Of a stretch of 64,000 bases of DNA, positions 1-64,000 are shown in pieces. The position numbers were made by a program, and so were the translations under genes. Under the pieces are notes generated by a model. The model was not told where the DNA came from and did no database searches. It worked only from the letters and a program-made list of their open reading frames with translations. This DNA is from Sulfurimonas xiamenensis. GTDB lineage: Bacteria; Campylobacterota; Campylobacteria; Campylobacterales; Sulfurimonadaceae. The stretch is from the NCBI RefSeq assembly GCF_009258045.1, contig NZ_CP041166.1, positions 1,054,001 to 1,118,000 of the forward strand, given 5' to 3'. Each line of letters begins with the position of its first letter. Position 1 is the first letter of the stretch.

Positions 1-897
1 TCCGTTTCCGATTGATACATTGTCACCGATAACTGAATTACTAAGTTTTACATCATCTTTTATCTTTACATGTTTACCAAGGACAACAGTCCCTAAAATT
101 TTAACAGAGGAGTTTAGATTGTACTCTTCATCACTGTATAAAATGCCCTCTGTATATTTTTTAACAATGCCGTTAAATTTAAAAGCGACTCTTTCGTTTA
201 AGATATCATCATATACTTCACGGTAACTCTCAGGGTTTCCTACATCTCTCCAATACCCCTCAAGATTATATCCCATCAAATCCACTCCCTTTTTCATAAG
301 CAAAGGGAAAAGATCTTTTGCAAAGTCAAAATTTTCTCCTTGCGGGATATACTCCAATATCTCAGGTTCAATAACATAGATGCCTGTATTTATCGTATCG
401 CTAAAAACTTCGCCCCAGCTTGGTTTTTCTAAAAATTTCTCTATGACATTATCTTCATTTGCTATAACTACACCAAATTGAAGCGGGTTTTCAACAGAAG
501 TGAGCCCTATGGAGAGTTTTGCTTTTCTTTGCTTATGAAACTCAAATATTTTTTCAAAATTAAAATCAGTAACCAAATCACCGCTTATAACGATAAAATT
601 CTCATCTCCGATATACTCCTCGGCCAGTTTTACAGCCCCCGCTGTTCCATAGTCATCATCAGGAACGACATAGGTTATTTTGATTCCAAACTCACTTCCG
701 TCGCCAAAATAGTTTTGAATGATCTCAGGTTTAAAATAGAGCAGAACAATAAACTCTGAAATCCCAAGATCTCTTAGCATTATCATAGTGTGTTCCATCA
801 TAGGTCTATTGACTATAGGCAACATCGGTTTTGGTCTTGAATGTGTTAAAGGTTGGATTCTTGTTCCAAATCCACCTGCCATTACTACTGCTTTCAT
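1..897 (-). CDS. Mannose-1-phosphate guanylyltransferase-like nucleotidyltransferase (3' part outside window)
   Basis: The first 299 codons are present and the frame runs off the left edge. The protein starts MKAVVMAGGFGTRIQPLTH, the nucleotide-binding signature of NTP transferases, with RPKPMLPI (sugar-nucleotide pyrophosphorylase motif) just after it. GYWRDVGNPESY lies near residue 220, and the visible end is the start of a left-handed beta-helix (NSSVKILGTVVLGKH, then SVIGDNVSIG). The likely reaction is activation of a sugar 1-phosphate with NTP, giving GDP-mannose or NDP-glucose. In related bacteria this domain is often fused to a phosphomannomutase domain, giving a protein of over 800 residues; whether that holds here cannot be seen. 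It lies 35 nt downstream of the glucan phosphorylase-like gene, so probably in one operon of storage and envelope sugar metabolism. Confidence 0.85.
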   Translation of the reverse strand, partial: MKAVVMAGGFGTRIQPLTHSRPKPMLPIVNRPMMEHTMIMLRDLGISEFIVLLYFKPEIIQNYFGDGSEFGIKITYVVPDDDYGTAGAVKLAEEYIGDENFIVISGDLVTDFNFEKIFEFHKQRKAKLSIGLTSVENPLQFGVVIANEDNVIEKFLEKPSWGEVFSDTINTGIYVIEPEILEYIPQGENFDFAKDLFPLLMKKGVDLMGYNLEGYWRDVGNPESYREVYDDILNERVAFKFNGIVKKYTEGILYSDEEYNLNSSVKILGTVVLGKHVKIKDDVKLSNSVIGDNVSIGNG

Positions 898-932
898 AAC
901 TACCTCTCTATTGATTTTATAAAATTTCTCTA

Positions 933-2576
933 CTACAAATTAAACATTTTTTCATAATATTCTGTCGCCATGCGAGCAGAATCAAACTCGATTTCTATAT
1001 CGCTCATAGCACTCTTCATAATATTTACCCACTCATGAGGGTTGTCATAATAAGTAGGAATAATGCTGTTTTCTAAAATATCCATCATATTTTTATTATC
1101 AAGTCTGTCTTGTTCAAAAAATGGCAATTCATAATCAACCGGAGTAATTGTAAAAGCATTTTTACCATCTTTTGCAAACTCTGGATGCCAGCCGTCATGA
1201 ATGGAAAAATGAATGGAGCCGTTCATACTTGCAGTCATTCCGCTTGTTCCGCTTGCTTCACGAGTAATTCTTGGTGTATTGAGCCAAACATCACTTCCCT
1301 GTTTTAAAAGTTTTGAGAGAGTAAGTTCATAACCGACTAAAACTGCCATATTTTTAAATTTATGGCTTATATGGACCAGTTCATTAAATATATCAATAGC
1401 TCCGGTATCAGTGGGATAAGGTTTTCCTGCCCAAATAACCTGAATAGGTCTTTGTGTATTTGTCATAAGTTTTACAAATCTCTCATAGTCATATTTAAGC
1501 AATCCCGGTCTTTTATATTCTGCAAATCTTCTTGCCCAGACAATTGTCAAAACTTCAGGATCAAACATTTTTCCCGTTTGATCCGCTACCATATCAAAAA
1601 GCACTTTTTTTAAGTGTTTTTTTCTGGCAAGCAGCTCATAATCTTCGTGTTCATCTAGTGCGCGAATAAGCGTTTTATCTGTCCAGTACTTTTTATTTTG
1701 CGCATTGGTTATAGAGATGATTTCACATCGATCCTCAACATCATTCCACATCTCATTTGCAACAATACCATGTATTTTTGAAACACCGTTTGCTATCTTA
1801 GCACCCTTAAGAGCGCCTATAGTAAGACTAAAATTATCGCTCTTTTTGCAACCGCTTATATTTCTGGCTGTATTGAGATCCAAACCGTTGAAAAATCCCA
1901 TCTCATATAAAAAGTTTATATTGTGAACCTCATTACCCGCGGTTTCGGGCGTATGGGTTGTAAATACAACATGTTTTTTTACCGTTTCTATATCACCAAA
2001 TCTATTATAAAGCTCATAAATAAGCGGGAGGGCATGTCCCTCATTCATATGATAAATATCTACTTTATGATTAATCGCCTCAAGCATTTTTGCGCCTCCA
2101 ATACCCAAAACAATCTCTTGCGCCACTCTTGTTTTCTCGTTTGCATCATAAAGCTTGTGTGTAATAGTTCTAGAGAGGTAATCATTTTCATAAATATCGG
2201 TAGAGAGCAAAATTATAGGAGCGGTACCAAAAACATCGCAGCGAAGCAAAAAACCCTTTATCATAACATCTTTATTGTCGACCTTTACGCTCACTTTTAC
2301 ATCGAGTTCTTCTAAAAAATAGTAAAATTTTCTTGTGTAGTGAGGCTTGAGGGTTCTATCTTCATTACGAAGTTGGTCATAGTAGCCAAAACTCCACAAA
2401 AGCCCTACTCCAACAACATTTTGCTTTAAGTCGTAAACACTTCTCATATGCGAACCTGCTAAAAAACCAAGCCCTCCCGAGTAGATTTTTAGCGACTGAT
2501 CAACTGCAAACTCCATAGAAAAATAAGCAACACTTTTTTTAAATTTTTCATTTATATCATATGAAAACAGATTCAT
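933..2576 (-). CDS. glgP: Alpha-glucan phosphorylase family protein (GT35), PLP lysine replaced
   Basis: 547 residues. Family motifs in order: YFSMEFAVDQSLKIYSGGLG near the N-terminus, YHMNEGHALPL, FTTHTPETAGNEVH, VWARRFAEYKRPGLL, DVWLNTPRITREASGTSG and a short C-terminus. This is the short glucan phosphorylase type, which releases glucose 1-phosphate from glycogen or starch. The lysine that binds pyridoxal phosphate in this family (GTGNMK or GTSGMK) is a threonine here (GTSGMT; reverse complement of about 1230-1262 reads gga-atg-act). The reaction may therefore differ from standard phosphorolysis. It lies 8 nt downstream of pgi, which would take glucose 6-phosphate into glycolysis, and the context supports glycogen turnover. 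The family is certain; the activity is not. Confidence 0.85.
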   Translation of the reverse strand: MNLFSYDINEKFKKSVAYFSMEFAVDQSLKIYSGGLGFLAGSHMRSVYDLKQNVVGVGLLWSFGYYDQLRNEDRTLKPHYTRKFYYFLEELDVKVSVKVDNKDVMIKGFLLRCDVFGTAPIILLSTDIYENDYLSRTITHKLYDANEKTRVAQEIVLGIGGAKMLEAINHKVDIYHMNEGHALPLIYELYNRFGDIETVKKHVVFTTHTPETAGNEVHNINFLYEMGFFNGLDLNTARNISGCKKSDNFSLTIGALKGAKIANGVSKIHGIVANEMWNDVEDRCEIISITNAQNKKYWTDKTLIRALDEHEDYELLARKKHLKKVLFDMVADQTGKMFDPEVLTIVWARRFAEYKRPGLLKYDYERFVKLMTNTQRPIQVIWAGKPYPTDTGAIDIFNELVHISHKFKNMAVLVGYELTLSKLLKQGSDVWLNTPRITREASGTSGMTASMNGSIHFSIHDGWHPEFAKDGKNAFTITPVDYELPFFEQDRLDNKNMMDILENSIIPTYYDNPHEWVNIMKSAMSDIEIEFDSARMATEYYEKMFNL

Positions 2577-2584
2577 TTTTTTCC

Positions 2585-3823
2585 TTATACTTTTTTTGAT
2601 AAATTACTATAAAGTATCTTTTTACCACACTCAACGCCATTTTGATTATATGTATCTATTTTAAGCATAGAACCTACAAGCGAGGTAAGCAGTTCAAAAT
2701 ATATAATAAGTATACCTATATTCTCTTCATTTATAATATCAAGTTTTATAAAATCGGTATTTATGCCAAACTCTTCAACACTCTGCATCACAGCTTTGCA
2801 TTGTGCATTTATCAGCTCTGAGAAATTTTTGCCATTTACAAAATTTGTTTTTTCTATATACTCCAAGGTAATATCTGCGATGGCAATATCATCTTGAAAA
2901 TTTTCAACGGCTATAAAAGTTAAAGTTTTATCTCTTTGACCTTCGATTATAAGCTGTAAAAACGAGTGCTGATCCGTTGCACCGATAATTCCAATAGGAG
3001 TTAGCCCAACATGTTCGCCATTAACATCAATCTTGCCCAGAGATTCGCCCCACAGCTGAACATACCATTTGTTAAAATTCTCTAAAGAGTCTGCATATGA
3101 GAATAAAACATTAATGCTTAAACTTTTCGAATTTTTATAAAAAAAGTATGCTTTTTCTAAAAGATGTTTCTCTTTTTTGTCAAAAAATCGTTCTATAAAA
3201 TTTGCAGCTCCTCGCAAAATAGCTTCTACATCATAACCTGCAAAATGAAGCACTACAACACCAACGGCACTCAGTACAGAAAAACGCCCTCCCACATTAT
3301 GCGGAATATAAAATGTCTTAAGCTTATGGTGCAATGCAAATTTACTCAAATCAGAATTGTTATCTGTAATGGCAAAAACACGATGATTGTCTTTTACATC
3401 CAAATCAAGCGCAAAGTGATGAAGAAGTGTTTTAAAAATAGAAGTTGTCTCAATAGTTGAACCTGATTTAGAGATAATAAAAAAAGCTGCTTCAGCAGGG
3501 CGTATTTTTTGTATTTGAGAGAGAATTGTCAAGGGATCTGAGTTTTCAAAAAACAGAATCTCTTTTGCAGCTTTATTTACAGGACGAAGTATGGAGTCTA
3601 TGGCTTTAATGCCAAGTGATGAACCACCGATACCGATAACAACTATCTGACTAAACCTGCTGGTATCTATATCTTTGGCATCCTCTAAAACTTCAAGTGA
3701 TCTTCTGGGAAGTTTATAATACCCCACCTTCTCACTCTGCATCTCCTCTTGCAGCGATAAAAAAGCTCTCTGCACTACATTATTGGGAGCAGATGCCTCA
3801 AAATTATTTAAAAAAGTTATCAT
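2585..3823 (-). CDS. pgi: Glucose-6-phosphate isomerase
   Basis: 412 residues, one of the shorter bacterial forms. It interconverts glucose 6-phosphate and fructose 6-phosphate in the cytoplasm. Visible motifs are VVIGIGGSSLGIKAI near residue 63, the phosphate-binding SKSGSTIETTSIF near residue 118, WGESLGKIDVNGEHVGLTP with the catalytic glutamate near residue 258, and a C-terminal part ending YNQNGVECGKK with the catalytic lysine region. It lies between pyk, 66 nt upstream, and the glucan phosphorylase homologue, 8 nt downstream, in a minus-strand carbon-metabolism cluster. In chemolithotrophic relatives such enzymes work mainly in gluconeogenesis and glycogen storage. Confidence 0.93.
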   Translation of the reverse strand: MITFLNNFEASAPNNVVQRAFLSLQEEMQSEKVGYYKLPRRSLEVLEDAKDIDTSRFSQIVVIGIGGSSLGIKAIDSILRPVNKAAKEILFFENSDPLTILSQIQKIRPAEAAFFIISKSGSTIETTSIFKTLLHHFALDLDVKDNHRVFAITDNNSDLSKFALHHKLKTFYIPHNVGGRFSVLSAVGVVVLHFAGYDVEAILRGAANFIERFFDKKEKHLLEKAYFFYKNSKSLSINVLFSYADSLENFNKWYVQLWGESLGKIDVNGEHVGLTPIGIIGATDQHSFLQLIIEGQRDKTLTFIAVENFQDDIAIADITLEYIEKTNFVNGKNFSELINAQCKAVMQSVEEFGINTDFIKLDIINEENIGILIIYFELLTSLVGSMLKIDTYNQNGVECGKKILYSNLSKKV

Positions 3824-3889
3824 TTTTTCTACCTTGATTTTTATAATACTATCAATATTATGTGAAACAAAAGTGAAACATAGAACACT

Positions 3890-5359
3890 CTATTTCCATT
3901 CAAAACTATGGTTGTAAAGTAGTTTGTTTTTACGAAAAACCATATCCATCTGCAGAAGAATTGTCCTAAGAATCTTAATCGTCTCAAGAGCATATTCCCC
4001 TTTATTGAGCATAACACATTCAGCTTTATGGGCAAATGAAACATCAGAGATCTCAGCACGACTCGGAAGATTTGTTTTCATCTTGCTCTCGAGTACTTGA
4101 GTTGCAAGTATTACAGGAATATGCGCAGCAGTGCAAAGATCAAGAATCTCCTCTTGTATATATGCCAAATTCTCAAACCCGATCTCTATAGCAAGATCAC
4201 CTCGTGCTATCATAATGGCTGCACGCTCATACTCTATAAGGGCTTCAAGAATTGAGGGGAGATTTTGCACCCCTTTTTTTGTCTCTATTTTAGCAACAAT
4301 TCCAATTTTGTCTTTTTTGCCCAACCGTTCAAGCTCTTCTATAAGCATTCGAACATCATCTGCACCTTGCACAAAAGATATTCCTATGATATCTGCATAT
4401 TCACAAATAAAAGGGAGTATCTCTTTGTCATGTTCGCTTATTGCAGCAAGAGAAATATCGCTGTTTGGGAGATTGATCCCCTTCTCATCTTTTATTTTAC
4501 TGCCTTTTTTACTGTTTGTAAGAACGCGGCACACAATATCTTCACCCTCTATCTCTTCTATGACCATCTGGATTTTTCCATCATCGATAAAAACATGATC
4601 CCCAACAGAGGTGATACTGCCGAGCTTTTCAAGCGTGCAGCCAATTATGGCGCTGTAGCGATTTTTTTTGTCATGAAACGCTTGTGAGAGAGACGACTGA
4701 ATCAAGACATATTCATTATAAAATACTTTTATTTTTTTATCTCTATCCGCCTCTCTTAAAGAGGTTCTTATTTTGGGTCCTGCAAGATCTACATATACTT
4801 TAAGCTCTTTATCTTCTGATTGAGCATTTTTGATTGATTTTGCCATATCTTTCCATGCTTTAGGATTATCATGCGCGGTATTAATACGAAAAAGATGCAC
4901 TCCCTCGCGTGAGAGGTTGCTAAAGTAATCCTTATCTTCCTCATAGTTTGAATCAACAGTAATCATAATTTTTGTTTTGTCATCTGAATTAGAAAAAAGT
5001 GTAGCATTTTTATCCATAATTGCATGCGAATCTTCATAGCTCATATATGCATCGCCAAGTTCAAGTTCACGATCGAGTGCAAGAGAGAGCATTCTTAGTG
5101 CGACAATAACGCTTGCTTCTATATGTGCTTGTGAACGACCAAAAGAGGAGAGACCCACTCTTGTCAAGTTGTCTTGAAGCAGTGAGTAGTCATATTTTCT
5201 AAGGTTGAGATACTGCTTCATATTTAATAGAGAAACATTTTTTATCTGCGGATCTATACCATAGTTAAGTTTCTCTTTAAGCTCAAGCAAATTCTCAAGC
5301 AACTCTGATAAAAAAGCCTGATTTAAACCATTTTTATATTTTGTCTGCGCTGTGTTCAT
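3890..5359 (-). CDS. pyk: Pyruvate kinase, short form with N-terminal extension
   Basis: 489 residues. About 130 unrecognised residues come first, then the TIM-barrel core: KIMITVDSN, LFRINTAHDNP, VYVDLAGPKIRTSL, FIDDGKIQM (B domain), IGISFVQGADDVRML, KIGIVAKIETKKGV, AIMIARGDLAIEIG and PVILATQVLESK with PSRAEISDV. These carry the phosphoenolpyruvate, Mg2+ and K+ sites. The protein stops shortly after the barrel, so the C-terminal allosteric domain of ordinary pyruvate kinases is missing, and the N-terminal extension replaces it in length only. It transfers phosphate from PEP to ADP. Its start overlaps the end of the flavoprotein gene by 4 nt, so the two are translationally coupled. Confidence 0.88.
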   Translation of the reverse strand: MNTAQTKYKNGLNQAFLSELLENLLELKEKLNYGIDPQIKNVSLLNMKQYLNLRKYDYSLLQDNLTRVGLSSFGRSQAHIEASVIVALRMLSLALDRELELGDAYMSYEDSHAIMDKNATLFSNSDDKTKIMITVDSNYEEDKDYFSNLSREGVHLFRINTAHDNPKAWKDMAKSIKNAQSEDKELKVYVDLAGPKIRTSLREADRDKKIKVFYNEYVLIQSSLSQAFHDKKNRYSAIIGCTLEKLGSITSVGDHVFIDDGKIQMVIEEIEGEDIVCRVLTNSKKGSKIKDEKGINLPNSDISLAAISEHDKEILPFICEYADIIGISFVQGADDVRMLIEELERLGKKDKIGIVAKIETKKGVQNLPSILEALIEYERAAIMIARGDLAIEIGFENLAYIQEEILDLCTAAHIPVILATQVLESKMKTNLPSRAEISDVSFAHKAECVMLNKGEYALETIKILRTILLQMDMVFRKNKLLYNHSFEWK

Positions 5360-6714
5360 TGGAATCTTGCTTGAATAATCTGCTCTGCAGCTTTGATAAT
5401 CGGATATGTAGTCGGAGCGGCTGTAAGCAGTGGCTGCGTTGCGACCTGCAAAGAGACAAGATGGTGGGCGCTTAGCTCTGTTTCAATTGCCAAGCCTATG
5501 ATATTAATCACCTCTCCCGCCTCTTTATCTCCTATGACTTGTCCTCCAATAATCTGACCGCTGCTTCTAATAGCTATAAGCTTGACCGACTGCTTAGAAG
5601 CGTCGGGAATGGTTCCGGGATGACGATTGAGCCCTTGGAAATACCCTACTGTATAATCAATATTCTCTTTTTTAGCACGATCTTCAGTAACTCCCGCGCT
5701 TGCAAATGCCCGATTACCAATCATTGTTGAGAAAATAGCAATGGTGCCGTTAAACCCTTTGAGATATTGAAGTCCATAAAGTGAACTTCCTGCTACTCTA
5801 GCTTCAGATGCAGATGTAGAAGCAAGCATCACCTTTGAAGGATCGCGGGTGATAAAATCTCGACGGCCGCAGCAGTCGCCAACGGCGAATATATCCTTAT
5901 TTTTGGTGCGCATATACTCATCCACCCATATTCCGCCATAATGAGCAAGTTTTAATCCGGCATTTTTTGCAAGCTGCGTATTTGGCTGGTATCCCGTAGC
6001 TAAAATAATAACATCGCCATCTATGCGACCTCCATCACAAAGCTCTATACCCTCTGCCAAACTCCCGGATTGTACGATGCGAGATGCATATTGTCCCAAA
6101 ACAAGTTCAATCCCCATCTCTTGCATAATCTTTTCCGCCTCAATTGCCATATCAACATCAAAAGAACCGGCTAAAATATGTCTTCCTCCCACAATAGTTA
6201 CATCTTTTCCTATAGAGCGCAGTTCTGTCGCCATCTCTACACCGATAAATCCGGTACCTATAATAATAACCTTTTGCTTATCTTCAAGATAATCTTTTAA
6301 TTGATCAATTTTTTCTTTGCATTTTTGGATTGTAAAAACATTTTTTAGATGCAAGGCATCCTCAAAACTTTTGTGAACAAAAGGAGTAGAACCGGTAGCA
6401 AAAACAAGTTTATCAAATGTAATTTTATGACTGTTTGCATAGAGTGTTTTAGATTCAATATCGACAGAAGTTGCCGTATCGGTGATAATAGTAGTCTTTT
6501 CTGCCACCGCTGGCGAAAAAGGCATAATATTTTTACTGCTCTGTGCGAGTGTTTTGCCAAAAATATAGGGAATCCCGCAAGGAACAAGAGATATCTCATC
6601 CTCTTTAATAAGAGTGATTTTTTTATCAGGATAATTTTGCAAAGCGGTAGAGACTGTAACTAGAGCAGCGGGTCCACCTCCTAAAACCAATATATCTGTG
6701 TCAATAAGCTTCAT
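5356..6714 (-). CDS. FAD-dependent pyridine nucleotide-disulfide oxidoreductase (CoA-disulfide reductase / NADH oxidase type)
   Basis: 452 residues. DILVLGGGPAALVTVSTAL at the N-terminus is the FAD-binding motif. SLVPCGIPYIFG near residue 44 carries the single redox cysteine typical of CoA-disulfide reductases, NADH oxidases and persulfide reductases. VIIIGTGFIGVEMATELRSIG near residue 148 is the NAD(P)H-binding motif, and DIFAVGDCC near residue 273 closes the FAD site. The dimerisation domain follows. The family reduces CoA disulfide, polysulfide, persulfide or O2 with NAD(P)H, and the substrate cannot be told from sequence. In a sulfur-oxidising relative, handling sulfane sulfur is plausible. 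It is the first gene of the minus-strand run and is divergent from zupT. Confidence 0.85.
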   Translation of the reverse strand: MKLIDTDILVLGGGPAALVTVSTALQNYPDKKITLIKEDEISLVPCGIPYIFGKTLAQSSKNIMPFSPAVAEKTTIITDTATSVDIESKTLYANSHKITFDKLVFATGSTPFVHKSFEDALHLKNVFTIQKCKEKIDQLKDYLEDKQKVIIIGTGFIGVEMATELRSIGKDVTIVGGRHILAGSFDVDMAIEAEKIMQEMGIELVLGQYASRIVQSGSLAEGIELCDGGRIDGDVIILATGYQPNTQLAKNAGLKLAHYGGIWVDEYMRTKNKDIFAVGDCCGRRDFITRDPSKVMLASTSASEARVAGSSLYGLQYLKGFNGTIAIFSTMIGNRAFASAGVTEDRAKKENIDYTVGYFQGLNRHPGTIPDASKQSVKLIAIRSSGQIIGGQVIGDKEAGEVINIIGLAIETELSAHHLVSLQVATQPLLTAAPTTYPIIKAAEQIIQARFQ

Positions 6715-6822
6715 ATCTTTTCCTTGTCTGTTTTTAGTGTATTCGCATAAGTGTACATCAATAAAATTACAATGAAGTAACTTAAACTTAAATATTAAAG
6801 TAGCAATTTATTTTTAAAATCA

Positions 6823-6828
6823 TATAAT
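6823..6828 (+). promoter_or_regulatory. -10 box directly before zupT
   Basis: TATAAT lies only 6 nt before the zupT ATG, with TAGCAA 16 nt upstream of it as a weak -35. No purine-rich ribosome binding site lies between. If the box is used, transcription would begin at or beside the start codon, giving a leaderless mRNA. Confidence 0.4.
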
Positions 6829-6834
6829 CTCGCC

Positions 6835-7680
6835 ATGCAGGATTTATCACTTGAAACTTTTTTATTTGCTTTTGCTCTGACTCTATTTGCAGGGCTTTCT
6901 ACATCAATCGGTGCCGTTTTGGCATTCTTTTCAAAAAGCAAAAACTATACTATTTTATCCATAGGGATGGGATTTTCCGCAGGTGTGATGATCTATGTCT
7001 CTTTTATGGAAATTTTAAATAAATCCAAAGACTCATTTACAGAACTCTACTCAAGTGAAATAACAGGAGAATCTTTGACTCTTTTGTGTTTTTTTGCCGG
7101 TATTGCTCTTAGCGCATTTATAGATAAAATGATTCCCGAAGATGTAAATCCACATGAGACAAGAAGCAATAGTGAACTTCTAGAGCTAAAACCGGAAGCT
7201 GAAAATTTTGTTTTACGAAATTCTAAACTTAAAAGAACTGGGATTTTTACAGCACTCGCCATAGGTATACACAACTTTCCGGAGGGTTTTGCTACTTTTG
7301 TATCAGCGCTTGAGAGCCCAAGCATAGGTATTACCATAGCATTTGCGATTGCGATTCACAATATACCTGAGGGCATGGCGGTATCTCTGCCTATATATCA
7401 TGCAACAGGCAATAAAAAAAGTGCATTTTGGTATGCGACTCTCTCAGGCTTAGCAGAACCAATAGGTGCGCTTGTAGGCTTTTTTCTGCTTTTTCCTTTT
7501 ATGGGAGAAGCTACACTTGGCATAACTTTTGCAATGGTTGCCGGAATAATGATTTACATATCTTTTGATGAACTTCTGCCTGCTGCAAGAGTCTATGGAA
7601 ATGCACATACAACGATTGGAGGGATAACTCTTGGTATGCTGGTTATGGCAATAAGTCTCATTGGGTTTAAACTGGTATAG
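6835..7680 (+). CDS. zupT: ZIP-family zinc/divalent metal transporter ZupT
   Basis: 281 residues with about eight membrane segments. The metal-binding ZIP helices are clear: AIGIHNFPEGFATFVSAL near residue 144 and AIAIHNIPEGMAVSLPIY near residue 177, each with the HN-PEG metal site, followed by LSGLAEPIGALVGFFLL. The loop around residues 100-130 is long and charged, as usual. It imports zinc and probably iron, cobalt or manganese across the inner membrane. An RNase H-like gene follows after 2 nt, suggesting cotranscription. The start is the first ATG after a TATAAT box and has no visible ribosome binding site. Confidence 0.92.
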   Translation: MQDLSLETFLFAFALTLFAGLSTSIGAVLAFFSKSKNYTILSIGMGFSAGVMIYVSFMEILNKSKDSFTELYSSEITGESLTLLCFFAGIALSAFIDKMIPEDVNPHETRSNSELLELKPEAENFVLRNSKLKRTGIFTALAIGIHNFPEGFATFVSALESPSIGITIAFAIAIHNIPEGMAVSLPIYHATGNKKSAFWYATLSGLAEPIGALVGFFLLFPFMGEATLGITFAMVAGIMIYISFDELLPAARVYGNAHTTIGGITLGMLVMAISLIGFKLV

Positions 7681-7682
7681 TT

Positions 7683-8171
7683 ATGTATGTCGATATAAAT
7701 AAGCCTACCCTCTTCCTCTTTACCGATGCCAGTGTTGATCCTCAAACAAAAGTTGGTTATGGTGCATACCTGCTTTTAGGCGAATTTGAGCTTGAAGCAC
7801 CTCTTGAAAAATTAAAAATCAAAGTTAAAAGATTTAAAGAGACAAACTCTTCAAAGTTAGAGCTTGAGACTTTTTTATGGGCTTTGGAGAAACTGCCGAC
7901 AAAAAACTCCAAGATAATAGTCTATACAGACTGTCAAAATATTATCAATCTAAGAAACAGAGAAGAGAAGATCAAAAAAAACCACTACATGACAAGAAGA
8001 GGCACGCTTATAAAAAACCACGCACTTTACAGAAAGTTTTATGAGCTCACAGACCTTTATGAGTGTGATTTCATCAAAGTAAAAGGGCATAAAAAGAACG
8101 AAGACAAAGATGAAATAGACAACTACTTCACTCTGGTAGACAGAGCAGCAAGAGAGGCGCTTAGAAAGTAA
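7683..8171 (+). CDS. RNase H-like protein
   Basis: 162 residues. The RNase H fold is indicated by four acidic positions in order: LFTDASVDP (first Asp), KLELETFLWALEKL (Glu in the helix), IIVYTDCQNI (second Asp) and FTLVDRAAREAL (last Asp). It resembles divergent RNase HI relatives known in Campylobacterota rather than the canonical rnhA, whose basic handle is missing; KVKGHKKN may take the place of the loop histidine region. It probably cuts RNA in RNA-DNA hybrids. It starts 2 nt after zupT and is followed by a terminator-like hairpin. Confidence 0.7.
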   Translation: MYVDINKPTLFLFTDASVDPQTKVGYGAYLLLGEFELEAPLEKLKIKVKRFKETNSSKLELETFLWALEKLPTKNSKIIVYTDCQNIINLRNREEKIKKNHYMTRRGTLIKNHALYRKFYELTDLYECDFIKVKGHKKNEDKDEIDNYFTLVDRAAREALRK

Positions 8172-8187
8172 AAACAGAGCAAAACAA

Positions 8188-8221
8188 GAGTTTAATTTAG
8201 TTTTTGCTAAACTCCTTTTTA
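8188..8221 (+). terminator. Rho-independent terminator-like hairpin
   Basis: GAGTTTA (8188-8194) pairs with TAAACTC (8208-8214), and the stem is followed by CTTTTTAT. It lies between the RNase H-like gene and the restriction-modification gene and separates their transcripts. The 7 bp stem is A/T rich, so termination may be partial. Confidence 0.5.
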
Positions 8222-8249
8222 TGCAATACGCAGCAAGGAAAAACATCTT

Positions 8250-11200
8250 ATGCCGATATTTTTAAACTCAGTCCTAAAAACTTACAAACAAAATGAAGCC
8301 CTCATAGCTCAGAGATGGGCATCCTACCAAAACTTTTTGGCAAAAGTAGAGTTTGTAAAGAGCGTCAAAGAGGAGAAGTACCAAGACGGCTTCTTGCATG
8401 ACATCTTTGAAGAGTGCTTAGGCTACACGCTTGACAACACAAACCCGCAAGAGTTCAATCTTGAGCGGGAAAAGAAGAATGAAACGGACTCTAAAAAAGC
8501 AGACGGCGTCATCTATGTAGATGACGAAGTTATCGGCATAGTGGAGCTAAAAGACCAAAAAAGCAAAAATCTAGATGCCATTGAAGCTCAAGCATTTAAC
8601 TACCACAACTCACACTCAAACTCAAAATACATCATCATCTCAAACTTTAACGAGCTGAGATTTTACATAGACAAAAAAACCGCTTACGAGAAGTTTGACC
8701 TCTTTTACCTCACTTACGATGAGTTTAAAAAACTGCATCTTCTGCTAAGTTACGAGAGCATAAAAGAGGGCTTGCCGCTCAAACTAAAAGAGAAATCGGC
8801 AAACTTTGAACTCCAAATTTCTAAAGAACTGTACAAAGACTTCTCGCTCTTTAGAACACATCTTTTTGAAAATATAGTCAAAAACAACTCTCTTGACAAA
8901 TCCACTCTCCTCCGCCTTACCCAAAAACTCTGCGACCGCATTATATTTATGCTCTTTGCAGAAGACAGAGGACTGCTGAGACACAACACCATCAAAGAGA
9001 TACGAGAGGAGTTTAGAGCTCAAAAATTTACCTCTTACACACTTTACGACATCTATAAGTTCTACTTTAACGCCATAAACGAGGGAAATAAAAAGCTTGG
9101 CATCCCAAAATACAACGGCGGACTTTTTGCAAAAGATGAGCTTCTAGACACTCTCATCATAGATGACGAATACCTTGACATGAAAGCGCAAAAACTAAGC
9201 GACTACGACTTTATGAGCGATGTAGGCGTAAATATACTCGGACATATATTTGAGCAGTCACTTACAGACTTGGAGGAGCTTCAGGCAAACATAGAGCATA
9301 CCGACTTTGACAAGAAAAAATCCAAACGCAAAAAAGACGGCGTCTTCTACACCCCTGAGTACATCACCCGCTACATAGTCGATAACACTCTGGGCAAGCT
9401 CTGCCATGATAAAAAAGAGGAGCTGCAAATCGGCGGCGAGACTTTAATACCCTCAAACCCGAAAAAACTCAAAAAAGCAGAACAAACCCATAAACAAAAT
9501 ATCCTTGCCTACCGCGAATGGCTCACAAACCTAAAGATACTAGACCCAGCATGCGGAAGCGGCGCATTTCTAAACCAAGCGTTAGAGTTTCTCATAAACG
9601 AACACACTCTCGTGCGAGATATGCTTCTGCCTTTTGAGGACTTAACACTCGGCTACGAGATAGAAAAAGAGATACTAGAACACAACCTCTACGGCGTAGA
9701 CATCAACGAAGACGCAGTAGAGATAGCAAAACTCTCTTTGTGGCTTAGAACTGCTCATAAGGGAAGAGAGCTTACGAGTTTGGCGGAGAAAATAGTATGT
9801 GCAAACTCACTCCTTGAAATGCCGTTTGATGAGGGAAGTTTTGATGTGGTTATCGGCAATCCGCCGTATGTAAGAGTTCAAGGGCTAAAAAGCAACTATG
9901 AAGATGAAGCGAAGCTTTATGAAACAAAATACAAATCCGCAACAGGCAATTATGATTTGTATGCACTCTTTTTAGAGATGAGCTTTGGCATGTTAAAGCC
10001 TACTGGAAAACTAAGCTATATCTTGCCTCATAAATTTCTCATCTCTGATTTTGGAAGCGGCTTAAGGGGATTTTTGGCGCAAAACAGAGCAGTTGAGAGT
10101 CTGCTTCATTTTGGCAGTGAAATGGTTTTTGAAGATGCTTCAACCTACACATGCATCATCACACTTTCACACAACAACGAAAACTTAAATTTTAAAGCAA
10201 TAAGCCCAAAAGATATCTTTGAACCTTTCAACTATGATACTGTAAGCTATCAAAAACTAAGCAGCGAAAAATGGAATCTTTCAAATCAAGACACCACAAA
10301 GGTATTTGAGAAAATAAAACAACAACCTTTAATAGTAAAAGATGTTTTTGCAAAGATTTTTCAAGGAGCCAAAACAGGCAGTGATGATATATTTTTACTA
10401 TTCAAAACTCAAAATGGACTTTACTCAAAAGCACTTGATAAAATAGTCGAAGTTGAAAGTGGGCTTTTAAAACCAATGCTTAAAGGTGAAGATATAAGCC
10501 GTTATGCAAATTTGCAAAATAGATATTTTGTAATATTTCCATATCTTATTGAAGACGGTAAAGCAAAACCGATGAGTGAATCATATATCCAAGAAAATTT
10601 TCCAAATGGGCACGAGTACTTAAAAGCAAATGAAGAATATTTACGAGGGCGTGAAAAAGGAAGATTTAATAATCCAAAAGAGTGGTTTTTATTTAGTAGA
10701 AATCAAGGAGTTAATTACTTTCATTTCAGCAAAATTATTATTCAAGAATTAAGTCTTGGCTCTAATTTAACATTTGACGATGTCGGCATGTGTCATGCAG
10801 GTCAATACAGCATGGTCAAAAAAGCAGATATCCAAGAAGATGATAAATTTTTTCTTGCCTTGTTAAACTCTTCTCTGATGTGGTTTTTCATAAAAAATAC
10901 AAGCACGGAGTTTAGAGGCGGCTATTTTGCTTATCAAACAAAATATATTGAACCTTTTCCACTTCCAAAACTAAAAAGTTTAAACGAACAAAAGCCATTT
11001 GTAGAAAAAGCCGACAAAATGCTCTCACTCAAAAAACAGCTCCAAGAGACAAAACAAAACTTTACAAATGAGCTGGGGTTAGAAAAACTGACTAAAAAAC
11101 TCCAAAACTTTGAGGAGCTGGAGTTTGAGGAGTTTGTGACCGAATACGCAAAAGCAAAGAAACTAAAATTTGCCGACAAACTAGCAGAGCGAAACTTCAA

Positions 11201-11351
11201 ACAAGAGTGGCAAGCCATTTTTGAGAACGATAAAGCCCTTACAAGCAAGCTAAAAGACGAGATAATCAAAACCGACAAAGAGATAGACAAAATGGTCTAT
11301 AAACTCTATGGATTGAGCGAAGATGAGATTAAGATTGTGGAAAATAGCTGA
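8250..11351 (+). CDS. Type IIG restriction-modification enzyme (Eco57I-like, nuclease and N6-adenine methyltransferase in one chain)
   Basis: 1033 residues. The N-terminal nuclease domain has a PD-(D/E)XK-like pattern: KKADGVIYVDDEVIG followed by IVELKDQ (residues about 90-115). The methyltransferase domain has LDPACGSGAFLNQALEFL (AdoMet motif I, near residue 430) and FDVVIGNPPYVRVQG (motif IV NPPY, near residue 530). The C-terminal 400 residues form a TaqI-like specificity domain. Single-chain enzymes of this kind both methylate and cut and need no separate subunits. Base composition changes inside the gene: nuclease and methyltransferase regions are richer in C and G, about 10200-10950 (specificity region) is A/T rich, and the last 350 bases are richer again, as expected if recognition domains are exchanged. 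It overlaps the next gene by 1 nt. Confidence 0.88.
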   Translation: MPIFLNSVLKTYKQNEALIAQRWASYQNFLAKVEFVKSVKEEKYQDGFLHDIFEECLGYTLDNTNPQEFNLEREKKNETDSKKADGVIYVDDEVIGIVELKDQKSKNLDAIEAQAFNYHNSHSNSKYIIISNFNELRFYIDKKTAYEKFDLFYLTYDEFKKLHLLLSYESIKEGLPLKLKEKSANFELQISKELYKDFSLFRTHLFENIVKNNSLDKSTLLRLTQKLCDRIIFMLFAEDRGLLRHNTIKEIREEFRAQKFTSYTLYDIYKFYFNAINEGNKKLGIPKYNGGLFAKDELLDTLIIDDEYLDMKAQKLSDYDFMSDVGVNILGHIFEQSLTDLEELQANIEHTDFDKKKSKRKKDGVFYTPEYITRYIVDNTLGKLCHDKKEELQIGGETLIPSNPKKLKKAEQTHKQNILAYREWLTNLKILDPACGSGAFLNQALEFLINEHTLVRDMLLPFEDLTLGYEIEKEILEHNLYGVDINEDAVEIAKLSLWLRTAHKGRELTSLAEKIVCANSLLEMPFDEGSFDVVIGNPPYVRVQGLKSNYEDEAKLYETKYKSATGNYDLYALFLEMSFGMLKPTGKLSYILPHKFLISDFGSGLRGFLAQNRAVESLLHFGSEMVFEDASTYTCIITLSHNNENLNFKAISPKDIFEPFNYDTVSYQKLSSEKWNLSNQDTTKVFEKIKQQPLIVKDVFAKIFQGAKTGSDDIFLLFKTQNGLYSKALDKIVEVESGLLKPMLKGEDISRYANLQNRYFVIFPYLIEDGKAKPMSESYIQENFPNGHEYLKANEEYLRGREKGRFNNPKEWFLFSRNQGVNYFHFSKIIIQELSLGSNLTFDDVGMCHAGQYSMVKKADIQEDDKFFLALLNSSLMWFFIKNTSTEFRGGYFAYQTKYIEPFPLPKLKSLNEQKPFVEKADKMLSLKKQLQETKQNFTNELGLEKLTKKLQNFEELEFEEFVTEYAKAKKLKFADKLAERNFKQEWQAIFENDKALTSKLKDEIIKTDKEIDKMVYKLYGLSEDEIKIVENS

Positions 11352-11890
11352 TGCATTACTACAATCAATTAGTGACAAAAATTGGAAATATATTGAAACC
11401 TATTGTTGTAACACAACATAAAATTGGTAATATTCTCTCTTCTTATGCTCCAGAAATTATCCAAATAGCTAAAATCTTTGAAGAGCTTCCGCAAAGAACA
11501 CAGCAGGCTGTCATGCTGTTGGCTAATGAAGGATGGTTTATTGATGCAGATTTTGCCTTAAACTCATTATTGCATCTTGAAAATAAGACTGCCGAAGAGA
11601 TAGAAGAACTTTTAGTACACTATTATGAAGAAAAGATAGAGGAAGTTGAAAAAAAACTGATCAATAAATTTCCTGAACGAAAAACCATTCTAACAAAAGC
11701 TTTTTATGCACATAACGAGCAGATATACGAGCTCTCTGTTCCAGTTTTTTTGATCCAGTCAGATGGTATATGCCACGATATGACGGGACACCATTATTTT
11801 CATAAAAGATATGAATTGAAACAGTATCTTGAAACCAATTTATCTGAGCAAGTATTTAGTGATTATTTAGAACTACACCCCTGTGAATGA
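11351..11890 (+). CDS. Unknown protein coupled to the type IIG gene, 3' end inside a repeat
   Basis: 179 residues. The ATG shares one base with the TGA of the restriction-modification gene (TGATG), so translation is coupled. The middle is helical and charged (about residues 80-115). It is followed by FPERKTILTKAFYAHNE and LSVPVFLIQSDGICHD, which resembles a conserved segment of uncharacterised bacterial proteins that I recall but cannot name. The last five residues (LHPCE) and the stop are encoded by the dispersed repeat starting at 11874, so the native C-terminus may have been lost. A role with the restriction system is suggested only by position. Confidence 0.65.
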   Translation: MHYYNQLVTKIGNILKPIVVTQHKIGNILSSYAPEIIQIAKIFEELPQRTQQAVMLLANEGWFIDADFALNSLLHLENKTAEEIEELLVHYYEEKIEEVEKKLINKFPERKTILTKAFYAHNEQIYELSVPVFLIQSDGICHDMTGHHYFHKRYELKQYLETNLSEQVFSDYLELHPCE

Positions 11891-11988
11891 ATCTCCATTT
11901 TTTCTCTCTCGTTCCCATCGTCCTCGATGGGAATGCATACTGTAAAATAACCTGAAACAGACACTCCCACGCAGAAGCATGAGAGATA
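11874..11988 (+). repeat. Hairpin repeat, copy A (complete)
   Basis: Begins with the terminal motif TACACCCCTGTGAATGAATC, then a T-rich stretch, then the hairpin TTCCCATCG-TCCT-CGATGGGAA (11912-11933, 9 bp perfect stem), GCATACTGTAA, AACCTGAAA, and ends with ACTCCCACGCAGAAGCATG. The copy supplies the stop codon of the gene upstream and contains the first ATG of the DUF4160 gene downstream. Confidence 0.85.
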
Positions 11989-12266
11989 AAAATACTTTTT
12001 TACATGTTAAGAAAATTAACGATACAATAAAGCAAAATTCATGGAGACTTGATTTGCCAACGGTACTAAGAGTAGACGGTTTTAGATTTTTCTTTTTTAG
12101 TGATGAACATTTGCCGTTGCACATTCATGTTGAAAAAGGCGATGGCTACATGAGGGTTGAACTTGATACCTTTAAAGTTACCAAGCGGTATAAACTCTCT
12201 AAAACAGATGAGAAAAAGATAATAACCATTATACAAGAGCATCAGCAAAAACTTATAGGAGCGTAG
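11979..12266 (+). CDS. DUF4160 domain protein
   Basis: Up to 95 residues. LPTVLRVDGFRFFFFSDE followed by HLPLHIHVEKGDG is the DUF4160 signature (PTI-x-GFRF-x3-SxEHxPPHxHV). This small domain is usually found next to a DUF2442 gene, as here with a 1 nt gap. Such pairs have been suggested to be toxin-antitoxin modules, but I know of no proof. The ATG at 11979 lies in the tail of repeat copy A. Many family members start at or just before the PTV segment, so the true start may be the TTG at 12054 and the first 25 residues may be an artefact of the repeat. Function unknown. Confidence 0.7.
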   Translation: MRDKNTFLHVKKINDTIKQNSWRLDLPTVLRVDGFRFFFFSDEHLPLHIHVEKGDGYMRVELDTFKVTKRYKLSKTDEKKIITIIQEHQQKLIGA

Positions 12267-12267
12267 G

Positions 12268-12510
12268 ATGAATACTTCAATTACAAGAGTTGATTTCGGT
12301 GATAAAATTTATATCTACTTAAAAAGCAGTGATATTTTGACTATACCTTACAGTTATACCAAAAAAATTCAAAATACAAAAAAAGAGCAGCTTTTAAACT
12401 ATCGTATTATTGGCGGCGGTATAGGAGTTCATTTTGAAGAGATAGATGAGGATATTTCACTGAGCGGTATTATTGCATATAAAATAAATCATGAGCTAAA
12501 AGCTTCTTAA
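12268..12510 (+). CDS. DUF2442 domain protein
   Basis: 80 residues. The pattern of a beta-rich start (VDFGDKIYIYLKSSDILTIPY), a helix with KKEQLLNYRIIG, and then GIGVHFEEIDEDISLSGII matches DUF2442, whose end is typically GxxIxWxxLDEDIxxxGLL. It starts 1 nt after the DUF4160 gene and ends 3 nt before repeat copy B. The pair is thus enclosed between two copies of the same repeat. Function unknown; the two probably act together. Confidence 0.72.
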   Translation: MNTSITRVDFGDKIYIYLKSSDILTIPYSYTKKIQNTKKEQLLNYRIIGGGIGVHFEEIDEDISLSGIIAYKINHELKAS

Positions 12511-12512
12511 AA

Positions 12513-12573
12513 TACGCCCTCTTCTCGTTCCTATCGTCCTCGATGGGAATGCATACTGTAACAATAACCTGAC
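12513..12573 (+). repeat. Hairpin repeat, copy B (headless)
   Basis: Carries TACGCCC, TTCTCGTTCC and TATCG-TCCT-CGATGGGAATGCATACTGTAA, then AACCTGA. The leading motif is shortened and the right part is missing; copy C follows about 10 nt later in the same orientation. One base of the hairpin's left arm differs from copy A (CCTATCG instead of CCCATCG). Confidence 0.8.
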
Positions 12574-12582
12574 ATATAAAAC

Positions 12583-12700
12583 TACACCCCAGTGAATGAA
12601 TCTCCACTTTTTTTCTTATTCACAGCCTCCTGCGATGGGAATGCGTACCATCAAACAACCTGAAATACGCACTCCTATGTAGGAACATGGGAGCGAGTAA
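12583..12700 (+). repeat. Hairpin repeat, copy C (complete)
   Basis: TACACCCCAGTGAATGAATC, then T-rich sequence, TGCGATGGGAATGCGTACC, AACCTGAAA, and ACTCCTATGTAGGAACATGG followed by GAGCGAGTAA. The left arm of the first hairpin is decayed; the right-hand hairpin CTCCTATGTAGGAACATGGGAG is well kept. It is in the same orientation as copies A, B and D. Confidence 0.8.
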
Positions 12701-12718
12701 TACCATATAAAATTAAAC

Positions 12719-12730
12719 TACGCCCCTAAT
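12719..12730 (+). repeat. Terminal motif half-site at the DUF2231 stop codon
   Basis: TACGCCCCTAAT matches 11 of 12 bases of the inner end unit TACACCCCTAAT seen at the right end of the RAYT element. The CTA inside it (12726-12728) is the TAG stop of the minus-strand DUF2231 gene. Confidence 0.55.
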
Positions 12731-13205
12731 ATTTACTAATTTTTTGCTCATCAACTCTTTGTATAGCAACACTCTTATCGATACCTGCAGAGTATTTATA
12801 AACAAGTATTCCCCCGCTTCTTCCTTGATAAAGTGAAACTATCAACAGAACTACTATTAAAACAAGAGAGACATTCTCATATAAAAGAGAGTCTTTAGAA
12901 ATGGCAAGCCATTTTACTATAGAAGTCGCTATTAAAATAGCTACAACAATAAAGCCGAATATTTTATGGCTATTTAAAGAGCTTACACCTTCTTGAATGA
13001 TATTTTGATTTGCCATAATTTTTTGTGCATCTTCTATTCCGCTGATTATAGCGAGAAAAGATGCCAGCATCGCAAAACCGACAATTCTAAATGCTGCTTT
13101 GGAATAAGCTTTGTCTTTTGTAATGAAGAAAGTAAATTGGGAAAACAAAGCAATAACTGGTAATGCTACCACAAAATGTACAAACGGAGGATGTAATATA
13201 TTCAT
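12726..13205 (-). CDS. DUF2231 family membrane protein
   Basis: 159 residues with about four hydrophobic segments: LHPPFVHFVVALPVIALFSQF, FRIVGFAMLASFLAIISGIED, HKIFGFIVVAILIATSI and VSLVLIVVLLIVSLYQG. The LHPxxVHFP-like start and the GxxDA/ED end of helix two are typical of DUF2231 (COG4244), predicted inner-membrane proteins of unknown role. The stop codon lies in a copy of the repeat's end motif. It is flanked on both sides by repeat copies (C and D). Function unknown. Confidence 0.75.
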   Translation of the reverse strand: MNILHPPFVHFVVALPVIALFSQFTFFITKDKAYSKAAFRIVGFAMLASFLAIISGIEDAQKIMANQNIIQEGVSSLNSHKIFGFIVVAILIATSIVKWLAISKDSLLYENVSLVLIVVLLIVSLYQGRSGGILVYKYSAGIDKSVAIQRVDEQKISKY

Positions 13206-13281
13206 TTTTCTTCCTTGTATTTAGAGAATACATAAATTATAGTATTAAAAAAATTAATAATATATTAAATGCTTTTCAAGT

Positions 13282-13413
13282 TACACCCCAATGAATGAAT
13301 CTCCACCTAAGAGATTTTCTAGTTTTTTCTCGTTCCCATGTTCTCCGTGAAAACACATACCGTACAACAACATGAAATAAACACTTTCATAAAGGATCAT
13401 GCGAGCATAATAA
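13282..13413 (+). repeat. Hairpin repeat, copy D (diverged)
   Basis: TACACCCCAATGAATGAATC at the left end, then TTTTTTCTCGTTCCCATG, a loop with TTCTCCGTG, ACACATACCGTA, CAACATGAAA, ACACTTTCAT and GATCATGCGAGCATAATAA. The element can be aligned along its whole length to copy A, but the stem has lost pairing, so it is an older copy. It lies between the DUF2231 and FmdE-like genes. Confidence 0.7.
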
Positions 13414-13467
13414 ATACGAAGTAATAATTTTGTTCACAGGATTTATTTAGAAAACTCGATGATGTGT

Positions 13468-13473
13468 TATAAT
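13468..13473 (+). promoter_or_regulatory. -10 box for the FmdE-like gene
   Basis: TATAAT at 13468-13473, 78 nt before the chosen start codon. It is followed by the small inverted repeat GTGC-ACTTA-GCAC (13484-13496). No clear -35 is seen, as is common in Campylobacterota. Confidence 0.4.
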
Positions 13474-13551
13474 AGCCACATCCGTGCACTTAGCACTAAA
13501 GAGATAAAATGTTTTGATTTGCATTTATACCAAACAAAAGGAAGTAGAAAC

Positions 13552-14145
13552 ATGAAATACCAAAAGTTTTTTGACGAGATAGAACTCATCACATTACAAG
13601 ATGAGCTGGCGCATTTTCTCGGGGTAAACGATGATGGGATACTTGAAATTTCCTATCTGGATATAGTAAAGGTAGCCGGTCACAGTTGCGCAACTGTCGC
13701 AGGAGCCTATCTCATTGCTCTTAAAGGGTTGAAAGCGTTGTACGGAGATGAAATTCCCAAAAGAGGTAAAATCAAGGTGGAGTTGCAAAAACCAATTCAC
13801 GAAGAGCATACCGGCGTGGTTGGTTTTGTACTCTCAAATATTACAGGAGCCACTACGGATTATGGCTTCGGCGGTATCCCAGGCGGCAAGTTTAATCGTC
13901 AGGATTTGCTTTTTTACGGCGCACCTATCGATACTGATGTTCGATTTACACGCCTAGATACAAACAAGCAAGTGGGCATAAACTACCGACCGGGCAAGGT
14001 AGTAAATCCTATGCAGATTCTTACGAGTGCCATCGGTCCCAACGCTACACCGGAGGATAAAGAAAGTTTTCCCCACCGCTTTCAACAGATGGTTCACACT
14101 CTATTTAAAAACAAAGACACAGTAATTGAAGTGGTTCAATATTAA
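13552..14145 (+). CDS. FmdE-like (formylmethanofuran dehydrogenase subunit E family) protein
   Basis: 197 residues from the start chosen here. AAAGGAAG lies 8 nt before this ATG, while a longer frame from 13459 has no ribosome binding site and covers the -10 box. VAGHSCATVAGAYLIALKGL near residue 40 is the FmdE-type metal-binding segment (GHxC followed by a helix), and YGFGGIPGGKFNRQDLLFYG follows. Standalone FmdE-like proteins occur widely outside methanogens, often near molybdenum or metal metabolism, with no settled function. It has no link with its neighbours, which are repeats and small accessory genes. Confidence 0.7.
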   Translation: MKYQKFFDEIELITLQDELAHFLGVNDDGILEISYLDIVKVAGHSCATVAGAYLIALKGLKALYGDEIPKRGKIKVELQKPIHEEHTGVVGFVLSNITGATTDYGFGGIPGGKFNRQDLLFYGAPIDTDVRFTRLDTNKQVGINYRPGKVVNPMQILTSAIGPNATPEDKESFPHRFQQMVHTLFKNKDTVIEVVQY

Positions 14146-14149
14146 ACCA

Positions 14150-14213
14150 ACTCCCTCTCCTTCCCATCGCTTTCCGATGGGAATACAAAGTATTGTGTAG
14201 CAGAGCAACTCCT
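14150..14213 (+). repeat. Hairpin repeat, copy E (partial)
   Basis: AACTCCCTCTCC, then the hairpin TTCCCATCG-CTTTC-CGATGGGAA (14161-14183, 9 bp perfect stem), then a shortened tail AGAGCAACTCC. It fills the whole gap between the FmdE-like and LpxR-like genes, and its tail abuts the TTG start of the latter. Confidence 0.75.
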
Positions 14214-15166
14214 TGAAAATTAAGTTATTAAAAAAAAGTTTCTTATTTTTAACAACTTCTTTGATATATGCTGACACAGTATCACTTGTTTTGGAAAATG
14301 ATGCAATCGTTGGGCAAGATCATCATTACACAAATGGTATATACCTTACTTGTATGAGTGAAAACAACACTACATTTCCTGATCTTTTAAGTTTTATTGA
14401 TTTAGAACAAAAAAATATCGCTTTTTCAATCTCACACGCTATATTTACGCCTGAAAATAAAGAGATTAATACAAGAGATTTAAATGATTTACCTTATGCG
14501 GGTTATGTTGACTTAAACTTTTTAGCTTATAAATCATCTGCAAATTTTTTTCATGAAGCGGGTATAAATATAGGTATGGTTGGTCCTTTTGCACAAGCGG
14601 ATACGCTGCAAAAAGACTTTCACTCTCTATTTGGATTTAATGAACCAAACGGGTGGGATAACCAGTTAGATGATGAATTTATCTACGGGATTTCTTATAA
14701 TGTCGGTTACAAAACAGATCCCTTTGCAATTCAAGATTTGAGCTTAGACCTCACGACAAATATCAAAGCTGACCTTGGCAATTTTTATACTGGAACATTA
14801 GTGGGCACTTCTTTGAGGCTGAGCAGCATTGCGATGCGTAGTTTTACTACTGCAGGAAATTTCATAGGTGCGAATGAGACCTCAGTGCTTAATTATGAAC
14901 CAACCAAAAGTTTTAATTGGGCATTATCCCTTAGCATATATTACAATAAATTTAATACCTACTATTTAATTGATGAAGCAATTGAAGAGGGATATTATCT
15001 TGATGAATTAGACTATATAATTAGTCAAAAACTTGCTTTAGATCTCTATTACAATGCTCTAAAAGTCTCTCTTTATCTTAAATCTGTTGATATTCAAACA
15101 AAGAGTATATTTTCTTCTAGTAATGAAAAAATAGGCGGCATCAGTATTATTTGGAAGTGGGACTGA
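14213..15166 (+). CDS. LpxR-like lipid A deacylase family outer membrane protein (DUF2219)
   Basis: 317 residues. A signal peptide (KIKLLKKSFLFLTTSLIYA) leads to SLVLENDAIVGQDHHYTNGIYLT, the LpxR/DUF2219 signature (ENDxxxxxDxxYTNG), and LPYAGYVDLNFLAYK follows near residue 97. The rest alternates as expected for a beta-barrel and ends with an aromatic, GGISIIWKWD. LpxR removes the 3'-acyloxyacyl group of lipid A in Salmonella and Helicobacter. Activity here is inferred from family only. The TTG start at 14213 lies at the edge of repeat copy E with no clear ribosome binding site, so the native 5' end may have been changed by the repeat. Confidence 0.75.
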   Translation: MKIKLLKKSFLFLTTSLIYADTVSLVLENDAIVGQDHHYTNGIYLTCMSENNTTFPDLLSFIDLEQKNIAFSISHAIFTPENKEINTRDLNDLPYAGYVDLNFLAYKSSANFFHEAGINIGMVGPFAQADTLQKDFHSLFGFNEPNGWDNQLDDEFIYGISYNVGYKTDPFAIQDLSLDLTTNIKADLGNFYTGTLVGTSLRLSSIAMRSFTTAGNFIGANETSVLNYEPTKSFNWALSLSIYYNKFNTYYLIDEAIEEGYYLDELDYIISQKLALDLYYNALKVSLYLKSVDIQTKSIFSSSNEKIGGISIIWKWD

Positions 15167-15355
15167 GTTTTTAACACACCATGCAAATTCATTCCCTTGT
15201 TGAAACCATAAAAAACATGCATTAGAGAGACTGCTTTTCTTCTCACCTCTTCTTAAAAATAAACACTCAAAAATAGCAAAAGCCGTTAAAGCGTTCTCTT
15301 TGTATATTTTAGTTATTATTGCAAAAAATATTTAATAAGCACAAAAAGGTCAATT

Positions 15356-16456
15356 ATGGGTTTAAGTATCGGTCTTGTAGGACTTCCAAATGTAGGCAAA
15401 TCAACAACTTTTAACGCACTTACAAAAGCACAAAACGCGGAGGCGGCTAACTACCCGTTTTGTACCATCGAGCCAAACAAGGCAGTCGTTCCTGTTCCTG
15501 ATGTAAGATTGCAAGAACTTGCAAAGATAGTAAATCCTGAACGCATTCAGCACTCTACTCTTGATTTTGTAGATATCGCAGGATTGGTTAAAGGTGCTAG
15601 CAAAGGTGAAGGACTAGGAAACAAGTTTTTATCTAACATCCGCGAGACTGAAGTGATTTTACATATTGTCAGATGTTTTGAAGATGATAACATCGTTCAT
15701 ACAGAGGGAAGCATCCACCCGCTAAGAGATGTGGAGATAATCGAGGGAGAGCTTATTTTAGCTGATATCGAGGTTTTACAAAACAGAGCAGACAGACTTA
15801 AAAAACAGGCAAAAACTGACAAAAGTGCAGCTGCTGTTTTAGCTTTAGCAGAAGAACTTTTAGAGTTTTTAGCTGATGGGAATCTGGCTAAAAACTTTCC
15901 AAAAGCAGACAGTGACGAGTATAAGCAGCTAAATCACGAAGTAAGACTCTTAACAGGCAAAGAGATTATGTACGGTGCAAATGTCGATGAGGAAGGTCTG
16001 GTTGAAGACAGCCAATATGTACTGGACCTAAAAGAGCATGCGGCAAAAAACAACTGCGAACTTATAAAACTTTGTGCAAAAATCGAAGAGGAGCTCGTCG
16101 GTCTTGAGGATGATGAAGCAGAAGAGTTTTTAAGCTCTCTTGGCGTTGAAGAGTCTGGACTTGGACAAATCATCCAAAAAGGTTTTGACAAACTTGGACT
16201 TATGAGTTACTTTACAGCAGGTGTAAAAGAGGTTCGCGCTTGGACAATCCGCAAAAACACTACGGCTCCAAAAGCAGCAGCAGTTATTCATAATGATTTT
16301 GAAAAAGGTTTTATCCGCGCAGAAGTTATCTCCTATGAAGATTTTATAGCCTGCGGCGGCGAAGCAAAAGCAAAAGAAGCAGGAAAAATGAGACTAGAAG
16401 GCAAAGAGTACATCGTACAAGACGGCGATATCATGCACTTTAGATTTAATGTCTAA
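15356..16456 (+). CDS. ychF: Redox-regulated ribosome-binding ATPase YchF
   Basis: 366 residues, usual length. G1 [17 protein letters not shown] at residue 8, [19 protein letters not shown] (switch I), [20 protein letters not shown] (G3), HIVRCFED, then the coiled-coil insert and the C-terminal TGS domain ([40 protein letters not shown]) ending in the invariant MHFRFNV. YchF is an Obg-family protein that prefers ATP and binds ribosomes; it is linked to translation under oxidative stress. It stands alone, convergent with the efflux operon. A perfect 11 bp stem covers its stop codon. Confidence 0.95.
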
Positions 16457-16462
16457 AGTGCA
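16434..16462 (+). terminator. Perfect 11 bp inverted repeat across the ychF stop codon
   Basis: TGCACTTTAGA (16434-16444), 7 nt loop, TCTAAAGTGCA (16452-16462). It covers the codons for the conserved C-terminal HFRFNV and the TAA. No T-tract follows on either strand, so it is not a classical intrinsic terminator. It could end or protect the ychF mRNA and separate it from the convergent efflux operon that ends at 16483. Confidence 0.5.
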
Positions 16463-16482
16463 AATAGAATCAAACTTAAGCT

Positions 16483-17598
16483 TTACGACTCTATACTTTT
16501 TTTAAAAGTTAATAGCGCAAAGGTGAAAAAAAACACTCCTATGGCAAAGATTGCAAGCAGATGTTTCCACACCACTTCAAATCCGGCTCCTCTAAAAAGT
16601 ATCGCTTGCGCAACATCTATAAAGTGACTTGTGGGAGAGAGCCTCATAATATACTGCAAAATCTCGGGCATACTTTCATAAGGTGTGATTCCGCCTGAGA
16701 GCATCATAAGAGGTAACACGACTAACATAAACATCATACCGAGTTGAGGCATAGACTTTGTAATAGTACCTATAAAAATCCCTATGGATGTTGTAGAAAA
16801 AAGAACTAAAAGAGAGCTAAATAAAAACAGAGTCATAGATCCTGCAAGAGGTACCTGTAATAGCATATCTACAATCACATATAGAGAAAAAATCACACTT
16901 ACCAAAATCACAACCATTGTCGCGAAGATTTTTGAGAGTATAATTTCTGCCGTATTTATAGGCATAACAAGAAGATGCTCAATCGTGCCGTGTTCTCTCT
17001 CACGCATAAGAGCCGCAGCGGCAAGCAAAATTGAGAATGTCATAATATTATCTATAACTTCATTAATGCTTCCAAACCAAGTGCCTGTTAGATTGGGATT
17101 ATATTTATAGGTTGGCACAATCCCTATCTTTGGAGTAGTTGATGGAAGTTTTAAAAACGAAGCTACCTCTTGGGATATTATTTGTGAAATATATCCTGCA
17201 CCGATGCCCGCCTGAGACATCCTTGTAGCATCAATATTTAACTGTAGTTCAGTTTTTCTGCCTTCTATAAGATCTCTTTCAAAACCGCTTGGTATTACAA
17301 CAACAAAAGTATAGAGTCCTCTGTCCATTCCTCTATCCATCTCATCATAAGATATAAGTTCAGGAGTATTGAACATTGGTTTATAAAAAGAGTCGATAAC
17401 TCTTTGTGAAAACATAGATCTGTCTTCATCCACAAAAGTAATCGGAGCATTTACCAGCTCAGTTGAAGTTGCTTTTGCACTTATATAAATAGCAAAACTA
17501 AATGAATAAAATATCAAAAAAAGCATAACTTTGTCTTTTGAAAGTGTTTGAATCTCTTTTACAACAAGACGATATATATTTAAAATATGTTTTACCAT
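16483..17598 (-). CDS. yhhJ: ABC-2 type efflux permease (YhhJ/DrrB-like)
   Basis: 371 residues. One N-terminal membrane helix (KVMLFLIFYSFSFAIYISA) is followed by a periplasmic domain of about 140 residues and then five helices in the C-terminal half. RERERGTIEHLLVMPINTAEI-type sequence (ALMREREHGTIEHLLVMP near residue 195) is the conserved ABC-2 cytoplasmic motif. It is the last gene of a three-gene operon with an ATP-binding/permease fusion (1 nt overlap) and an HlyD-like adaptor, the same set as E. coli yhiI-rbbA(yhiH)-yhhJ. The complex probably exports a hydrophobic compound or drug; the substrate is unknown. Confidence 0.85.
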   Translation of the reverse strand: MVKHILNIYRLVVKEIQTLSKDKVMLFLIFYSFSFAIYISAKATSTELVNAPITFVDEDRSMFSQRVIDSFYKPMFNTPELISYDEMDRGMDRGLYTFVVVIPSGFERDLIEGRKTELQLNIDATRMSQAGIGAGYISQIISQEVASFLKLPSTTPKIGIVPTYKYNPNLTGTWFGSINEVIDNIMTFSILLAAAALMREREHGTIEHLLVMPINTAEIILSKIFATMVVILVSVIFSLYVIVDMLLQVPLAGSMTLFLFSSLLVLFSTTSIGIFIGTITKSMPQLGMMFMLVVLPLMMLSGGITPYESMPEILQYIMRLSPTSHFIDVAQAILFRGAGFEVVWKHLLAIFAIGVFFFTFALLTFKKSIES

Positions 17599-20300
17599 TA
17601 TTTTTCCTGTTTTTTAAGTAAAACTGCGCTTAATACACTAAGAACGACTATTGTAACAGCAAGTACAAAAAAATCAAAATGCAAACCCTCAATACCTACA
17701 TCTTTGCTAAAAATACCCCGACTTATGTTAATGTAATATGTTGCCGGAAATATATGTGCTATAAATGCACCCGCTCCTTCAAGTGAAGTTATAGGGTCTG
17801 TAAGCCCCGAAAATGTAACAGTCGGCAAAAGAGTAAAAATAGCTGTTCCCATCAAAGCGGCAATTTGAGTTTTTGTAAAAGCAGAAAAGAGCATGCCGAT
17901 GCCTGTAGTTACTGTTACATAAAGAAGCGACGCAAAAAAAAGCAGCAAAAAACTTCCTTTTAAAGGGACTTGAAATATATATAAAGCAAGAACCATTAGT
18001 CCCAAAAAACTTAACATGCTAACGGCTATATAAGGGAGCTGTTTACCGAGAAGAAATTCAAATTTTGTAACCGGTGTTGCATAAAAATTTATTATGGATC
18101 CAAGCTCTTTTTCTCTTACAATGCTAAGTGCCATCAAGATAGATGGAATAAAAATCAAAAGCATCGGGATAATAGCCGGAACCATAGAGTAGATGCTTTT
18201 GAAATCCTGATTATATCTGTATCGCATCTCTATATCTAAAGGCATATTTTTTTCACTTAAAAATTTTGTCAGATACTCTCTATGAAGCCCCTCAATGTAC
18301 CCTCTTATAGTCTCTGCTCTAAAAGATTGTGTACCATCTATCCATACTCCTATTTCTACATAATTTTCTTTTGATAAATTGCGCCCAAAATCAGGAGGTA
18401 TTTCAAGAGCAATACTTATGCTTCCTCTTCTCATCTCTTCATCCATATGAGCATAAGATTTAAGTGCAGATTGCTCTAAAAAGTATCTCGACCCTGAAAC
18501 ATTTTGGATATAGTCTCTGCTTTGCGGACTTTGATCATTATCTAAAACTGCAAATTTCAAATCCTCTACATCCATGGTTATTCCAAAACCCATAACAAAC
18601 ATTAAAATCACGGTGCCAAGCAGTGCAAATACTACTCGTACGGGGTCTCTTATAAGTTCTAATGATTCACGATATGCATAACCAAAAAATCTAAGAAAGG
18701 AAAAAATTTCACTCTCTTTTTTATGACTCTTTTTATTTATGGTTATGCTTCTCTTCTGCTCTTTTGTCTCTCCTATTGCTTTATATAAATACTCTATAAA
18801 AGCATCTTCAAGATTCTCTTTATTTTTTGATTTTATAAGATTTTTCGGCGTGTCGCTTGCAAGTACTTTTCCCTGATGCATCAAAGAGATTCTATCGCAC
18901 CTCTCTCCTTCATTCATAAAATGCGTGGATACAAAGATAGTAACGCCTTCGCTTCTTGAGAGTTTTATCAAAAATTCCCAAAATATATCTCTTGAGATGG
19001 GATCAACCCCTGAAGTAGGCTCATCAAGCAGTAACATTTTAGGTTTGTGTATTACGGCAACAGCCAAAGATAGGCGTTGTTTAATTCCTAAAGGAATATC
19101 ACTTGCAAGAGTGTTTTCATATTTTTTTAACAAAAAATACTCAAGCATCTCTTCGACTCTCTCTTTTATAAGAGAATTTTTTATTTGATAAAGCTGCGCA
19201 TGCAAAATCATATTTTGTTTTACAGTAAGCTCATTATAAAGTGAAAATGCCTGAGTCATATAACCGACATTTTTTCTCATATCAAGACTATTTTCTTTTA
19301 TAGATTCGCCAAAAAGTTTTATACTCCCCATAGTTGGTGCAAGAAGTCCGGTCAGCATCTTCATAGTAGTAGTTTTACCGCATCCGTTTGAGCCTAAAAA
19401 ACCAAAAATTTCACCCTGTTGTATCTCAAAACTTACATTGTCAACAGCTTTAAAATCCCCAAAACACATAGTAAGATTATTCGCTTCAATAGCTAATGCC
19501 TCTTTTTTGTTTTCATCTTTTTTAGATGTTATCAAATCCGAATGAAAAGCTCTTTGCTCTTTTGGAAGAAGTGCTATAAACGCAGCATCAATTGTATCTG
19601 TATCTGTTTGTTTTAAAAGTTCTTCTGGAGTGGAGCTGCTTAAAATTTCACCCTCATTTATTGCTATAATATGATCAAATCTTGCTGCCTCCTCCATATA
19701 AGCAGTCGCCACCAATACGCTCATATCTTTCATAACTGCTCTAATAGAATCTATAAGCTCCCAAAATTGTCTTCGCGAGAGCGGATCAACTCCGGTTGTA
19801 GGTTCATCAAGGATAAGCAAATCAGGGTCATGTATCAAAGAACAGCATAATCCCAACTTTTGCTTCATTCCGCCAGAGAGTTTTCCGGCAGCTCTATCTT
19901 TAAAATCATAAAGTCCAATAATTTTTAAAAGCTCATCTATTCTTGTTTTTCTCTCTTTTTTTTCAAGACCAAAAAGTCTGCCGAAAAATTCAATATTTTC
20001 ATAAACACTAAGACTCATATAGAGATTTTTTCCAAGGCCTTGTGGCATATATGCTATCTTTTGATATAGTTTTTTGCGAAACTTTTCATTTCGTATATCA
20101 CCCTCAAATACTTCAACACTGCCGGTTTGAATCTTACGAACTCCGGCCATAATAGAGAGCAAAGTTGATTTTCCAACGCCGTCAGGTCCAATAAAACCTA
20201 CCATAAGACCGCTTGGAATATCTAATGTGATATTTTTTAACGCTTGCGTATTTTTATAATTATGTGAGAGATTTTTTATTTTTACTACAGAAGAGCTCAT
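17598..20300 (-). CDS. ABC transporter, two ATP-binding domains fused to an ABC-2 permease (RbbA/YhiH-like)
   Basis: 900 residues. First ATPase domain: GFIGPDGVGKSTLLSIMAG (Walker A near residue 36), KLSGGMKQKLGLCC (signature), LLILDEPTTGVDPLSRRQ (Walker B). Second ATPase domain: GFLGSNGCGKTTTMKMLTG near residue 297, DIPLGIKQRLSLAVAV (signature reduced to PLGIKQR) and MLLLDEPTSGVDPISRD. After a charged linker near residue 530 comes a permease domain with six helices and VREKELGSIINFYATPVTKFEF. The second signature lacks the usual SGG, which suggests unequal ATP sites. It forms an exporter with YhhJ-like and HlyD-like partners; E. coli RbbA of the same build was also described as ribosome-associated. 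Confidence 0.88.
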   Translation of the reverse strand: MSSSVVKIKNLSHNYKNTQALKNITLDIPSGLMVGFIGPDGVGKSTLLSIMAGVRKIQTGSVEVFEGDIRNEKFRKKLYQKIAYMPQGLGKNLYMSLSVYENIEFFGRLFGLEKKERKTRIDELLKIIGLYDFKDRAAGKLSGGMKQKLGLCCSLIHDPDLLILDEPTTGVDPLSRRQFWELIDSIRAVMKDMSVLVATAYMEEAARFDHIIAINEGEILSSSTPEELLKQTDTDTIDAAFIALLPKEQRAFHSDLITSKKDENKKEALAIEANNLTMCFGDFKAVDNVSFEIQQGEIFGFLGSNGCGKTTTMKMLTGLLAPTMGSIKLFGESIKENSLDMRKNVGYMTQAFSLYNELTVKQNMILHAQLYQIKNSLIKERVEEMLEYFLLKKYENTLASDIPLGIKQRLSLAVAVIHKPKMLLLDEPTSGVDPISRDIFWEFLIKLSRSEGVTIFVSTHFMNEGERCDRISLMHQGKVLASDTPKNLIKSKNKENLEDAFIEYLYKAIGETKEQKRSITINKKSHKKESEIFSFLRFFGYAYRESLELIRDPVRVVFALLGTVILMFVMGFGITMDVEDLKFAVLDNDQSPQSRDYIQNVSGSRYFLEQSALKSYAHMDEEMRRGSISIALEIPPDFGRNLSKENYVEIGVWIDGTQSFRAETIRGYIEGLHREYLTKFLSEKNMPLDIEMRYRYNQDFKSIYSMVPAIIPMLLIFIPSILMALSIVREKELGSIINFYATPVTKFEFLLGKQLPYIAVSMLSFLGLMVLALYIFQVPLKGSFLLLFFASLLYVTVTTGIGMLFSAFTKTQIAALMGTAIFTLLPTVTFSGLTDPITSLEGAGAFIAHIFPATYYINISRGIFSKDVGIEGLHFDFFVLAVTIVVLSVLSAVLLKKQEK

Positions 20301-20301
20301 A

Positions 20302-21309
20302 TCAATTGGACGATTTTAGATAGCTTTTTGGCAAATTGCTTAGGCTTTTTGGCCAAGGAGCAGTTTCATCAAGGCGTATATAGGCTACACCCGGCAATCC
20401 TGTTTTAACTTTTTGTATATACTTTTTTAAAAGATTATAATCTATCGTTACTTTTACTCTAAACATCAGCTTAGCTCTCTCATCCTGCGTCTCTATCTGC
20501 TTAGGAGTAAACTGTGCTTTTGGAGATATAAAAGTTACTTTTGCAGGAATAGCGATATCCGGCAGCGCATCTAAAACAACTCTGGATTCTGAGCCATAAT
20601 CTATAACGCCTACTGCAGATGTTGGCAAAAATATAGTCATATAGGTATCTAAAAGATCAAGTAAAACAAGTACATTTTGGCCGCTTCCTATTACTTCACC
20701 CTTTTGAGATAGTTTATAGAGTATTCTTCCCTCTGTAGGAGCATAAAGAGTACTCTCTTTTATATTTACTTTGATAGAATCAGCTTGAGCAACTGCAGAG
20801 GTTATAGTAGCCTGCATGCGTGCTATATCAGTCTCTGCAGCTTTCATGGCAGCTTTAGCTGATTTGTATGAAGTCTCTTCCTGTTGATATGTAAGCAAAG
20901 AGATGGCACTTTTTTTATAGAGTGTTTGTGCTCTTAAGAAGTTCTCTTTTGCCAGGGAAAGTTCACTTTTTCTTTGCTCTAAAATTGCTAAAGCATGGTT
21001 TTTACCCTCTTTCGCCTCTTCTATCTGTGCTTGTGCCAGACGAAGTTTTGCTTCTAACTCATCCGTATCGAGTTTAGCAAGCATTTGACCTTTTTGTACA
21101 ATTTCACCCTCTTCAACATACACATCAACCAATCTTCCTGGAATCTTTGTAGCGATGTTGATTTGCGTTGATTCAATTCTGCCGTTTCCAAAAGCAAAAT
21201 TTTCAAATGTGTTAGAGTTGTTTATACGCTCATTTATATATTTGTAACTTATAGTAATTACACCTATAAATAAGAGAAAAAGAATAGATTTTAAAATTTT
21301 TTTAAACAT
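20302..21309 (-). CDS. HlyD-family periplasmic adaptor (YhiI-like)
   Basis: 335 residues. One N-terminal membrane anchor (ILKSILFLLFIGVITISYKYI) is followed by the barrel-lipoyl half IATKIPGRLVDVYVEEGEIV, a long alpha-helical hairpin (residues about 90-175), and the second lipoyl half TLYAPTEGRILYKLSQKGEVIG. It bridges the inner-membrane ABC exporter to an outer-membrane channel. The gene lies 1 nt upstream of the fused ATPase/permease and is first in the operon. No TolC-type gene is nearby, so a shared outer-membrane factor is probably used. Confidence 0.88.
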   Translation of the reverse strand: MFKKILKSILFLLFIGVITISYKYINERINNSNTFENFAFGNGRIESTQINIATKIPGRLVDVYVEEGEIVQKGQMLAKLDTDELEAKLRLAQAQIEEAKEGKNHALAILEQRKSELSLAKENFLRAQTLYKKSAISLLTYQQEETSYKSAKAAMKAAETDIARMQATITSAVAQADSIKVNIKESTLYAPTEGRILYKLSQKGEVIGSGQNVLVLLDLLDTYMTIFLPTSAVGVIDYGSESRVVLDALPDIAIPAKVTFISPKAQFTPKQIETQDERAKLMFRVKVTIDYNLLKKYIQKVKTGLPGVAYIRLDETAPWPKSLSNLPKSYLKSSN

Positions 21310-21407
21310 TTGCTTCCCTTTTTTTAAGCATAAAATATAATATCATATGAGAACTTAAACATATGTTGCCAGAAAAGTATACTTATTATAGTGCAAAAAT
21401 ACAGTTA

Positions 21408-22226
21408 TTACTTTATTTTTGCAACTGTATCGCCGTACTTAACATGCTCTCCTGCTTTAACACAAGGCTCTAGCATATCTTTTTGCGCCAATACCACAAT
21501 GGTTGAACCCATCTCAAAACATCCAAAATCATCACCTTTATTTAAATATACATCATTAAAGTGATATACACTGCTGCTAAGAGCATCTGCGTTTGTTTTT
21601 ATCTTTGGCTCAAAAGAGACCTGCATAACACCCACATTTAAGGCACTTACAAGAACCATATAAAATCTTTTTTTAGACGGAGTTTCACACTGCAAAACAA
21701 CACGCTCATTTTCTACAAAAAGATTTAGTCTTTTTTTAAGAGAAGGCATATTAACCGGATAAAACTTTCCTGGAATATGAACAGCTTTTAGCACTTTTAG
21801 ATTTGTAGGGATATGATAACGATGATAATCTTTTGGAGAAAGGTAAAAATTTATAAATGTTCCGTTTTTAACAAGCTCCTTCTCCTCTTTGCTAAAATGC
21901 GCACCCAAAAGCTCATCGCTGTTATATTGCATCCCTTTGATCTGGAGTGCATACTTTTCATCAATCTCTCCGCACTCAGTAATATAAGAGTCGCTTGGCG
22001 ATATAAAATCCTCACTATCTAGCGAGTATTTTCTATCTTCTCTTAGTTTTCTTGTAAAGAGCGCATTTAAACTATGATATGTTTCAGGATTATGAAATTC
22101 ACTCATATCAAGTCCCATGACTTTTACATAAGAGTTGTTTATAAAATTTTGAATTGGTTTTGGAAATTTTTTGTTTGCGAATTTTCCAAAAGTTTGTGAA
22201 ATTGCCGATGTTATATGTTTTTTCAT
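21408..22226 (-). CDS. psd: Phosphatidylserine decarboxylase
   Basis: 272 residues. LSPKDYHRYHIPTN (substrate and catalytic histidine region) lies near residue 127, and FEMGSTIVVLAQKD near residue 238 carries the Gly-Ser-Thr self-cleavage site that makes the pyruvoyl prosthetic group. The protein is cut into beta and alpha chains there. It turns phosphatidylserine into phosphatidylethanolamine at the inner membrane. FISPSDSYITECGEID near residue 63 is typical of the short bacterial form. It lies 3 nt after truD; the pair with thiL forms one minus-strand operon. Confidence 0.93.
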   Translation of the reverse strand: MKKHITSAISQTFGKFANKKFPKPIQNFINNSYVKVMGLDMSEFHNPETYHSLNALFTRKLREDRKYSLDSEDFISPSDSYITECGEIDEKYALQIKGMQYNSDELLGAHFSKEEKELVKNGTFINFYLSPKDYHRYHIPTNLKVLKAVHIPGKFYPVNMPSLKKRLNLFVENERVVLQCETPSKKRFYMVLVSALNVGVMQVSFEPKIKTNADALSSSVYHFNDVYLNKGDDFGCFEMGSTIVVLAQKDMLEPCVKAGEHVKYGDTVAKIK

Positions 22227-22229
22227 TCT

Positions 22230-23306
22230 CTACTCCCTTATCTCTCTCTTCGCTATCTCTTCTATTAAAACCGTGGCATAAGAGCCTTTTGGAAGCGAAA
22301 AGTTAAGCTCATACTGTGCCTCTTCATTTTTGTATCTTCCTTCAACTCCCTCAGGATATACCCATGCATATCTTCTTGTACCATCCGCATTTATCTCATC
22401 GTCAAACTCTTTTTCAATAACTCTTGCCACATCAGAAGAGAGTTTGGCTTTTTTACCACAGAGTAAGCCAGTAACAGAGATATCTTTTTCATTAAATCTA
22501 TTGAGATCATGCTCAGTACCCTCAAAATCGAAAAGCCTGCCATATGGATAGTGTTCCATAATATCCCCGCTTATTAGTTTAAAAGGGTGCTTTTGCGCTT
22601 TCATTTTTGTCAATTCATCTTTTGATATATTAAGCAGTGGTTCTAACTCATTTACTTCAAACTTTTGAACTAAAGTATTGATTTCCAATCTTCTACTTAG
22701 CCATAAATTAAAAAGATGGCTTTGATAAGCACTGATAAGAAATTTTTTTACCTTGGGATTGCGCTCTTTTTTTTCACCTTTTGCAATTTTTTCACCATCA
22801 ATATGGTTATTGCCGTCAGTTCCAAAACGCTGATAACCAAAAAAATTCGGCATTCCAAACTTTGCTATGTTTTTTAGAGCTTCATCTATCTTTTTTGCAG
22901 AAGTCGGGTTTACCTTTTTAAGTTTTATAAAAAATCTGTTACCGTTTAAATGCCCTATTCTTATCTTGTTGTTGTGGTAGGTTTTTGATAATATTTTTAT
23001 ACCTTCATGCTCAAATGCATTCATCTTCTCTTCATGTTTTTTGTGCAAAGAGATATACTGTTTCGTCATTGCATGCTTGTCTTTTAAACCAGCATACCCT
23101 ATCTCTTTTTGCTGTATCCCCAAATATTTGGAAATTATCGAAACAAGTTCAAGAGTCGAGAGTTCTTTTTTTCTAACAAATAAAATTAAGTGCTCACCCT
23201 CCCCTGAAAATTCATAAAGAGGAATCTCTTCAACCACAAAGTCTCTTGGTGTCTGTTTAAAATGAAAATCTATACTTGAGTGGTCTAGCGAATAAAATCT
23301 ATCCAT
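22230..23306 (-). CDS. truD: tRNA pseudouridine(13) synthase TruD
   Basis: 358 residues. FKQTPRDFVVEEIPLYEFSG at the N-terminus, EIGYAGLKDKHAMTKQYIS with the catalytic aspartate (GLKDK) near residue 76, and NFFGYQRFGTDGNNH near residue 155 are the three TruD signatures. The end, FSLPKGSYATVLIEEI, is the usual C-terminal TruD sequence. It isomerises U13 in tRNA-Glu. It lies between thiL (19 nt) and psd (3 nt), with no functional link among the three beyond cotranscription. Confidence 0.94.
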   Translation of the reverse strand: MDRFYSLDHSSIDFHFKQTPRDFVVEEIPLYEFSGEGEHLILFVRKKELSTLELVSIISKYLGIQQKEIGYAGLKDKHAMTKQYISLHKKHEEKMNAFEHEGIKILSKTYHNNKIRIGHLNGNRFFIKLKKVNPTSAKKIDEALKNIAKFGMPNFFGYQRFGTDGNNHIDGEKIAKGEKKERNPKVKKFLISAYQSHLFNLWLSRRLEINTLVQKFEVNELEPLLNISKDELTKMKAQKHPFKLISGDIMEHYPYGRLFDFEGTEHDLNRFNEKDISVTGLLCGKKAKLSSDVARVIEKEFDDEINADGTRRYAWVYPEGVEGRYKNEEAQYELNFSLPKGSYATVLIEEIAKREIRE

Positions 23307-23325
23307 ATTTTTATAATCCTATAAT

Positions 23326-24144
23326 TTAAAAATGATGTGCTTTACATCTGTTTTTGTAACTTTTTCTCACGCTTTGCGCTATGATACTTATGGGCGTTCT
23401 GCTTAATTTTGCTCTTCTTAAAACTGCTTTTTTGTCTCTTTTGTCAAATCCAAAAAGCATCTCATACTCTTCACCGCTGCAGCCAATGTTTTTTTTGACG
23501 GGTCTGTAAAAGTTAAAGCCTGATTTGTTGGCTGATGAAAGTTTATCCAAATCGCTAAAAAGCCCGTCTGATATATCCATGCCGCAACTTAAAAAACGAG
23601 CACTATTGTAAATAAACTTATCTCTTAATTCAATATTTACAAATTTTGATTTTTTATGAATTTTGCCTAAATTTATAAGTCTCTTTAGATCTTTGCCACT
23701 TCTTCCCAAATTGCCCGTATAGGCAATCAAATGTCCTTTTTTTAATCCTCTTCTCATCAATGGTTTTTTGGTTTTTGAAACTATAGTAATCGTAATATCT
23801 AGTTTTACATTGCTAATCGTATCTCCGCCTATAATCTCTATGCCATATTTTGCAGCAACATTTTGAAATCCTGCCGCCAACTCTCTCATTTGAGCTTTTG
23901 TTATATCTTTTGGCATAGCAACACTTAAAAGAGCATATTTTGGTTTTGCATTCATAGCAATTGCATCAGAAATATTGACCATCATCGCTTTACTAGCTAT
24001 TTGATAGTGATTCATCCACTCTTTTTTAAAATGTACATCTTCAAAAAATGCATCTTTTGAGTAAACAGTATCATCTATCAAAGCCCCATCATCGCCGATG
24101 TGAGCATTTTTAAACTGAGATATAAAGTAATTTTCTAAATTCAA
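23326..24144 (-). CDS. thiL: Thiamine-monophosphate kinase
   Basis: 272 residues, somewhat short. HIGDDGALIDDTVYSKD (nucleotide and Mg2+ binding) near residue 16, FEDVHFKKEWM, MVNISDAIAMNAKPKYALLS, GGDTISNVKLDITITI, RSGKDLKRL and SCGMDISDGLFSDLDKLS near residue 187 follow the order of the PurM/ThiL fold. It phosphorylates thiamine monophosphate to thiamine diphosphate. The C-terminal region is basic and shorter than in E. coli. It is the first gene of the thiL-truD-psd run and is divergent from the GGDEF-like gene. Confidence 0.88.
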   Translation of the reverse strand: MNLENYFISQFKNAHIGDDGALIDDTVYSKDAFFEDVHFKKEWMNHYQIASKAMMVNISDAIAMNAKPKYALLSVAMPKDITKAQMRELAAGFQNVAAKYGIEIIGGDTISNVKLDITITIVSKTKKPLMRRGLKKGHLIAYTGNLGRSGKDLKRLINLGKIHKKSKFVNIELRDKFIYNSARFLSCGMDISDGLFSDLDKLSSANKSGFNFYRPVKKNIGCSGEEYEMLFGFDKRDKKAVLRRAKLSRTPISIIAQSVRKSYKNRCKAHHF

Positions 24145-24233
24145 TAAAACTTCTTAAAATGCTTTAAGTTACTATTAAAGCCAATATATATAAAATAGTA
24201 GGTTATTATACCATCTTATAGGAAATTCTCATT

Positions 24234-25421
24234 ATGAAACATTCCATAAAAAATATATTTCGTAATCTAATTCTATTTCTTTTTACGGCAACAATATTGG
24301 CTGGAGTTGGTATTTTAGTAATAATAAATCATATTAATTCTTATAAAAAAATAGAAAATTTAAATAATCAAAAATATATTATTTCAACACTTGTAAATTT
24401 GCCTAAAAATGATTTGGCACTAACTCTTATAGAGTTTAACAGCAAAAGCAGCCAACTAAATTATGAAATCGAAAAACTTTACAATATGTATGAATATGAT
24501 TTTATGGAGAGATATATACTTTCAAATGAGAAAGAATATCTTGCTGATTTAGACAGACTAAGCTCTCTTGCAGCAGCATTCAATAAAAAAGCTGGCAACT
24601 ATTATAATGAAAAAACAGAGCAAAATGAATTAAGAAAAAGCTCCGATTCTCTTTTGGAACAAATCAACTCTATAATATTTAAAACTACAACATATAATCA
24701 AACAAAATTTGATATTTACAAAAATATAATATTTGTAATTTTTGCCATACTTTTTTTGGCTTCTGTTTGGTATAGAAACAGACTAAATGCGATATATAGA
24801 GATTTAGAATTTTTATACAACAATGAAGAGAATAAAAATTATAAAATATTTTCCAAAGAGATTAATGATATCTTATTTAAAATAAAAAGAAAACCTGTAA
24901 CATCTGAGAATCTGACAATGATTGATCCTGTAACAGGAGTGAATAATTTAAAAGGAATGATCAGCTCTTATGATGAAAAAAAAGATATCAAAGAGAGAGG
25001 TTATACAGCAGTAACTGTAATAGAAGTTGACAACTTCTCAAAAACAAATAGAGTTTATTCTCAAGAACTTACACAAACTATACTTAAAAAAATTGCGTAT
25101 TTATTATCTCTACATCAACAAACTGCTGATGTAATTGCAAGAACAGACTATAATCAGTTTACTCTGATATTTTCTAGAGATGAGAAAAAAGAGCTCTTTA
25201 AAGATGTAGAAAATATTCGTGAAAATATTTCTGAATTAAGAGTAGAATCTCCAGAATTAGGAGAGATAGAGATAACGGTAAGCGGCGGATTTGTTATGAA
25301 ACCATACAATCTGCCACTTGAAGAAGCAATCAAAGAGGCTAAAAAGATTTTAAAATTTTCACAAGATCACGGTAAAAATAAAATCTCTCAAGTGAGAGAT
25401 TTAGCTCGTAACGAGTTATAA
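24234..25421 (+). CDS. Membrane protein with a degenerate GGDEF domain
   Basis: 395 residues. Two membrane helices (about residues 10-30 and 163-180) enclose a helical periplasmic domain, as in sensor proteins. The C-terminal domain has the GGDEF fold order (MIDPVTGVNNLKGM, then YTAVTVIEVDNFSKTNR, then VIARTDYNQFTLIFSRD, then ITVSGGFVMKP). The signature GG(D/E)EF is DYNQF at the matching place, so diguanylate cyclase activity is unlikely. It could bind c-di-GMP or GTP, or pass on a signal by dimerisation. It ends overlapping the convergent SdhB-like gene by 6 nt. Confidence 0.8.
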   Translation: MKHSIKNIFRNLILFLFTATILAGVGILVIINHINSYKKIENLNNQKYIISTLVNLPKNDLALTLIEFNSKSSQLNYEIEKLYNMYEYDFMERYILSNEKEYLADLDRLSSLAAAFNKKAGNYYNEKTEQNELRKSSDSLLEQINSIIFKTTTYNQTKFDIYKNIIFVIFAILFLASVWYRNRLNAIYRDLEFLYNNEENKNYKIFSKEINDILFKIKRKPVTSENLTMIDPVTGVNNLKGMISSYDEKKDIKERGYTAVTVIEVDNFSKTNRVYSQELTQTILKKIAYLLSLHQQTADVIARTDYNQFTLIFSRDEKKELFKDVENIRENISELRVESPELGEIEITVSGGFVMKPYNLPLEEAIKEAKKILKFSQDHGKNKISQVRDLARNEL

Positions 25422-26498
25422 AAAAGAGACTTTAACTCTATGTTTATCAAAACCAAGAGTTGTTATGTTTTTTTCACCCTCTAACAACATTTTAAATTGT
25501 TGCTGTGAAATTACGGGGAGTTCTATCTCTCTGTTCATTATCTTTTCTATTCTTTTTTGCTCTTTGTCAAAAAGCATAAGATCATTTTCATCTCTAACAA
25601 CTATAAAATCAGCATTTTCATCTTTTGCTTCAAGAAGAATTTCTCCGGCAATTTTAAGTGAAAAATCTTTATCTGCAAGAGCAGAATATGGGGCTAAATC
25701 TTCTTTTGAGTGAGACAATGCTACATAATTTGCTTTAGAATTTTTGATTATAGAAGCACAAGATTTTTCATCTATACCTTCAAATTCTGCTATATTAAAA
25801 CCTTCAAAAGATTGAAATATTTTTACATTTTCTATTTTCGAATCTGAAATTGCATTTTTACTCATTTTAAAATCTGTAACTTTTGGTAGCATTTCAAAAA
25901 GAGATCTTATTTTGTTCTCTTTATTTGCATCATAATTAAAAACTCTGCGTTTTAATGAAGTGTGATACCAAATTCCAGTTTCTTTACATGAAATCTTCTC
26001 TAAAATCTCCTGTTTTAAATCAGGATTTTGCTCAATTATATCACTTGCTATTAACAGTGAATGATCTCCAATATAACTTCTATGAATATCGTATGTATTG
26101 GAAGCAAAATAGTCCAATTCATACCTTTTAGCATACTCATCCATTTGACTTTGAGTAATATAATCCTTAAAAAAACTAATTTTCTCTATATAATCTCTTT
26201 TATCAACAATAAGATCATTTAAAGCCCTGTAAATACTAACAGGCTCTATTTTAAATTCGTTGGATGTTTTTTCAACAATATCCGAGATTAATTCATTTGC
26301 ATTTAGATACAAATTGTTTATTTTTAGATTAAAATCACCAACTGGATCATAAGCAAATTTTTCAATACTGTTTATATCGTTTAAAAGATCTAAGATAGTA
26401 TCTTCGGCTTTATACTTTAGAGTATATTTTTTATAATACGGCAGATAGTCAGCTTTAGCATCAAATCTAAAAAGTTCTACATGTACTTCTGTTGTCAT
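25416..26498 (-). CDS. Cluster-less SdhB paralogue (DUF5644/HdrB-like), divergent from sdhA
   Basis: 360 residues from the start chosen here. GGAAAG lies 6 nt before this ATG; a longer frame from 26648 runs through the promoter region. Residues 8-30, FRFDAKADYLPYYKKYTLKY, match FRFNADEDYLPYYENYTMDV of the neighbouring SdhB. FKIEPVSIYRALNDLIVDKRDYIEK matches TIEPLNTKRAVKDMIIDKADFWEK. All cysteines of the [2Fe-2S] loop and both later clusters are absent; only two scattered cysteines remain. The C-terminal third (YVALSHSKEDLAPY, ADFIVVRDENDLMLFD) loosely resembles the end of HdrB-like proteins, again without their cysteines. I know related Campylobacterota proteins as DUF5644. A structural or assembly role for the Sdh/Mfr complex is inferred. 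Confidence 0.75.
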   Translation of the reverse strand: MTTEVHVELFRFDAKADYLPYYKKYTLKYKAEDTILDLLNDINSIEKFAYDPVGDFNLKINNLYLNANELISDIVEKTSNEFKIEPVSIYRALNDLIVDKRDYIEKISFFKDYITQSQMDEYAKRYELDYFASNTYDIHRSYIGDHSLLIASDIIEQNPDLKQEILEKISCKETGIWYHTSLKRRVFNYDANKENKIRSLFEMLPKVTDFKMSKNAISDSKIENVKIFQSFEGFNIAEFEGIDEKSCASIIKNSKANYVALSHSKEDLAPYSALADKDFSLKIAGEILLEAKDENADFIVVRDENDLMLFDKEQKRIEKIMNREIELPVISQQQFKMLLEGEKNITTLGFDKHRVKVSFL

Positions 26499-26568
26499 CA
26501 CTTTCCTTACATTATATAATAGTAAAAAATAAAGACAAAGTATATCACAAAAAAAACAAAAACAAAGT

Positions 26569-26583
26569 GTGTAAATTCTACAC
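26569..26583. promoter_or_regulatory. Inverted repeat in the divergent promoter region of the sdh operon
   Basis: GTGTA-AATTC-TACAC, 5 bp arms, in the 211 bp A/T-rich region between the SdhB paralogue and sdhA. TTTTACACATTT follows at 26620-26631. It may be an operator acting on both genes; no regulator can be named. Confidence 0.3.
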
Positions 26584-26709
26584 TTATCACACTTATAAAT
26601 ATGGGTGATTATGGAACATTTTACACATTTATAATAACTTTTTATCATTCACAAAGGGTAAAAATTGTACAATCAGCCTTATTTTATTCTTATTAACAAA
26701 GGAAAGCTA

Positions 26710-28422
26710 ATGGGTATTCCTATATATACTTACGATGCAATCATTGTCGGTGCAGGTCTAGCAGGATGTGCCGCTGCAAGAGAGTTACAAAATGCAGGTA
26801 AAAAAGTTGCAGTTATAACCAAACTACATCCGCTTAGAAGTCATTCAGGAGCTGCACAAGGCGGCGTTAATGCTGCTTTTAGCGATAATGACAGTGTGGA
26901 ATTGCACGAATTTGACACGGTAAAAGGAAGTGACTACTTAGCTGATCAAGATGCTGTTGAGTTTATGTGTAAAAATGCACCGGAGACTATTCGCTGGGCA
27001 GAGAGAATGGGTGCGGCATTTAGCAGAACTGCCGATGGAAAAATCGCGCAAAGACCTTTTGGCGGACAGTCATCCCCAAGAGCATGTTATGCAAAAGATA
27101 GAACAGGTTTAACGCTTTTGCAAACTATTTACGAGCAGGCTTTCCGCGTCGGTGTTGAGTTTTGGGATGAGTGGTATGCTGCCGACCTTATCTATAAAGA
27201 CGGTAAAGTTTCAGGTGTAGTTGCGTTTAATATACGGGATTTGCAAGTAGCCATTTTTAATGCTAAATCTGTTATGTTTGCAACAGGCGGATATGCAAGA
27301 AGCTATAAAATCAACTCAAATGCACATGCAAATACGGGTGACGGACTCTCTATCGTAGCGCGCCACGGGCTGCCGCTAGAAGATATGGAGTTTGTTCAGT
27401 TTCACCCCTCAGGACTTTCAGGAAACGGAGTTTTAATCTCTGAAGCGGCTCGCGGTGAAGGCGGTCGTCTCTATAACTCTCTTGGTGAGAGATTTATGGA
27501 AAAGTACGCTCCAAATGCTATGGAGCTTGCATCTCGTGATGTTGTGTCTCGAGCTATCTTAAATGAGATAAGAGAAGGGCGCGGCGTTGGACCGAGAAAA
27601 GATGCAGTTTACATCGATGTAACTCACTTAGGAAAAGATTTAATCATGGAGAGACTCCCTGAGCTTCGCGAACTTGCCATGACTTTCTTAGGCCTTGACA
27701 TGATAAAAGAACCTATCCTTATCTCTGCAACAGCGCACTACTCTATGGGCGGTATCCCTGTAAATATTGCCGGAAATGTTCGTAAAAACAACAACGAATT
27801 TGTAGAGGGATTTTATGCGGCGGGTGAGTGCTCATGTGTTTCAGTTCACGGTGCAAACCGCCTTGGTGCAAACTCTGTTCTTGAAGCGCTTCTCTTTGGT
27901 CGCTTTGTGGGCAAAACAATGGTAAATGAGATAGATACGATTCCTCTTCGTGAAGCAACAGAAAAAGATGCAAAGAGAGCTCTTGATGAGATTGATTTTG
28001 TACTCAACAACAACGGAACTGAAACAATCACACAGCTTAGAGAAGAGCTTCAACAGTGTATGACTGCAAATGCAGGTGCATTTAGAACAAAAGAGACATT
28101 AGAGATTGCGGTTGCAAAAGTTAAAGAACTTCGTGCTAGATTTAAAAACATCCGCATAAAAGATAAATCAAAAATCTTTAACACGGAACTTCAAGAAGCT
28201 ATAGAGTTTGGTCATATGATTGACTACTCTGCATTTATCGTAGAGAGCGCTATTGCTAGAAATGAGAGCCGCGGCGCGCACTTTAGAGAAGATTTTGACA
28301 CTCGTGATGATGAAAACTTCTTGAAACACACTATGGCTTACATGGATAAAAAAGGTGATATAGTACTTGATTATATGCCTGTTGTTCTTGGCAAGCATGA
28401 GCTAAAAGCAAGAAATTACTAA
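26710..28422 (+). CDS. sdhA: Fumarate reductase/succinate dehydrogenase flavoprotein subunit (SdhABE/MFR type)
   Basis: 570 residues from the ATG after AAAGGAAAG. DAIIVGAGLAGCAAARELQ binds FAD. RSHSGAAQGGVNAAF near residue 45 has the histidine that carries covalent FAD. HPSGLSGNGVLISEAARGEGG and ATAHYSMGGIPVN hold dicarboxylate-binding residues, and GANRLGANSVLEALLFGR closes the FAD site. It matches the enzyme of Wolinella and Campylobacter known as 8-methylmenaquinol:fumarate reductase (MfrABE, SdhABE). Unlike those periplasmic enzymes there is no twin-arginine signal peptide, so this form should be cytoplasmic. It reduces fumarate or oxidises succinate with the next two genes. Confidence 0.92.
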   Translation: MGIPIYTYDAIIVGAGLAGCAAARELQNAGKKVAVITKLHPLRSHSGAAQGGVNAAFSDNDSVELHEFDTVKGSDYLADQDAVEFMCKNAPETIRWAERMGAAFSRTADGKIAQRPFGGQSSPRACYAKDRTGLTLLQTIYEQAFRVGVEFWDEWYAADLIYKDGKVSGVVAFNIRDLQVAIFNAKSVMFATGGYARSYKINSNAHANTGDGLSIVARHGLPLEDMEFVQFHPSGLSGNGVLISEAARGEGGRLYNSLGERFMEKYAPNAMELASRDVVSRAILNEIREGRGVGPRKDAVYIDVTHLGKDLIMERLPELRELAMTFLGLDMIKEPILISATAHYSMGGIPVNIAGNVRKNNNEFVEGFYAAGECSCVSVHGANRLGANSVLEALLFGRFVGKTMVNEIDTIPLREATEKDAKRALDEIDFVLNNNGTETITQLREELQQCMTANAGAFRTKETLEIAVAKVKELRARFKNIRIKDKSKIFNTELQEAIEFGHMIDYSAFIVESAIARNESRGAHFREDFDTRDDENFLKHTMAYMDKKGDIVLDYMPVVLGKHELKARNY

Positions 28423-28431
28423 GGAGAATTT

Positions 28432-29409
28432 ATGAGCAAAGATTCAATTACTAAACAAAAAGTAAACTTCAAAGTATTTCGCTTTAATGCTGATGAAGAT
28501 TATCTTCCATACTATGAAAACTACACAATGGATGTTACTTCTGAAGAGGTTGTTTTAGACATACTAAACAGAATAAAATGGGATCATGACGGAAGTTTTT
28601 CATACAGAAGAAGTTGTCGCCACGGTATCTGCGGGGCATGTGCCATCAAAGTAAACGGTAGAAGCACTCTCGCATGTAAAGAGAGCATGTCTACTATGGT
28701 AGAGTACTTTGGAAATGATCTCACAATCGAGCCTCTTAATACAAAAAGAGCCGTAAAAGATATGATTATTGACAAAGCCGACTTCTGGGAAAAACATGCG
28801 GCTGTGACTCCTTATCTGGTTGCAGATGTTGATGAGTGTCCTTCATGTGAAAACCTTGTATCTCCACATGATGCAGAGGAGCTAGACGAGGCTGACCTCT
28901 GTATCCAGTGCGGGGCATGTCACTATGCTTGTCCGGTTGTTGAGATAAACAGTGATTTCTTTGGTCCTGCAGCATTTGCGGCAGCTTACCGCTTTGAAGC
29001 AGACATTCGTGATAACGACGGCGAAAGACTTAGCAATGTCAATGAAGAGAAACAGGGTGTTTGGGATTGTGTCAAATGTTTTGAGTGCGCGGAAGTTTGT
29101 CCAAAAGATATAAATCCGATTGCTAAAATCACGAAACTTCATCAAATGGCGTTTAAAAAAGGTGTGGCAAAAAACAATGTCGCAACTCGTCATGCAGTCG
29201 GTTTCTTACACTCTATCAAAAAACATGGTGTTCTTGATGAGGGCGGTTTAGTTCTCTACTCTGAAGGGCCCTCAATTGTAAAACATATTCCAGTCGCTCT
29301 TCAAATGTATAGAAAAGGCAAAATAATCATGCCTTGGAATATGCCAAAATCAGACAATCTTGATGAGATACAAAAACTTGTAAAATCATCATCAACAGTA
29401 AAGTTCTAG
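28432..29409 (+). CDS. sdhB: Fumarate reductase/succinate dehydrogenase iron-sulfur subunit
   Basis: 325 residues, longer than classical SdhB. The [2Fe-2S] site is SCRHGICGACAIKVNGRSTLAC (residues 59-80). The first tetranuclear site begins at CPSCENLVSP and continues with LCIQCGACHYACPV near residue 160, and CVKCFECAEVCPKDINP near residue 214 holds the last cysteines. It passes electrons between the flavin of SdhA and SdhE. GGAG lies before the start, 9 nt after sdhA. The C-terminal tail (about residues 270-325) is an addition seen in the MFR type. Confidence 0.93.
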   Translation: MSKDSITKQKVNFKVFRFNADEDYLPYYENYTMDVTSEEVVLDILNRIKWDHDGSFSYRRSCRHGICGACAIKVNGRSTLACKESMSTMVEYFGNDLTIEPLNTKRAVKDMIIDKADFWEKHAAVTPYLVADVDECPSCENLVSPHDAEELDEADLCIQCGACHYACPVVEINSDFFGPAAFAAAYRFEADIRDNDGERLSNVNEEKQGVWDCVKCFECAEVCPKDINPIAKITKLHQMAFKKGVAKNNVATRHAVGFLHSIKKHGVLDEGGLVLYSEGPSIVKHIPVALQMYRKGKIIMPWNMPKSDNLDEIQKLVKSSSTVKF

Positions 29410-29420
29410 GAGTAAAAGAG

Positions 29421-30302
29421 ATGAAAAAATTAAAATATGCACTTTTTACAGGATGTACGGCAAAACAGAGTACTCCGGAACAGATGATGTCAACTTTGGC
29501 AGTTGCAAAAAAACTAGATATTGAACTTGTAGAACTGACAGAAGCTTCTTGCTGCGGCGCTTCTCACCTGCAAGACTATGATGATTTTCTCTCGCTGGTA
29601 CTAAATGCAAGAAATATAGCATACGCTGAAAAACATGGTCTTACAATGGTCACTATCTGTAATACATGTCAGCTAAACACTGCTATGACAAAACACAGAC
29701 TCGATAATAATGCAGAACTAAAAGCAAAGGTCAACGAAAAGCTTGCAGAAGTCGGTTTAGAGTACAAAGGCACCTCAAACATCATCCATTTTTTGTATGC
29801 GATTATCGATGATTTCGGTTTAGATAAAATCAAAGAGATGGTTGTAAAACCATTAAGCCAGTTCAACATAGCTCCGTTTTACGGTTGTCATAACATCCGC
29901 CCTTCAGAGCTTCATGACGAGTCTCACAAACAAAAAGAGAACCCGTACAACCCTACTTCACTTGACGACCTTATCATCGCATGCGGTGGCATGAATGTTG
30001 AGTATGAAGAAAAAAACAAATGCTGCGGTTTCCATGTAGAGCTTCAAGCTCCTCATACTGCGGCAGTTCTTACAGGAAATGCAATAGCGGGAGCAACGGA
30101 TAACAACGCCGACATGATGGTAACACCATGCCCGCTTTGTCATCTAAAACTAGACACTCAAACTAAACATGCATCAGAAGCTATAGGCAGAGAAGTCTCA
30201 CTTCCAGTTCTTCACATGCAGCAAATGGTAGGTCTGGCACTAGGATGCAGCCCTGTAGAACTTGGTTTAAAGCACCATGTTACGGATGTGAACTTCATCT
30301 AA
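29421..30302 (+). CDS. sdhE: Heterodisulfide reductase B-like third subunit of the fumarate reductase/succinate dehydrogenase
   Basis: 293 residues with two cysteine-rich CCG domains. The first is FTGCTAKQS, then EASCCGASH and CNTCQLN; the second is YGCHNIRP, then NKCCGFHVE and CPLCHLKLD. In HdrB these motifs bind noncubane [4Fe-4S] clusters. In non-classical succinate:quinone oxidoreductases (types with SdhE/SdhF) and in MFR this subunit replaces the membrane anchor and contacts quinone at the membrane face. No transmembrane helices are present. It lies 11 nt after sdhB and is followed by a terminator. Confidence 0.92.
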   Translation: MKKLKYALFTGCTAKQSTPEQMMSTLAVAKKLDIELVELTEASCCGASHLQDYDDFLSLVLNARNIAYAEKHGLTMVTICNTCQLNTAMTKHRLDNNAELKAKVNEKLAEVGLEYKGTSNIIHFLYAIIDDFGLDKIKEMVVKPLSQFNIAPFYGCHNIRPSELHDESHKQKENPYNPTSLDDLIIACGGMNVEYEEKNKCCGFHVELQAPHTAAVLTGNAIAGATDNNADMMVTPCPLCHLKLDTQTKHASEAIGREVSLPVLHMQQMVGLALGCSPVELGLKHHVTDVNFI

Positions 30303-30310
30303 AATCACAA

Positions 30311-30341
30311 AAACAGAGAGATAAAATCCCTCTGTTTTTTT
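30311..30341 (+). terminator. Rho-independent terminator of the sdhABE operon
   Basis: AAACAGAG (30311-30318) pairs with CTCTGTTT (30330-30337), with further GAT/ATC pairing inside, followed by TTTTTTTCT. It starts 8 nt after the sdhE stop. Confidence 0.85.
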
Positions 30342-30389
30342 CTACATGTTAAAAATTTCCACCCTTTCTTCTAGCAATACCTCAATCAT

Positions 30390-30418
30390 TTAAATAAACA
30401 ATTTTCGTGTTTGTTTAA
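30390..30418. repeat. A/T-rich inverted repeat, copy 1
   Basis: TTAAATAAAC, 9 nt, GTTTGTTTAA: a 10 bp inverted repeat with one mismatch. The same unit, with perfect arms, is found at 32435-32463. It lies just before the left end of the RAYT element. Confidence 0.6.
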
Positions 30419-30451
30419 TTAGCTAATATCAAGCTGTTTTGTATATAAGAA

Positions 30452-31062
30452 ATACACCCCTGAAATACACCCCTGTGAATGGAAATACACCCCTGTGAAT
30501 GAATCTCCACTTTTTAAAAAATTATATACTCTAAGTTTTAACTAAAATCTTTCAATTTGCAATATGTTTAATTGTAATGAATATAAATAGTTAAAATTCA
30601 CATGATTCATAATTAAAAAATAGGATTGACAAATGCCGACAAGACTGAGAGTTGATTTAGCAGGGTATCATCATATTATAAATCGTGGAGTAAACCTTTG
30701 TGATGTCTTTAACTGCAATGATGACAAAGAGATGTTTTTACAAATCATCAATAAAAGTGCTACTCTTCATAAAATAATATTACATGATTACTGTTTGATG
30801 GACAATCACTATCACTTGCTGATAGAAACAAAAAATACTCAAAGAAGACGGTATCTTACATGTAAGGCAAGAGAAACAATTCCAAGAGCATTTTTATGAT
30901 GTTTGTACAAAAATAGATAGAAACTTAGCAATACTTAACGCATACCAAGACGGTTACTCTCAAGCAAGCATAGCAACTTATTTGAATGTATCAAAATCAT
31001 TGATAAGCAAAGTTGTAAAAAGTGGAGATTCATTCACAGGGGTGTAATTAGGGGTGTAATTA
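30452..31062 (+). mobile_element. Decayed RAYT element with inverted terminal repeats
   Basis: The left end has TACACCCCTG at 30453, TACACCCCTGTGAAT at 30466 and TACACCCCTGTGAATGAATC at 30486, that is three tandem starts of the same motif ending CTCCACTTTTT. The right end is the exact reverse complement, AGTGGAGATTCATTCACAGG at 31021, followed by a further GGGGTGTAA unit. Between them is a broken REP-associated tyrosine (Y1, HUH-type) transposase gene. The same end motif heads the intergenic repeats at 11.9-13.3 kb. The inner arms at 30486-30513 and 31021-31046 match at 26 of 26 bases compared by eye. Confidence 0.85.
30633..31047 (+). pseudogene. REP-associated tyrosine transposase (RAYT), frameshifted and internally deleted
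   Basis: The first 80 residues are intact: MPTRLRVDLAGYHHIINRGV is the usual RAYT start, and LHDYCLMDNHYHLLIETK carries the HUH-type metal motif (HYH). The frame then breaks near 30840 and stops at 30899. The +1 frame continues as DVCTKIDRNLAILNAYQDGY, a helix-turn-helix SQASIATYLNVSKSLISKVV, and ends SGDSFTGV-stop. Intact RAYTs have about 250-330 residues, so roughly half, including the catalytic tyrosine region, is missing. The last eight codons and the stop are the inverted repeat itself. It cannot be active. Confidence 0.88.
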
Positions 31063-32308
31063 CAAGTACTATAATAATTACTGCCAAAGGGATACTAAAG
31101 GCAACAAAGAGCTGGTTTCCCAACTCTTTGTTGCCCACTGTATAAGCAATAGCAAGTTTTGTTATAGAGTTGGAGAATGTTGCGATAACGATTCCGGTAA
31201 ATGCAGTATGCAGTATAAGTTTTTCATCTGTATAGAGCGTGCTTAGCGAGAGGGTTATAGCATCAACATCACTTACTCCTGATAGCAATGAAGAGAGATA
31301 GACCCCTGTGCTTCCAACCCAATCCTGAAGCAGTGATGTAGTACCAAATACGATACCAAAGAGTAAACCAAACTTCAGTGCCTCTTTTAATTCCAATGGA
31401 TTTTTATACATAAAGTCCACATCAATCCGGCTTTTCTCAGAGCGTTTATATAGATAATAAATATAAATATATCCCGCTATCGTGGCTAAAAGATAAGCAG
31501 GCAAAATTTTCATAGCGATATCGGTATTTATAAATGCTGATACGATAATAATCCTAACATACATTGTTGTACAAGCAAGTGCAATGACCGAAGCTAATTG
31601 GTGAGTTGTTTTATTTTTATCATCAACTTTTTTTGAAAAAGTGATGGTAGTTGCCGTAGAGGATAAAAAACCTCCAAAAAAACCAGCCACCATTATGCCT
31701 TTGGATACTCCTATGAGACGAGCAGCTATATAACCTGCGAAAGAGAGACCGGAAATAAGAACAACCATCATCCAAATAAAATATGGATTGATTATTCCAT
31801 AAGGATCAATGGTTTTGTTGGGTAATATTGGAAGAACAATGAAAGTAATCAATAAAAAAAGCACCATTGACTCCAGATCTTTCTTTTTGGTACTGTCTGC
31901 GAGTTGTAATACATTGCTGCGTATATTTAAAATAAAAATTATTGCAACAGTTGTAAATGTAGCAAACATATATAAACCTTCATAAACGAGCATACCAACC
32001 AAAAATGCAGCAATAGCTGCGAACTCTGTGGTGGTACCAATTTTTTCATGACGAACTGCTCGGATAACGAAAGAACTTATAAGCAGTGTCCCAAATATAA
32101 AAGTGATTGCTATTGTAATCCAAATATAATCCGCTTTGAAATGTCCCGCTAAAACACCAAGTAAAGATATAATAGCAAAACTTCTTGTTCCGGTAAAAGT
32201 GATACTCTTATCTCTAAGAGCAAAACTTATCTCTCTTTGCAGACCAATTGAGAAGCCTAGCGCTATGCTAAGTAATATGGATTTTGCCGTTGTGAAATCT
32301 AGTTCCAT
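31034..32308 (-). CDS. MgtC/SapB and DUF4010 family membrane protein
   Basis: 424 residues with about twelve membrane helices. The N-terminal MgtC-like part has SIALGFSIGLQREISFAL and FTGTRSFAIISLLG. The C-terminal DUF4010 part has GGFLSSTATTITFSKK and LLSGVSDVDAITLSLSTLY. It is an inner-membrane protein, perhaps a transporter or regulator of ion balance; the function of full-length members is unknown. Its last nine residues (VITPLITPL) and the TGA stop are encoded by the right end of the RAYT element, where two copies of the ATTACACCCCT unit give the repeated ITPL. The original C-terminus was therefore replaced or extended. Confidence 0.82.
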   Translation of the reverse strand: MELDFTTAKSILLSIALGFSIGLQREISFALRDKSITFTGTRSFAIISLLGVLAGHFKADYIWITIAITFIFGTLLISSFVIRAVRHEKIGTTTEFAAIAAFLVGMLVYEGLYMFATFTTVAIIFILNIRSNVLQLADSTKKKDLESMVLFLLITFIVLPILPNKTIDPYGIINPYFIWMMVVLISGLSFAGYIAARLIGVSKGIMVAGFFGGFLSSTATTITFSKKVDDKNKTTHQLASVIALACTTMYVRIIIVSAFINTDIAMKILPAYLLATIAGYIYIYYLYKRSEKSRIDVDFMYKNPLELKEALKFGLLFGIVFGTTSLLQDWVGSTGVYLSSLLSGVSDVDAITLSLSTLYTDEKLILHTAFTGIVIATFSNSITKLAIAYTVGNKELGNQLFVAFSIPLAVIIIVLVITPLITPL

Positions 32309-32434
32309 ACTTTTTCCTCTCTAAAATATAAATTATCTACACTCTTACAAACTATGGCTATTATAACACATCGGTGCTTTTTTAGATGACTTCATGTAAA
32401 AAATAATAATCAAAGAAATCAAAGATCCCTGATT

Positions 32435-32463
32435 TTAAATAAACTATTTTTATGTTTATTTAA
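32435..32463. repeat. A/T-rich inverted repeat, copy 2
   Basis: TTAAATAAAC, 9 nt, GTTTATTTAA: perfect 10 bp arms. The right arm occurs once more at 32494-32503. After it comes TTTTTGAGTAAAT (32470-32482), which recurs at 33223-33235 upstream of the next gene. Together they form the leader of the lipoprotein gene at 32533. Confidence 0.6.
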
Positions 32464-32532
32464 TTGTTTTTTTTGAGTAAATCAAGATAAAATGTTTATT
32501 TAATAAATAGTGAGCTTTAAAAAGGATAATTT

Positions 32533-33135
32533 ATGAAATCCAAAATTGTTATATTTTTATTTATCTTTTTAATTACCGGTTGTGCATTTCATTCGGAACC
32601 AAAAGACAATCTAGAATTTCATCAAATATCGCAATTGTCCGAATTGGCAGGGGTTTATAAAAATAAAGGAAATCCATCAAGTTATCTATCTTGGATTATT
32701 TGGCCTGATATAGGAGAAATTACACCGGCTAGCAAAGAAACCACTAGTTCTAACATTAGGCATGAAGACATCGAGCTTATCGAAGTAATTCCAAAAAATA
32801 ATTCACTTACTGTAAAAGCTATTAGCAAAGGCTGTTCTATTTTTGAAAAAATATACATTCTTGGTCAAGACTTTAAAATCAAAGATGGCAAAATTATTAT
32901 TCGTAAGGAAGCACATCTTTTATCTCGGGGTGGCGACGATGTCCTTTTAGGACCAAGTTATGAGGATATTACATTAGGTCTTGACAGTAGTAAACATGCT
33001 AAATCTAGAAGCTTGGGTTATGCTGCCGGTCTTGTACTTATGATATTTCCAATGGCAGTTTCAGACACTTCAGATATTCGATATGATAGAGTAAGTAACA
33101 AGCCACAAAATTATAAAAATTGTAATAACAGGTAA
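32533..33135 (+). CDS. Predicted lipoprotein of unknown function
   Basis: 200 residues. The signal peptide MKSKIVIFLFIFLITGC ends in a lipobox (L-I-T-G-C, cysteine 17), so the mature protein should be lipidated and held in the inner or outer membrane. The rest is a soluble domain with SELAGVYKNKGNPSSYLSWI near residue 37 and a hydrophobic stretch SLGYAAGLVLMIFPMAVS near residue 160. No known domain recognised. AAAGGATAA precedes the start. It lies in the A/T-rich, repeat-bearing accessory segment between the MgtC-like gene and a c-type cytochrome gene. Confidence 0.65.
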   Translation: MKSKIVIFLFIFLITGCAFHSEPKDNLEFHQISQLSELAGVYKNKGNPSSYLSWIIWPDIGEITPASKETTSSNIRHEDIELIEVIPKNNSLTVKAISKGCSIFEKIYILGQDFKIKDGKIIIRKEAHLLSRGGDDVLLGPSYEDITLGLDSSKHAKSRSLGYAAGLVLMIFPMAVSDTSDIRYDRVSNKPQNYKNCNNR

Positions 33136-33185
33136 CAAAACTAAAATACAGTCAATAGTAAAAGAGACAAATAGTCAAAGGGTCA

Positions 33186-33246
33186 GGTAAATAAATAATT
33201 TTTTATATTCACTTAATTACTCTTTTTGAGTAAATTGATATAATTT
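33186..33246 (+). repeat. A/T-rich leader repeat, copy 3 (diverged)
   Basis: AGGTAAATAAATAATTTTT, ACTTAATTA, then TTTTTGAGTAAAT at 33223-33235 and GATATAATTT. It matches the leader of the previous gene in order and spacing. GATATAATTT offers a possible -10 (TATAAT, 33238-33243) for the following gene. Confidence 0.5.
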
Positions 33247-33261
33247 AAAGAAAGAAAAAAA

Positions 33262-33882
33262 ATGATATTAATGATTAAAAGGGCAAATTTTTTATTGTTA
33301 ATGAGCTTTCTTTCTGCTTTTTCTCTTTTTTCGGCTGAGAAAACAGAAAACATCAATACAAAAACAGCGGTGATTTTCAATACACTCTGCGGAGTGTGTC
33401 ATGAAGGAGAATGCAGCGGAAGACTGAGTTATAATACTGGCATTAAAGCAGTGAGCCCTCATATAAAGCACTTTGCAGGCGACTCAAATATCTCTGAATC
33501 TGAGATAGAGGAATTATTTACTCTTTTAAACTATATGAAAAAAGAGTGTGCGCTGTTGATGCCAGACAGTGAAAAATTCAAACCGGAGAATCTCTCATAC
33601 TTCGCTATATCTTCGTACAAAGGCTATTTTATTCCTCTTGGTATCTTGGAAAACGGCAATTATCGTCTTATTATTGAGATAAAAGGAGATGCTCTTTTCA
33701 GCATGGAAGTGCTCTCAGCTAATTTGAATCATTTTTTCGACCGGATATTCTATCCAAACCATAAAGAGCAAGTTCTCAGATTTACAATAGATAAGCCCAT
33801 CAACGCATTTTTGCGTATCCGCAGTAAAGAACCTCTGTATATCATCGCTTTAAAAATCGAAAAAGAAGATGTTCAAAAATAG
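33262..33882 (+). CDS. Secreted monohaem c-type cytochrome-like protein
   Basis: 206 residues. Signal peptide about residues 7-24 (FLLLMSFLSAFSLFSA). TLCGVCHEGECSG near residue 42 has one CxxCH haem-c site. The next part, VSPHIKHFAGDSNISESEIEELFTLLNYM, is laid out like a small cytochrome c domain with a C-terminal helix. Residues 120-206 form a beta-rich domain that I do not recognise. It would act in the periplasm; the electron partner is unknown. It sits between a RAYT-like leader repeat and a RAYT 3' remnant. Confidence 0.65.
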   Translation: MILMIKRANFLLLMSFLSAFSLFSAEKTENINTKTAVIFNTLCGVCHEGECSGRLSYNTGIKAVSPHIKHFAGDSNISESEIEELFTLLNYMKKECALLMPDSEKFKPENLSYFAISSYKGYFIPLGILENGNYRLIIEIKGDALFSMEVLSANLNHFFDRIFYPNHKEQVLRFTIDKPINAFLRIRSKEPLYIIALKIEKEDVQK

Positions 33883-33887
33883 TATAC

Positions 33888-33959
33888 GCAGACCAAGATG
33901 GTTACTCTTAAGTAAGCACAGCTTCCTACTTGAATCTATTAAAATCGTTGATAAGGGAT
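33888..33959 (+). pseudogene. Fragment of a RAYT transposase C-terminus
   Basis: Translating 33888-33959 gives ADQDGYS-stop-VSTASYLN, then LLKSLIRD, which aligns codon by codon with AYQDGYSQASIATYLNVSKS LISK of the RAYT remnant at 30.9 kb. One in-frame stop and several changes show decay. No other part of a transposase is visible beside it. Confidence 0.7.
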
Positions 33960-34072
33960 AATATAAAAAATATTTATTTTTCTTTTTATATTTAGATAAA
34001 GTTTTCTTATATATAATGTTTCTATTACATTGATTTTATTATTTGTAATCATTATATTTCAAGGATCTAAAA

Positions 34073-34663
34073 ATGAACTTCTTAAAAAATATTTTAAGTA
34101 TTATTGGCGCCATTGTTATAATTGGAGCTTTAGTGGTATTTGTTAAGTATAATTTAAAAGACAAGATGGATAAAGCCTCAAAGCTAGATCCAAAAGCAAT
34201 GAGTGCATATATGAATATGTTTAATGCAGTGCTTACAACCGGAAGGTCTGCTGATGCAATGGTTAGAAGAGTTAAGATCGATCCAGATGTTAGCACAGAT
34301 GATGTTATAGAATCTATGAACAGTATAGCCGGCGATGCAAATATGCTTCAAGTTGGTGACTCTAGAATGGCAGAAATGTATGATCACAATGGTGAAAGAC
34401 AAAGATATATTAGGATTTTACATTATTGTGCTCCAAATATTGCAAAAACATTTATTGATTATTCGGAAGCTTATGGTGCGTTTATGCCTTGTAGAATCCT
34501 TATAGTTGAAGATGACAATGGTGATAGATGGCTAATGACTATGGCTATGGAACTTATGCTTTTTGGTGGACACACTTTACCGCCTGAAATGATGAAAAAA
34601 GCTGAACATGTTAGAGACACTATGTATAAAATGATGGATTTAGCAGCTAAGGGAGACTTTTAA
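34073..34663 (+). CDS. DUF302-family membrane-anchored protein
   Basis: 196 residues. One N-terminal membrane helix (IIGAIVIIGALVVFV) is followed by a soluble domain. HYCAPNIAKTFIDYSEAYG, then MPCRILIVEDDNGDRWLMTM, resembles the DUF302 fold core (ixxxyxPCRiavye), and the C-terminal LPPEMMKKAEHVRDTMYKM helix fits. DUF302 proteins are widespread in sulfur-metabolising bacteria and have no firm function; a role in binding a small ligand or metal is only a guess. Transcribed alone; convergent with mogA. Confidence 0.65.
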   Translation: MNFLKNILSIIGAIVIIGALVVFVKYNLKDKMDKASKLDPKAMSAYMNMFNAVLTTGRSADAMVRRVKIDPDVSTDDVIESMNSIAGDANMLQVGDSRMAEMYDHNGERQRYIRILHYCAPNIAKTFIDYSEAYGAFMPCRILIVEDDNGDRWLMTMAMELMLFGGHTLPPEMMKKAEHVRDTMYKMMDLAAKGDF

Positions 34664-34799
34664 AAGGTCGATATATTAAGGCCCGGTGATAAGGTGATAC
34701 CTATACTTAAACTCAGTATAAGGCATCAGGTTGCCGAAGAAGGCGATCATTAAACACGCTCATCTGAAAAATACAGATTTATCGGTTAACAAAAAGGCT
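34664..34799. other. Structured intergenic region between DUF302 gene and mogA
   Basis: Several short stems lie in order on the plus strand: TATACT/AGTATA (34702-34707 and 34715-34720), GCC/GGC (34733-34735, 34742-34744), ATCTG/CAGAT (34762-34766, 34774-34778) enclosed by CGAT/ATCG, and GGTTAA/TTAACC (34784-34789, 34804-34809). The last one overlaps the mogA stop and, read on the minus strand, has a T-run in its loop. It may be no more than a pair of 3' ends of convergent genes, or a small RNA. Confidence 0.3.
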
Positions 34800-35333
34800 C
34801 TATTTAACCTTAGGTCTAAAAGCCTTTATGACATCCTCGTTTGTCTCGATGTATGGACCCTCTATAAGGTCTATGCAATACGGTACGGCGGGAAATACTG
34901 CATCAAGGCACTCTCTTATGGATTTTGGTTTGCCAGGCAGATTTATGATAAGGCTTTTGCCTCTGATTCCAGCCGTTTGACGGGAGAGAATTGCCGTCGG
35001 TACATACTGCAGACTTACCTGACGCATAAGCTCGCCAAATCCAGGCATCATCTTTTGGCATACATTTTCTGTAGCCTCTGGAGTAACATCACGAAGTGCC
35101 GGACCTGTTCCGCCCGTTGTCACGACCAAACAACACTCCTCATCGTCACAAAGCTCTATCATAGTGCGTTCTATCATATCCTGCTCGTCAGGTATACATC
35201 TGTATACTATCTCAAACTCGCTTTTGAGGTAGTCTTTCATAGTGTCTTGGATAGCCACTCCCGATATATCCTCGTATATCCCTTTGCTCGCTCTGTCACT
35301 TGCCGTTATTACGCCTATTTTTATTTTACTCAT
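34800..35333 (-). CDS. mogA: Molybdopterin adenylyltransferase MogA
   Basis: 177 residues. KIGVITASDRASKGIYEDISG at the start, LVVTTGGTGPALRDVTPEAT near residue 68 (MPT-binding loop) and SLIINLPGKPKSIRECLDAVFPA near residue 127 are the MoaB/MogA signatures. It adenylates molybdopterin before molybdenum insertion. It lies 9 nt after bioV and ends the minus-strand run that begins with trmA. Molybdoenzymes such as nitrate or formate oxidoreductases are expected elsewhere in the genome. Confidence 0.92.
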   Translation of the reverse strand: MSKIKIGVITASDRASKGIYEDISGVAIQDTMKDYLKSEFEIVYRCIPDEQDMIERTMIELCDDEECCLVVTTGGTGPALRDVTPEATENVCQKMMPGFGELMRQVSLQYVPTAILSRQTAGIRGKSLIINLPGKPKSIRECLDAVFPAVPYCIDLIEGPYIETNEDVIKAFRPKVK

Positions 35334-35342
35334 AAATACTCC

Positions 35343-35864
35343 TTAATTAGTTAACAAAAAATGATTTGCCTCTTTTATATATGTCACAGTTGCAGCCTCT
35401 AAGAAAAACTCTCTTGCACCCGCTGCATCTATAATCTTATCTTCTCCGCCGAGATAGACCTCTATCTTTATACCTTTTTGTGCAAGATTTTTTAATTTAT
35501 CTATATTCCACTCATAGTAAAGCAGCTCTTCGAGCTCTTCTATACTGCTTTTATCATGCTCAATAATCTTTTTTTCATAAGGCGAAAAACATAAAGAGAT
35601 AAACTCATTTAAGTATTTTTCACTATTTTTTCTATATCCCATCAGTTGTATTTTTTTAAACTTCTCAGCTTTTGTCTGAAAAAAAGCTGGAGAGAAGAGC
35701 TGCAATGTATCTACTCTTTTTCCAGCATTTAACTGTTGGGTTATAAAATGAAAAGCTTTTATAGCTCCATAGCTAAAACCACAGACAGAGTACTCAGATG
35801 GATTAATAAAATCTTTAAAATAGTGATGCTCATTTTTTAAAGAAAATCCGCTATAAAACTTCAT
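35343..35864 (-). CDS. bioV: Pimeloyl-ACP methyl ester esterase, BioV type
   Basis: 173 residues, an alpha/beta-hydrolase with a short lid. The nucleophile motif is CGFSYGAIKAFHF (Gly-Phe-Ser-Tyr-Gly) near residue 29, the acid is in VYLGGEDKIID near residue 137, and the histidine is in KEANHFLLTN at the end. BioV of Helicobacter pylori is the known family member; it frees pimeloyl-ACP from its methyl ester for biotin synthesis. The gene overlaps the FtsH-like gene by 14 nt. The family call rests on length, motif and gene order. Confidence 0.8.
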   Translation of the reverse strand: MKFYSGFSLKNEHHYFKDFINPSEYSVCGFSYGAIKAFHFITQQLNAGKRVDTLQLFSPAFFQTKAEKFKKIQLMGYRKNSEKYLNEFISLCFSPYEKKIIEHDKSSIEELEELLYYEWNIDKLKNLAQKGIKIEVYLGGEDKIIDAAGAREFFLEAATVTYIKEANHFLLTN

Positions 35865-37494
35865 CTATTTTCTTTTTCACATCCACTTTAGTTATGCTTT
35901 CACGCTCATTTAAAACTCCCTCTACATACTTCATAACACTTTGCAGGGATTCTAACAAACTTCTTGTCTCATCATAAAGTTTTTTCATTAAGATCTCTTT
36001 TTCACTCTCTTGTACAATCAGAGATGAACCCATTCCATAATCTTGAATCATTTTTTCAACAATCTCTTTTGCTTCATCCAGATCACCCTTTGCGCTGCTG
36101 GTATGTTCATTATATTTAATATTGCATGCAACTATTCCGGCTAAAAGCATCTTAACTCTTGATTCAAGTTCATGTTTTATAAGAGGTTCATCCGTCGCCG
36201 GAGTCAATTTTTCATTGGATAAGAGCAACTTTTCAAAAGGAAGATCAAAATATGTTGCACAAATTACTTTTGCTGCCTGATATGTAACACGATATTGTTT
36301 TTGCTCATTGCTTAAAATCTGCAGCTTTTTCTTGCCAAACATAACTTTATCTTTTACTTGATGAAAGTGCTCGATAGTTACTTGAAAATCATGTTGTCTA
36401 ATTGCAAGAAGAGATGCTTCATTGACAAGAGCCGCCAAAGATGCACCATTAAATCCAACTGTCATATTTGCTACTGAATTTACATCCAATTCATGCGGAA
36501 CCTTCTCTAAATATTTTGATAGTATAGATGCTCTCTCTCTATTTGTCGGAAGCTCAACAAAGACTCTTCTATCAAATCTCCCCGCACGAAGCAGTGCCGA
36601 ATCAAGCACATCTATCTTGTTTGTAGCAGCTATTACAATAACACCGCTTGAGTTCTCAAAGCCGTCCATCTCTGTTAAAAGCTGATTGAGTGTCGCCTCT
36701 CTCTCATCATTTCTCTGCCCATCTCTTTTTTTACCTACAGCATCTATCTCATCAATAAATATAATAGCAGGAGAGTTGTTTTTAGCAGCAGTGAAAAGTT
36801 CATGAACTCTTTTTGCGCCCATTCCTACATAGATTTGAACAAAAGAAGCACCACTTTGATAGTAAAACGGCACTCCCGCAGCATTTGCAACAGCTTTTGC
36901 TATCATAGTTTTTCCAACACCCGGAGGACCTACTAAAAGCACACCTCTAGGCATTCTTGCTCCAAAACTCTTATATCGTTTTGGTTTTTTCATAAAATCT
37001 ATAATCTCTTCAAGTTCTATTTTGACATCACTTATTCCGCCGATATCACTAAATGTAACATCACTTTTTATAGACTCTACAGGCTGTGAGTGCTCTGGAA
37101 GAGAGCTAAATCTGCCATTTTTTATGTTCTGTGTATTAATGAGTTTGTTTTTTTGCAGCCATTTAAAAAGAAGTGTACCTAATCCTAAAAAAAGAACTAA
37201 AACAAGAAGATAAAAGTATATATTTGAAGAGCTTTTAACTTTTACTTTATAGTCTATAAACATTTCCGGACTAACTTGCGAAGATGCGATTTTATATACC
37301 TCTTTGTCTGTTTTAAGATATACAAAATCTTGTGAAGCAACAACACTTTTCACACTGTGGTCTTTTAAAATTTTTGTTGCTTCTTTAAGAGTAATCGACT
37401 CTGCATTGTCTCTTAAAATTGCAAATAAAACGAGAATAATTACCAAAAAAGCTGATACATACAGTGCTATTCTGTTTGACTTAGACTCTACCAT
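35851..37494 (-). CDS. FtsH-like AAA+ membrane protein without the protease motif
   Basis: 547 residues. Two membrane helices flank a small periplasmic domain (about residues 9-27 and 92-112), then a full AAA+ module: DIGGISDVKIELEEIIDFM, Walker A GPPGVGKTMIAKA near residue 193, pore loop SFVQIYVGMGAKRVHELF, Walker B AIIFIDEIDAVGKKR, and the second region of homology ATNKIDVLDSALLRAGRFDR. The C-terminal domain keeps a helical M41 shape but has RVTYQAAKVICATYF where FtsH has VAYHEAGHAVV, so the zinc-binding HExxH is absent. It is probably an ATP-driven unfoldase or an inactive partner of FtsH. Same gene order as H. pylori HP0286 beside mtaB. Confidence 0.85.
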   Translation of the reverse strand: MVESKSNRIALYVSAFLVIILVLFAILRDNAESITLKEATKILKDHSVKSVVASQDFVYLKTDKEVYKIASSQVSPEMFIDYKVKVKSSSNIYFYLLVLVLFLGLGTLLFKWLQKNKLINTQNIKNGRFSSLPEHSQPVESIKSDVTFSDIGGISDVKIELEEIIDFMKKPKRYKSFGARMPRGVLLVGPPGVGKTMIAKAVANAAGVPFYYQSGASFVQIYVGMGAKRVHELFTAAKNNSPAIIFIDEIDAVGKKRDGQRNDEREATLNQLLTEMDGFENSSGVIVIAATNKIDVLDSALLRAGRFDRRVFVELPTNRERASILSKYLEKVPHELDVNSVANMTVGFNGASLAALVNEASLLAIRQHDFQVTIEHFHQVKDKVMFGKKKLQILSNEQKQYRVTYQAAKVICATYFDLPFEKLLLSNEKLTPATDEPLIKHELESRVKMLLAGIVACNIKYNEHTSSAKGDLDEAKEIVEKMIQDYGMGSSLIVQESEKEILMKKLYDETRSLLESLQSVMKYVEGVLNERESITKVDVKKKIDEVL

Positions 37495-38725
37495 AATTAA
37501 ACTCCTCTTTTACCTCATAATCTTGCAAATTGATCCAGTTCCCTACTAAATCTTCACTGGATTCAATCATTATTTTATTAAAATGCTGATCATACCCTAT
37601 AAAAAATCCATTTTTTTCATTCTCAACAAGAATATTCAGTTCACCGCCAAAAGCTTTTCTAAACTCAAAATTTTTCGCTTTTACAATACTTTCGAGTTCA
37701 TGGAGTCTCTCTTTTGCGATTTTTGAACTTACTTCAGGCTTCATAATTGCAGAGGGCGTATTATCGCGCTTAGAATATGTAAATGCATGTAAATGTGTCA
37801 GAGGCAGCTCTTTTACATTTCTCATCGCCTCATCCCAAAGCTCTTTACTCTCTCCGGGATGACCCGTGATAAAGTCAGTCCCTATTGCATAACCTTTGTC
37901 TGCTAAAAATTCAAAAAGTTCTCTATCTTGTTTATAAACATTTCTTCTGTTCATAAATTTCAGCATTTGAGGAGATGTATGCTGAAGTGCGATATGAAGA
38001 TGTTTCTCTAACCAAGGCTCACCCAAAATCTCTTTAAATTCATCGGTTATCTGAATCGGCTCAACACTTCCAAGCCGTATTCGTCTAACTCCTCTGATTT
38101 GGGATATTTTTTTCATTAGTGCGGCTATAGAAGTACCTGTTCTTTGCCCATAACTTCCAACATTTGTACCGGTTAAAATAAACTCTCCAAAACCGTTACG
38201 AGCAAGCCTTGATATCTGCTCTAAAACCTTCTCCTCATTCATGCTTCTAGCGTCCCCGCGGACATATGGTATGATGCAGTAAGAGCAGCGGAAATTGCAC
38301 CCCTCCTGGATTTTTATAAACGCTCTGCTTTTTCCGACAAAATTATCAACTACACTCTCGTCAATATGGTTAAGATCGCCAGGCTCGTAAAAAGGCTCCT
38401 CTTTACTTAACATTGCATCTATTTTTTCTTTTTCACTCTGTCCAAAAACACCTGCAACTCTTCCCTGTTCTAAAAGCTTTTCACCTTTTGTATGCGCACC
38501 GCATCCGGTTAGAAAAATTTTAGCTCCACCATTTTTTTCTATATGCGAAATATATGAGCGAACATGCGTATCAGCTCCATTTGTAACTGTACATGAATTT
38601 ACTACAACAATATCCGCTTCACTCTCATTTTCAGTTATTTCATAGTTTTGCATAGAACTCATCATAACTTGAGAATCGTAAAGATTTGTTCGACATCCGA
38701 AGGTTTTAAAATAGACTTTTTTCAT
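37481..38725 (-). CDS. mtaB: tRNA t6A37 methylthiotransferase MtaB
   Basis: 414 residues. The N-terminal MTTase domain has FKTFGCRTNLYDSQVMM, VVVNSCTVTNGADTHVR and IFLTGCGAHTKGE, whose three cysteines bind one [4Fe-4S] cluster. The radical-SAM site is EGCNFRCSYCIIPYVRGDAR near residue 141. A C-terminal TRAM-like region ends the protein. It adds a methylthio group to t6A at position 37 of tRNAs reading ANN codons. It overlaps the FtsH-like gene by 14 nt. Confidence 0.93.
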   Translation of the reverse strand: MKKVYFKTFGCRTNLYDSQVMMSSMQNYEITENESEADIVVVNSCTVTNGADTHVRSYISHIEKNGGAKIFLTGCGAHTKGEKLLEQGRVAGVFGQSEKEKIDAMLSKEEPFYEPGDLNHIDESVVDNFVGKSRAFIKIQEGCNFRCSYCIIPYVRGDARSMNEEKVLEQISRLARNGFGEFILTGTNVGSYGQRTGTSIAALMKKISQIRGVRRIRLGSVEPIQITDEFKEILGEPWLEKHLHIALQHTSPQMLKFMNRRNVYKQDRELFEFLADKGYAIGTDFITGHPGESKELWDEAMRNVKELPLTHLHAFTYSKRDNTPSAIMKPEVSSKIAKERLHELESIVKAKNFEFRKAFGGELNILVENEKNGFFIGYDQHFNKIMIESSEDLVGNWINLQDYEVKEEFNYGRV

Positions 38726-38774
38726 AATTTCTTCTTTGTAAAATTAACATCTGAGAGAAAAACCGATAGTTTTA

Positions 38775-40427
38775 TCATACTGTTTTCTCATCAATTTTAA
38801 ATGGCGGAGTTTTTTTAGCCGGTTTCTCCAAATGCAACATTTGAGTCGGATATGCAATAGTAATATCATCTTCGGCATTAAAAGCATCTACTATTTCGCT
38901 CGAGATGACACTTCTTAGAGTAAGCGTTGCATATGCATTTGTCAAATACCAAGCATCAATTGTTATGCCATTTGGTTCAATAAATGAAAATATTCTCGGC
39001 TCAACATTGGTGTTTTTCAAACTATACTGGTTTCTAAGTTTATTTAACTGTTTTCTTGTAATATCAGTATACCCTTTGGAAAACTTTTTAGTTATCTCTT
39101 TTGCCAAATGTATAGCTTTTTTATGGTTTGAGTCAAATGTTATTGTAATTTTAACACCATCCCATACAGTTTTTAATGTACTATGCGTATAGTTTGCTAT
39201 CATTCTTGTAAAAACATAATTATTTGGTATAAAAATTATTCTCCCTGCTCTTCTGTTGTCAATAACTGTTGTTAGAGTAACATCTTCTAAAATAGTCATA
39301 CGAAGAAGAGATATATCCATAACATCGCCAACATATTTCATTCCATCCATATCTACACGGATTCTATCCCCTACATGTATACTTCCGCCAAAAACTATTA
39401 CAAGCCAGCCGAGTATACTCATAAACCAATCTTTCATTGCAATCGCAATACCAGCAGATGCAAATCCTAAAATTGTGACTAAATAACTGACATTTTCTAT
39501 ATAATTAAAAAAAAGAATTAATATAATAAGCGTAAAATTACCAAAAGTGATAATCTTGTTTGCCATATAAAATCTTTCATTGTCTGTTATATATTTTTTA
39601 ACAAAAAGCTTAAGTAAAAAGAAAAAAATCAGTACTACCAAAATAATTACACCGATTTTAGCAAGTTTAAATACTTGTGATTCAACATCTTTGTTTATAC
39701 TTGCTTCAACTATATCGAGTCTCTTTTGGTAAACATCTGCCGTTACATTCATTGTATCAAGAGCCGATTCAAATCTCTCTAGCTGCTTACTTTTAAATTC
39801 TGCTGATTCTTTGTAGTTGTTCTCTTCGTCTATGGCCACTATCTGAGTGTATATTCTATACTCTGATCTTAACAATGAGATCAGCTCTTTTAACTCCTTT
39901 TTTCTTAAAACATAATCATTAAAATCTTTATCAAGAGTTTTAATACGAGAGATTCCTGCAAATATATCAAAAGGATTATTTATAGATGGAATCTCTTCTA
40001 TATTTGGCGGAGTTAAAAGATCTGAAAAAGGATAACTGTCTTTTTTTTTCAACTTCTCTATTTGTGATGTTAAAATTTTTTCTCTTGAAATCAATGCGCT
40101 TAATTCATCTATCTCGCTTAAACTCTTTTTTCTTTTCTTTTGAAGAGCTTCAATTCTCTCTTTTATCTTCTCTAAACTCTCTCTGACATCCAAAGATGTA
40201 AGATAAGAAGCATAACTTTTTATCCAAACACTATCTTTTTTTGATATTTTTTTCTCTATCTCTTTTAGTTCTAAAATATAATTTGCAATTTTTTCTTTTC
40301 TTAAATCTTCTTCAGCAAGTTTTATTTTATCCATCTCAAACTTAGTGACATTGATATCATTTTTAATGCTATCAGAAAATAATATGGATGATGCAAGTAA
40401 AAAATAAAAAAATATTTTTTTCATCAA
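38775..40427 (-). CDS. MscS-family mechanosensitive channel with long periplasmic domain
   Basis: 550 residues. Signal peptide about residues 1-19 (IFFYFLLASSILFS), a periplasmic coiled-coil-rich region to about residue 250, then membrane helices (IGVIILVVLIFFFLLKLFV, TFGNFTLIILILFFNYI) and the pore helix with TILGFASAGIAIAMKDWFMS. The MscS beta domain follows (GSIHVGDRIRVDMDGMKYVG). It opens under membrane tension to release solutes. It overlaps aroB by 4 nt. The same pair (HP0283-HP0284) is found in H. pylori. Confidence 0.9.
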   Translation of the reverse strand: MMKKIFFYFLLASSILFSDSIKNDINVTKFEMDKIKLAEEDLRKEKIANYILELKEIEKKISKKDSVWIKSYASYLTSLDVRESLEKIKERIEALQKKRKKSLSEIDELSALISREKILTSQIEKLKKKDSYPFSDLLTPPNIEEIPSINNPFDIFAGISRIKTLDKDFNDYVLRKKELKELISLLRSEYRIYTQIVAIDEENNYKESAEFKSKQLERFESALDTMNVTADVYQKRLDIVEASINKDVESQVFKLAKIGVIILVVLIFFFLLKLFVKKYITDNERFYMANKIITFGNFTLIILILFFNYIENVSYLVTILGFASAGIAIAMKDWFMSILGWLVIVFGGSIHVGDRIRVDMDGMKYVGDVMDISLLRMTILEDVTLTTVIDNRRAGRIIFIPNNYVFTRMIANYTHSTLKTVWDGVKITITFDSNHKKAIHLAKEITKKFSKGYTDITRKQLNKLRNQYSLKNTNVEPRIFSFIEPNGITIDAWYLTNAYATLTLRSVISSEIVDAFNAEDDITIAYPTQMLHLEKPAKKTPPFKIDEKTV

Positions 40428-41473
40428 TTTTTTCCAAATTTATTTAAAACACACATAATTGTTCCGTTATCTATTTTGTCTGTTATAACAAAATCACCAA
40501 TACCAAGAGGAAGAACAAAAGTTATAGCAGAATCTGAACTTTTTTTATCCAAAAAGAAAGTTTCATAAAATTTTCTAACATCTTCAATTACATAAGATAC
40601 AGGCAGATTGTATTTTTCTAAAAGAGATTTAACTCGCAATGCCTCTTTTTCACTCATAAGATTCATTTTTACAGCCATCTCATTTGCCATTACCATACCG
40701 ATTGCAACTGCTTCACCGTGTAAAAATTTTTTATATTGTGTTTCATTCTCTATCACATGTCCAAATGTATGACCATAGTTAAGAGCAGCTCTAATACCTT
40801 TTTCCTTTTCATCCTCTGCCACAACAGAAGCCTTAGTTTGCACCGCCTGCTTAATAACCTCTTGTAAAACTTTGGGATTATTTAAATCAGCACTCTCTAA
40901 AAATGTAAAAAACTCTTTGTTAAAAGTTACTGCCATTTTTACTATCTCTGCAACTCCGGCACTAAACTCTCTTTGTGGAAGAGTAGTTAAAAAATAGGGA
41001 TCAATATAAACAGCTTTAGGCTGATGAAATGCGCCGACAAGATTTTTTCCATACTTGTTATTCATCCCTGTTTTTCCGCCTACACTTGCATCAACTTGAG
41101 AAAGAAGCGTAGTAGGTATTTGAATAAAATCAATCCCCCTTTGAAATATACTTGCAGCATATCCTGTCATATCGCCGATAACACCTCCGCCAAATGCTAT
41201 CAACATTGATTTACGATTAAAACGATTTTCAAAAAGAGATTCCAGTATTGCATCTATGCTTACCTGATTTTTATACTCTTCACCATCTTGTAATGTTATA
41301 ACATGTAACTCTTTTGCACTGATTTTTGACAAAAGATAATCTAAATGCAGTTTAGAAACTGTTTGATTGGTAACTACTGCTACTTTTGTGTCAAAGTTCA
41401 TCTTTGGGAGTGTGTCAATTGTAATATCATAAGAGTTATCAACAACTTTTTTTAAAGGAATGTGTACTTGCAT
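40424..41473 (-). CDS. aroB: 3-dehydroquinate synthase
   Basis: 349 residues. AFGGGVIGDMTGYAAS near residue 93 binds NAD+, IQIPTTLLSQVDASVGGKTGM near residue 117 is the catalytic region, and ALNYGHTFGHVIENET near residue 230 has zinc ligands. It converts DAHP to 3-dehydroquinate in the shikimate pathway. The ATG follows a short upstream gap of 64 nt from the TrkA-like gene, and the end overlaps the mscS-like gene by 4 nt. Confidence 0.95.
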   Translation of the reverse strand: MQVHIPLKKVVDNSYDITIDTLPKMNFDTKVAVVTNQTVSKLHLDYLLSKISAKELHVITLQDGEEYKNQVSIDAILESLFENRFNRKSMLIAFGGGVIGDMTGYAASIFQRGIDFIQIPTTLLSQVDASVGGKTGMNNKYGKNLVGAFHQPKAVYIDPYFLTTLPQREFSAGVAEIVKMAVTFNKEFFTFLESADLNNPKVLQEVIKQAVQTKASVVAEDEKEKGIRAALNYGHTFGHVIENETQYKKFLHGEAVAIGMVMANEMAVKMNLMSEKEALRVKSLLEKYNLPVSYVIEDVRKFYETFFLDKKSSDSAITFVLPLGIGDFVITDKIDNGTIMCVLNKFGKN

Positions 41474-41537
41474 TATCGGTCCAAAATTTAATTAAGTAAA
41501 TATATAATACTTAAAAAATGATAAAAAATCACTGATT

Positions 41538-42944
41538 TTAAATTTGCACCGGTATAAATATTTGATGATGATCATCCAATTTGTGATAAAGTCTTTCACT
41601 GTCGGTAGATAAAATTGAGTAAATTTTTCTAAGTGTTAATTTTTTCGTAAATGGTATAATTTGAACAAAGTCATCTTTTTGTTTTAGTTTTTTTATCGGA
41701 TTTGCATTCTCTTTAATCACTTTAATATTTTTTGAAAAAATTGTAGAAAGATTATAATAGTGCTCAATTACCTGCTCTTTTGTCTCTTGATGCTCATTTA
41801 TATAGTTATAAAGTTCTATATTAATACTCATCTGTTCAGAAATATCAAATATCGTTGATGAAATTTTCTCCAAATCACGATTATCACCCAAAATAATAGA
41901 AGCATCTTTTATGGAAAAGAACTCTTTGTCTGCTATTTTAAGGACAGGAACATGCGCTTCATATAAGATTGTTCGCATCTCATAATCATCAAACATCTCA
42001 TTTGGAACAATAACCAAACCTGCATGATAAGTTTTTATATCATCAAAAAAAAGTTTTTTTAAATCTTGACTATCGTAATTTATATCGATAATAACATTTT
42101 CACTTCTATACTCTTTAATTTTCCAAAGAACATCAATGTCATTAGGATTAACTACTCTTATCACTAAAGTATGCCCAAACTTTTTATGTGCAAACACTGC
42201 CCTCTCAATAAAGTTTTTCACTTTATCAAGATGTAATAAATTCATATCAAGATAGATATAAAGATTTGAGCCAAAAGGTTCAGGGAACTGACCAAGTTCT
42301 CTTTTAATTGCCTTATGAACAGATTTTAATACGGCAGGTTCTCCTACTAAAAGCAGAAGATCATTTGGTTGAATCATTCTGCGTCGATTTGGCATAATAA
42401 GTTTTCTGTTTCTATATATTGCAACTATACGCCAATCTTTTTGTTCAATTACACCTATATGTTTATAGATAAAAGAGCTTCCAAAAGGAACTAAAACTTC
42501 CATTATCTCACCTTCGCCTAGTCCTACATTTTGTGCTATTACAGGAACATTTGGCAAATAATCAATTAATCTTGAAGACAAAATTTCATTCGAGTTGATT
42601 AAAACAACATTTGAATCTTTGTTTTTTAAATCCCATTTGTTTAAAACTATAATACGAAGATGTTTTTTTATAGTTCTTATATTTTTTATCGTATGTTCTA
42701 CATCGGCTTGATTATCCATAACTACAATAGCTTGGGCAAACTCCATTTTAAGTATATTTGCAAGTTTATAAAGACTAGTCGGATCAAACTCATAAAATTT
42801 AAAGCGAGATGCATTTACATTTTTATACTCTTTGGCCTTCGTCTCGATAACATAATATATATTTTCACTCGTGTATGTATCCATAACCCTGTTTACAAAA
42901 TGTTTAGCAGTTTCACCGTCGCTTATAATCAATATCTTTTTCAT
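41538..42944 (-). CDS. TrkA-C domain protein of the COG3400 family
   Basis: 468 residues. The N-terminal 130 residues are Rossmann-like (KKILIISDGETAKHFVNRVMD), as in TrkA_N, though with a weak nucleotide loop. Residues about 150-220 (EGEIMEVLVPFGSSFIYKHI, then RRRMIQPNDLLLLVGEPAVL) are a TrkA_C/RCK_C domain. The remainder, with DVWLNT-free unique sequence and SIILGDNRDLEKISST, is special to a family found in Campylobacterota and some deep-branching bacteria. It probably senses a nucleotide or potassium and controls a transporter; none is beside it. The start overlaps trmA by 4 nt. Confidence 0.75.
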   Translation of the reverse strand: MKKILIISDGETAKHFVNRVMDTYTSENIYYVIETKAKEYKNVNASRFKFYEFDPTSLYKLANILKMEFAQAIVVMDNQADVEHTIKNIRTIKKHLRIIVLNKWDLKNKDSNVVLINSNEILSSRLIDYLPNVPVIAQNVGLGEGEIMEVLVPFGSSFIYKHIGVIEQKDWRIVAIYRNRKLIMPNRRRMIQPNDLLLLVGEPAVLKSVHKAIKRELGQFPEPFGSNLYIYLDMNLLHLDKVKNFIERAVFAHKKFGHTLVIRVVNPNDIDVLWKIKEYRSENVIIDINYDSQDLKKLFFDDIKTYHAGLVIVPNEMFDDYEMRTILYEAHVPVLKIADKEFFSIKDASIILGDNRDLEKISSTIFDISEQMSINIELYNYINEHQETKEQVIEHYYNLSTIFSKNIKVIKENANPIKKLKQKDDFVQIIPFTKKLTLRKIYSILSTDSERLYHKLDDHHQIFIPVQI

Positions 42945-44092
42945 ATCTCATCTTTTATATTTTTTTCTTGATACTCTTTTTTTCTAGTTAATTTAACACC
43001 CATTTCAGCATGATGCGTATATGGAAATTGATCAAAAAGAGCTAAATCATCAACTCTGTGTGTTTTGCATAAAATTTCCAAATCTCTTACTAAAGTTTCC
43101 GGATTACAAGATATATAAAGTATAGTCTCATATCGAGAGACAAACTCACATGTGGCATTATCCATTCCGCTTCTTGGCGGATCAACAAATATCGTATTGA
43201 TGTTATATGAATTTATATCTATATCTTTCATTCTATTAAACTCTCGCACTCCATCAAGAGCCTGAGTAAACTCTTCAACGCCCATTCTCACAAACTCAAT
43301 ATTTTTTACACTGTTTAAATCCATATTTGCTTTTGCCGCATTAATAGAAGATTTTGATATCTCTGTAGCCAAAACTTTTCTAAAATTTTTAGCAAAAGGT
43401 ATAGTAAAATTTCCCGCACCGCAGTATAGCTCAAGCAAGTCTGTATCTTTATGAGACAAATTTTTTAAAGCCCATGCAATCATCTCTTCATTTACTTTGG
43501 AGTTTGGCTGCGTAAAACTATTTTCTATATATTTAAATCGAAATTCTTCTCCGTTAATATTTAGAATTTCTGTAACATAATCCTCTCCTATTGTAACCTT
43601 TTGCTTTCTGCTTCGCCCTATAATATAGATACCGAGTTCAGAGGCGATTTTAGAGGCAGTCTCTTTCCATGCAAGATCTAATTTTCGGTGATAAAGCAGT
43701 GAGACAACAGTCTCACCGTTGTTTGAACTTAAAAAATCAGCACCAAATAACTTAAAATCTATATTGTTCTCTTTTATGGCTTTTAGAAGCTTTGGCATAA
43801 GATCAAATATAGGCTGAGTGACTTGCGGACACTCATCTATCAAAACTATGCTTTTTTTATCTATATGATTCATTGCATAATGAATTTGATCTTCAATATG
43901 CCAAATTTTAAACTCACTTCTTGAACGATAGTTTTTCTGCGGTGATTTAAAAATAGATATACTGCCGCTGTAAAAAAGTTTGAATCTCTCTTTATTTACT
44001 TCTACTTTTAAAGCCAACTGATGTTCATATCCACCCTCATAGACTCTACATGCACCACACTCTCCAAAATATTTACAATTCACATTATCCAC
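42941..44092 (-). CDS. trmA: tRNA (uracil-5-)-methyltransferase TrmA
   Basis: 383 residues. YRSRSEFKIWHIEDQIHYAM near residue 52, LLELYCGAGNFTIPFAKNFR (AdoMet site) near residue 217, IFVDPPRSGMDN near residue 300 and ILYISCNPETLVRDL with the catalytic cysteine near residue 327 follow the TrmA/RlmD order. The N-terminal CKYFGECGACRVY keeps cysteines but is shorter than the TRAM/iron-sulfur region of RlmD. It makes ribothymidine 54 in tRNA. First gene of the minus-strand run to mogA; divergent from glmU. Confidence 0.9.
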   Translation of the reverse strand: MDNVNCKYFGECGACRVYEGGYEHQLALKVEVNKERFKLFYSGSISIFKSPQKNYRSRSEFKIWHIEDQIHYAMNHIDKKSIVLIDECPQVTQPIFDLMPKLLKAIKENNIDFKLFGADFLSSNNGETVVSLLYHRKLDLAWKETASKIASELGIYIIGRSRKQKVTIGEDYVTEILNINGEEFRFKYIENSFTQPNSKVNEEMIAWALKNLSHKDTDLLELYCGAGNFTIPFAKNFRKVLATEISKSSINAAKANMDLNSVKNIEFVRMGVEEFTQALDGVREFNRMKDIDINSYNINTIFVDPPRSGMDNATCEFVSRYETILYISCNPETLVRDLEILCKTHRVDDLALFDQFPYTHHAEMGVKLTRKKEYQEKNIKDEI

Positions 44093-44222
44093 TTTATTAT
44101 TTATTTTATTGAAGCTATAAAATTATCAAATTATTAAATCTATTATAATACCACAAAAAATATTTACCTCTATACTAAGAATATAGTTTGCAAATTTAAT
44201 TTCAATTATAAGAGCTAAAAGG

Positions 44223-44228
44223 TATAAT
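44223..44228 (+). promoter_or_regulatory. -10 box upstream of glmU
   Basis: TATAAT 26 nt before the glmU ATG, with TTCAAT 16 nt further upstream as a weak -35. The 162 nt gap with trmA is A/T rich. Confidence 0.45.
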
Positions 44229-44254
44229 TTTATGAATTAAGCAAAAGAGTAAAA

Positions 44255-45556
44255 ATGAATATAAATAGAGTAAGTATAGTAATTTTAGCTGCCGGAAAAG
44301 GCAGTCGTATGAAATCTAACAAAGCCAAAGTTTTACATACAATCTGCGGAAAAGAGATGCTTTATCATATCATAAAAGCATCGCGTGAAATCAGTGATGA
44401 CATCACAGTTGTGGTATCACACCAAAAAGAGACTGTCATAGATAAAATGAGCTCCTGTTTTCATGATATCAATTTTGTTATTCAAGACAGCGATAATTTT
44501 CCCGGAACCGGCGGAGCCATGAAGAATGTGCATATTAAAAATGAGAAAGTGCTTGTTTTAAACGGAGATATGCCGCTTATCACAAAAGAGTCTTTAGAGG
44601 GGTTTTTAAAGAGCAGTTCTGATATCATTATGTCCATTTTCAATATGCAAAATCCCGACGGATATGGCCGCGTTATTATAGAAAACGGACAGGTCAAAAA
44701 GATAGTAGAACAAAAGGACGCTTCAGAAACAGAACTTCATGTAACAACGGTAAATGCCGGAGTTTATGCATTTTCCAAAGAGATGTTAGATAAATATATC
44801 CCCCTTCTTACAAATGATAATGCGCAAGGCGAATACTATCTCACAGATGTTATCTCCATGGCAAGAGCAGATGCCCACAAAATAACTCCTCTGTTGGTTG
44901 ATGAGGAGCACTTTAAGGGTGTAAATTCCAAAAAAGATTTATCAGAAGCTGAAGTAATTATGCAAGAGAGAATTAAAACAAAATGGATGAACTCAGGCAT
45001 AACTATGCAGCTTCCATCAACTATTTATGTCGAAGAGGGAGTAATATTTGAGGGCGAGTGCATTGTCGAAAACGGATGCCGTATTACAGGGTCGTCTAAA
45101 ATAATCAACTCTCACATAAAAGCACACAGCATTATAGAAGAGAGCATTGTAAAAGATTCGGATGTCGGACCGCTGGCACATCTGCGCCCTGCTTCAAACA
45201 TAGAAGATACCCACATCGGAAACTTTGTAGAAGTTAAGAAAAGCACGCTCAAGGGTGTTAAAGCCGGGCATTTAAGCTACCTCGGAGATGCAACCATTGA
45301 TGAAGGCACAAACATCGGTGCTGGAGTTATCACATGTAACTACGACGGAATCAACAAGTATAAAACAACTATTGGCAAAAATGTGTTTGTCGGAAGCGAC
45401 AGCCAGCTTATCGCACCCATTACACTGCAAGACAATGTTATGGTTGCAGCAGGCACAACCGTTAGAAGCGGAACAATTCAAAGCGGAGAGCTTGCCGTAA
45501 ACAATGTAAAATTAAGAAAAATAAAAAATTTTTACTATAAATTTTTCAAAAAATAG
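44255..45556 (+). CDS. glmU: Bifunctional UDP-N-acetylglucosamine pyrophosphorylase / glucosamine-1-phosphate N-acetyltransferase
   Basis: 433 residues. The N-terminal uridylyltransferase has VILAAGKGSRMKSNKAKVLH near residue 8. The C-terminal left-handed beta-helix has VKAGHLSYLGDATIDEGTNIG near residue 335 and ITCNYDGINKYKTTIGKNVF, which hold the acetyltransferase residues. It makes UDP-GlcNAc for peptidoglycan and lipopolysaccharide. Single transcription unit with its own promoter; an imperfect hairpin (45556-45575) follows. Confidence 0.95.
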   Translation: MNINRVSIVILAAGKGSRMKSNKAKVLHTICGKEMLYHIIKASREISDDITVVVSHQKETVIDKMSSCFHDINFVIQDSDNFPGTGGAMKNVHIKNEKVLVLNGDMPLITKESLEGFLKSSSDIIMSIFNMQNPDGYGRVIIENGQVKKIVEQKDASETELHVTTVNAGVYAFSKEMLDKYIPLLTNDNAQGEYYLTDVISMARADAHKITPLLVDEEHFKGVNSKKDLSEAEVIMQERIKTKWMNSGITMQLPSTIYVEEGVIFEGECIVENGCRITGSSKIINSHIKAHSIIEESIVKDSDVGPLAHLRPASNIEDTHIGNFVEVKKSTLKGVKAGHLSYLGDATIDEGTNIGAGVITCNYDGINKYKTTIGKNVFVGSDSQLIAPITLQDNVMVAAGTTVRSGTIQSGELAVNNVKLRKIKNFYYKFFKK

Positions 45557-45575
45557 CAGTTCTTCTTAGAGCTGC
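45556..45575 (+). terminator. Hairpin after glmU
   Basis: GCAGTTCT-TCTT-AGAGCTGC, an 8 bp stem with one G-T pair directly after the glmU stop; no clear T-run follows, so termination strength is uncertain. Confidence 0.35.
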
Positions 45576-45592
45576 AATATAAAAAGATTTTT

Positions 45593-45624
45593 ATTAATAT
45601 ATCAATATATCTTGATATATTAAT
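45593..45624. promoter_or_regulatory. Perfect 12 bp inverted repeat, ArsR-type operator candidate
   Basis: ATTAATATATCA, 8 nt, TGATATATTAAT. The inner ATCAA-N6-TTGAT is like operators of the ArsR/SmtB family. It ends 55 nt before the permease-thioredoxin operon, where it could overlap the promoter. No arsR-like gene is in the window. A hairpin role at RNA level is also possible. Confidence 0.55.
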
Positions 45625-45679
45625 AGTATTTAGCTATTATTCTCTTTTATAAAAAATTTAATACTTTAAGCGAGAAAAG

Positions 45680-46639
45680 ATGTTTGAGTGGCTCGAAAAT
45701 TTTAGTTACATTATAGTCTTTAATATTTTAAACTTAGAAAAACATAGTCCCATCAGTGAAGCTTTAAGCTTTTTTATCTATGACACTCTTAAAATTTTTA
45801 TACTTTTAATCTCAATTATTTACATCGTAACACTTCTTAGAAGTTATTTTCCCATAGAAAAAGCAAGAGCTTATATAAGCGGTAAAAATAAGATAACAGG
45901 GCATGTTTTAGCAGCAATATTTGGCGTAATCACCCCTTTTTGTTCATGCAGTGCAATACCTCTGTTTTTAGGATTTTTACAAGCTAGAATTCCTCTTGGC
46001 GTAACATTTAGTTATCTTATTTCAGCACCTCTTAGCGATGCAGTCGTTATTGCTATGCTTCTATCTCTCTTTGGATGGAAAATCGCACTGCTCTACATTG
46101 GCATTGGTTTGTTTGTAGCTATTATTGCGGGAATAATTATCGGTTCAATGGGTTTGGAGAAAGAGGTGCTTATAGAAGTAAAACCTATTGATGAAATGAA
46201 CTATAAAGAGGATGAGACAAAATTTAGGCACAGACTTAGAGAATCTTGGGAATACTCGAGAGATATTTTTAAAAAAATCTATCTCTATGTGATCATCGGT
46301 GTTGGAATCGGAGCATTTATCCATGGTTATATTCCTGCTGATTTTATAGCATTATATGCCGGCGGAGACATCTGGTATGCACCTATAGTAAGTGTTGTAA
46401 TGGGAATACCGATGTACTCAAATGCCGCGGGAATATTGCCTTTAGTAGAGGTCTTGACATCAAAAGGGATGCTGCTTGGGACAGCTCTTAGTTTTATGAT
46501 GGCAGTTGTTGCTCTAAGCCTTCCGGAAGCCATGATACTAAAAAGAGTTTTATCAACAAAACTAATAGCGATATTTTTTGCCATTGTTGGATTTGAGATA
46601 CTTTTAGTAGGTTATTTATTTAATGCAATTTTACAATAA
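45680..46639 (+). CDS. PF03773-type (DUF318/ArsP-like) permease
   Basis: 319 residues, about eight membrane helices. The two repeated blocks typical of the family are ITPFCSCSAIPLFLGFLQAR followed by ISAPLSDAVVIAMLLSLFG, and in the second half MGIPMYSNAAGILPLVEVL. The FCSCS cysteines near residue 93 may bind metal or metalloid. Such permeases, paired with a small thioredoxin, are linked to efflux of copper, zinc, arsenic or organoarsenicals. It lies behind a perfect inverted repeat that suggests control by a metal-sensing regulator. The thioredoxin gene follows 10 nt later. Confidence 0.8.
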   Translation: MFEWLENFSYIIVFNILNLEKHSPISEALSFFIYDTLKIFILLISIIYIVTLLRSYFPIEKARAYISGKNKITGHVLAAIFGVITPFCSCSAIPLFLGFLQARIPLGVTFSYLISAPLSDAVVIAMLLSLFGWKIALLYIGIGLFVAIIAGIIIGSMGLEKEVLIEVKPIDEMNYKEDETKFRHRLRESWEYSRDIFKKIYLYVIIGVGIGAFIHGYIPADFIALYAGGDIWYAPIVSVVMGIPMYSNAAGILPLVEVLTSKGMLLGTALSFMMAVVALSLPEAMILKRVLSTKLIAIFFAIVGFEILLVGYLFNAILQ

Positions 46640-46649
46640 AGGAGAAAAA

Positions 46650-46886
46650 ATGAAAATTGAGATACTGGGCACAGGGTGTGCAAAATGTAAAACACTTGAG
46701 GAAGCTGCAAAGCAGGCTGTAGCAAAAATCGGCGGGTTTCACAGTGTAGAGAAAGTTGAAGATATTGTAAAAATAATGAATTATAATGTTATAAGCACAC
46801 CTGCTCTTGTTGTTGACAATGTTGTAAAAAGCAGCGGAAAAGTTTTAAGTGTTGATGAGATTGTAAAGATACTTAAGGAGTCTTAA
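46650..46886 (+). CDS. Small redox-active disulfide protein (TM0996/MTH895 glutaredoxin-like family)
   Basis: 78 residues from the ATG after AAAGGAGAAAAA; an earlier start at 46623 would lie inside the permease gene. EILGTGCAKCKTLEEAAKQA near the N-terminus has the CxxC redox site, VISTPALVVDNVV carries the cis-proline, and SSGKVLSVDEIVKIL ends the fold. This family is often encoded with PF03773 permeases. It likely reduces or transfers the permease's metal or metalloid, in the cytoplasm. Confidence 0.85.
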   Translation: MKIEILGTGCAKCKTLEEAAKQAVAKIGGFHSVEKVEDIVKIMNYNVISTPALVVDNVVKSSGKVLSVDEIVKILKES

Positions 46887-46896
46887 AAAAACACTC

Positions 46897-47811
46897 TTAA
46901 TGACTTATGCAATAACAATCGTTTGTCTGCATATATTTCGTTGTTTCAGGCTGAATAATCACATGTGTAACCCCGAAATTCTCTTTAAGACTGAAGCGGA
47001 TGTTTTCAATTAGATGCTCAATCTCTTCAAGAGATTTACTCGATTTGAGTACTATATGAGCAGAAAAATATTTATCTTTTGATGATGGCAGAGTTAAATG
47101 GATATCATGCACGGCACATATTTCTTCAAAAGACAAAAGAAGTTCTTCATACTCTTTTGTTCCATTTATATTTGCATCTATTAAACTCAAAAAACTTTTT
47201 TTTAAAACTTTAAAACTGCTTATTAATATATATGTGCCAAAAACAAAAGTCAAAAGAGGATCAATATAAAGAACTTGAAAATAAAGCGTCATAACGGCTC
47301 CTAAAACTACTCCAAGAGAGATTACTGCATCTCCAAACATATGCAGATATGCAGCTTTTACATTTAAATCTTCATGATGGTGTTCGTGAGAGTGCAAATC
47401 AGGATTGTCTCTAAGAAGATAAGCACTGATACTATTTACAACCAAAGCTACAGACGCGACAACTATCACACTCTTTGCATCTATAAGCACCGGATTCATA
47501 AATCTTATAGCAGCCTCATATAAAACATAAATCATAGTAATACATAAAAAAAGTGAATTTACAAATGCTGCCATCATTTCGAAGCGAATATATCCGAATG
47601 TCATCTTTGAAGTAGCAGATTTAAGTGCATAATAAGATGCTATGAGCGCTACAAAAAGAGCCAAAACATCACCAAGATTATGAACTGCATCCGTAATCAA
47701 TGCAAGTGAATTTGAGATAAAACCAAATATAAATTCCAAAACAACTATGATTATATTTAACATAGCAACAAACATAATTTTTTTAGATTTTAAATCTGAA
47801 TATCTCATCAT
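46897..47811 (-). CDS. Cation diffusion facilitator (CDF) metal exporter
   Basis: 304 residues, six membrane helices. The zinc sites are ALITDAVHNLGDVLALFVAL (helix II) and YLHMFGDAVISLGVVLG (helix V). A histidine-rich loop DLHSHEHHHEDLN lies between helices IV and V, and the C-terminal cytoplasmic domain has VHDIHLTLPSSKDKYFSAHI. Members export Zn2+, Cd2+ or Co2+ for protons. It is convergent with the permease-thioredoxin pair, so metals are handled by both units in this locus. Confidence 0.9.
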   Translation of the reverse strand: MMRYSDLKSKKIMFVAMLNIIIVVLEFIFGFISNSLALITDAVHNLGDVLALFVALIASYYALKSATSKMTFGYIRFEMMAAFVNSLFLCITMIYVLYEAAIRFMNPVLIDAKSVIVVASVALVVNSISAYLLRDNPDLHSHEHHHEDLNVKAAYLHMFGDAVISLGVVLGAVMTLYFQVLYIDPLLTFVFGTYILISSFKVLKKSFLSLIDANINGTKEYEELLLSFEEICAVHDIHLTLPSSKDKYFSAHIVLKSSKSLEEIEHLIENIRFSLKENFGVTHVIIQPETTKYMQTNDCYCISH

Positions 47812-47935
47812 AAACCTTTTTTTTTAACTTTTGTGTTTATTTTACAATAAAATTCACACTATAAATATTATTAGGCAATGAAAATATTTTTAGATAAAAT
47901 ATTTATACCAATTGCAATTATAAAGGGGAGATTCT

Positions 47936-49054
47936 TTGAAAATAGTTCACTTTAGCGACACTCACTTGGGCTTTAACGACCTTGAAGTTTTAAACGACGA
48001 GAACATCAACCAGAGGGAAGCCGATTTTTACGACGCTTTTGCTCAGGTCGTAGAACAGATAAAAGAGATAAAACCAGATTATATTATCCACACAGGCGAT
48101 CTGTTTCACCGCTCAAGCCCCTCAAACCGCGCTATCACTTTTGCACTTGAACAGTTCAAAATCATAGACTCTCTTGATATCCCTTTTATCCTCATAGCGG
48201 GAAACCACTCAACACCCAGAACAAACCTAAGTTCGCCTATACTAAAGATATTTGACAACTTTAAAAATATATATGCGGCATATAATCAAGAGTATAAAAA
48301 GATAGAGTTTGAGCACATAATATTTCACGCCCTGCCCCACATGAACGACGAAACAAAAGCGCTCTCACAGATAGAACTCTGCGAAGAAAGCATAGACAAA
48401 AGCAAGAAAAATATTATGATGATGCACTGTTCCGTGGGTGCTTTTTATCTTATGAACGAGTTTGGCGAGTGGGTCTATCCGAGTGATAAAGAGTATATCT
48501 TTAAGATGATGGACTATGTTGCACTCGGGCATTGGCACGGTTTTGGAAAGGTCGGCAAGCATGAAAATGTCTACTACAGCGGCTCGACAGAGAGAACGAG
48601 CCTAAATGACAAACGAAACTCAAAAGGCTTTGCAGAGATAAATCTATACGACGAACTGCAGGTCGAGTACAAAGAGATAAATATCCGCCCTATTCTCACA
48701 AAAGAGATAGATTGCGAGGATTTTGAGAGTTCAGTCTCAAAACTCGATAAAAGCGACATTAAAGAGGCTATAGTGGAAGTCATATTAAAAAATATCACTA
48801 CTTTACAATCCATCGACATACAAAACTCAGAGATAAAAAAGCTTTTTGCGGACGCTATGAGCGTCTCGGTAAAGCGAGAGTTCAAGCAGACACAGAGACA
48901 AACAGAGATGATGGAAGCCGAAGCCGTATCCCTTGAGGAGTTTTTTTTACAACACATAAAAGAGGAAGCAAAAGGAGAGGAGTTTGAGAGACTCAAACTC
49001 AAAGTCCAAGAGCTCTTTGCACACTATGAGGAGGTTTGTGATGATACTATCTAG
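47936..49054 (+). CDS. sbcD: DNA repair exonuclease SbcD (Mre11 type)
   Basis: 372 residues, TTG start 6 nt after AAAGGGGAG. Phosphoesterase motifs: VHFSDTHLGF, IHTGDLFHRSSPSN, LIAGNHSTPR, MMHCSVGAF and LGHWHGFGKVGK. The C-terminus is the capping and helical domain. With SbcC it cuts DNA hairpins and blocked ends in a Mn2+-dependent way. It overlaps sbcC by 14 nt. The N-terminal motif (SDTHLG) is intact, so it should be active. Confidence 0.9.
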   Translation: MKIVHFSDTHLGFNDLEVLNDENINQREADFYDAFAQVVEQIKEIKPDYIIHTGDLFHRSSPSNRAITFALEQFKIIDSLDIPFILIAGNHSTPRTNLSSPILKIFDNFKNIYAAYNQEYKKIEFEHIIFHALPHMNDETKALSQIELCEESIDKSKKNIMMMHCSVGAFYLMNEFGEWVYPSDKEYIFKMMDYVALGHWHGFGKVGKHENVYYSGSTERTSLNDKRNSKGFAEINLYDELQVEYKEINIRPILTKEIDCEDFESSVSKLDKSDIKEAIVEVILKNITTLQSIDIQNSEIKKLFADAMSVSVKREFKQTQRQTEMMEAEAVSLEEFFLQHIKEEAKGEEFERLKLKVQELFAHYEEVCDDTI

Positions 49055-51410
49055 ACTCCGACTTAAAAACTTTAAAAAATACAGCGCCAAGACAATAGAG
49101 TTTGGCGAGGGGCTTATCGGCATCATCGGCAAAAACGGAAGTGGGAAATCTACCATTTTCGAGGCGATATTTTTTGCACTTTACGGCGAGCTGAGGAACA
49201 AAGGGTATAAAGATATTATCAAAAACTCAAATGCAGACGCAAAGGATGCGGTGGTTGTCGAACTTGAGTTTGAGTTTGATGCGGCAATCTACAGAGTAGT
49301 TCGCGAATTTCGCGGAAAAGCGATGAGCGCAAACGCAAAACTCTACAAGAACGAGGAGCTTATAACAAGCGGTGCCAAAGAGGTGACAAGCTCCATAACC
49401 TCACTTACAAAGATGAGCAAAGATGCTTTTGTGAACACTCTTTTTGCCTCCCAAAAAGAGCTTACAAGCCTGAGTGCGCTTAAAAACGAAGACAGAAAAA
49501 AGATGATAAGAAAACTTCTTGGGCTGGAGAAGATAGACTTTGTCGAAAGAGAGCTGGTTGAGAAAAGCAGAGAGCTAAAACGCGAGATAGAAGCATTTAA
49601 AGAGGTGCTTTTGGGCGAAGCGGAGATAAAGCAAAAAGAGGGGCAGATAAAGGAAAATATCGCTTCAAAAGAGGCTCTTGCAAAAGATGAGAAGAGCAAG
49701 ACAAAAGAGCTTGACGCACTAAAAACTAAAGAGAAAGAGATAAAAAAAGAGCTCACTATATTTGCAGAGACAAAAGAGAAGAAACAGAAGCTTGCCTCAC
49801 AACTGGAACTGACGAAAAACTCCAAAAACAGCGAGATATTAAACCAGGTAAAACTTAACGCTGAGTTTCATGAACTTGAAGATAAGCAAGAGAAGCTCGA
49901 ATCCTTAAAACCTGCGGCAAAAGAGTATCTTAGCCTGCAGCAGCAGTTAAAGGAGCAGGAGAAGCTCAGAGAGTTCTTCCTCAAAAAAGAGGGGCTGCAA
50001 AAGGAGCAGGTTCAACTAAGAGAGCAGTACACAAAGAGCAGATCAGACATTGGCGCACTTGAGAAGGCCTGCGAGGGTTATGACGAGTTTGTCTTAAACG
50101 CAAAAAATCTGGAGATAAACATCGCAGTTTTGCAAGAGAGCGTAAAGACAAAGCAGACGATCGAAAACGAGCTAAAAGCTGAAATAGCCTCTGAACAAAA
50201 GCAGATAGATATCACGAACGCCAAGATAGCCAAGCTAAAAGAGCTAGGAAACGAAGGAGCTTGTCCGACATGCACAAGACCGCTTTTAGAGGAGTATGAC
50301 AATGTTGTAAACTCGCTTGTCCACGCGGTCAACGAGACACACCAAAAGAAGATTGATGAGTATAAGAAGCAGCTTACTGAGGTAGAGACTCAAAAGAGCG
50401 CATTTGAAGCCGAGAAGAAGCAAAAAGAGAAAGAGTTTTCGGAGATTGTAAGCAGTATTAAGATCATAGATAGCAAATTAAAAGACCTAAAAGCCGCACA
50501 AGAACACTTTGCCCTTGTAGAGCAAAAAGGGCTTAAAAACAAGCAGGAACTCAAAGAGCTTGAAGCCTACAGTTACGATGAGAAAGCGCACGAGAAGATA
50601 AGAAGCGACTTCGCATCTCTTGAACCAAAATACAAACTATACATTAGCAATGAGACAGAATTAAAGAGACTTCCCGTAGTAAAAGCTGACCTCGCACTTG
50701 TAAGCAAAAGAATCGAAGATCTAAGAGAACAGTACAAGAAAAAAGAGGCGGAGTTTAACCTTGTCATCTACGACGAAGAGAAACACAAAGCAAAGCTTGC
50801 GGAGCATAACGAACTGTTCAAAGCCATAGATGCAAAAGCAGCACTTCTGATGGAGATAAAAGTAAAAGTTGCAAAGATCGAGGGCGAGATAAAAAACATA
50901 GAAGCCTCGCTTGAGAACAATGAGGCGCAAAAGAAAAAAGTTCAGAGCAAAAAAGATGATCTGCTTGACTATGAGAAAATAAAGATGAGTCTTACGGAGT
51001 TTAAGACACGCCTAAATGCAAAGATAGCACCCCGCATCTCGGAGATCGCCTCAGAGATGTACGCTCGTATCACAAAAGGAAAATACCAGCACATAGAAGT
51101 CAGCAACGACTTCGATTTTTTCATCTACGACGAGGGCAAAAAGTACCCAATAGAGCGTTTTAGCGGCGGAGAGATAGACCTCGCAAATCTAGTGCTTCGC
51201 ATAGCAATCTCAAAAACCTTAACCGAACTCAGCGGAGCAAGCTCAATAGGTTTCTTGGCATTTGACGAAGTGTTCGGAAGTCAGGACGAAACAAGACGCA
51301 TGGAGATACTAGAAGCTTTCCACACCATCAAAGAGCAGTACAGACAGATATTTCTTATAAGCCACGAGATGGAGATAAAAGAGATGTTTGAGCGGGTTGT
51401 GGAGTTGTAA
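49041..51410 (+). CDS. sbcC: DNA repair ATPase SbcC (Rad50 type)
   Basis: 789 residues from the start preceded by GAGGAGG; an earlier ATG at 48984 lies within sbcD. GIIGKNGSGKSTIFEAIFFALYG near residue 28 is Walker A; long coiled coils run to about residue 620. The zinc hook GACPTCTRPLL lies near residue 410; FSGGEIDLANLVLRIAISK near residue 695 is the signature and SIGFLAFDEVFGSQDETRR is Walker B. It forms a complex with SbcD. Shorter than E. coli SbcC but with all functional parts. G+C is higher than in the gene that follows. Confidence 0.9.
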   Translation: MILSRLRLKNFKKYSAKTIEFGEGLIGIIGKNGSGKSTIFEAIFFALYGELRNKGYKDIIKNSNADAKDAVVVELEFEFDAAIYRVVREFRGKAMSANAKLYKNEELITSGAKEVTSSITSLTKMSKDAFVNTLFASQKELTSLSALKNEDRKKMIRKLLGLEKIDFVERELVEKSRELKREIEAFKEVLLGEAEIKQKEGQIKENIASKEALAKDEKSKTKELDALKTKEKEIKKELTIFAETKEKKQKLASQLELTKNSKNSEILNQVKLNAEFHELEDKQEKLESLKPAAKEYLSLQQQLKEQEKLREFFLKKEGLQKEQVQLREQYTKSRSDIGALEKACEGYDEFVLNAKNLEINIAVLQESVKTKQTIENELKAEIASEQKQIDITNAKIAKLKELGNEGACPTCTRPLLEEYDNVVNSLVHAVNETHQKKIDEYKKQLTEVETQKSAFEAEKKQKEKEFSEIVSSIKIIDSKLKDLKAAQEHFALVEQKGLKNKQELKELEAYSYDEKAHEKIRSDFASLEPKYKLYISNETELKRLPVVKADLALVSKRIEDLREQYKKKEAEFNLVIYDEEKHKAKLAEHNELFKAIDAKAALLMEIKVKVAKIEGEIKNIEASLENNEAQKKKVQSKKDDLLDYEKIKMSLTEFKTRLNAKIAPRISEIASEMYARITKGKYQHIEVSNDFDFFIYDEGKKYPIERFSGGEIDLANLVLRIAISKTLTELSGASSIGFLAFDEVFGSQDETRRMEILEAFHTIKEQYRQIFLISHEMEIKEMFERVVEL

Positions 51411-51435
51411 ATAAAATTAAAATTTGGAGAAAAAA

Positions 51436-54174
51436 ATGAGTGCTTTTAATAGAGGTTCAGAATGGAGAAAATGGGATTTACATTGTCATACTCCTTTAGA
51501 CCATGAATGGATTAACAAACCAAATTTAGATACTGTAGAAAATAAAAAAATATTTGCTAAAGAGTATATTGATTTTGCTAAAGCACAAGCTTTATCTGTT
51601 ATTGCCATAACTGACCATAATTTTTGTTCTTCAATAGATAATTTACTAATTCCTTACATTCAAAAAGAAGCATCTGATAATGGAATTACTATTTTACCAG
51701 GGTTTGAAATAACTGCAAAAGATGGGAGTGGTATCCATTTATTAGTATTATTTAAAGAAAAAACGGATTTATCTAAGATACATGAGATTGTAAAAGCTTG
51801 TTTCAATCCTGGAACAGATCTTTGTCCAAGTTCTGGAGTTCCTATTTCTGATTTAAGTATTTCAGAAATAAAAAACAAGGTGAACTCTTCAAAACTAGAT
51901 TCAATTTTTATATTTGCACATGCAGATAGTAAAAGTGGTGTTTTAGATAAAAAAACAATTGATGGAACAAGAAGAGTTGATGAATGGAATAATAAAAATG
52001 TAAGTATTTGTCAATTATCAAAAGCTATTGACAGTTTTAATAATGGTACATTTTTAGACCATTTATCAAAGGGCAATGTCCCATTATATAAAAGAGATAT
52101 GACATATATCATTGCTTCTGATTGTCGTAGAATTAAAATTGAGAATGCCGCTGATGGAAGGTTTTATCTTGGTCAAAAATTTGTATGGATAAAAGCCGAA
52201 CCAACATTTGAAGGACTCAAACAAATTATTTATGAACCTGAAAGAGTAAGAATCCAAGAAGAAAAACCTGAAATCAAAACAGATTATGAGGTAATAAAAA
52301 GTATAAAAATAATTGATACCACAGACACATTTACAAATGAAAAAATAGGATTTAGCAATAATTTAAATTCAATAATAGGTGGTAAATCTTCTGGAAAATC
52401 TTTATTGCTATATTTATTGGCAAAAACAGTCTTACCAATCGAAAAATATAAAGAAATTAAAGGGTATAAAAACTTTGTAGAATATGATAATCTTGACGGT
52501 ATTGATTGTGAAGTAGAATGGGAAGATGGGCAAATATCTAAACTTCTAAGTAGTGATAATAAAAGATATATTGATTACATTCCTCAAATGCACTTAAATA
52601 ACATAGCAGAAGATAAAGAAAAAAATATTACTTTTAAACAAACAATTGATGAACTACTACATAGACAAGCGGACTACACAAGCTCATTACATAATTTAAC
52701 ATCAAAAATATTAGAACATAAGCAATCTTTAAATAATGAAATAGATAAATATTTTGATAATGAAAAAGAGTTATATAGACTACAAGGTGAATTAACACTT
52801 CTAGGAGATAAAAAAGCTATAGAAGCTAGTATTATAAAATATAATCAAGAGTTAGTTGCATTAAAATCAAAATCTACTTTAACCCCAGAAGATGAAGAAA
52901 ATATTAAAAAAATACAAGATTCTATTGCAGAAAACAATAAAGAAAAAACTATAAAAAACAATGAAGTAATACTATTAGAAAGTATTAAAAAAGTTTTTCA
53001 TATGTTAGATTCAAAAGTTATTACTTTTATAGATGAAGAGTTTTCAAATGTTATGGCAATTGAAGAAAATAAAAGCATACTTGAAGAAATTAAAACTAAT
53101 TTGTCTAAAAATTTAATTTCTTCAATTGAAAGTTTCAAATTAGACAACCCTCTTATTACGGAAACTTTAATTGCTACTATCTCAGAAATAGACGAAAAAA
53201 TCAATCAACTAACTATCTCTTTGGAACCATTTAATGAAAAATTTGATGATAAAAAGAAATTTTTAGATACACAAAAAAAACTTGCTGATGAACAAGAAAA
53301 ATTAAATAAAATTTTACAAAAAGAAAAAGAAATAGAATCTCAAAAATCAACATTAGTTTTAGATTTATTTTTAACGAAATATAGTGAACTTTTTGATACT
53401 TATAAAAAAATAATAGAACTAAATGAGCCTTATAAACTCATAGGTAAAGATTTAGAGTTAATTACTGAAATAAAATTTGACACAGAAAAGTTTTATTTAA
53501 ATTTTTCATATTATATTGCTAAAAATCAGTCCTTAGATAAAATTTTTGACCCTACAATTTATACTGTAAAAAATGAATTCATATATAAATCGTCAGACCA
53601 TATTAGGAAGATCAAAACTATTCTAATTAAGTTGTTTGAAGGAAGTATTTCTTTTAACAAAAATAAAATTAGAAAAGAAATGATTACTTATTTATTTGAT
53701 GATTATTTCAAAATTACATATGATTTAAAACAAGGTAATGATAGATTGGAGCACATGTCACCTGGTAAAAAAGGCATCATTTTATTCCAATTATTCTTAG
53801 AAATAAGTTCTTCAAAGATACCTATCTTAATAGACCAACCAGAAGATAATCTTGACAATAGAACTGTTTATGACACATTAACTGAGTTTATTAAAAATAA
53901 AAAAATTGACAGACAAATAATTATGGTTTCACATAATTCTAATCTAGTTGTTTCCACAGATTCTGAAAATATTATTGTTGCTAATCAAAATGGGCAGGGA
54001 GAAAGTGCAATTAAATTTGACTATGTTAATGGTGCATTAGAAAACACCTTCAAAAATCGCGCTGAAAGCATTTCAGTGTTAAAATCTCAAGGGATTAGAG
54101 AGCATGTATGTGATATTTTAGAGGGTGGGGAAATTGCATTCAAAAAAAGAGAACAAAAATATAATATAAAATAA
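51436..54174 (+). CDS. PHP-domain and AAA/ABC-type ATPase protein (TrlF family)
   Basis: 912 residues from the ATG after TTTGGAG (a TTG 12 nt upstream is also open). The N-terminal PHP phosphoesterase domain has KWDLHCHTPLDHEW, VIAITDHNFCS, LPGFEITAKDG and IFAHADSKSG. The final PHP motif, usually SDAH, is ASDCRRI, without its histidine. WIKAEPTFEGLKQIIYEPER links to an ATPase: Walker A NSIIGGKSSGKSLLL near residue 316, coiled coil at about 400-640, signature-like MSPGKKGIILFQLFLE, and Walker B ILIDQPEDNLDNR near residue 797. The family occurs near defence or repair genes. Low G+C compared with sbcC suggests separate origin. Substrate unknown. Confidence 0.8.
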   Translation: MSAFNRGSEWRKWDLHCHTPLDHEWINKPNLDTVENKKIFAKEYIDFAKAQALSVIAITDHNFCSSIDNLLIPYIQKEASDNGITILPGFEITAKDGSGIHLLVLFKEKTDLSKIHEIVKACFNPGTDLCPSSGVPISDLSISEIKNKVNSSKLDSIFIFAHADSKSGVLDKKTIDGTRRVDEWNNKNVSICQLSKAIDSFNNGTFLDHLSKGNVPLYKRDMTYIIASDCRRIKIENAADGRFYLGQKFVWIKAEPTFEGLKQIIYEPERVRIQEEKPEIKTDYEVIKSIKIIDTTDTFTNEKIGFSNNLNSIIGGKSSGKSLLLYLLAKTVLPIEKYKEIKGYKNFVEYDNLDGIDCEVEWEDGQISKLLSSDNKRYIDYIPQMHLNNIAEDKEKNITFKQTIDELLHRQADYTSSLHNLTSKILEHKQSLNNEIDKYFDNEKELYRLQGELTLLGDKKAIEASIIKYNQELVALKSKSTLTPEDEENIKKIQDSIAENNKEKTIKNNEVILLESIKKVFHMLDSKVITFIDEEFSNVMAIEENKSILEEIKTNLSKNLISSIESFKLDNPLITETLIATISEIDEKINQLTISLEPFNEKFDDKKKFLDTQKKLADEQEKLNKILQKEKEIESQKSTLVLDLFLTKYSELFDTYKKIIELNEPYKLIGKDLELITEIKFDTEKFYLNFSYYIAKNQSLDKIFDPTIYTVKNEFIYKSSDHIRKIKTILIKLFEGSISFNKNKIRKEMITYLFDDYFKITYDLKQGNDRLEHMSPGKKGIILFQLFLEISSSKIPILIDQPEDNLDNRTVYDTLTEFIKNKKIDRQIIMVSHNSNLVVSTDSENIIVANQNGQGESAIKFDYVNGALENTFKNRAESISVLKSQGIREHVCDILEGGEIAFKKREQKYNIK

Positions 54175-54209
54175 AAATCAACTTAACTAAATCACTATAC
54201 ATAAAAGAT

Positions 54210-54740
54210 ATGAAAATGAAAAACATAAACCTGAAGATAGCGGATATAACACAAGAAGATGTATGTGCAGTGGTAAATGCGGCAAACAGTTCACTTCTTG
54301 GCGGCGGCGGAGTGGACGGTGCAATTCACCGCGCGGGCGGAGAGCAGATACTTAGCGAGTGTAAAAAGCTCAGAGCCTCTCTGCATCCTGATGGACTGCC
54401 TACCGGAGAAGCCGTTGCGACAACTGCAGGAAATATGAGGGCAAAATATGTGATTCACACTGTAGGTCCTGTTTATTCATCTTGTAAAAACCGCTGCGAA
54501 GAGCTTCTGGCAAACTGCTATATAAACTCACTAAAAGCAGCTTCTGAACTAAAGTGCCACAGTATCTCGTTTCCTGCCATCTCTACAGGCATCTACGGTT
54601 ATCCAAAGGGTGAGGCAGCTAAAGTTGCCTACAAGAGCGTCAAATCTTTTTTGGAAACTAATCAGAGCATGGAAGTTAACTTTGTGTTTTCTTCAAAAGA
54701 GAGTTACGACATCTTTGCAGATGCCGTCAAAGAGTTGTAA
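54210..54740 (+). CDS. Macro domain ADP-ribose hydrolase (YmdB-like)
   Basis: 176 residues. IADITQEDVCAVVNAANSSLLGGGGVDGAIHRAGG near residue 9 has the NAAN and GGGGVDGAIH loops that bind ADP-ribose. ATTAGNMRAKYVIHTVGP and SFPAISTGIYGYPKGEAA follow as in MacroD/YmdB. It hydrolyses O-acetyl-ADP-ribose or removes ADP-ribose from proteins or nucleic acids. Higher G+C than the PHP-ATPase gene before it. The first ATG (54210) and the one at 54216 are both possible starts. Confidence 0.88.
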   Translation: MKMKNINLKIADITQEDVCAVVNAANSSLLGGGGVDGAIHRAGGEQILSECKKLRASLHPDGLPTGEAVATTAGNMRAKYVIHTVGPVYSSCKNRCEELLANCYINSLKAASELKCHSISFPAISTGIYGYPKGEAAKVAYKSVKSFLETNQSMEVNFVFSSKESYDIFADAVKEL

Positions 54741-54801
54741 AATAAAGGATATCAAAGAGGCTAACAAGTATAATTATGAATATTCTTACAGGATTCTACA
54801 A

Positions 54802-55194
54802 ATGAGCATATTTGCCCTACAGTCAGAGGCAGGCGGTTTTTTGGACGAAGGTTTAAAACGCTTCAATAAAGAGTTTGACGATTGGTGTGTTCAGTTTGAC
54901 AACTATGAAGATGCCAATCTTATGAGACAAAATCTTGGCAAAAAAATAGTTGCGGAGGTTGTAGAGATCACACCTTTGAGCTATCCGAAATATTTTTTTC
55001 ATACTCTTAAAGGTGTTATCCATGCAACAAGACAGATCGATGATAAGATCATCTGCATTGTTGAACCGTATATGGGTTCAAACTTTCGTATCGCGGTGTG
55101 TGACTTAACTACAAAAAAAGTGACTATTACAAAGACCAGCTATAAAAATGTCTTAAGTGTAGAGGGTGCTTTTGCACATTTTGAACTGAAATGA
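54802..55194 (+). CDS. Conserved-looking protein of unknown function
   Basis: 130 residues from the only in-frame ATG that follows the macro gene; AGGA lies 9 nt before it. The first half is helical with acidic and aromatic residues (DEGLKRFNKEFDDWCVQFDN). The second is beta-rich (KIICIVEPYMGSNFRIAVCD, then KVTITKTSYKNVLSVEGAF). No domain recognised and no signal peptide. It may be cotranscribed with the macro-domain gene, 61 nt upstream. Confidence 0.55.
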   Translation: MSIFALQSEAGGFLDEGLKRFNKEFDDWCVQFDNYEDANLMRQNLGKKIVAEVVEITPLSYPKYFFHTLKGVIHATRQIDDKIICIVEPYMGSNFRIAVCDLTTKKVTITKTSYKNVLSVEGAFAHFELK

Positions 55195-55201
55195 AGTATA
55201 A

Positions 55202-55408
55202 ACGCCGAAGTCGGGTTTATGTGTTGAAAGCAGAGACATCTTCTTACAAGCGACAAGATACTATACGAGAATAAAACATCACAACACTTTATATCTTGCT
55301 CATGCGGGGTTTGAGGAGCAGTTAAGAGAAATATTTAACAACTACAAAAATATGTTCAAGCTTGCGAAAGAGTTCATAGCAAAAAACACAAAAGAGACAA
55401 AGTGTTAA
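55202..55408 (+). pseudogene. Gene remnant without a start codon
   Basis: Sixty-eight codons open in one frame, starting after a TAA at 55199 and ending TAA at 55406. The peptide includes DIFLQATRYYTRIKHHNTLY, then LAHAGFEEQLREIFNNYKN and FIAKNTKETKC. Its composition is like a real protein and it has only an internal methionine near the end, so it looks like the 3' end of a lost gene. I do not recognise the family. Confidence 0.4.
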
Positions 55409-55518
55409 CACAAAAAAAGACAACTTTAAAAAGAATTTGCCTCTTCTATATACATTTACCTTTTATTCAGTTATACTTCCCTCAATAAAAGATGATTCGA
55501 GTTACATCTTTAGTCTGC

Positions 55519-55549
55519 TTTACATTGATGACCTAGTTAACAGTATAAT
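55519..55549 (+). promoter_or_regulatory. Promoter of the cold shock gene
   Basis: TTTACA (55519-55524) and TATAAT (55544-55549), 19 nt apart. It would give a 5' leader of about 70 nt before the cspA ATG. Between 55409 and 55518 nothing else is recognised. Confidence 0.5.
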
Positions 55550-55628
55550 CCGCTACTAAAAGAAAAGCTTCATATTAGATTTTAGACCACTTCAGCAATG
55601 AGGTGTATTCAAACACAAAGGTATTACA

Positions 55629-55847
55629 ATGGCAGCATTAGTAAACGGTACAGTTAAATGGTTCAATGGTGAAAAAGGTTTCGGATTTATCGAACAAGAA
55701 AATGGCGGTAAAGATGTATTCGTACACTTTCGTCAAATCAACAGCACAGGCTATGGTCGTGTTTCATTAAACGAAGGTCAAAAAGTTACTTTCGAAATAG
55801 GCGAAGGCGAAAAAGGTCCTCAAGCAGAAAACGTTACAGGTCTGTAA
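55629..55847 (+). CDS. Cold shock protein (CspA family)
   Basis: 72 residues, a single OB-fold. [20 protein letters not shown] (RNP1) and [10 protein letters not shown] (RNP2) are complete. It binds single-stranded RNA and DNA and melts secondary structure, in cold or in normal growth. A leader of some 70 nt precedes it and a hairpin follows the stop. Confidence 0.95.
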
Positions 55848-55856
55848 TCTTTTCGC

Positions 55857-55878
55857 GTGAGTGGATTTATCCGCTCAC
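55857..55878 (+). terminator. Terminator hairpin of the cold shock gene
   Basis: GTGAGTGGA-TTTA-TCCGCTCAC, a 9 bp stem with one G-T pair, followed by ATACTTTATATA. The T-run is short. Confidence 0.6.
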
Positions 55879-56017
55879 ATACTTTATATATATTTCCACT
55901 CTATTTTTCTACTAAAAAATATAATACAACTTTATTTAAATATTATAATTCCCAACAAAACCCTTTTATATATGGCATAATATAAAATTAAAATTTACTT
56001 TTGTTTTTAGGATTTTT

Positions 56018-57238
56018 ATGCTCAGAAGAACTTTTTTTATTTTTTTTATATTTGTCATAAATACATATGCAAACATACTTCAAGATGCTATCGACTCCTC
56101 GCCTCCAGGCTCTACTTTGAAACTCTCTGCCGGAATTTATAAAGGCAATATAACCATAAAAAAGCCTATAAACATTGTCGGTAAAGAAGATGGCGTTATT
56201 ATAGAAGGAGAAGGCAGAGGAAATATCATAACTATCAAAAGCTCACATGTAAAGCTCAAAAATCTAAATATAACAAACAGCGGAAGCAGATTGGACATTA
56301 TGGACTCTGCCGTTTTTATAAACAACGCAAAATATGTAGATATTGATAACTGTAAAATAAAAAACTCACTTTATGGTATCTTTTTGGACAATGTAAATAA
56401 TTCCGTCATACAAAACAATACCGTCTCCTCAAACGGTGAGAAAATAGGCTTTAGAGGTGATGCTCTTAGACTCTGGTTTAGCCATAACAACACTATAAAA
56501 AACAACAAGTTTATAAAATCAAGAGATATTGTTTTAATGCGTTCAAATGATAATAATATTTCTAAAAACTATATGCAAGAGTGCAGATATGCTATATTTA
56601 CACAGTACTCAAAAAATATTACGCTTATAGACAATATACTCAAAAATAATGCTGTAGGCATCTTTTTAGAAGCGAGTAATGATATAAATATAAGTAGCAA
56701 CTCCATAAAAGGAGATCACGGAGCACAAACTAGCCTTGGCATAATTTTAAAAGCTGCGTCAAATATACATGTAGAAAAAAACATCGTTGCTGAGTGCAAT
56801 CAAGCACTCTATATTGACAATTCCCCAAAAATTAGAGATACAAAAAATTGGATTTTGGATAACAAGATTATATTCAGCACAAGAGGTTTGAATTTTAAAA
56901 ACTATAGTGTAAAAAATGTCATAAAAAGAAATGAGCTATTTGGAAATATGGACAATATCATGAGCGACAGCCGCATCGGTTTAACAAATCAAAATGAGAT
57001 AGAATCAAACTACTGGGATGATTATGAAGGATTTGACATAAACAAAGACAATATAGGTGACACTCCATATAAAAAGCATCTTTATCTTGACGCTCTTTCA
57101 TTTAAAAACCATAAGTTAGGATTTTTTTACGGCTCTGCAGCATTATCCATGTTAGACTTTTTACTAAAAATTGCTCCTTTTGTTCAGCCTGTTTTGTTAG
57201 TAGAAGATAGAAAACCAATATTTAAAATATCTCATTAA
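56018..57238 (+). CDS. nosD: NosD-like periplasmic right-handed beta-helix protein
   Basis: 406 residues. Signal peptide about residues 1-18 (LRRTFFIFFIFVINTYA). Parallel beta-helix (CASH) repeats run from about residue 40 to 330, rich in N-N-x-I-x-x-N turns. The end is the NosD signature YWDDYEGFDINKDNIGDTPY, and then GFFYGSAALSMLDFLLKIAP near residue 370. NosD helps to supply copper to nitrous oxide reductase NosZ. No nosZ, nosF or nosY lies near, so this is either a displaced gene of the nos system or a second copy with another client. Confidence 0.85.
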   Translation: MLRRTFFIFFIFVINTYANILQDAIDSSPPGSTLKLSAGIYKGNITIKKPINIVGKEDGVIIEGEGRGNIITIKSSHVKLKNLNITNSGSRLDIMDSAVFINNAKYVDIDNCKIKNSLYGIFLDNVNNSVIQNNTVSSNGEKIGFRGDALRLWFSHNNTIKNNKFIKSRDIVLMRSNDNNISKNYMQECRYAIFTQYSKNITLIDNILKNNAVGIFLEASNDINISSNSIKGDHGAQTSLGIILKAASNIHVEKNIVAECNQALYIDNSPKIRDTKNWILDNKIIFSTRGLNFKNYSVKNVIKRNELFGNMDNIMSDSRIGLTNQNEIESNYWDDYEGFDINKDNIGDTPYKKHLYLDALSFKNHKLGFFYGSAALSMLDFLLKIAPFVQPVLLVEDRKPIFKISH

Positions 57239-57322
57239 ATATCTATTATTTTCTTGATGCAAAATTCAAAAAAAATAATACAATTCCATTCTAAATATTA
57301 TCACTTAAACAAGAGGTCAACC

Positions 57323-57535
57323 GTGTACAAAATACTTAAAGCACATCCGACAAAAGAGCAGATAACAAACTTCAATATGAAAATTGCTGAAGAAGACGAT
57401 TATGTCGATTATGTCATTGATTTAAATACCCTCGACGAAGATGCTAAAAAAGAGCTCTGCTCTTTATACGACATAGACGATAAAGATCTAAATCAAAAAG
57501 AGAAACTGCAGCTTAGCATCTCTTCTTCGGTATAA
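57323..57535 (+). CDS. Small acidic protein of unknown function
   Basis: 70 residues from a GTG preceded by AAGAGG; an ATG at 57257 would add 22 residues but has no ribosome binding site. The peptide is rich in acidic residues (EEDDYVDYVIDLNTLDEDAKK, then LYDIDDKDLNQKEKLQ) and has no signal peptide or membrane helix. Nothing recognised. It sits between nosD and the CDGSH gene. Confidence 0.45.
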   Translation: MYKILKAHPTKEQITNFNMKIAEEDDYVDYVIDLNTLDEDAKKELCSLYDIDDKDLNQKEKLQLSISSSV

Positions 57536-57551
57536 TTTTTTAGTAAGAAAC

Positions 57552-57581
57552 TTGACATTTTCTTAAAATCGTTACTATAAT
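57552..57581 (+). promoter_or_regulatory. Sigma-70 promoter of the CDGSH gene
   Basis: TTGACA (57552-57557), 18 nt, TATAAT (57576-57581); exact consensus hexamers. The start codon lies 26 nt after the -10 box. Confidence 0.8.
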
Positions 57582-57607
57582 AGTATAGACTTATTAAAGG
57601 ATATGTT

Positions 57608-57883
57608 ATGTGTAAAGATGCAATTGTATTTCGCAACAAACCTGAAGGTGTAACTCTTGAAGCTGGAGTCACATATATGATCTGCACATGTGGAAGAAGT
57701 AAAGATGGTATTTTTTGTGACGGAAGTCACAAAGGAACAAAATGCATGCCCAAAAAAGTAACTGTTGAAAAAACGAAGCAGTACCACATCTGCATGTGTA
57801 AGACAAGTGCAAACTTCCCTTTTTGTGATGGTACTCACAGTATTTATACCAATGAAGATATCGGCAAAAAGATTCAATCCTGA
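57608..57883 (+). CDS. CDGSH iron-sulfur domain protein with two domains
   Basis: 91 residues. The two cluster motifs are CTCGRSKDGIFCDGSHKGT (residues 34-52) and CMCKTSANFPFCDGTHSIY (residues 65-83); each has the C-x-C-x-n-C-D-G-(S/T)-H pattern that binds a [2Fe-2S] cluster through three cysteines and one histidine. Such proteins serve in electron or cluster transfer in the cytoplasm. AAAGGA precedes the start. Strong consensus promoter upstream. Confidence 0.9.
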   Translation: MCKDAIVFRNKPEGVTLEAGVTYMICTCGRSKDGIFCDGSHKGTKCMPKKVTVEKTKQYHICMCKTSANFPFCDGTHSIYTNEDIGKKIQS

Positions 57884-57903
57884 CTCTCACTCTTTGAGAG
57901 GGT

Positions 57904-57942
57904 AAGAGTGTTCAAAATTGACACATACTTTTGGACACTCTT
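57904..57942. terminator. Hairpin between the CDGSH gene and the Hsp20 remnant
   Basis: AAGAGTGTTC (57904-57913) pairs with GGACACTCTT (57933-57942) with one wobble, loop 19 nt, followed by TATATTATTT. Confidence 0.45.
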
Positions 57943-57950
57943 TATATTAT

Positions 57951-58105
57951 TTAACTTCTATCTTTTTCTTTTTTTTCACTTTTTTCTCTCAACTTAGGAA
58001 CAACAACTTCCAATACACCATTTTCACAGCTAGCATTGATATTTTCAGCATCAACACCATCGTGCAGCAGAGTAAAGCTTCTGAAAAATTTTAGATAACT
58101 ACTTT
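57951..58105 (-). pseudogene. Remnant of a small heat shock protein (Hsp20/alpha-crystallin)
   Basis: The minus strand reads YLKFFRSFTL, then LHDGVDAENINASCENGVLE and VVVPKLREKSEKKEKDRS-stop. FxRSFTLPxxVDxxxIxAxxxNGVLxVxxPK is the alpha-crystallin core end, so this is the C-terminal third of an Hsp20. Upstream, an in-frame TAA follows within 6 codons and no N-terminal half is visible before the slipin gene. The gene has lost about two thirds of its length. Confidence 0.75.
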
Positions 58106-58122
58106 TTATTTAGTTTCCTTAA

Positions 58123-58884
58123 TTACTCTTTTATATTACTATTAAAAAGTTTACTAAAATCAGTCGGAAACGGGAAAACTATCGTATTTGTTTTGTCGCT
58201 TGAGATATCGCTCATGGTCTGAAGATAACGCAGCTGTATTCCCAAATCATTTTTGCTAAGTTTTTGTGCTGCCTCTAGAAGATTTTCACTTGCTTCGACC
58301 TCCCCTTTTGCATTGATAACTTTTGCGCGGCGCTCGCGTTCTGCTTCAGCCTGTTTTGCAATAGCTCTAACCATACTCTCATCAAGGTCAATATGCTTTA
58401 TCTCAACATTGGATATCTTAATACCCCATGCATCAGTCTGTTTATCTAAAATCTCCTGTATATCACGATTCAACCGCTCTCTCTCGGCAAGCATCTCATC
58501 AAGTTCATGTCCGCCTAGCACAGAACGAAGAGTAGTTTGTGCAAGCTGACTAGTTGCATCATAAAAATTCTCTACTTGAATAATGGCTTTTTCAGGATCT
58601 ATCACTCGAAAATAGACAACCGCATTTACATGCACAGATACATTATCATGAGAGATAACATCTTGAGTAGGAACATCAAGAACAATTGTACGAAGGTCAA
58701 CCCTTACCATCTGTTGAATAAAGGGAATTAATATAATAAGTCCCGGTCCCTTAACCCCCGTAAAACGCCCAAGCGTAAAAACAACTGCGCGCTGATACTC
58801 TCGTAAAATACGAATAGCAGCAGCTAAAAAAGCAATTGCAAAAAATGCCATATATATCGCTGTTATATTTAAATCAAAAAACAT
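58123..58884 (-). CDS. Slipin (stomatin/prohibitin family) membrane protein
   Basis: 253 residues. One N-terminal membrane helix ([20 protein letters not shown]) is followed by the SPFH domain: [39 protein letters not shown] and a coiled-coil end with [21 protein letters not shown]. It lies 3 nt after nfeD, as in most slipin-NfeD pairs; the two act together in membrane microdomain or quality control functions. Confidence 0.92.
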
Positions 58885-58887
58885 TGT

Positions 58888-60186
58888 CTACTCCTTAATT
58901 GGTTTAACTTTTAAAACAAGACCTGATCGTTCAATAACTTGAACATTTTGGCCCACAGATAATTTACTCTCACTTACAGCACTCCATGTCTCACTATGAC
59001 AATGCACCAAATATCCTTTCTCATTAGAATCAATAACATTAGCAACTGCACCGATCATCTCCTCTGCGCCTGAAACTACTTTAGCCGATCTTGAGCTTAA
59101 AAAAAGTTTCATAACTAAAATAAAAAAGAGAAGACTGGAAAAAGTAAAAGCAATAATTAGCGGAATAGAAATACTCTGCCCAAGAGTATCAGCATCAAAT
59201 AAGAGAAGTGAGCCAAAAGCAAAAGCAATAACACCGCCAATACCCAAAATACCAAATCCTGCAATAAAAACCTCTGCAACCATAAAGGCGATGCCTAAAA
59301 GTATAAGCAATAACCCCGCATAATTAAACGGTATCATATTCAATGCATAAAGTGCAATCACACCACAGATAAGCCCAACTACTCCAGGAAAAATAGAACC
59401 TGGATTCATCAATTCAAAAAAGATACCATATATAGCTATCAGTATAAGTATATAAGCAATATTTGGATCAGTAACAATAGATAAAAATTTAATTTTCCAG
59501 TTTGCCTCAAAACTATATATCACTGCATCTTTTGTTTTAAGCGTAATACTTTTGCCCGAAACAACTACACTCCTGCCATCAAGTTTAGCAAGCAACTCTT
59601 CACTGTCTTGAGCTATCAAATCAATCACACCATATCTAAGAGCATCAGTAGCAGAAATACTTTTCGACTCTTCCACGGCAGATAACGCCCAAGTTACATT
59701 GCGGTCACTCAATTGGGCTAAACTTTTAATATATGCTACAGCATCGTTCAATGCTTTTTTTTCAAGAGTAGACATAGCACTGCTGTTTAAATCATCTATT
59801 TTTGGTGCCGGCATTAAATTTATCGGAGTAGCAGCACCAAGATTTGTTCCCGGAGACATGGCTGCAATATGAGAAGCATAAAGAAGATATGTACCGGCAC
59901 TAGCTGCTCTTGCACCTTTTGGAGAGACATATGTAACAACCGGTATAGAACTGTTTGTAATACCCTGAATTATCTCTCTCATGGATGTTGAGAGCCCGCC
60001 GGGAGTATCTAACTCAAGAATTATCATCTGAGCATCTCGATCCCTTGCAAAGAGCATACCATCTTTGAAATATTCACTGCTTGCAGGTCCCACAGCCCCT
60101 TTTATCTCTAGCTTCACAACAGTAAAACTATCTGCTAAAAGTGGCAAAAGTGTTAAAAGCAACAGAAAAAGTAAACGCATCAACAT
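58888..60186 (-). CDS. nfeD: NfeD-family membrane serine protease
   Basis: 432 residues. Signal peptide, then a ClpP-class domain (LELDTPGGLSTSMREIIQ, then KGARAASAGTYLLYASHIA with the catalytic serine, AMSPGTNLGAATPI). Four to five membrane helices lie between about residues 235 and 345, and the C-terminal OB domain (GAVANVIDSNEKGYLVHC) ends the protein. This is the long NfeD form, a periplasmic-facing protease; in Pyrococcus the slipin partner is its substrate. Encoded 35 nt after amrS. Confidence 0.92.
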   Translation of the reverse strand: MLMRLLFLLLLTLLPLLADSFTVVKLEIKGAVGPASSEYFKDGMLFARDRDAQMIILELDTPGGLSTSMREIIQGITNSSIPVVTYVSPKGARAASAGTYLLYASHIAAMSPGTNLGAATPINLMPAPKIDDLNSSAMSTLEKKALNDAVAYIKSLAQLSDRNVTWALSAVEESKSISATDALRYGVIDLIAQDSEELLAKLDGRSVVVSGKSITLKTKDAVIYSFEANWKIKFLSIVTDPNIAYILILIAIYGIFFELMNPGSIFPGVVGLICGVIALYALNMIPFNYAGLLLILLGIAFMVAEVFIAGFGILGIGGVIAFAFGSLLLFDADTLGQSISIPLIIAFTFSSLLFFILVMKLFLSSRSAKVVSGAEEMIGAVANVIDSNEKGYLVHCHSETWSAVSESKLSVGQNVQVIERSGLVLKVKPIKE

Positions 60187-60221
60187 TTAACCGCCTTTAT
60201 AGTTTAAAATAACGCTCGATT

Positions 60222-61247
60222 TTAGTGCCACACTCCCTCAAGCAAATAACCGCAATATGGGCATTTACCCTCCTCATCAAGGTCGTTTGTTACAAACTGT
60301 CCAATATTGCCGCTTCTGTCAATCACTTTTTTCTTACAACTAGGGCAATATGTTGATTCATAATCTTCATTATCGACATTGCCGACATAGAGATATTTTA
60401 GCCCCTCCTCTTGACCTATTTTATAGGCACGAAGAAGAGTCGATTCAGGAGTGCAAGGAACATCAAGCATCTTGTAAGTAGGATGAAATGCCGAGAGATG
60501 CCACGGTATAGAAGTATCAAGCTCTGCAATGAATTTTGCGATATTTCTTATCTCTTCATTTGAATCGTTTTTGCCCGGAATAAGAAGAGTTGTTATCTCT
60601 ATCCAGATTCCCTTTTCATGAGCATACTTTACAGCTTCAAGAACAGGCTTTAGTCTTGCGCCGCAGATCTCTTTATAGAACTCGTCGGAAAAACTCTTGA
60701 TATCAATATTCATCCCGTCTATATAAGGCTCGAGCAAATCTATAGCTTTTCGCGTCTCATAACCACTTGTTACATAGATGTTTTTCAAACCCTTTTCGTG
60801 CGCAAGCTTTGCAGTGTCATAGGTATACTCAAAAAAAACTATCGGTTCATTATATGTATATGCTATTGATTCGCATCTATTTTCAACTGCTAATTCGACT
60901 ATCTTTTGAGGCGGAAGTTCACGCCCGACAATCTTATGTTCATGTTCTTTTGGATATTGGGATATATCGTAGTTTTGACAAAATTTACAAGAGAAGTTGC
61001 ATCCCACCGTTCCCACGGAGAAGGCTCTGCTCTTTGGCAGAAAATGAAACATCGGCTTTTTCTCTACGGGGTCAATGTTTACCGCGGCGGCAAGTCCATA
61101 AACAAGAAGTTTAAGCTCACCACCTTCAACTTTTCTTACACCGCATATACCATACTCACCTTCATCTAGCTTACATGCATGCGCACATGCCTGACACAAT
61201 ATCTTTCCGCTATCTAGCTTTTTACTTAGCCATGCTGTTTGTGACAT
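60222..61247 (-). CDS. amrS: AmmeMemoRadiSam system radical SAM enzyme
   Basis: 341 residues. N-terminal CQACAHACKLDEGEYGICGVR, the radical-SAM site VGCNFSCKFCQNYDI near residue 84, YTYNEPIVFFEYTYDTAK near residue 130, and a C-terminal zinc-binding part CPSCKKKV with CPYCGYLLEG. It usually occurs with AmrA (MEMO) and AmrB (AMMECR1); neither is beside it here. Its reaction is not settled. A perfect TGAAGGA/TCCTTCA repeat lies 29 nt upstream of the start. Confidence 0.88.
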   Translation of the reverse strand: MSQTAWLSKKLDSGKILCQACAHACKLDEGEYGICGVRKVEGGELKLLVYGLAAAVNIDPVEKKPMFHFLPKSRAFSVGTVGCNFSCKFCQNYDISQYPKEHEHKIVGRELPPQKIVELAVENRCESIAYTYNEPIVFFEYTYDTAKLAHEKGLKNIYVTSGYETRKAIDLLEPYIDGMNIDIKSFSDEFYKEICGARLKPVLEAVKYAHEKGIWIEITTLLIPGKNDSNEEIRNIAKFIAELDTSIPWHLSAFHPTYKMLDVPCTPESTLLRAYKIGQEEGLKYLYVGNVDNEDYESTYCPSCKKKVIDRSGNIGQFVTNDLDEEGKCPYCGYLLEGVWH

Positions 61248-61276
61248 CTTGCTATCCTTAATTTTACTTCATAAAA

Positions 61277-61292
61277 TGAAGGACATCCTTCA
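61277..61292. promoter_or_regulatory. Palindrome upstream of amrS
   Basis: TGAAGGA-CA-TCCTTCA, 7 bp arms, in the 176 nt gap between pcm and amrS. It may be an operator or the base of an RNA hairpin in the amrS leader. Confidence 0.3.
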
Positions 61293-61423
61293 CTTATTTA
61301 TAACGATGTCGGAAATAGACCCTCAAGTGGTACCTCAATTCCGCCACTTACACTAAAAACCCGCTATGATCACAAAACTTTAGTTTCTTTAGAAAAGTTT
61401 GACACTTTCGAGAACTTAATAGG

Positions 61424-62038
61424 TTATTTATAAATCAGCGGAACAAATGCAAAACCGTAGTGCTCATTAGCATCAAACTCCCCGCCCTCTTTTTTAACAA
61501 TTTCAAAAACTGAACTTTGAATCGGGATGACAAGCTTTCCTCCGACTTTTAGCTGTTTGATAAGCTCATATGGAAGTTCATCGGCAGCGGCAGAGACTAA
61601 AATGCGATCAAACTTCTCGCCCGCTATGCCAAGCTCATCTCCTGATTGAACTATCTTAGCATTTTTAAACTTATATTTCTTTAAGTTAAAACTTCCAAAT
61701 TTTACAAGCTCACCCACTCTCTCAACTCCAGTTACAGAGCCGCCCTCTCCCACAACATAAGCTAGTAGAGCAGTTGTCCACCCTGAGCCGCTTCCTATAT
61801 CTAAAATCTTATCTCCCTCTTTTGGCGAAAGCATCTCAAGCATCATAGCAACAGTTCTTGGCTGAGAGATTGTTTGTCCATTACCGATGCCCAGAGGATA
61901 ATCTTCATAAATGTCCATAGCACTTCTATCGGCTACAAAATCCGCTCTGTCGACATGTCTGAAAGCTTCTATAATTCTGCTTGAGTGAAGCGCGCCAACA
62001 TTTATAAGATAATCAACCATCTCATTGTTTGAGTACAT
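61424..62038 (-). CDS. pcm: Protein-L-isoaspartate O-methyltransferase
   Basis: 204 residues. FVADRSAMDIYEDYPLGIGNG with QTISQPRTVAMMLEML is the substrate and PCMT signature, and ILDIGSGSGWTTALLAYV near residue 79 is the AdoMet site. It repairs isoaspartyl residues in aged proteins. It is 12 nt after the alanine dehydrogenase gene. Confidence 0.93.
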   Translation of the reverse strand: MYSNNEMVDYLINVGALHSSRIIEAFRHVDRADFVADRSAMDIYEDYPLGIGNGQTISQPRTVAMMLEMLSPKEGDKILDIGSGSGWTTALLAYVVGEGGSVTGVERVGELVKFGSFNLKKYKFKNAKIVQSGDELGIAGEKFDRILVSAAADELPYELIKQLKVGGKLVIPIQSSVFEIVKKEGGEFDANEHYGFAFVPLIYK

Positions 62039-62050
62039 AACTATCCCTCC

Positions 62051-63160
62051 TTACAAAAGTGATTCAAGAGCTTTAAACTCTAGATTGTGAGCCTCGGCAA
62101 CAGCGCGATTTGTTAAAGCTCCATTAAAAACATTGACTCCCAAAGCCAATGATGCATCATTTTCAATAGTCTTAATCACTCCATCCTTTGCCAATTTTCT
62201 CACATAAGAAATCGTTGCATTTGAGAGCGCTACGGTAGATGTTTTCGGATAGGCTCCTGGCATATTTGCCACACAGTAGTGTAATACTCCCTCTTCTATA
62301 AAGGTGGGGTTTGTGTGAGTTGTAGGGCGAGAAGCTTCGGAAATACCTCCCTGGTCTATCGCTATATCCACAAGCACGGCTCCCTCTTTCATCTCTTTTA
62401 ATATCTCGAGTGAAATAAGCTTCGGCGTCGCCGCTCCGCCATGAACGAGTACCGCACCGACAACCATATCTGAACTCTTTATAGCCTCTAAAAAAGCATT
62501 TTTAGAGTACAAAAGAGTTTTTACATAAGGAAGCTGCTTTTTTAACTCCTCCAATTTTGGTGAGGTTCTATTGATAACCGTTACATCCGCTCCCATTCCT
62601 AAAGCTATCTTAGCCGCGTTAAATCCGGCATTACCTGCGCCTACTACCAAAACTTTTGCCGCCTCTACCCCGTCTGAACCGCTTATTAAAACACCCTCAC
62701 CGCCTTTATAACGGCTAAGATGATAGGCTCCGACAATCGGCGCCATAAAGCCTGCTATTTTACTCATTGGTTTTAAAAGAGGAAGTTCATTGTCTATTGT
62801 AACCGTCTCATAAGCAATCGCGCAAACTCTCTTTTGCATTAAAACAAGAGTAAGTTCTTTTAAAGGAGCAAGATGCAGATAACAAAAGAGAGTATGCTTC
62901 TCATTTAAAAAACCGTACTCTGAGGATTGCGGCTCTTTTACTTTTACTATTAATGTTGCTTCTTTATAAAGCTCTTTGGCGCTTATTGCTATTTTTGCAC
63001 CCGCTTTTATATAATCCTCATCAGTAAAACCGCTTCCGATTCCTGCACTGCTTTGAACAACTACTTTATGCCCCTCATCAACCAACAAGCCAATATTTGA
63101 AGGGGTTATTCCAACGCGAAACTCATCGGTTTTCACCTCTTTTGGAACTCCGATAATCAT
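62051..63160 (-). CDS. ald: Alanine dehydrogenase
   Basis: 369 residues. MIIGVPKEVKTDEFRVGITP at the start; VVQSSAGIGSGFTDEDY; LFCYLHLAP with the catalytic histidine; VLVVGAGNAGFNAAKIALGMGADVTV near residue 170 binds NAD+. It interconverts alanine and pyruvate plus ammonia. It begins 33 nt after the J-domain gene in a small operon with pcm. Confidence 0.95.
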   Translation of the reverse strand: MIIGVPKEVKTDEFRVGITPSNIGLLVDEGHKVVVQSSAGIGSGFTDEDYIKAGAKIAISAKELYKEATLIVKVKEPQSSEYGFLNEKHTLFCYLHLAPLKELTLVLMQKRVCAIAYETVTIDNELPLLKPMSKIAGFMAPIVGAYHLSRYKGGEGVLISGSDGVEAAKVLVVGAGNAGFNAAKIALGMGADVTVINRTSPKLEELKKQLPYVKTLLYSKNAFLEAIKSSDMVVGAVLVHGGAATPKLISLEILKEMKEGAVLVDIAIDQGGISEASRPTTHTNPTFIEEGVLHYCVANMPGAYPKTSTVALSNATISYVRKLAKDGVIKTIENDASLALGVNVFNGALTNRAVAEAHNLEFKALESLL

Positions 63161-63193
63161 ATCTTAACTCCTTAATTGTAATAAATTTATTGT

Positions 63194-63466
63194 CTAAAAA
63201 TCATAAAACCAATCTTTTGATTTTCTTGAAAAAGGGTACTGCTTATAAAACTCTTCTTCATCTAAAACAAATCTAAAATTTTGCATATACTTATTTATAA
63301 GCTTATAGGCTTCATTTATCTCTTTAAACTTTTTTGCATCACCCTGTGGCATATCAGGATGATATATTTTTGATAATTTAAGATACTTCTCTTTTAATTC
63401 AGCCTGTGTTATACGCGTCACTATATCTAAAGCTTCAAGAGCTTTTTCAAACTTTTCATAATTCAT
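63194..63466 (-). CDS. Short J-domain protein
   Basis: 90 residues. Only a J domain: ALDIVTRITQAELKEKYLKL, then IYHPDMPQGDAKKFKEINEAY with the HPD motif, then YKLINKY. The C-terminal 25 residues are aromatic. It can stimulate a DnaK ATPase for a special task; partner unknown. 3 nt after the glycerophosphodiesterase gene. Confidence 0.85.
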   Translation of the reverse strand: MNYEKFEKALEALDIVTRITQAELKEKYLKLSKIYHPDMPQGDAKKFKEINEAYKLINKYMQNFRFVLDEEEFYKQYPFSRKSKDWFYDF

Positions 63467-63469
63467 AAA

Positions 63470-64000
63470 CTATATCACTTTTAATTTTTTATTTAAACAA
63501 TCACTAAATATGTAATTAACACCGATCTCAAAAAGCTCTTTTGCCAGCTGAGGATTATTTACTGTATAAACACCTACAAAAAAACCGGTTTCTCTTAACA
63601 TTTTAACTTTTGTTTTATCTACTAAGGCATTATCAATATGATAAGCATCTACCTTCAAACTCTTTAGATACTCAAGAAGATTATCAGGATCTCTTCCCTC
63701 AACCAAAGCTGCGCTGGGCACATTTGGCAGCTTTTCTTTAACTATTATTAAATATTCATGCCTAAACGATGAGATCAAAACACGCTCCTGCACTCCTGCC
63801 TCTTCTATCTCTTTTGCAATTGTTTCTATAACTATTCTATCCTCAAAACAGTTAGACATATCTTTAATTTCAATATTTATAAACAGACTATTCTCTTTTA
63901 TAAATTCTAATGCCCTCTTAAGAGTCAAAAGTGGCTCTTTATGATTTTTATATTTGTAAAACCAGCTTCCATAATCCAACATGCAAAGTTCTTCAAACAT
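63470..64000 (-). CDS. Glycerophosphodiester phosphodiesterase family protein (5' part outside window)
   Basis: The last 176 codons are seen; the frame continues past the right edge. LTLKRALEFIKENSLFINIEIKD, then VLISSFRHEYLIIVKEKLPN, KVDAYHIDNALVDK and GVYTVNNPQLAKELFEIGVN with YIFSDC follow the GDPD barrel: the INIEIKD glutamates bind metal. The N-terminal HRG motif is not in the window. It hydrolyses glycerophosphodiesters to glycerol 3-phosphate and an alcohol. It forms an operon with the J-domain and ald genes. Confidence 0.85.
   Translation of the reverse strand: MFEELCMLDYGSWFYKYKNHKEPLLTLKRALEFIKENSLFINIEIKDMSNCFEDRIVIETIAKEIEEAGVQERVLISSFRHEYLIIVKEKLPNVPSAALVEGRDPDNLLEYLKSLKVDAYHIDNALVDKTKVKMLRETGFFVGVYTVNNPQLAKELFEIGVNYIFSDCLNKKLKVI

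Follow-up and report, generated by a model that had tools for sequence, protein, structure and literature searches.

A cluster-free relative of SdhB and SdhE, encoded beside sdhABE in Sulfurimonas xiamenensis, belongs to a family found across Campylobacterota

The succinate:quinone oxidoreductase operon of Sulfurimonas xiamenensis lies in a 64,000-nucleotide stretch of contig NZ_CP041166.1, hereafter the window. Next to it is a gene for a protein that resembles two of the operon's own products fused together (Table 1). The sdhA, sdhB and sdhE genes follow one another in that order on the strand opposite to the fusion gene, as an earlier sequence-only reading of this DNA had it when it described the gene as divergent from the operon. 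The translated protein begins MTTEVHVELFRFDAKADYLPYYKKYT, and its ATG is preceded by the Shine–Dalgarno-like AAGGAAAG. The same element recurs in one relative (locus L003) and nearly the same in another (L001), therefore an open reading frame longer by 50 codons is unlikely to mark the true start. Promoter-like matches are found on both strands between the fusion gene and sdhA, which are not evidence of function; the promoter and terminator scan returned 35 promoter-like matches against 24.1 expected, and 6 terminator-like matches against 3.3 expected. Profile searches of the whole genome found a single PF18712 match and sdhE, and a search with the FrdC profile NF010072 found no frdC.

Two other neighbours can be mentioned here. 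A GGDEF-domain gene (24234-25421, + strand) lies tail to tail with the fusion gene, with an overlap of 6 bp; it is found at the same place in loci L002, L003 and L004 and was not detected there in L001. After sdhE comes an 88-aa open reading frame (30633-30899, + strand), which to the eye resembles a truncated REP-associated (Y1-type) transposase.

Table 1. Features of the fusion gene and the adjoining sdhABE operon, in window coordinates
Feature	Position	Strand	Basis
Cluster-free SdhB-SdhE fusion (Fer2_3-like + DUF5644 + HdrB-like_C), 360 aa	25416..26498	-	translation, Pfam, model, ligand columns
SdhB-like part, residues 1-209: N-terminal 2Fe-2S-type domain + DUF5644	25872..26498	-	profile match, 1qlb_B superposition
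SdhE/HdrB-like part, residues 219-360: second CCG domain + C-terminal region	25416..25844	-	HdrB superposition, ligand columns
Divergent intergenic region, fusion gene / sdhA, 211 bp	26499..26709	.	start codon to start codon
sdhA, flavoprotein of cytoplasmic class E succinate:quinone oxidoreductase	26710..28422	+	TIGR01812, 769.7 bits
sdhB, true iron-sulphur subunit, 12 ligand cysteines	28432..29409	+	profile matches, ligand columns
sdhE, HdrB-like anchor subunit with CCG domains	29421..30302	+	NF042965, 233.7 bits; CoB_CoM_SS_B, 215.6 bits

The fusion protein matches three Pfam families above their curated cut-offs: Fer2_3 over residues 7-104 (6.4e-7, 29.8 bits against 27), DUF5644 (PF18712) over residues 109-204 (2.6e-7, 31.0 bits against 25) and HdrB-like_C (PF22196) over residues 276-353 (2.2e-9, 37.6 bits against 33.4). 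This is the domain order expected of the DUF5644/HdrB-like_C family. It also places beyond chance the two SdhB signatures that had first drawn attention to the gene, both of which are present. The Pfam scan reported neither the CCG domain nor any match to the Sdh5/SDHAF assembly factors, and at 30.3 bits the protein stays below the curated cut-off of TIGR00384 dhsB (88 bits). Its sole significant match by sequence in the PDB is 3kwl, a crystal structure from H. pylori (7e-22). The earlier reading is too narrow, and the gene is no local oddity: Pfam families for it and a solved homologue already exist.

When a profile of the N-terminal half (29 relatives) was compared with one made from 12 true SdhB proteins, the two matched at an E-value of 5e-35 over 200 columns; residues 4-204 are homologous to SdhB. 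It follows that DUF5644 is the cluster-bearing second domain of SdhB without its cysteines. In the same manner, the C-terminal halves of split relatives match true SdhE (3e-23, 271 columns). An AlphaFold2 model of the fusion protein, made from 39 sequences without templates, has a pLDDT of 92.8 and a pTM of 0.87. In the VIA-align list, which has no bearing on families that do not appear in it, the whole model superposes on 3kwl (Z 28.1, rmsd 2.9, 348 residues), residues 1-208 on W. succinogenes FrdB (1qlb_B; Z 17.0, rmsd 3.0, 198 residues) and residues 219-360 on residues 121-288 of HdrB (5odc_B; Z 16.5, rmsd 2.0, 137 residues). Only this section of HdrB is covered, so the first HdrB domain is absent from the fusion protein. 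Over its whole length, the protein is homologous to class E SdhB plus the second half of SdhE/HdrB. The proposal of a fused, metal-free relative of both subunits is borne out, and where a predicted structure unlike SdhB had been named as the weak point of that proposal, the model is SdhB-like.

The claim that the cysteine ligands are missing also stands, and it extends to the whole family. Among 29 family members, the 12 SdhB ligand columns hold a cysteine in five members at position 213, in one at position 82 and in none elsewhere, and no SdhB ligand set is kept. Among 38 C-terminal parts, the 10 SdhE ligand columns hold only isolated cysteines (five at position 45, four at position 202, otherwise none), and no CCG cysteine motif survives. 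Compared with class E SdhB, the window's protein lacks all 12 ligand cysteines and its [2Fe-2S] loop is shortened, in fact largely deleted in the alignment to SdhB. Compared with SdhE/HdrB, it keeps the fold of the second CCG domain and the C-terminal region but not the CCG ligands, and the first CCG domain is gapped. Judging from these columns, no relative should be able to build a cluster at the SdhB or SdhE ligand positions. With every iron-sulphur ligand set gone, the fusion protein cannot relay electrons through such clusters. Other features of the two subunits are retained: 19 of the 105 non-cysteine positions that are invariant in true SdhB persist in 70% or more of the family (including F16, F18, D23, Y24, P26, Y28, N75, P101, G178 and G209), as do 6 of 124 such SdhE positions in the family, D227 and R257 among these. 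The protein is a twin of SdhB and SdhE from class E succinate:quinone oxidoreductase that keeps both folds but is catalytically blank.

The gene is under purifying selection, with a dN/dS of 0.141-0.169 against three Sulfurimonas relatives. Corresponding values against locus L001 are 0.057 for SdhB, 0.039 for SdhA, 0.028 for SdhE, 0.13 for ThiL and 0.058 for TruD. Near-invariant residues run through 53 aligned family sequences, and nearly all listed genome matches of the family have open frames without inner stops. A pseudogene is rejected on the dN/dS values. That the gene is a decaying relic without function might be argued from the loss of all catalytic ligands and from its absence in many genomes; the selection, the open frames and the near-invariant residues make this very improbable indeed, and we regard it as largely refuted. 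Two genomes of one genus do carry an in-frame stop inside the aligned stretch (G061:C1:1429068-1429715 and G330:C25:19455-20090), perhaps because the gene boundary has shifted or decay has begun.

A tree of 48 rows (27 family members, 12 class E SdhB, 4 MFR SdhB and 5 FrdB) gathers the family into one clade with support of 100/100. This clade joins class E SdhB, its nearest kin, at 95/93, apart from MFR SdhB and FrdB; the family sits on a long stem (1.46), and for the MFR and Frd groups the tree program gave a warning that long branches meet. The family is an ancient one in Campylobacterota, of single origin and derived from a class E SdhB-SdhE pair.

Family members come in several forms. Thirty of the 36 loci retrieved as relatives hold the family, the other six (L029-L033 and L035) being matches to true SdhB, and all come from Campylobacterota records save L024, which is labelled only Proteobacteria. 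The forms are long fusions, adjacent gene pairs and the shortened fusion seen in the window. Short fusions are found in Sulfurimonas, Arcobacteraceae and Sulfurovum relatives; those from Helicobacter are either single fusions near 500 aa or gene pairs encoding some 220 and 272 aa, and those from Sulfurospirillum are pairs of about 225 and 275 aa. Campylobacter-type genomes have pairs in some cases and short fusions in others (such genus labels in the surveyed genomes, e.g. Helicobacter-type, were read from neighbourhood and gene form). The structure 3kwl is the same kind of protein as the window's fusion, but it has about 500 residues, whereas the window's protein has lost the first CCG domain. 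Long and split homologues, unlike the window's fusion, retain the region of both CCG domains.

From its family and length, we infer that 3kwl is H. pylori HP0468. A table in PMC9570263 gives HP0468 as a DUF5644 protein, and a passage of the same article describes candidates such as HP0468 as conserved in Helicobacter species with sheathed flagella. HP0468 variants appear in the gastric cancer association study PMC6090961, which describes the gene as upregulated by hydrogen, with its function yet to be determined, and 3KWL is listed as of unknown function in an entry of PMC3397514. In the open-access literature we found no functional study of the family, and no description of it as a cluster-free SdhB-SdhE.

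The neighbourhoods of the family depend on the genome. Half of the 30 loci with a homologue (15) show genes of the sdh operon, and none appear in the remaining 15 stretches, some of which are short. In eight loci (L005-L008, L016, L017, L019 and L034) the homologue immediately precedes sdhA, both on one strand; in four (L001-L004) the two are divergent; in L009 the homologue follows sdhE; and in L015 and L022 thiL or thiL-truD intervenes. An apparent operon X-sdhA-sdhB-sdhE, with the homologue in first place as X, is seen in the Arcobacteraceae and Sulfurovum-type loci. The homologue and sdhE lie within about 6 kb of each other in all 17 genomes in which both are listed on one contig; the 25 carriers with cytoplasmic sdhE also include four with the two genes on different contigs and four without a listed position. 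The gene thus neighbours sdhABE in every genome where both were found on one contig, and in genomes without sdhABE its neighbours differ. A search of 20 contexts for a constant operon partner outside sdhABE found none common to all. Here the neighbours are thiL and/or truD in several families, rsmD downstream of the homologue in Campylobacter-type loci, and aroA and an unnamed gene in four Arcobacter-type loci. Five Helicobacter-type loci have pepF together with two small genes, both unnamed.

In these five loci (L074, L075, L083, L084 and L085) the homologue sits between a 160-180-aa gene, which is next to pepF, and a gene whose product has about 100 aa and a hydrophobic N-terminus. A Pfam scan of both small genes in L074 found no match.

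In order to see how the family is distributed, we surveyed 397 Campylobacterota genomes with the profiles PF18712 (198 positive genomes), SdhE NF042965 (203, weak matches counted), the family profile A1 (337, a number that takes in true SdhB) and FrdC NF010072 (300). A genome was counted as a carrier if it had a PF18712 match, an A1 match at or below 1e-20 without cytoplasmic sdhE, or an A1 match below 1e-40 with it; the A1 thresholds depend on sdhE since A1 also picks up true class E SdhB, with E-values of about 1e-20 to 1e-38. By this rule, which weakly scoring copies in sdhE-positive genomes could escape, and with kinship among the genomes ignored, 244 genomes carry the gene; hosts of the family include stomach Helicobacter. 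Cytoplasmic sdhABE is found in 25 carriers (6 also with frdC) and the exported MFR form in 45, all with frdC; the remaining 174 have neither, 172 of these having frdC alone and 2 none. The 153 non-carriers comprise 94 genomes with cytoplasmic sdhE, 6 with MFR, 51 that have only frdC and 2 that lack all three. PF18712 had no match in 14 well-known control genomes. A broader alignment was searched against 37 genomes for very divergent homologues: 34 stayed negative, including 31 sampled frdC-positive non-carriers, two known positives matched (3e-50 and 3e-43), and G368 matched weakly at 4e-7, perhaps through its MFR SdhB.

These counts do not sustain the specific tie to sdhABE that the sequence-only reading had proposed. 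That reading had taken a predominance of homologues outside sdhABE genomes as its refutation, and such a predominance is what the survey shows. The gene is absent from 94 of the 119 genomes with cytoplasmic sdhABE and from 77 of the 300 with frdC, so these enzymes can do without it. Taken with the 174 carriers that have neither sdhABE nor MFR, this rules out an obligatory subunit or scaffold of SdhABE. Some complex II-type enzyme is present in 242 of the 244 carriers, which says little since such an enzyme is near-universal (393 of the 397 genomes). An extra subunit, built permanently into the SdhABE, MFR or Frd complex, would fit the linkage to sdhABE and the position in the operon, but the patchy presence within the window's genus (4 of 31 genomes, against 30 of 31 for sdhE, with G294 among the negatives) renders it improbable. 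Nor, to our knowledge, do the W. succinogenes QFR structures contain anything besides FrdA, FrdB and FrdC.

Our preferred reading, to which we give roughly one chance in three, is that the protein may assist complex II-type flavoproteins, as a binding partner without a redox role or as an assembly helper, by analogy with the flavoprotein chaperones SDHAF2 and SDHAF4 (review PMC10238741). The order in which these two bind is described in PMC10784507. The likeness to Sdh5/SdhE (YgfY)/SDHAF2 and SDHAF4 lies only in the proposed role, namely binding of the flavoprotein before the iron-sulphur subunit. The SdhB-like half would take the site of the true iron-sulphur subunit on a flavoprotein, be it SdhA, FrdA or the SdhA exported in MFR, and would hold that flavoprotein during flavin attachment, or until the mature partners (SdhB/SdhE or FrdB/FrdC) arrive. 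Stabilization of this decoy would fall to the HdrB-like half, and the protein would be an accessory, dispensable in many lineages. Several points favour a role in complex II: the class E origin, the retained SdhB body, the linkage to sdhABE through rearrangements, the first place in the operon in two lineages, and the absence of Sdh5/SdhE (PF03937) from all 121 Campylobacterota genomes searched, in a search that did match the E. coli and Caulobacter controls. Against it stand the many genomes without the gene, the diverse neighbourhoods elsewhere and the shortened [2Fe-2S] loop. In SdhB this loop sits near SdhA.

The same structural evidence would serve a regulator by competition, in which the decoy displaces SdhB/SdhE or FrdB and throttles electron flow to quinone rather than aiding assembly. 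The separate, divergent upstream region in Sulfurimonas suits this idea; the operon position in Arcobacteraceae and Sulfurovum-type loci argues against opposed expression, and we consider such a regulator unlikely. We give the same chance as to the assembly helper to the idea that the scaffold was recruited to an unrelated task and that its place beside sdhABE was inherited from its birth locus. The 174 carriers with neither sdhABE nor MFR, the neighbours in those lineages (thiL/truD, aroA, rsmD, or pepF on one side and a TerB-domain gene on the other), and a dN about three times that of SdhB all point in this direction. However, gene order and strand have been rearranged several times and the linkage to sdhABE has survived, more than plain inheritance would require.

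Returning to the assembly helper, its boldest version is that Campylobacterota made their own complex II maturation factor from a duplicated SdhB and SdhE, one decoy that would serve SdhABE, MFR and FrdCAB alike; we hold this to be distinctly doubtful. The W. succinogenes sdhABE genes encode an 8-methylmenaquinol:fumarate reductase, as stated in a passage of PMC2680327. Either way, a widespread family in a phylum with major pathogens has kept the bodies of two electron-transfer subunits while every metal centre was removed. Should it serve complex II-type flavoproteins, this would explain how covalent-flavin enzymes mature in the phylum without the known assembly factor. If it does not, it would be a clear case of an iron-sulphur scaffold reused elsewhere, with a crystal structure already at hand.

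A further observation from the survey concerns true SdhE. In G003, G058, G074, G096, G131, G145, G199, G238 and G346 the profile gave two matches of about 1e-35 to 1e-39 rather than a single one near 1e-68; it looks as though cytoplasmic SdhE is divided over two genes or frames there.

Follow-up and report, generated by a model that had tools for sequence, protein, structure and literature searches.

A 33-nt transposase end repeat of Sulfurimonas lies behind genes mostly in one orientation and supplies some of them with stop codons

Several genes in a 64-kb window of the Sulfurimonas xiamenensis chromosome (the window being the whole stretch of DNA analysed here) end inside copies of one short repeat that provides their last residues and stop codons. 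Is the repeat tolerated at gene ends because it terminates whatever frame runs into it, or is the supply of stops a consequence of where the repeat comes to lie? The repeat has the 33-nt consensus AAAAGTGGAGATTCATTCAC[A/T]GGGGTGTAATTT and is present as five full copies in the window, a number reached in 0 of 100 shuffles. The whole genome, a single contig of 1.92 Mb, holds 7 copies at ≤3 mismatches to a longer pattern. The repeat was found in 54 of 120 genus genomes scanned, none of which contained a match to a reversed control pattern, and it is found in further genera of the same family too. An alignment of 155 copies from which duplicates had been removed displayed a sharp conserved block of 33 nt with flanks free of conservation. 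The copy census was drawn from fetched genome stretches, and its extended set comprises 215 copies, of which 29 recognised transposase ends and one more (L042) were set aside to leave 185 solo copies. Genes were defined by codon-usage calls made in the analysis rather than by curated annotation. The features of the window are collected in the table.

Table. Positions of the repeat copies, the transposase gene and the genes that end in the repeat, counted from the first letter of the window.
Feature	Position	Strand	Remark
Gene with its end cut by copy A	11351-11890	+	179 aa
Repeat copy A	11871-11903	-	gives HPCE and TGA (11888-11890) to gene 11351-11890
Repeat copy B	12580-12612	-	intergenic, behind gene 12268-12510
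Half-site TTAGGGGCGTA	12719-12729	-	contains TAG of the DUF2231 gene
DUF2231 gene	12726-13205	-	about 4 residues (ISKY) longer than homologues
Repeat copy C	13280-13312	-	intergenic, diverged
Right-end duplication at the 30483 copy	30462-30481 and 30482-30501		20 nt
5' terminal repeat copy	30483-30515	-	inverted, upstream of the RAYT gene; right end duplicated
RAYT/TIRYT pseudogene	30633-31047	+	N-terminal 88-aa frame (Y1_Tnp), C-terminal part in another frame
3' terminal repeat copy	31017-31049	+	codes the RAYT C-terminus KSGDSFTGV; TAA at 31045-31047
MgtC/DUF4010 membrane protein gene	31034-32308	-	last residues and stop from the repeat
Right-end duplication at the 31017 copy	31039-31062	+	GGGGTGTAATTA twice

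A second repeat family (TCTCGTTCCCATCGTCCTCGATGGGAATGCATAC...) directly adjoins copies A and B (11907-11945 and 12523-12561) and also occurs at 12633-12703 and 13345-13415. Several copies of the 33-nt repeat in other genomes likewise have a gaacgag-like sequence before them, and one family may be nested in the other, or both may share targets. In one relative (G125, loci L230-L243) there are 21 copies of the 33-nt repeat, several of them about 107 nt from contig ends. The assembly was apparently interrupted there by a longer repeated element, which may have moved recently.

The 33-nt repeat is the terminal inverted repeat of a TIRYT-type HUH tyrosine transposase, a class assigned from motifs. 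Two inverted copies flank the transposase (RAYT) gene of the window, which is broken and measures about 415 nt versus about 780 nt in relatives, i.e. about half the length. In most intact relatives of the genus and family, an inverted copy lies 34-117 nt before the transposase ATG. In most intact Sulfurimonas relatives the last ~9 residues, SGDS(F/L)TGV, are coded by the 3' copy, and the stop usually lies in that copy too (SGDSFTGV-TAA). Some relatives have lost this stop, and their reading frame continues (SGDSLTGVVK, SGDSFTGVIGTGVIGRK). A broader set of named loci was drawn from Sulfurimonas, Sulfurovum, Sulfurospirillum, Nitratifractor and others, and included quite different repeat sequences; a few of its 41 usable loci come from the same genomes as the Sulfurimonas-type comparison. 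Significant inverted arms were detected at 34 of these 41 loci, and at 31 of the 34 the 3' arm starts within the coding sequence. Thus, overlap of the 3' repeat with the RAYT end is a general trait of the group.

The motifs on which the class rests include a Y1_Tnp domain (E 1.2e-13 in an intact relative) and the NHYH and YIEHNP motifs of the transposase sequence. A possible C-terminal helix-turn-helix is hinted at by an HTH_38 match whose E of 0.005 falls below that profile's cut-off. Placed by these motifs, the transposase probably belongs to HUH subclass 2.1. At another locus (L001, 1501-1664; genome position ~681.5 kb, behind proB), two inverted copies enclose only the last part of a RAYT gene, an arrangement that resembles a miniature non-autonomous element.

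The initial annotation, made from the sequence of the window, had listed four genes that end in the repeat. All four endings were confirmed. The MgtC/DUF4010 gene ends VITPLITPL-TGA in a repeat end, its TGA (31034-31036) lying within the repeat core on the minus strand of the 3' terminal copy; gene 11351 ends LELHPCE-TGA within copy A; and the TAG of the DUF2231 gene (12726-12728, minus strand) falls in the half-site TTAGGGGCGTAG. The fourth ending, SGDSFTGV-TAA of the RAYT in its own repeat, is correct for the frame, but the gene to which it belongs in the window is a pseudogene. The residues ITPLITPL represent two tandem repeat ends, GGGGTGTAATTA at 31039-31050 and at 31051-31062, read on the minus strand, and they are doubled because the right end of the repeat was duplicated in tandem.

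What happens to a gene that ends in this way? The closest homologue of the DUF4010 protein (45% identity) has nine other end residues at near-equal length, which indicates that the tail was swapped. For gene 11351, two homologues were found at ~30% identity (234 and 257 aa), and both share a C-terminal part that gene 11351 is missing, so the gene was probably cut short. Gene 11351 lies directly 3' of an Eco57I-type restriction-modification gene (8250-11351), with overlapping start and stop, and has only these two distant relatives among 397 phylum genomes. Homologues of the DUF2231 protein at 79-82% identity end near the position of DEQK, and ISKY is extra here. Repeat-coded tails recur in unrelated genes as ITPL, ITPQ, LHPCE, LHPSE and SRPSE. 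For example, a peroxiredoxin-like protein ends LIKITPL while its homologue extends 15 residues more, and a hybrid kinase ends ITPQITPQ, in parallel to ITPLITPL. A methyltransferase fragment (L209) ends at LHPCD and was probably cut well before its normal end. Since gene 11351 and probably this fragment were cut early, not all cases are tolerated insertions at gene ends. Homologues that lack the repeat have different ends, and neighbouring genes do take stops and residues from it, as had been proposed. To judge from these comparisons, insertion at a gene end can swap the tail (DUF4010), lengthen it (DUF2231) or, probably, remove it (gene 11351).

The doubling seen in the DUF4010 tail is part of a wider pattern. 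The right, gene-facing end of the repeat is tandemly duplicated together with several nucleotides of local flank in 23 of 215 copies, versus 1 of 215 for the left end and 1 for a distant control. Such duplications could arise either by slippage or by repeated end-joining.

The copies are also strongly oriented to transcription. Between co-directional genes, the GGGGTGTA end faces the stop of the upstream gene 82 to 10 (82 to 11 before removal of the transposase end L042), and 63 to 6 when each upstream gene family is given one vote. The count is 25 to 0 for copies identical to the consensus and 57 to 10 for those that have diverged from it, a difference that is not significant (p = 0.057). This comparison hints that the bias is already there at insertion rather than built by selection. 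Slow selection against reversed copies is not favoured by the age comparison, itself not significant at that p value. In the literature searched, which covered few subscription papers, no description of a comparable orientation bias was found for TIRYT repeats.

Could the repeat be tolerated at gene ends because stops in most of its frames end any entered gene cleanly? The recurrence of repeat-coded tails speaks for this explanation, as do the 12 stops found in repeat cores, all of which are read in the sense direction and occupy closed frames. The sense direction leaves one frame open, for which no convincing case of read-through was found, whereas frame alone predicts about 6 (p ~0.01-0.04, hand-computed on small numbers). 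This gap lends weak support to a small selective role of stop supply. However, the stop content of the motif is not above that of local DNA. In four of the five window copies, one strand has two stops and closes 2 of 3 frames, while the opposite strand has at most one stop and closes 0-1; the fifth (13280) has three stops on one strand and two on the opposite one. A random 33-mer drawn from the window has on average 1.82 stops per strand, with 1.31 of its frames closed. The statement that the motif ends any frame it meets is therefore false: stops in two frames of one strand do occur in four of five copies, but the other strand closes 0-1. An excess of gene stops within copies, which this explanation had predicted, is likewise absent. 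The 185 solo copies divide into 165 that are intergenic, 16 that touch a stop, 2 that touch a start and 2 inside short called genes, and no solo copy lies within any long gene. Random placements fall inside genes in 69% of cases, and of the non-interior ones 13.5% touch a stop and 9.4% a start. Against these values, stops are touched by 16 of 183 copies (8.7%, p = 0.065 toward fewer), gene starts are strongly avoided (p = 6e-6) and gene interiors more strongly still (p = 4e-91), where all p values assume independent copies; a first copy set gave the same placement picture. Furthermore, the orientation bias is seen near the stop and equally strongly tens of bases past it, where repeat stops play no part. 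These results make tolerance through stops a quite improbable explanation. Stop sharing appears instead as a real but ordinary by-product of landing behind genes in AT-rich DNA.

Position and direction together could be explained if the copies were retained as transcription terminators or 3'-end signals that act in the sense direction. Copies do lie a short way past stops, at a median gap of 51 nt, and the sense orientation finishes in a T-run (CCACTTTT). However, structure in the sense RNA is weak (mean -2.5 versus -1.55 kcal/mol for shuffled sequences) and the T-run has no terminator hairpin to go with it, in tests that cover intrinsic rather than Rho-dependent ends; the terminator scan has low power, detecting terminators in 3-6% of gaps in these genomes. 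A terminator role is thus unlikely. Direction could also arise if insertion used one replication strand and genes were co-oriented with replication; IS200/IS605 relatives direct their insertions to the lagging-strand template (PMC6006769). Nevertheless, in 20 samples of 20 kb from this genome, with the origin set from dnaA at base 499, only ~55% of genes run in the direction of replication, which cannot yield 63 to 6, and even against a 60:40 expectation the orientation has p = 9e-9. Replication as the source of direction is accordingly very hard to credit. A more specific proposal assigns direction to transcription and not to replication: solo ends would insert strand-specifically where transcription opens the DNA at the 3' ends of genes, and the gene-facing end would be the site of repeated end-joining that leaves tandem duplications. 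This proposal is tentative and somewhat unlikely as a whole.

The reading preferred here, with a probability of roughly 0.72, is that solo ends of a TIRYT transposase spread and settle behind genes, the supply of stops being a consequence. The element carries one repeat end before the transposase ATG and the other over the last codons and stop, as seen in relatives. Solo copies of the end would have spread through the genome, presumably moved by the transposase in trans. As the census shows, surviving copies are nearly all intergenic, in many cases a short way behind 3' ends and with GGGGTGTA toward the upstream gene. Where a copy lands just before a native stop, the frame enters the repeat and ends at one of two TGA codons, and such genes swap, gain or lose C-terminal residues, as is seen against their homologues. 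The fixed direction may arise because copies enter the strand that transcription exposes at gene ends, or because reversed copies are rapidly lost.

That REPs can supply stops has been in the literature since 2013 (PMC3733652), and stop donation by RAYT-linked repeats is already known; the window provides a clean example with support from homologues. What goes beyond the literature searched is the orientation to transcription and the duplication of the gene-facing end, and directionality is the unexplained part that is worth following. Three measurable facts are thereby added for a poorly studied transposase group: a 3' repeat in the coding end, a one-way orientation and an end duplication. 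The first of these holds across relatives with different repeat sequences, in which the 3' repeat is part of the transposase coding end. Together, the three facts make the target and strand of the repeat directly testable.

How does the repeat compare with known systems? Palindromic REPs and the RAYTs tied to them (Nunvar 2010, PMC2817692; GTAG REPs, PMC3733652) are similar in that, in the passages describing them, the repeats are short, extragenic, RAYT-tied and close behind genes; they bear a GTAG tag there, whereas the present consensus has no GTAG. An identity as a palindromic REP was rejected, as variation breaks both candidate stems with no compensatory change. REPIN pairs were rejected too, as the 155 copies are mostly single and few have an inverted partner within 700 nt. 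The probable home of the transposase, HUH subclass 2.1 or RAYT group 1 (PMC6006769), shares the NHYH and Y..NP motifs and a C-terminal extension with a possible helix-turn-helix likeness, and is prevalent in epsilonproteobacteria, as here. That study found no REP-like sequences near subclass 2.1 genes, whereas clear inverted repeats and scattered solo copies are present here; it also suggested that subclass 2.1 corresponds to TIRYT.

The closest likeness is to TIRYTs and TIRtrons (Di Nocera, De Gregorio, Rocco 2013, PMC3733652). In the passages of that paper on these elements, as here, a tyrosine transposase gene is flanked by terminal inverted repeats in place of palindromic REPs, the 3' repeat can overlap the gene ('3'ov'), and further repeats are found at other genomic sites singly, paired or grouped. 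A GGGGWSAS motif is described there for many TIRYT members, not all; GGGGTGTA fits its first six positions only, and some relatives with CTGACCCC, i.e. GGGGTCAG, match it fully. The TIRtron passages make no mention of a strong orientation to transcription or of right-end duplications such as those found here. On these likenesses, the repeat and its transposase can be filed with the TIRYT/TIRtron kind, with binding and cutting of the repeat as putative activities. A parallel in outcome comes from RU-1 and similar enterobacterial repeats (Delihas 2007, PMC2759123). They are longer (103-168 bp), belong to a different family and have no link to this transposase, but they likewise remove the native stop and add repeat-coded C-terminal residues to the genes that they enter.
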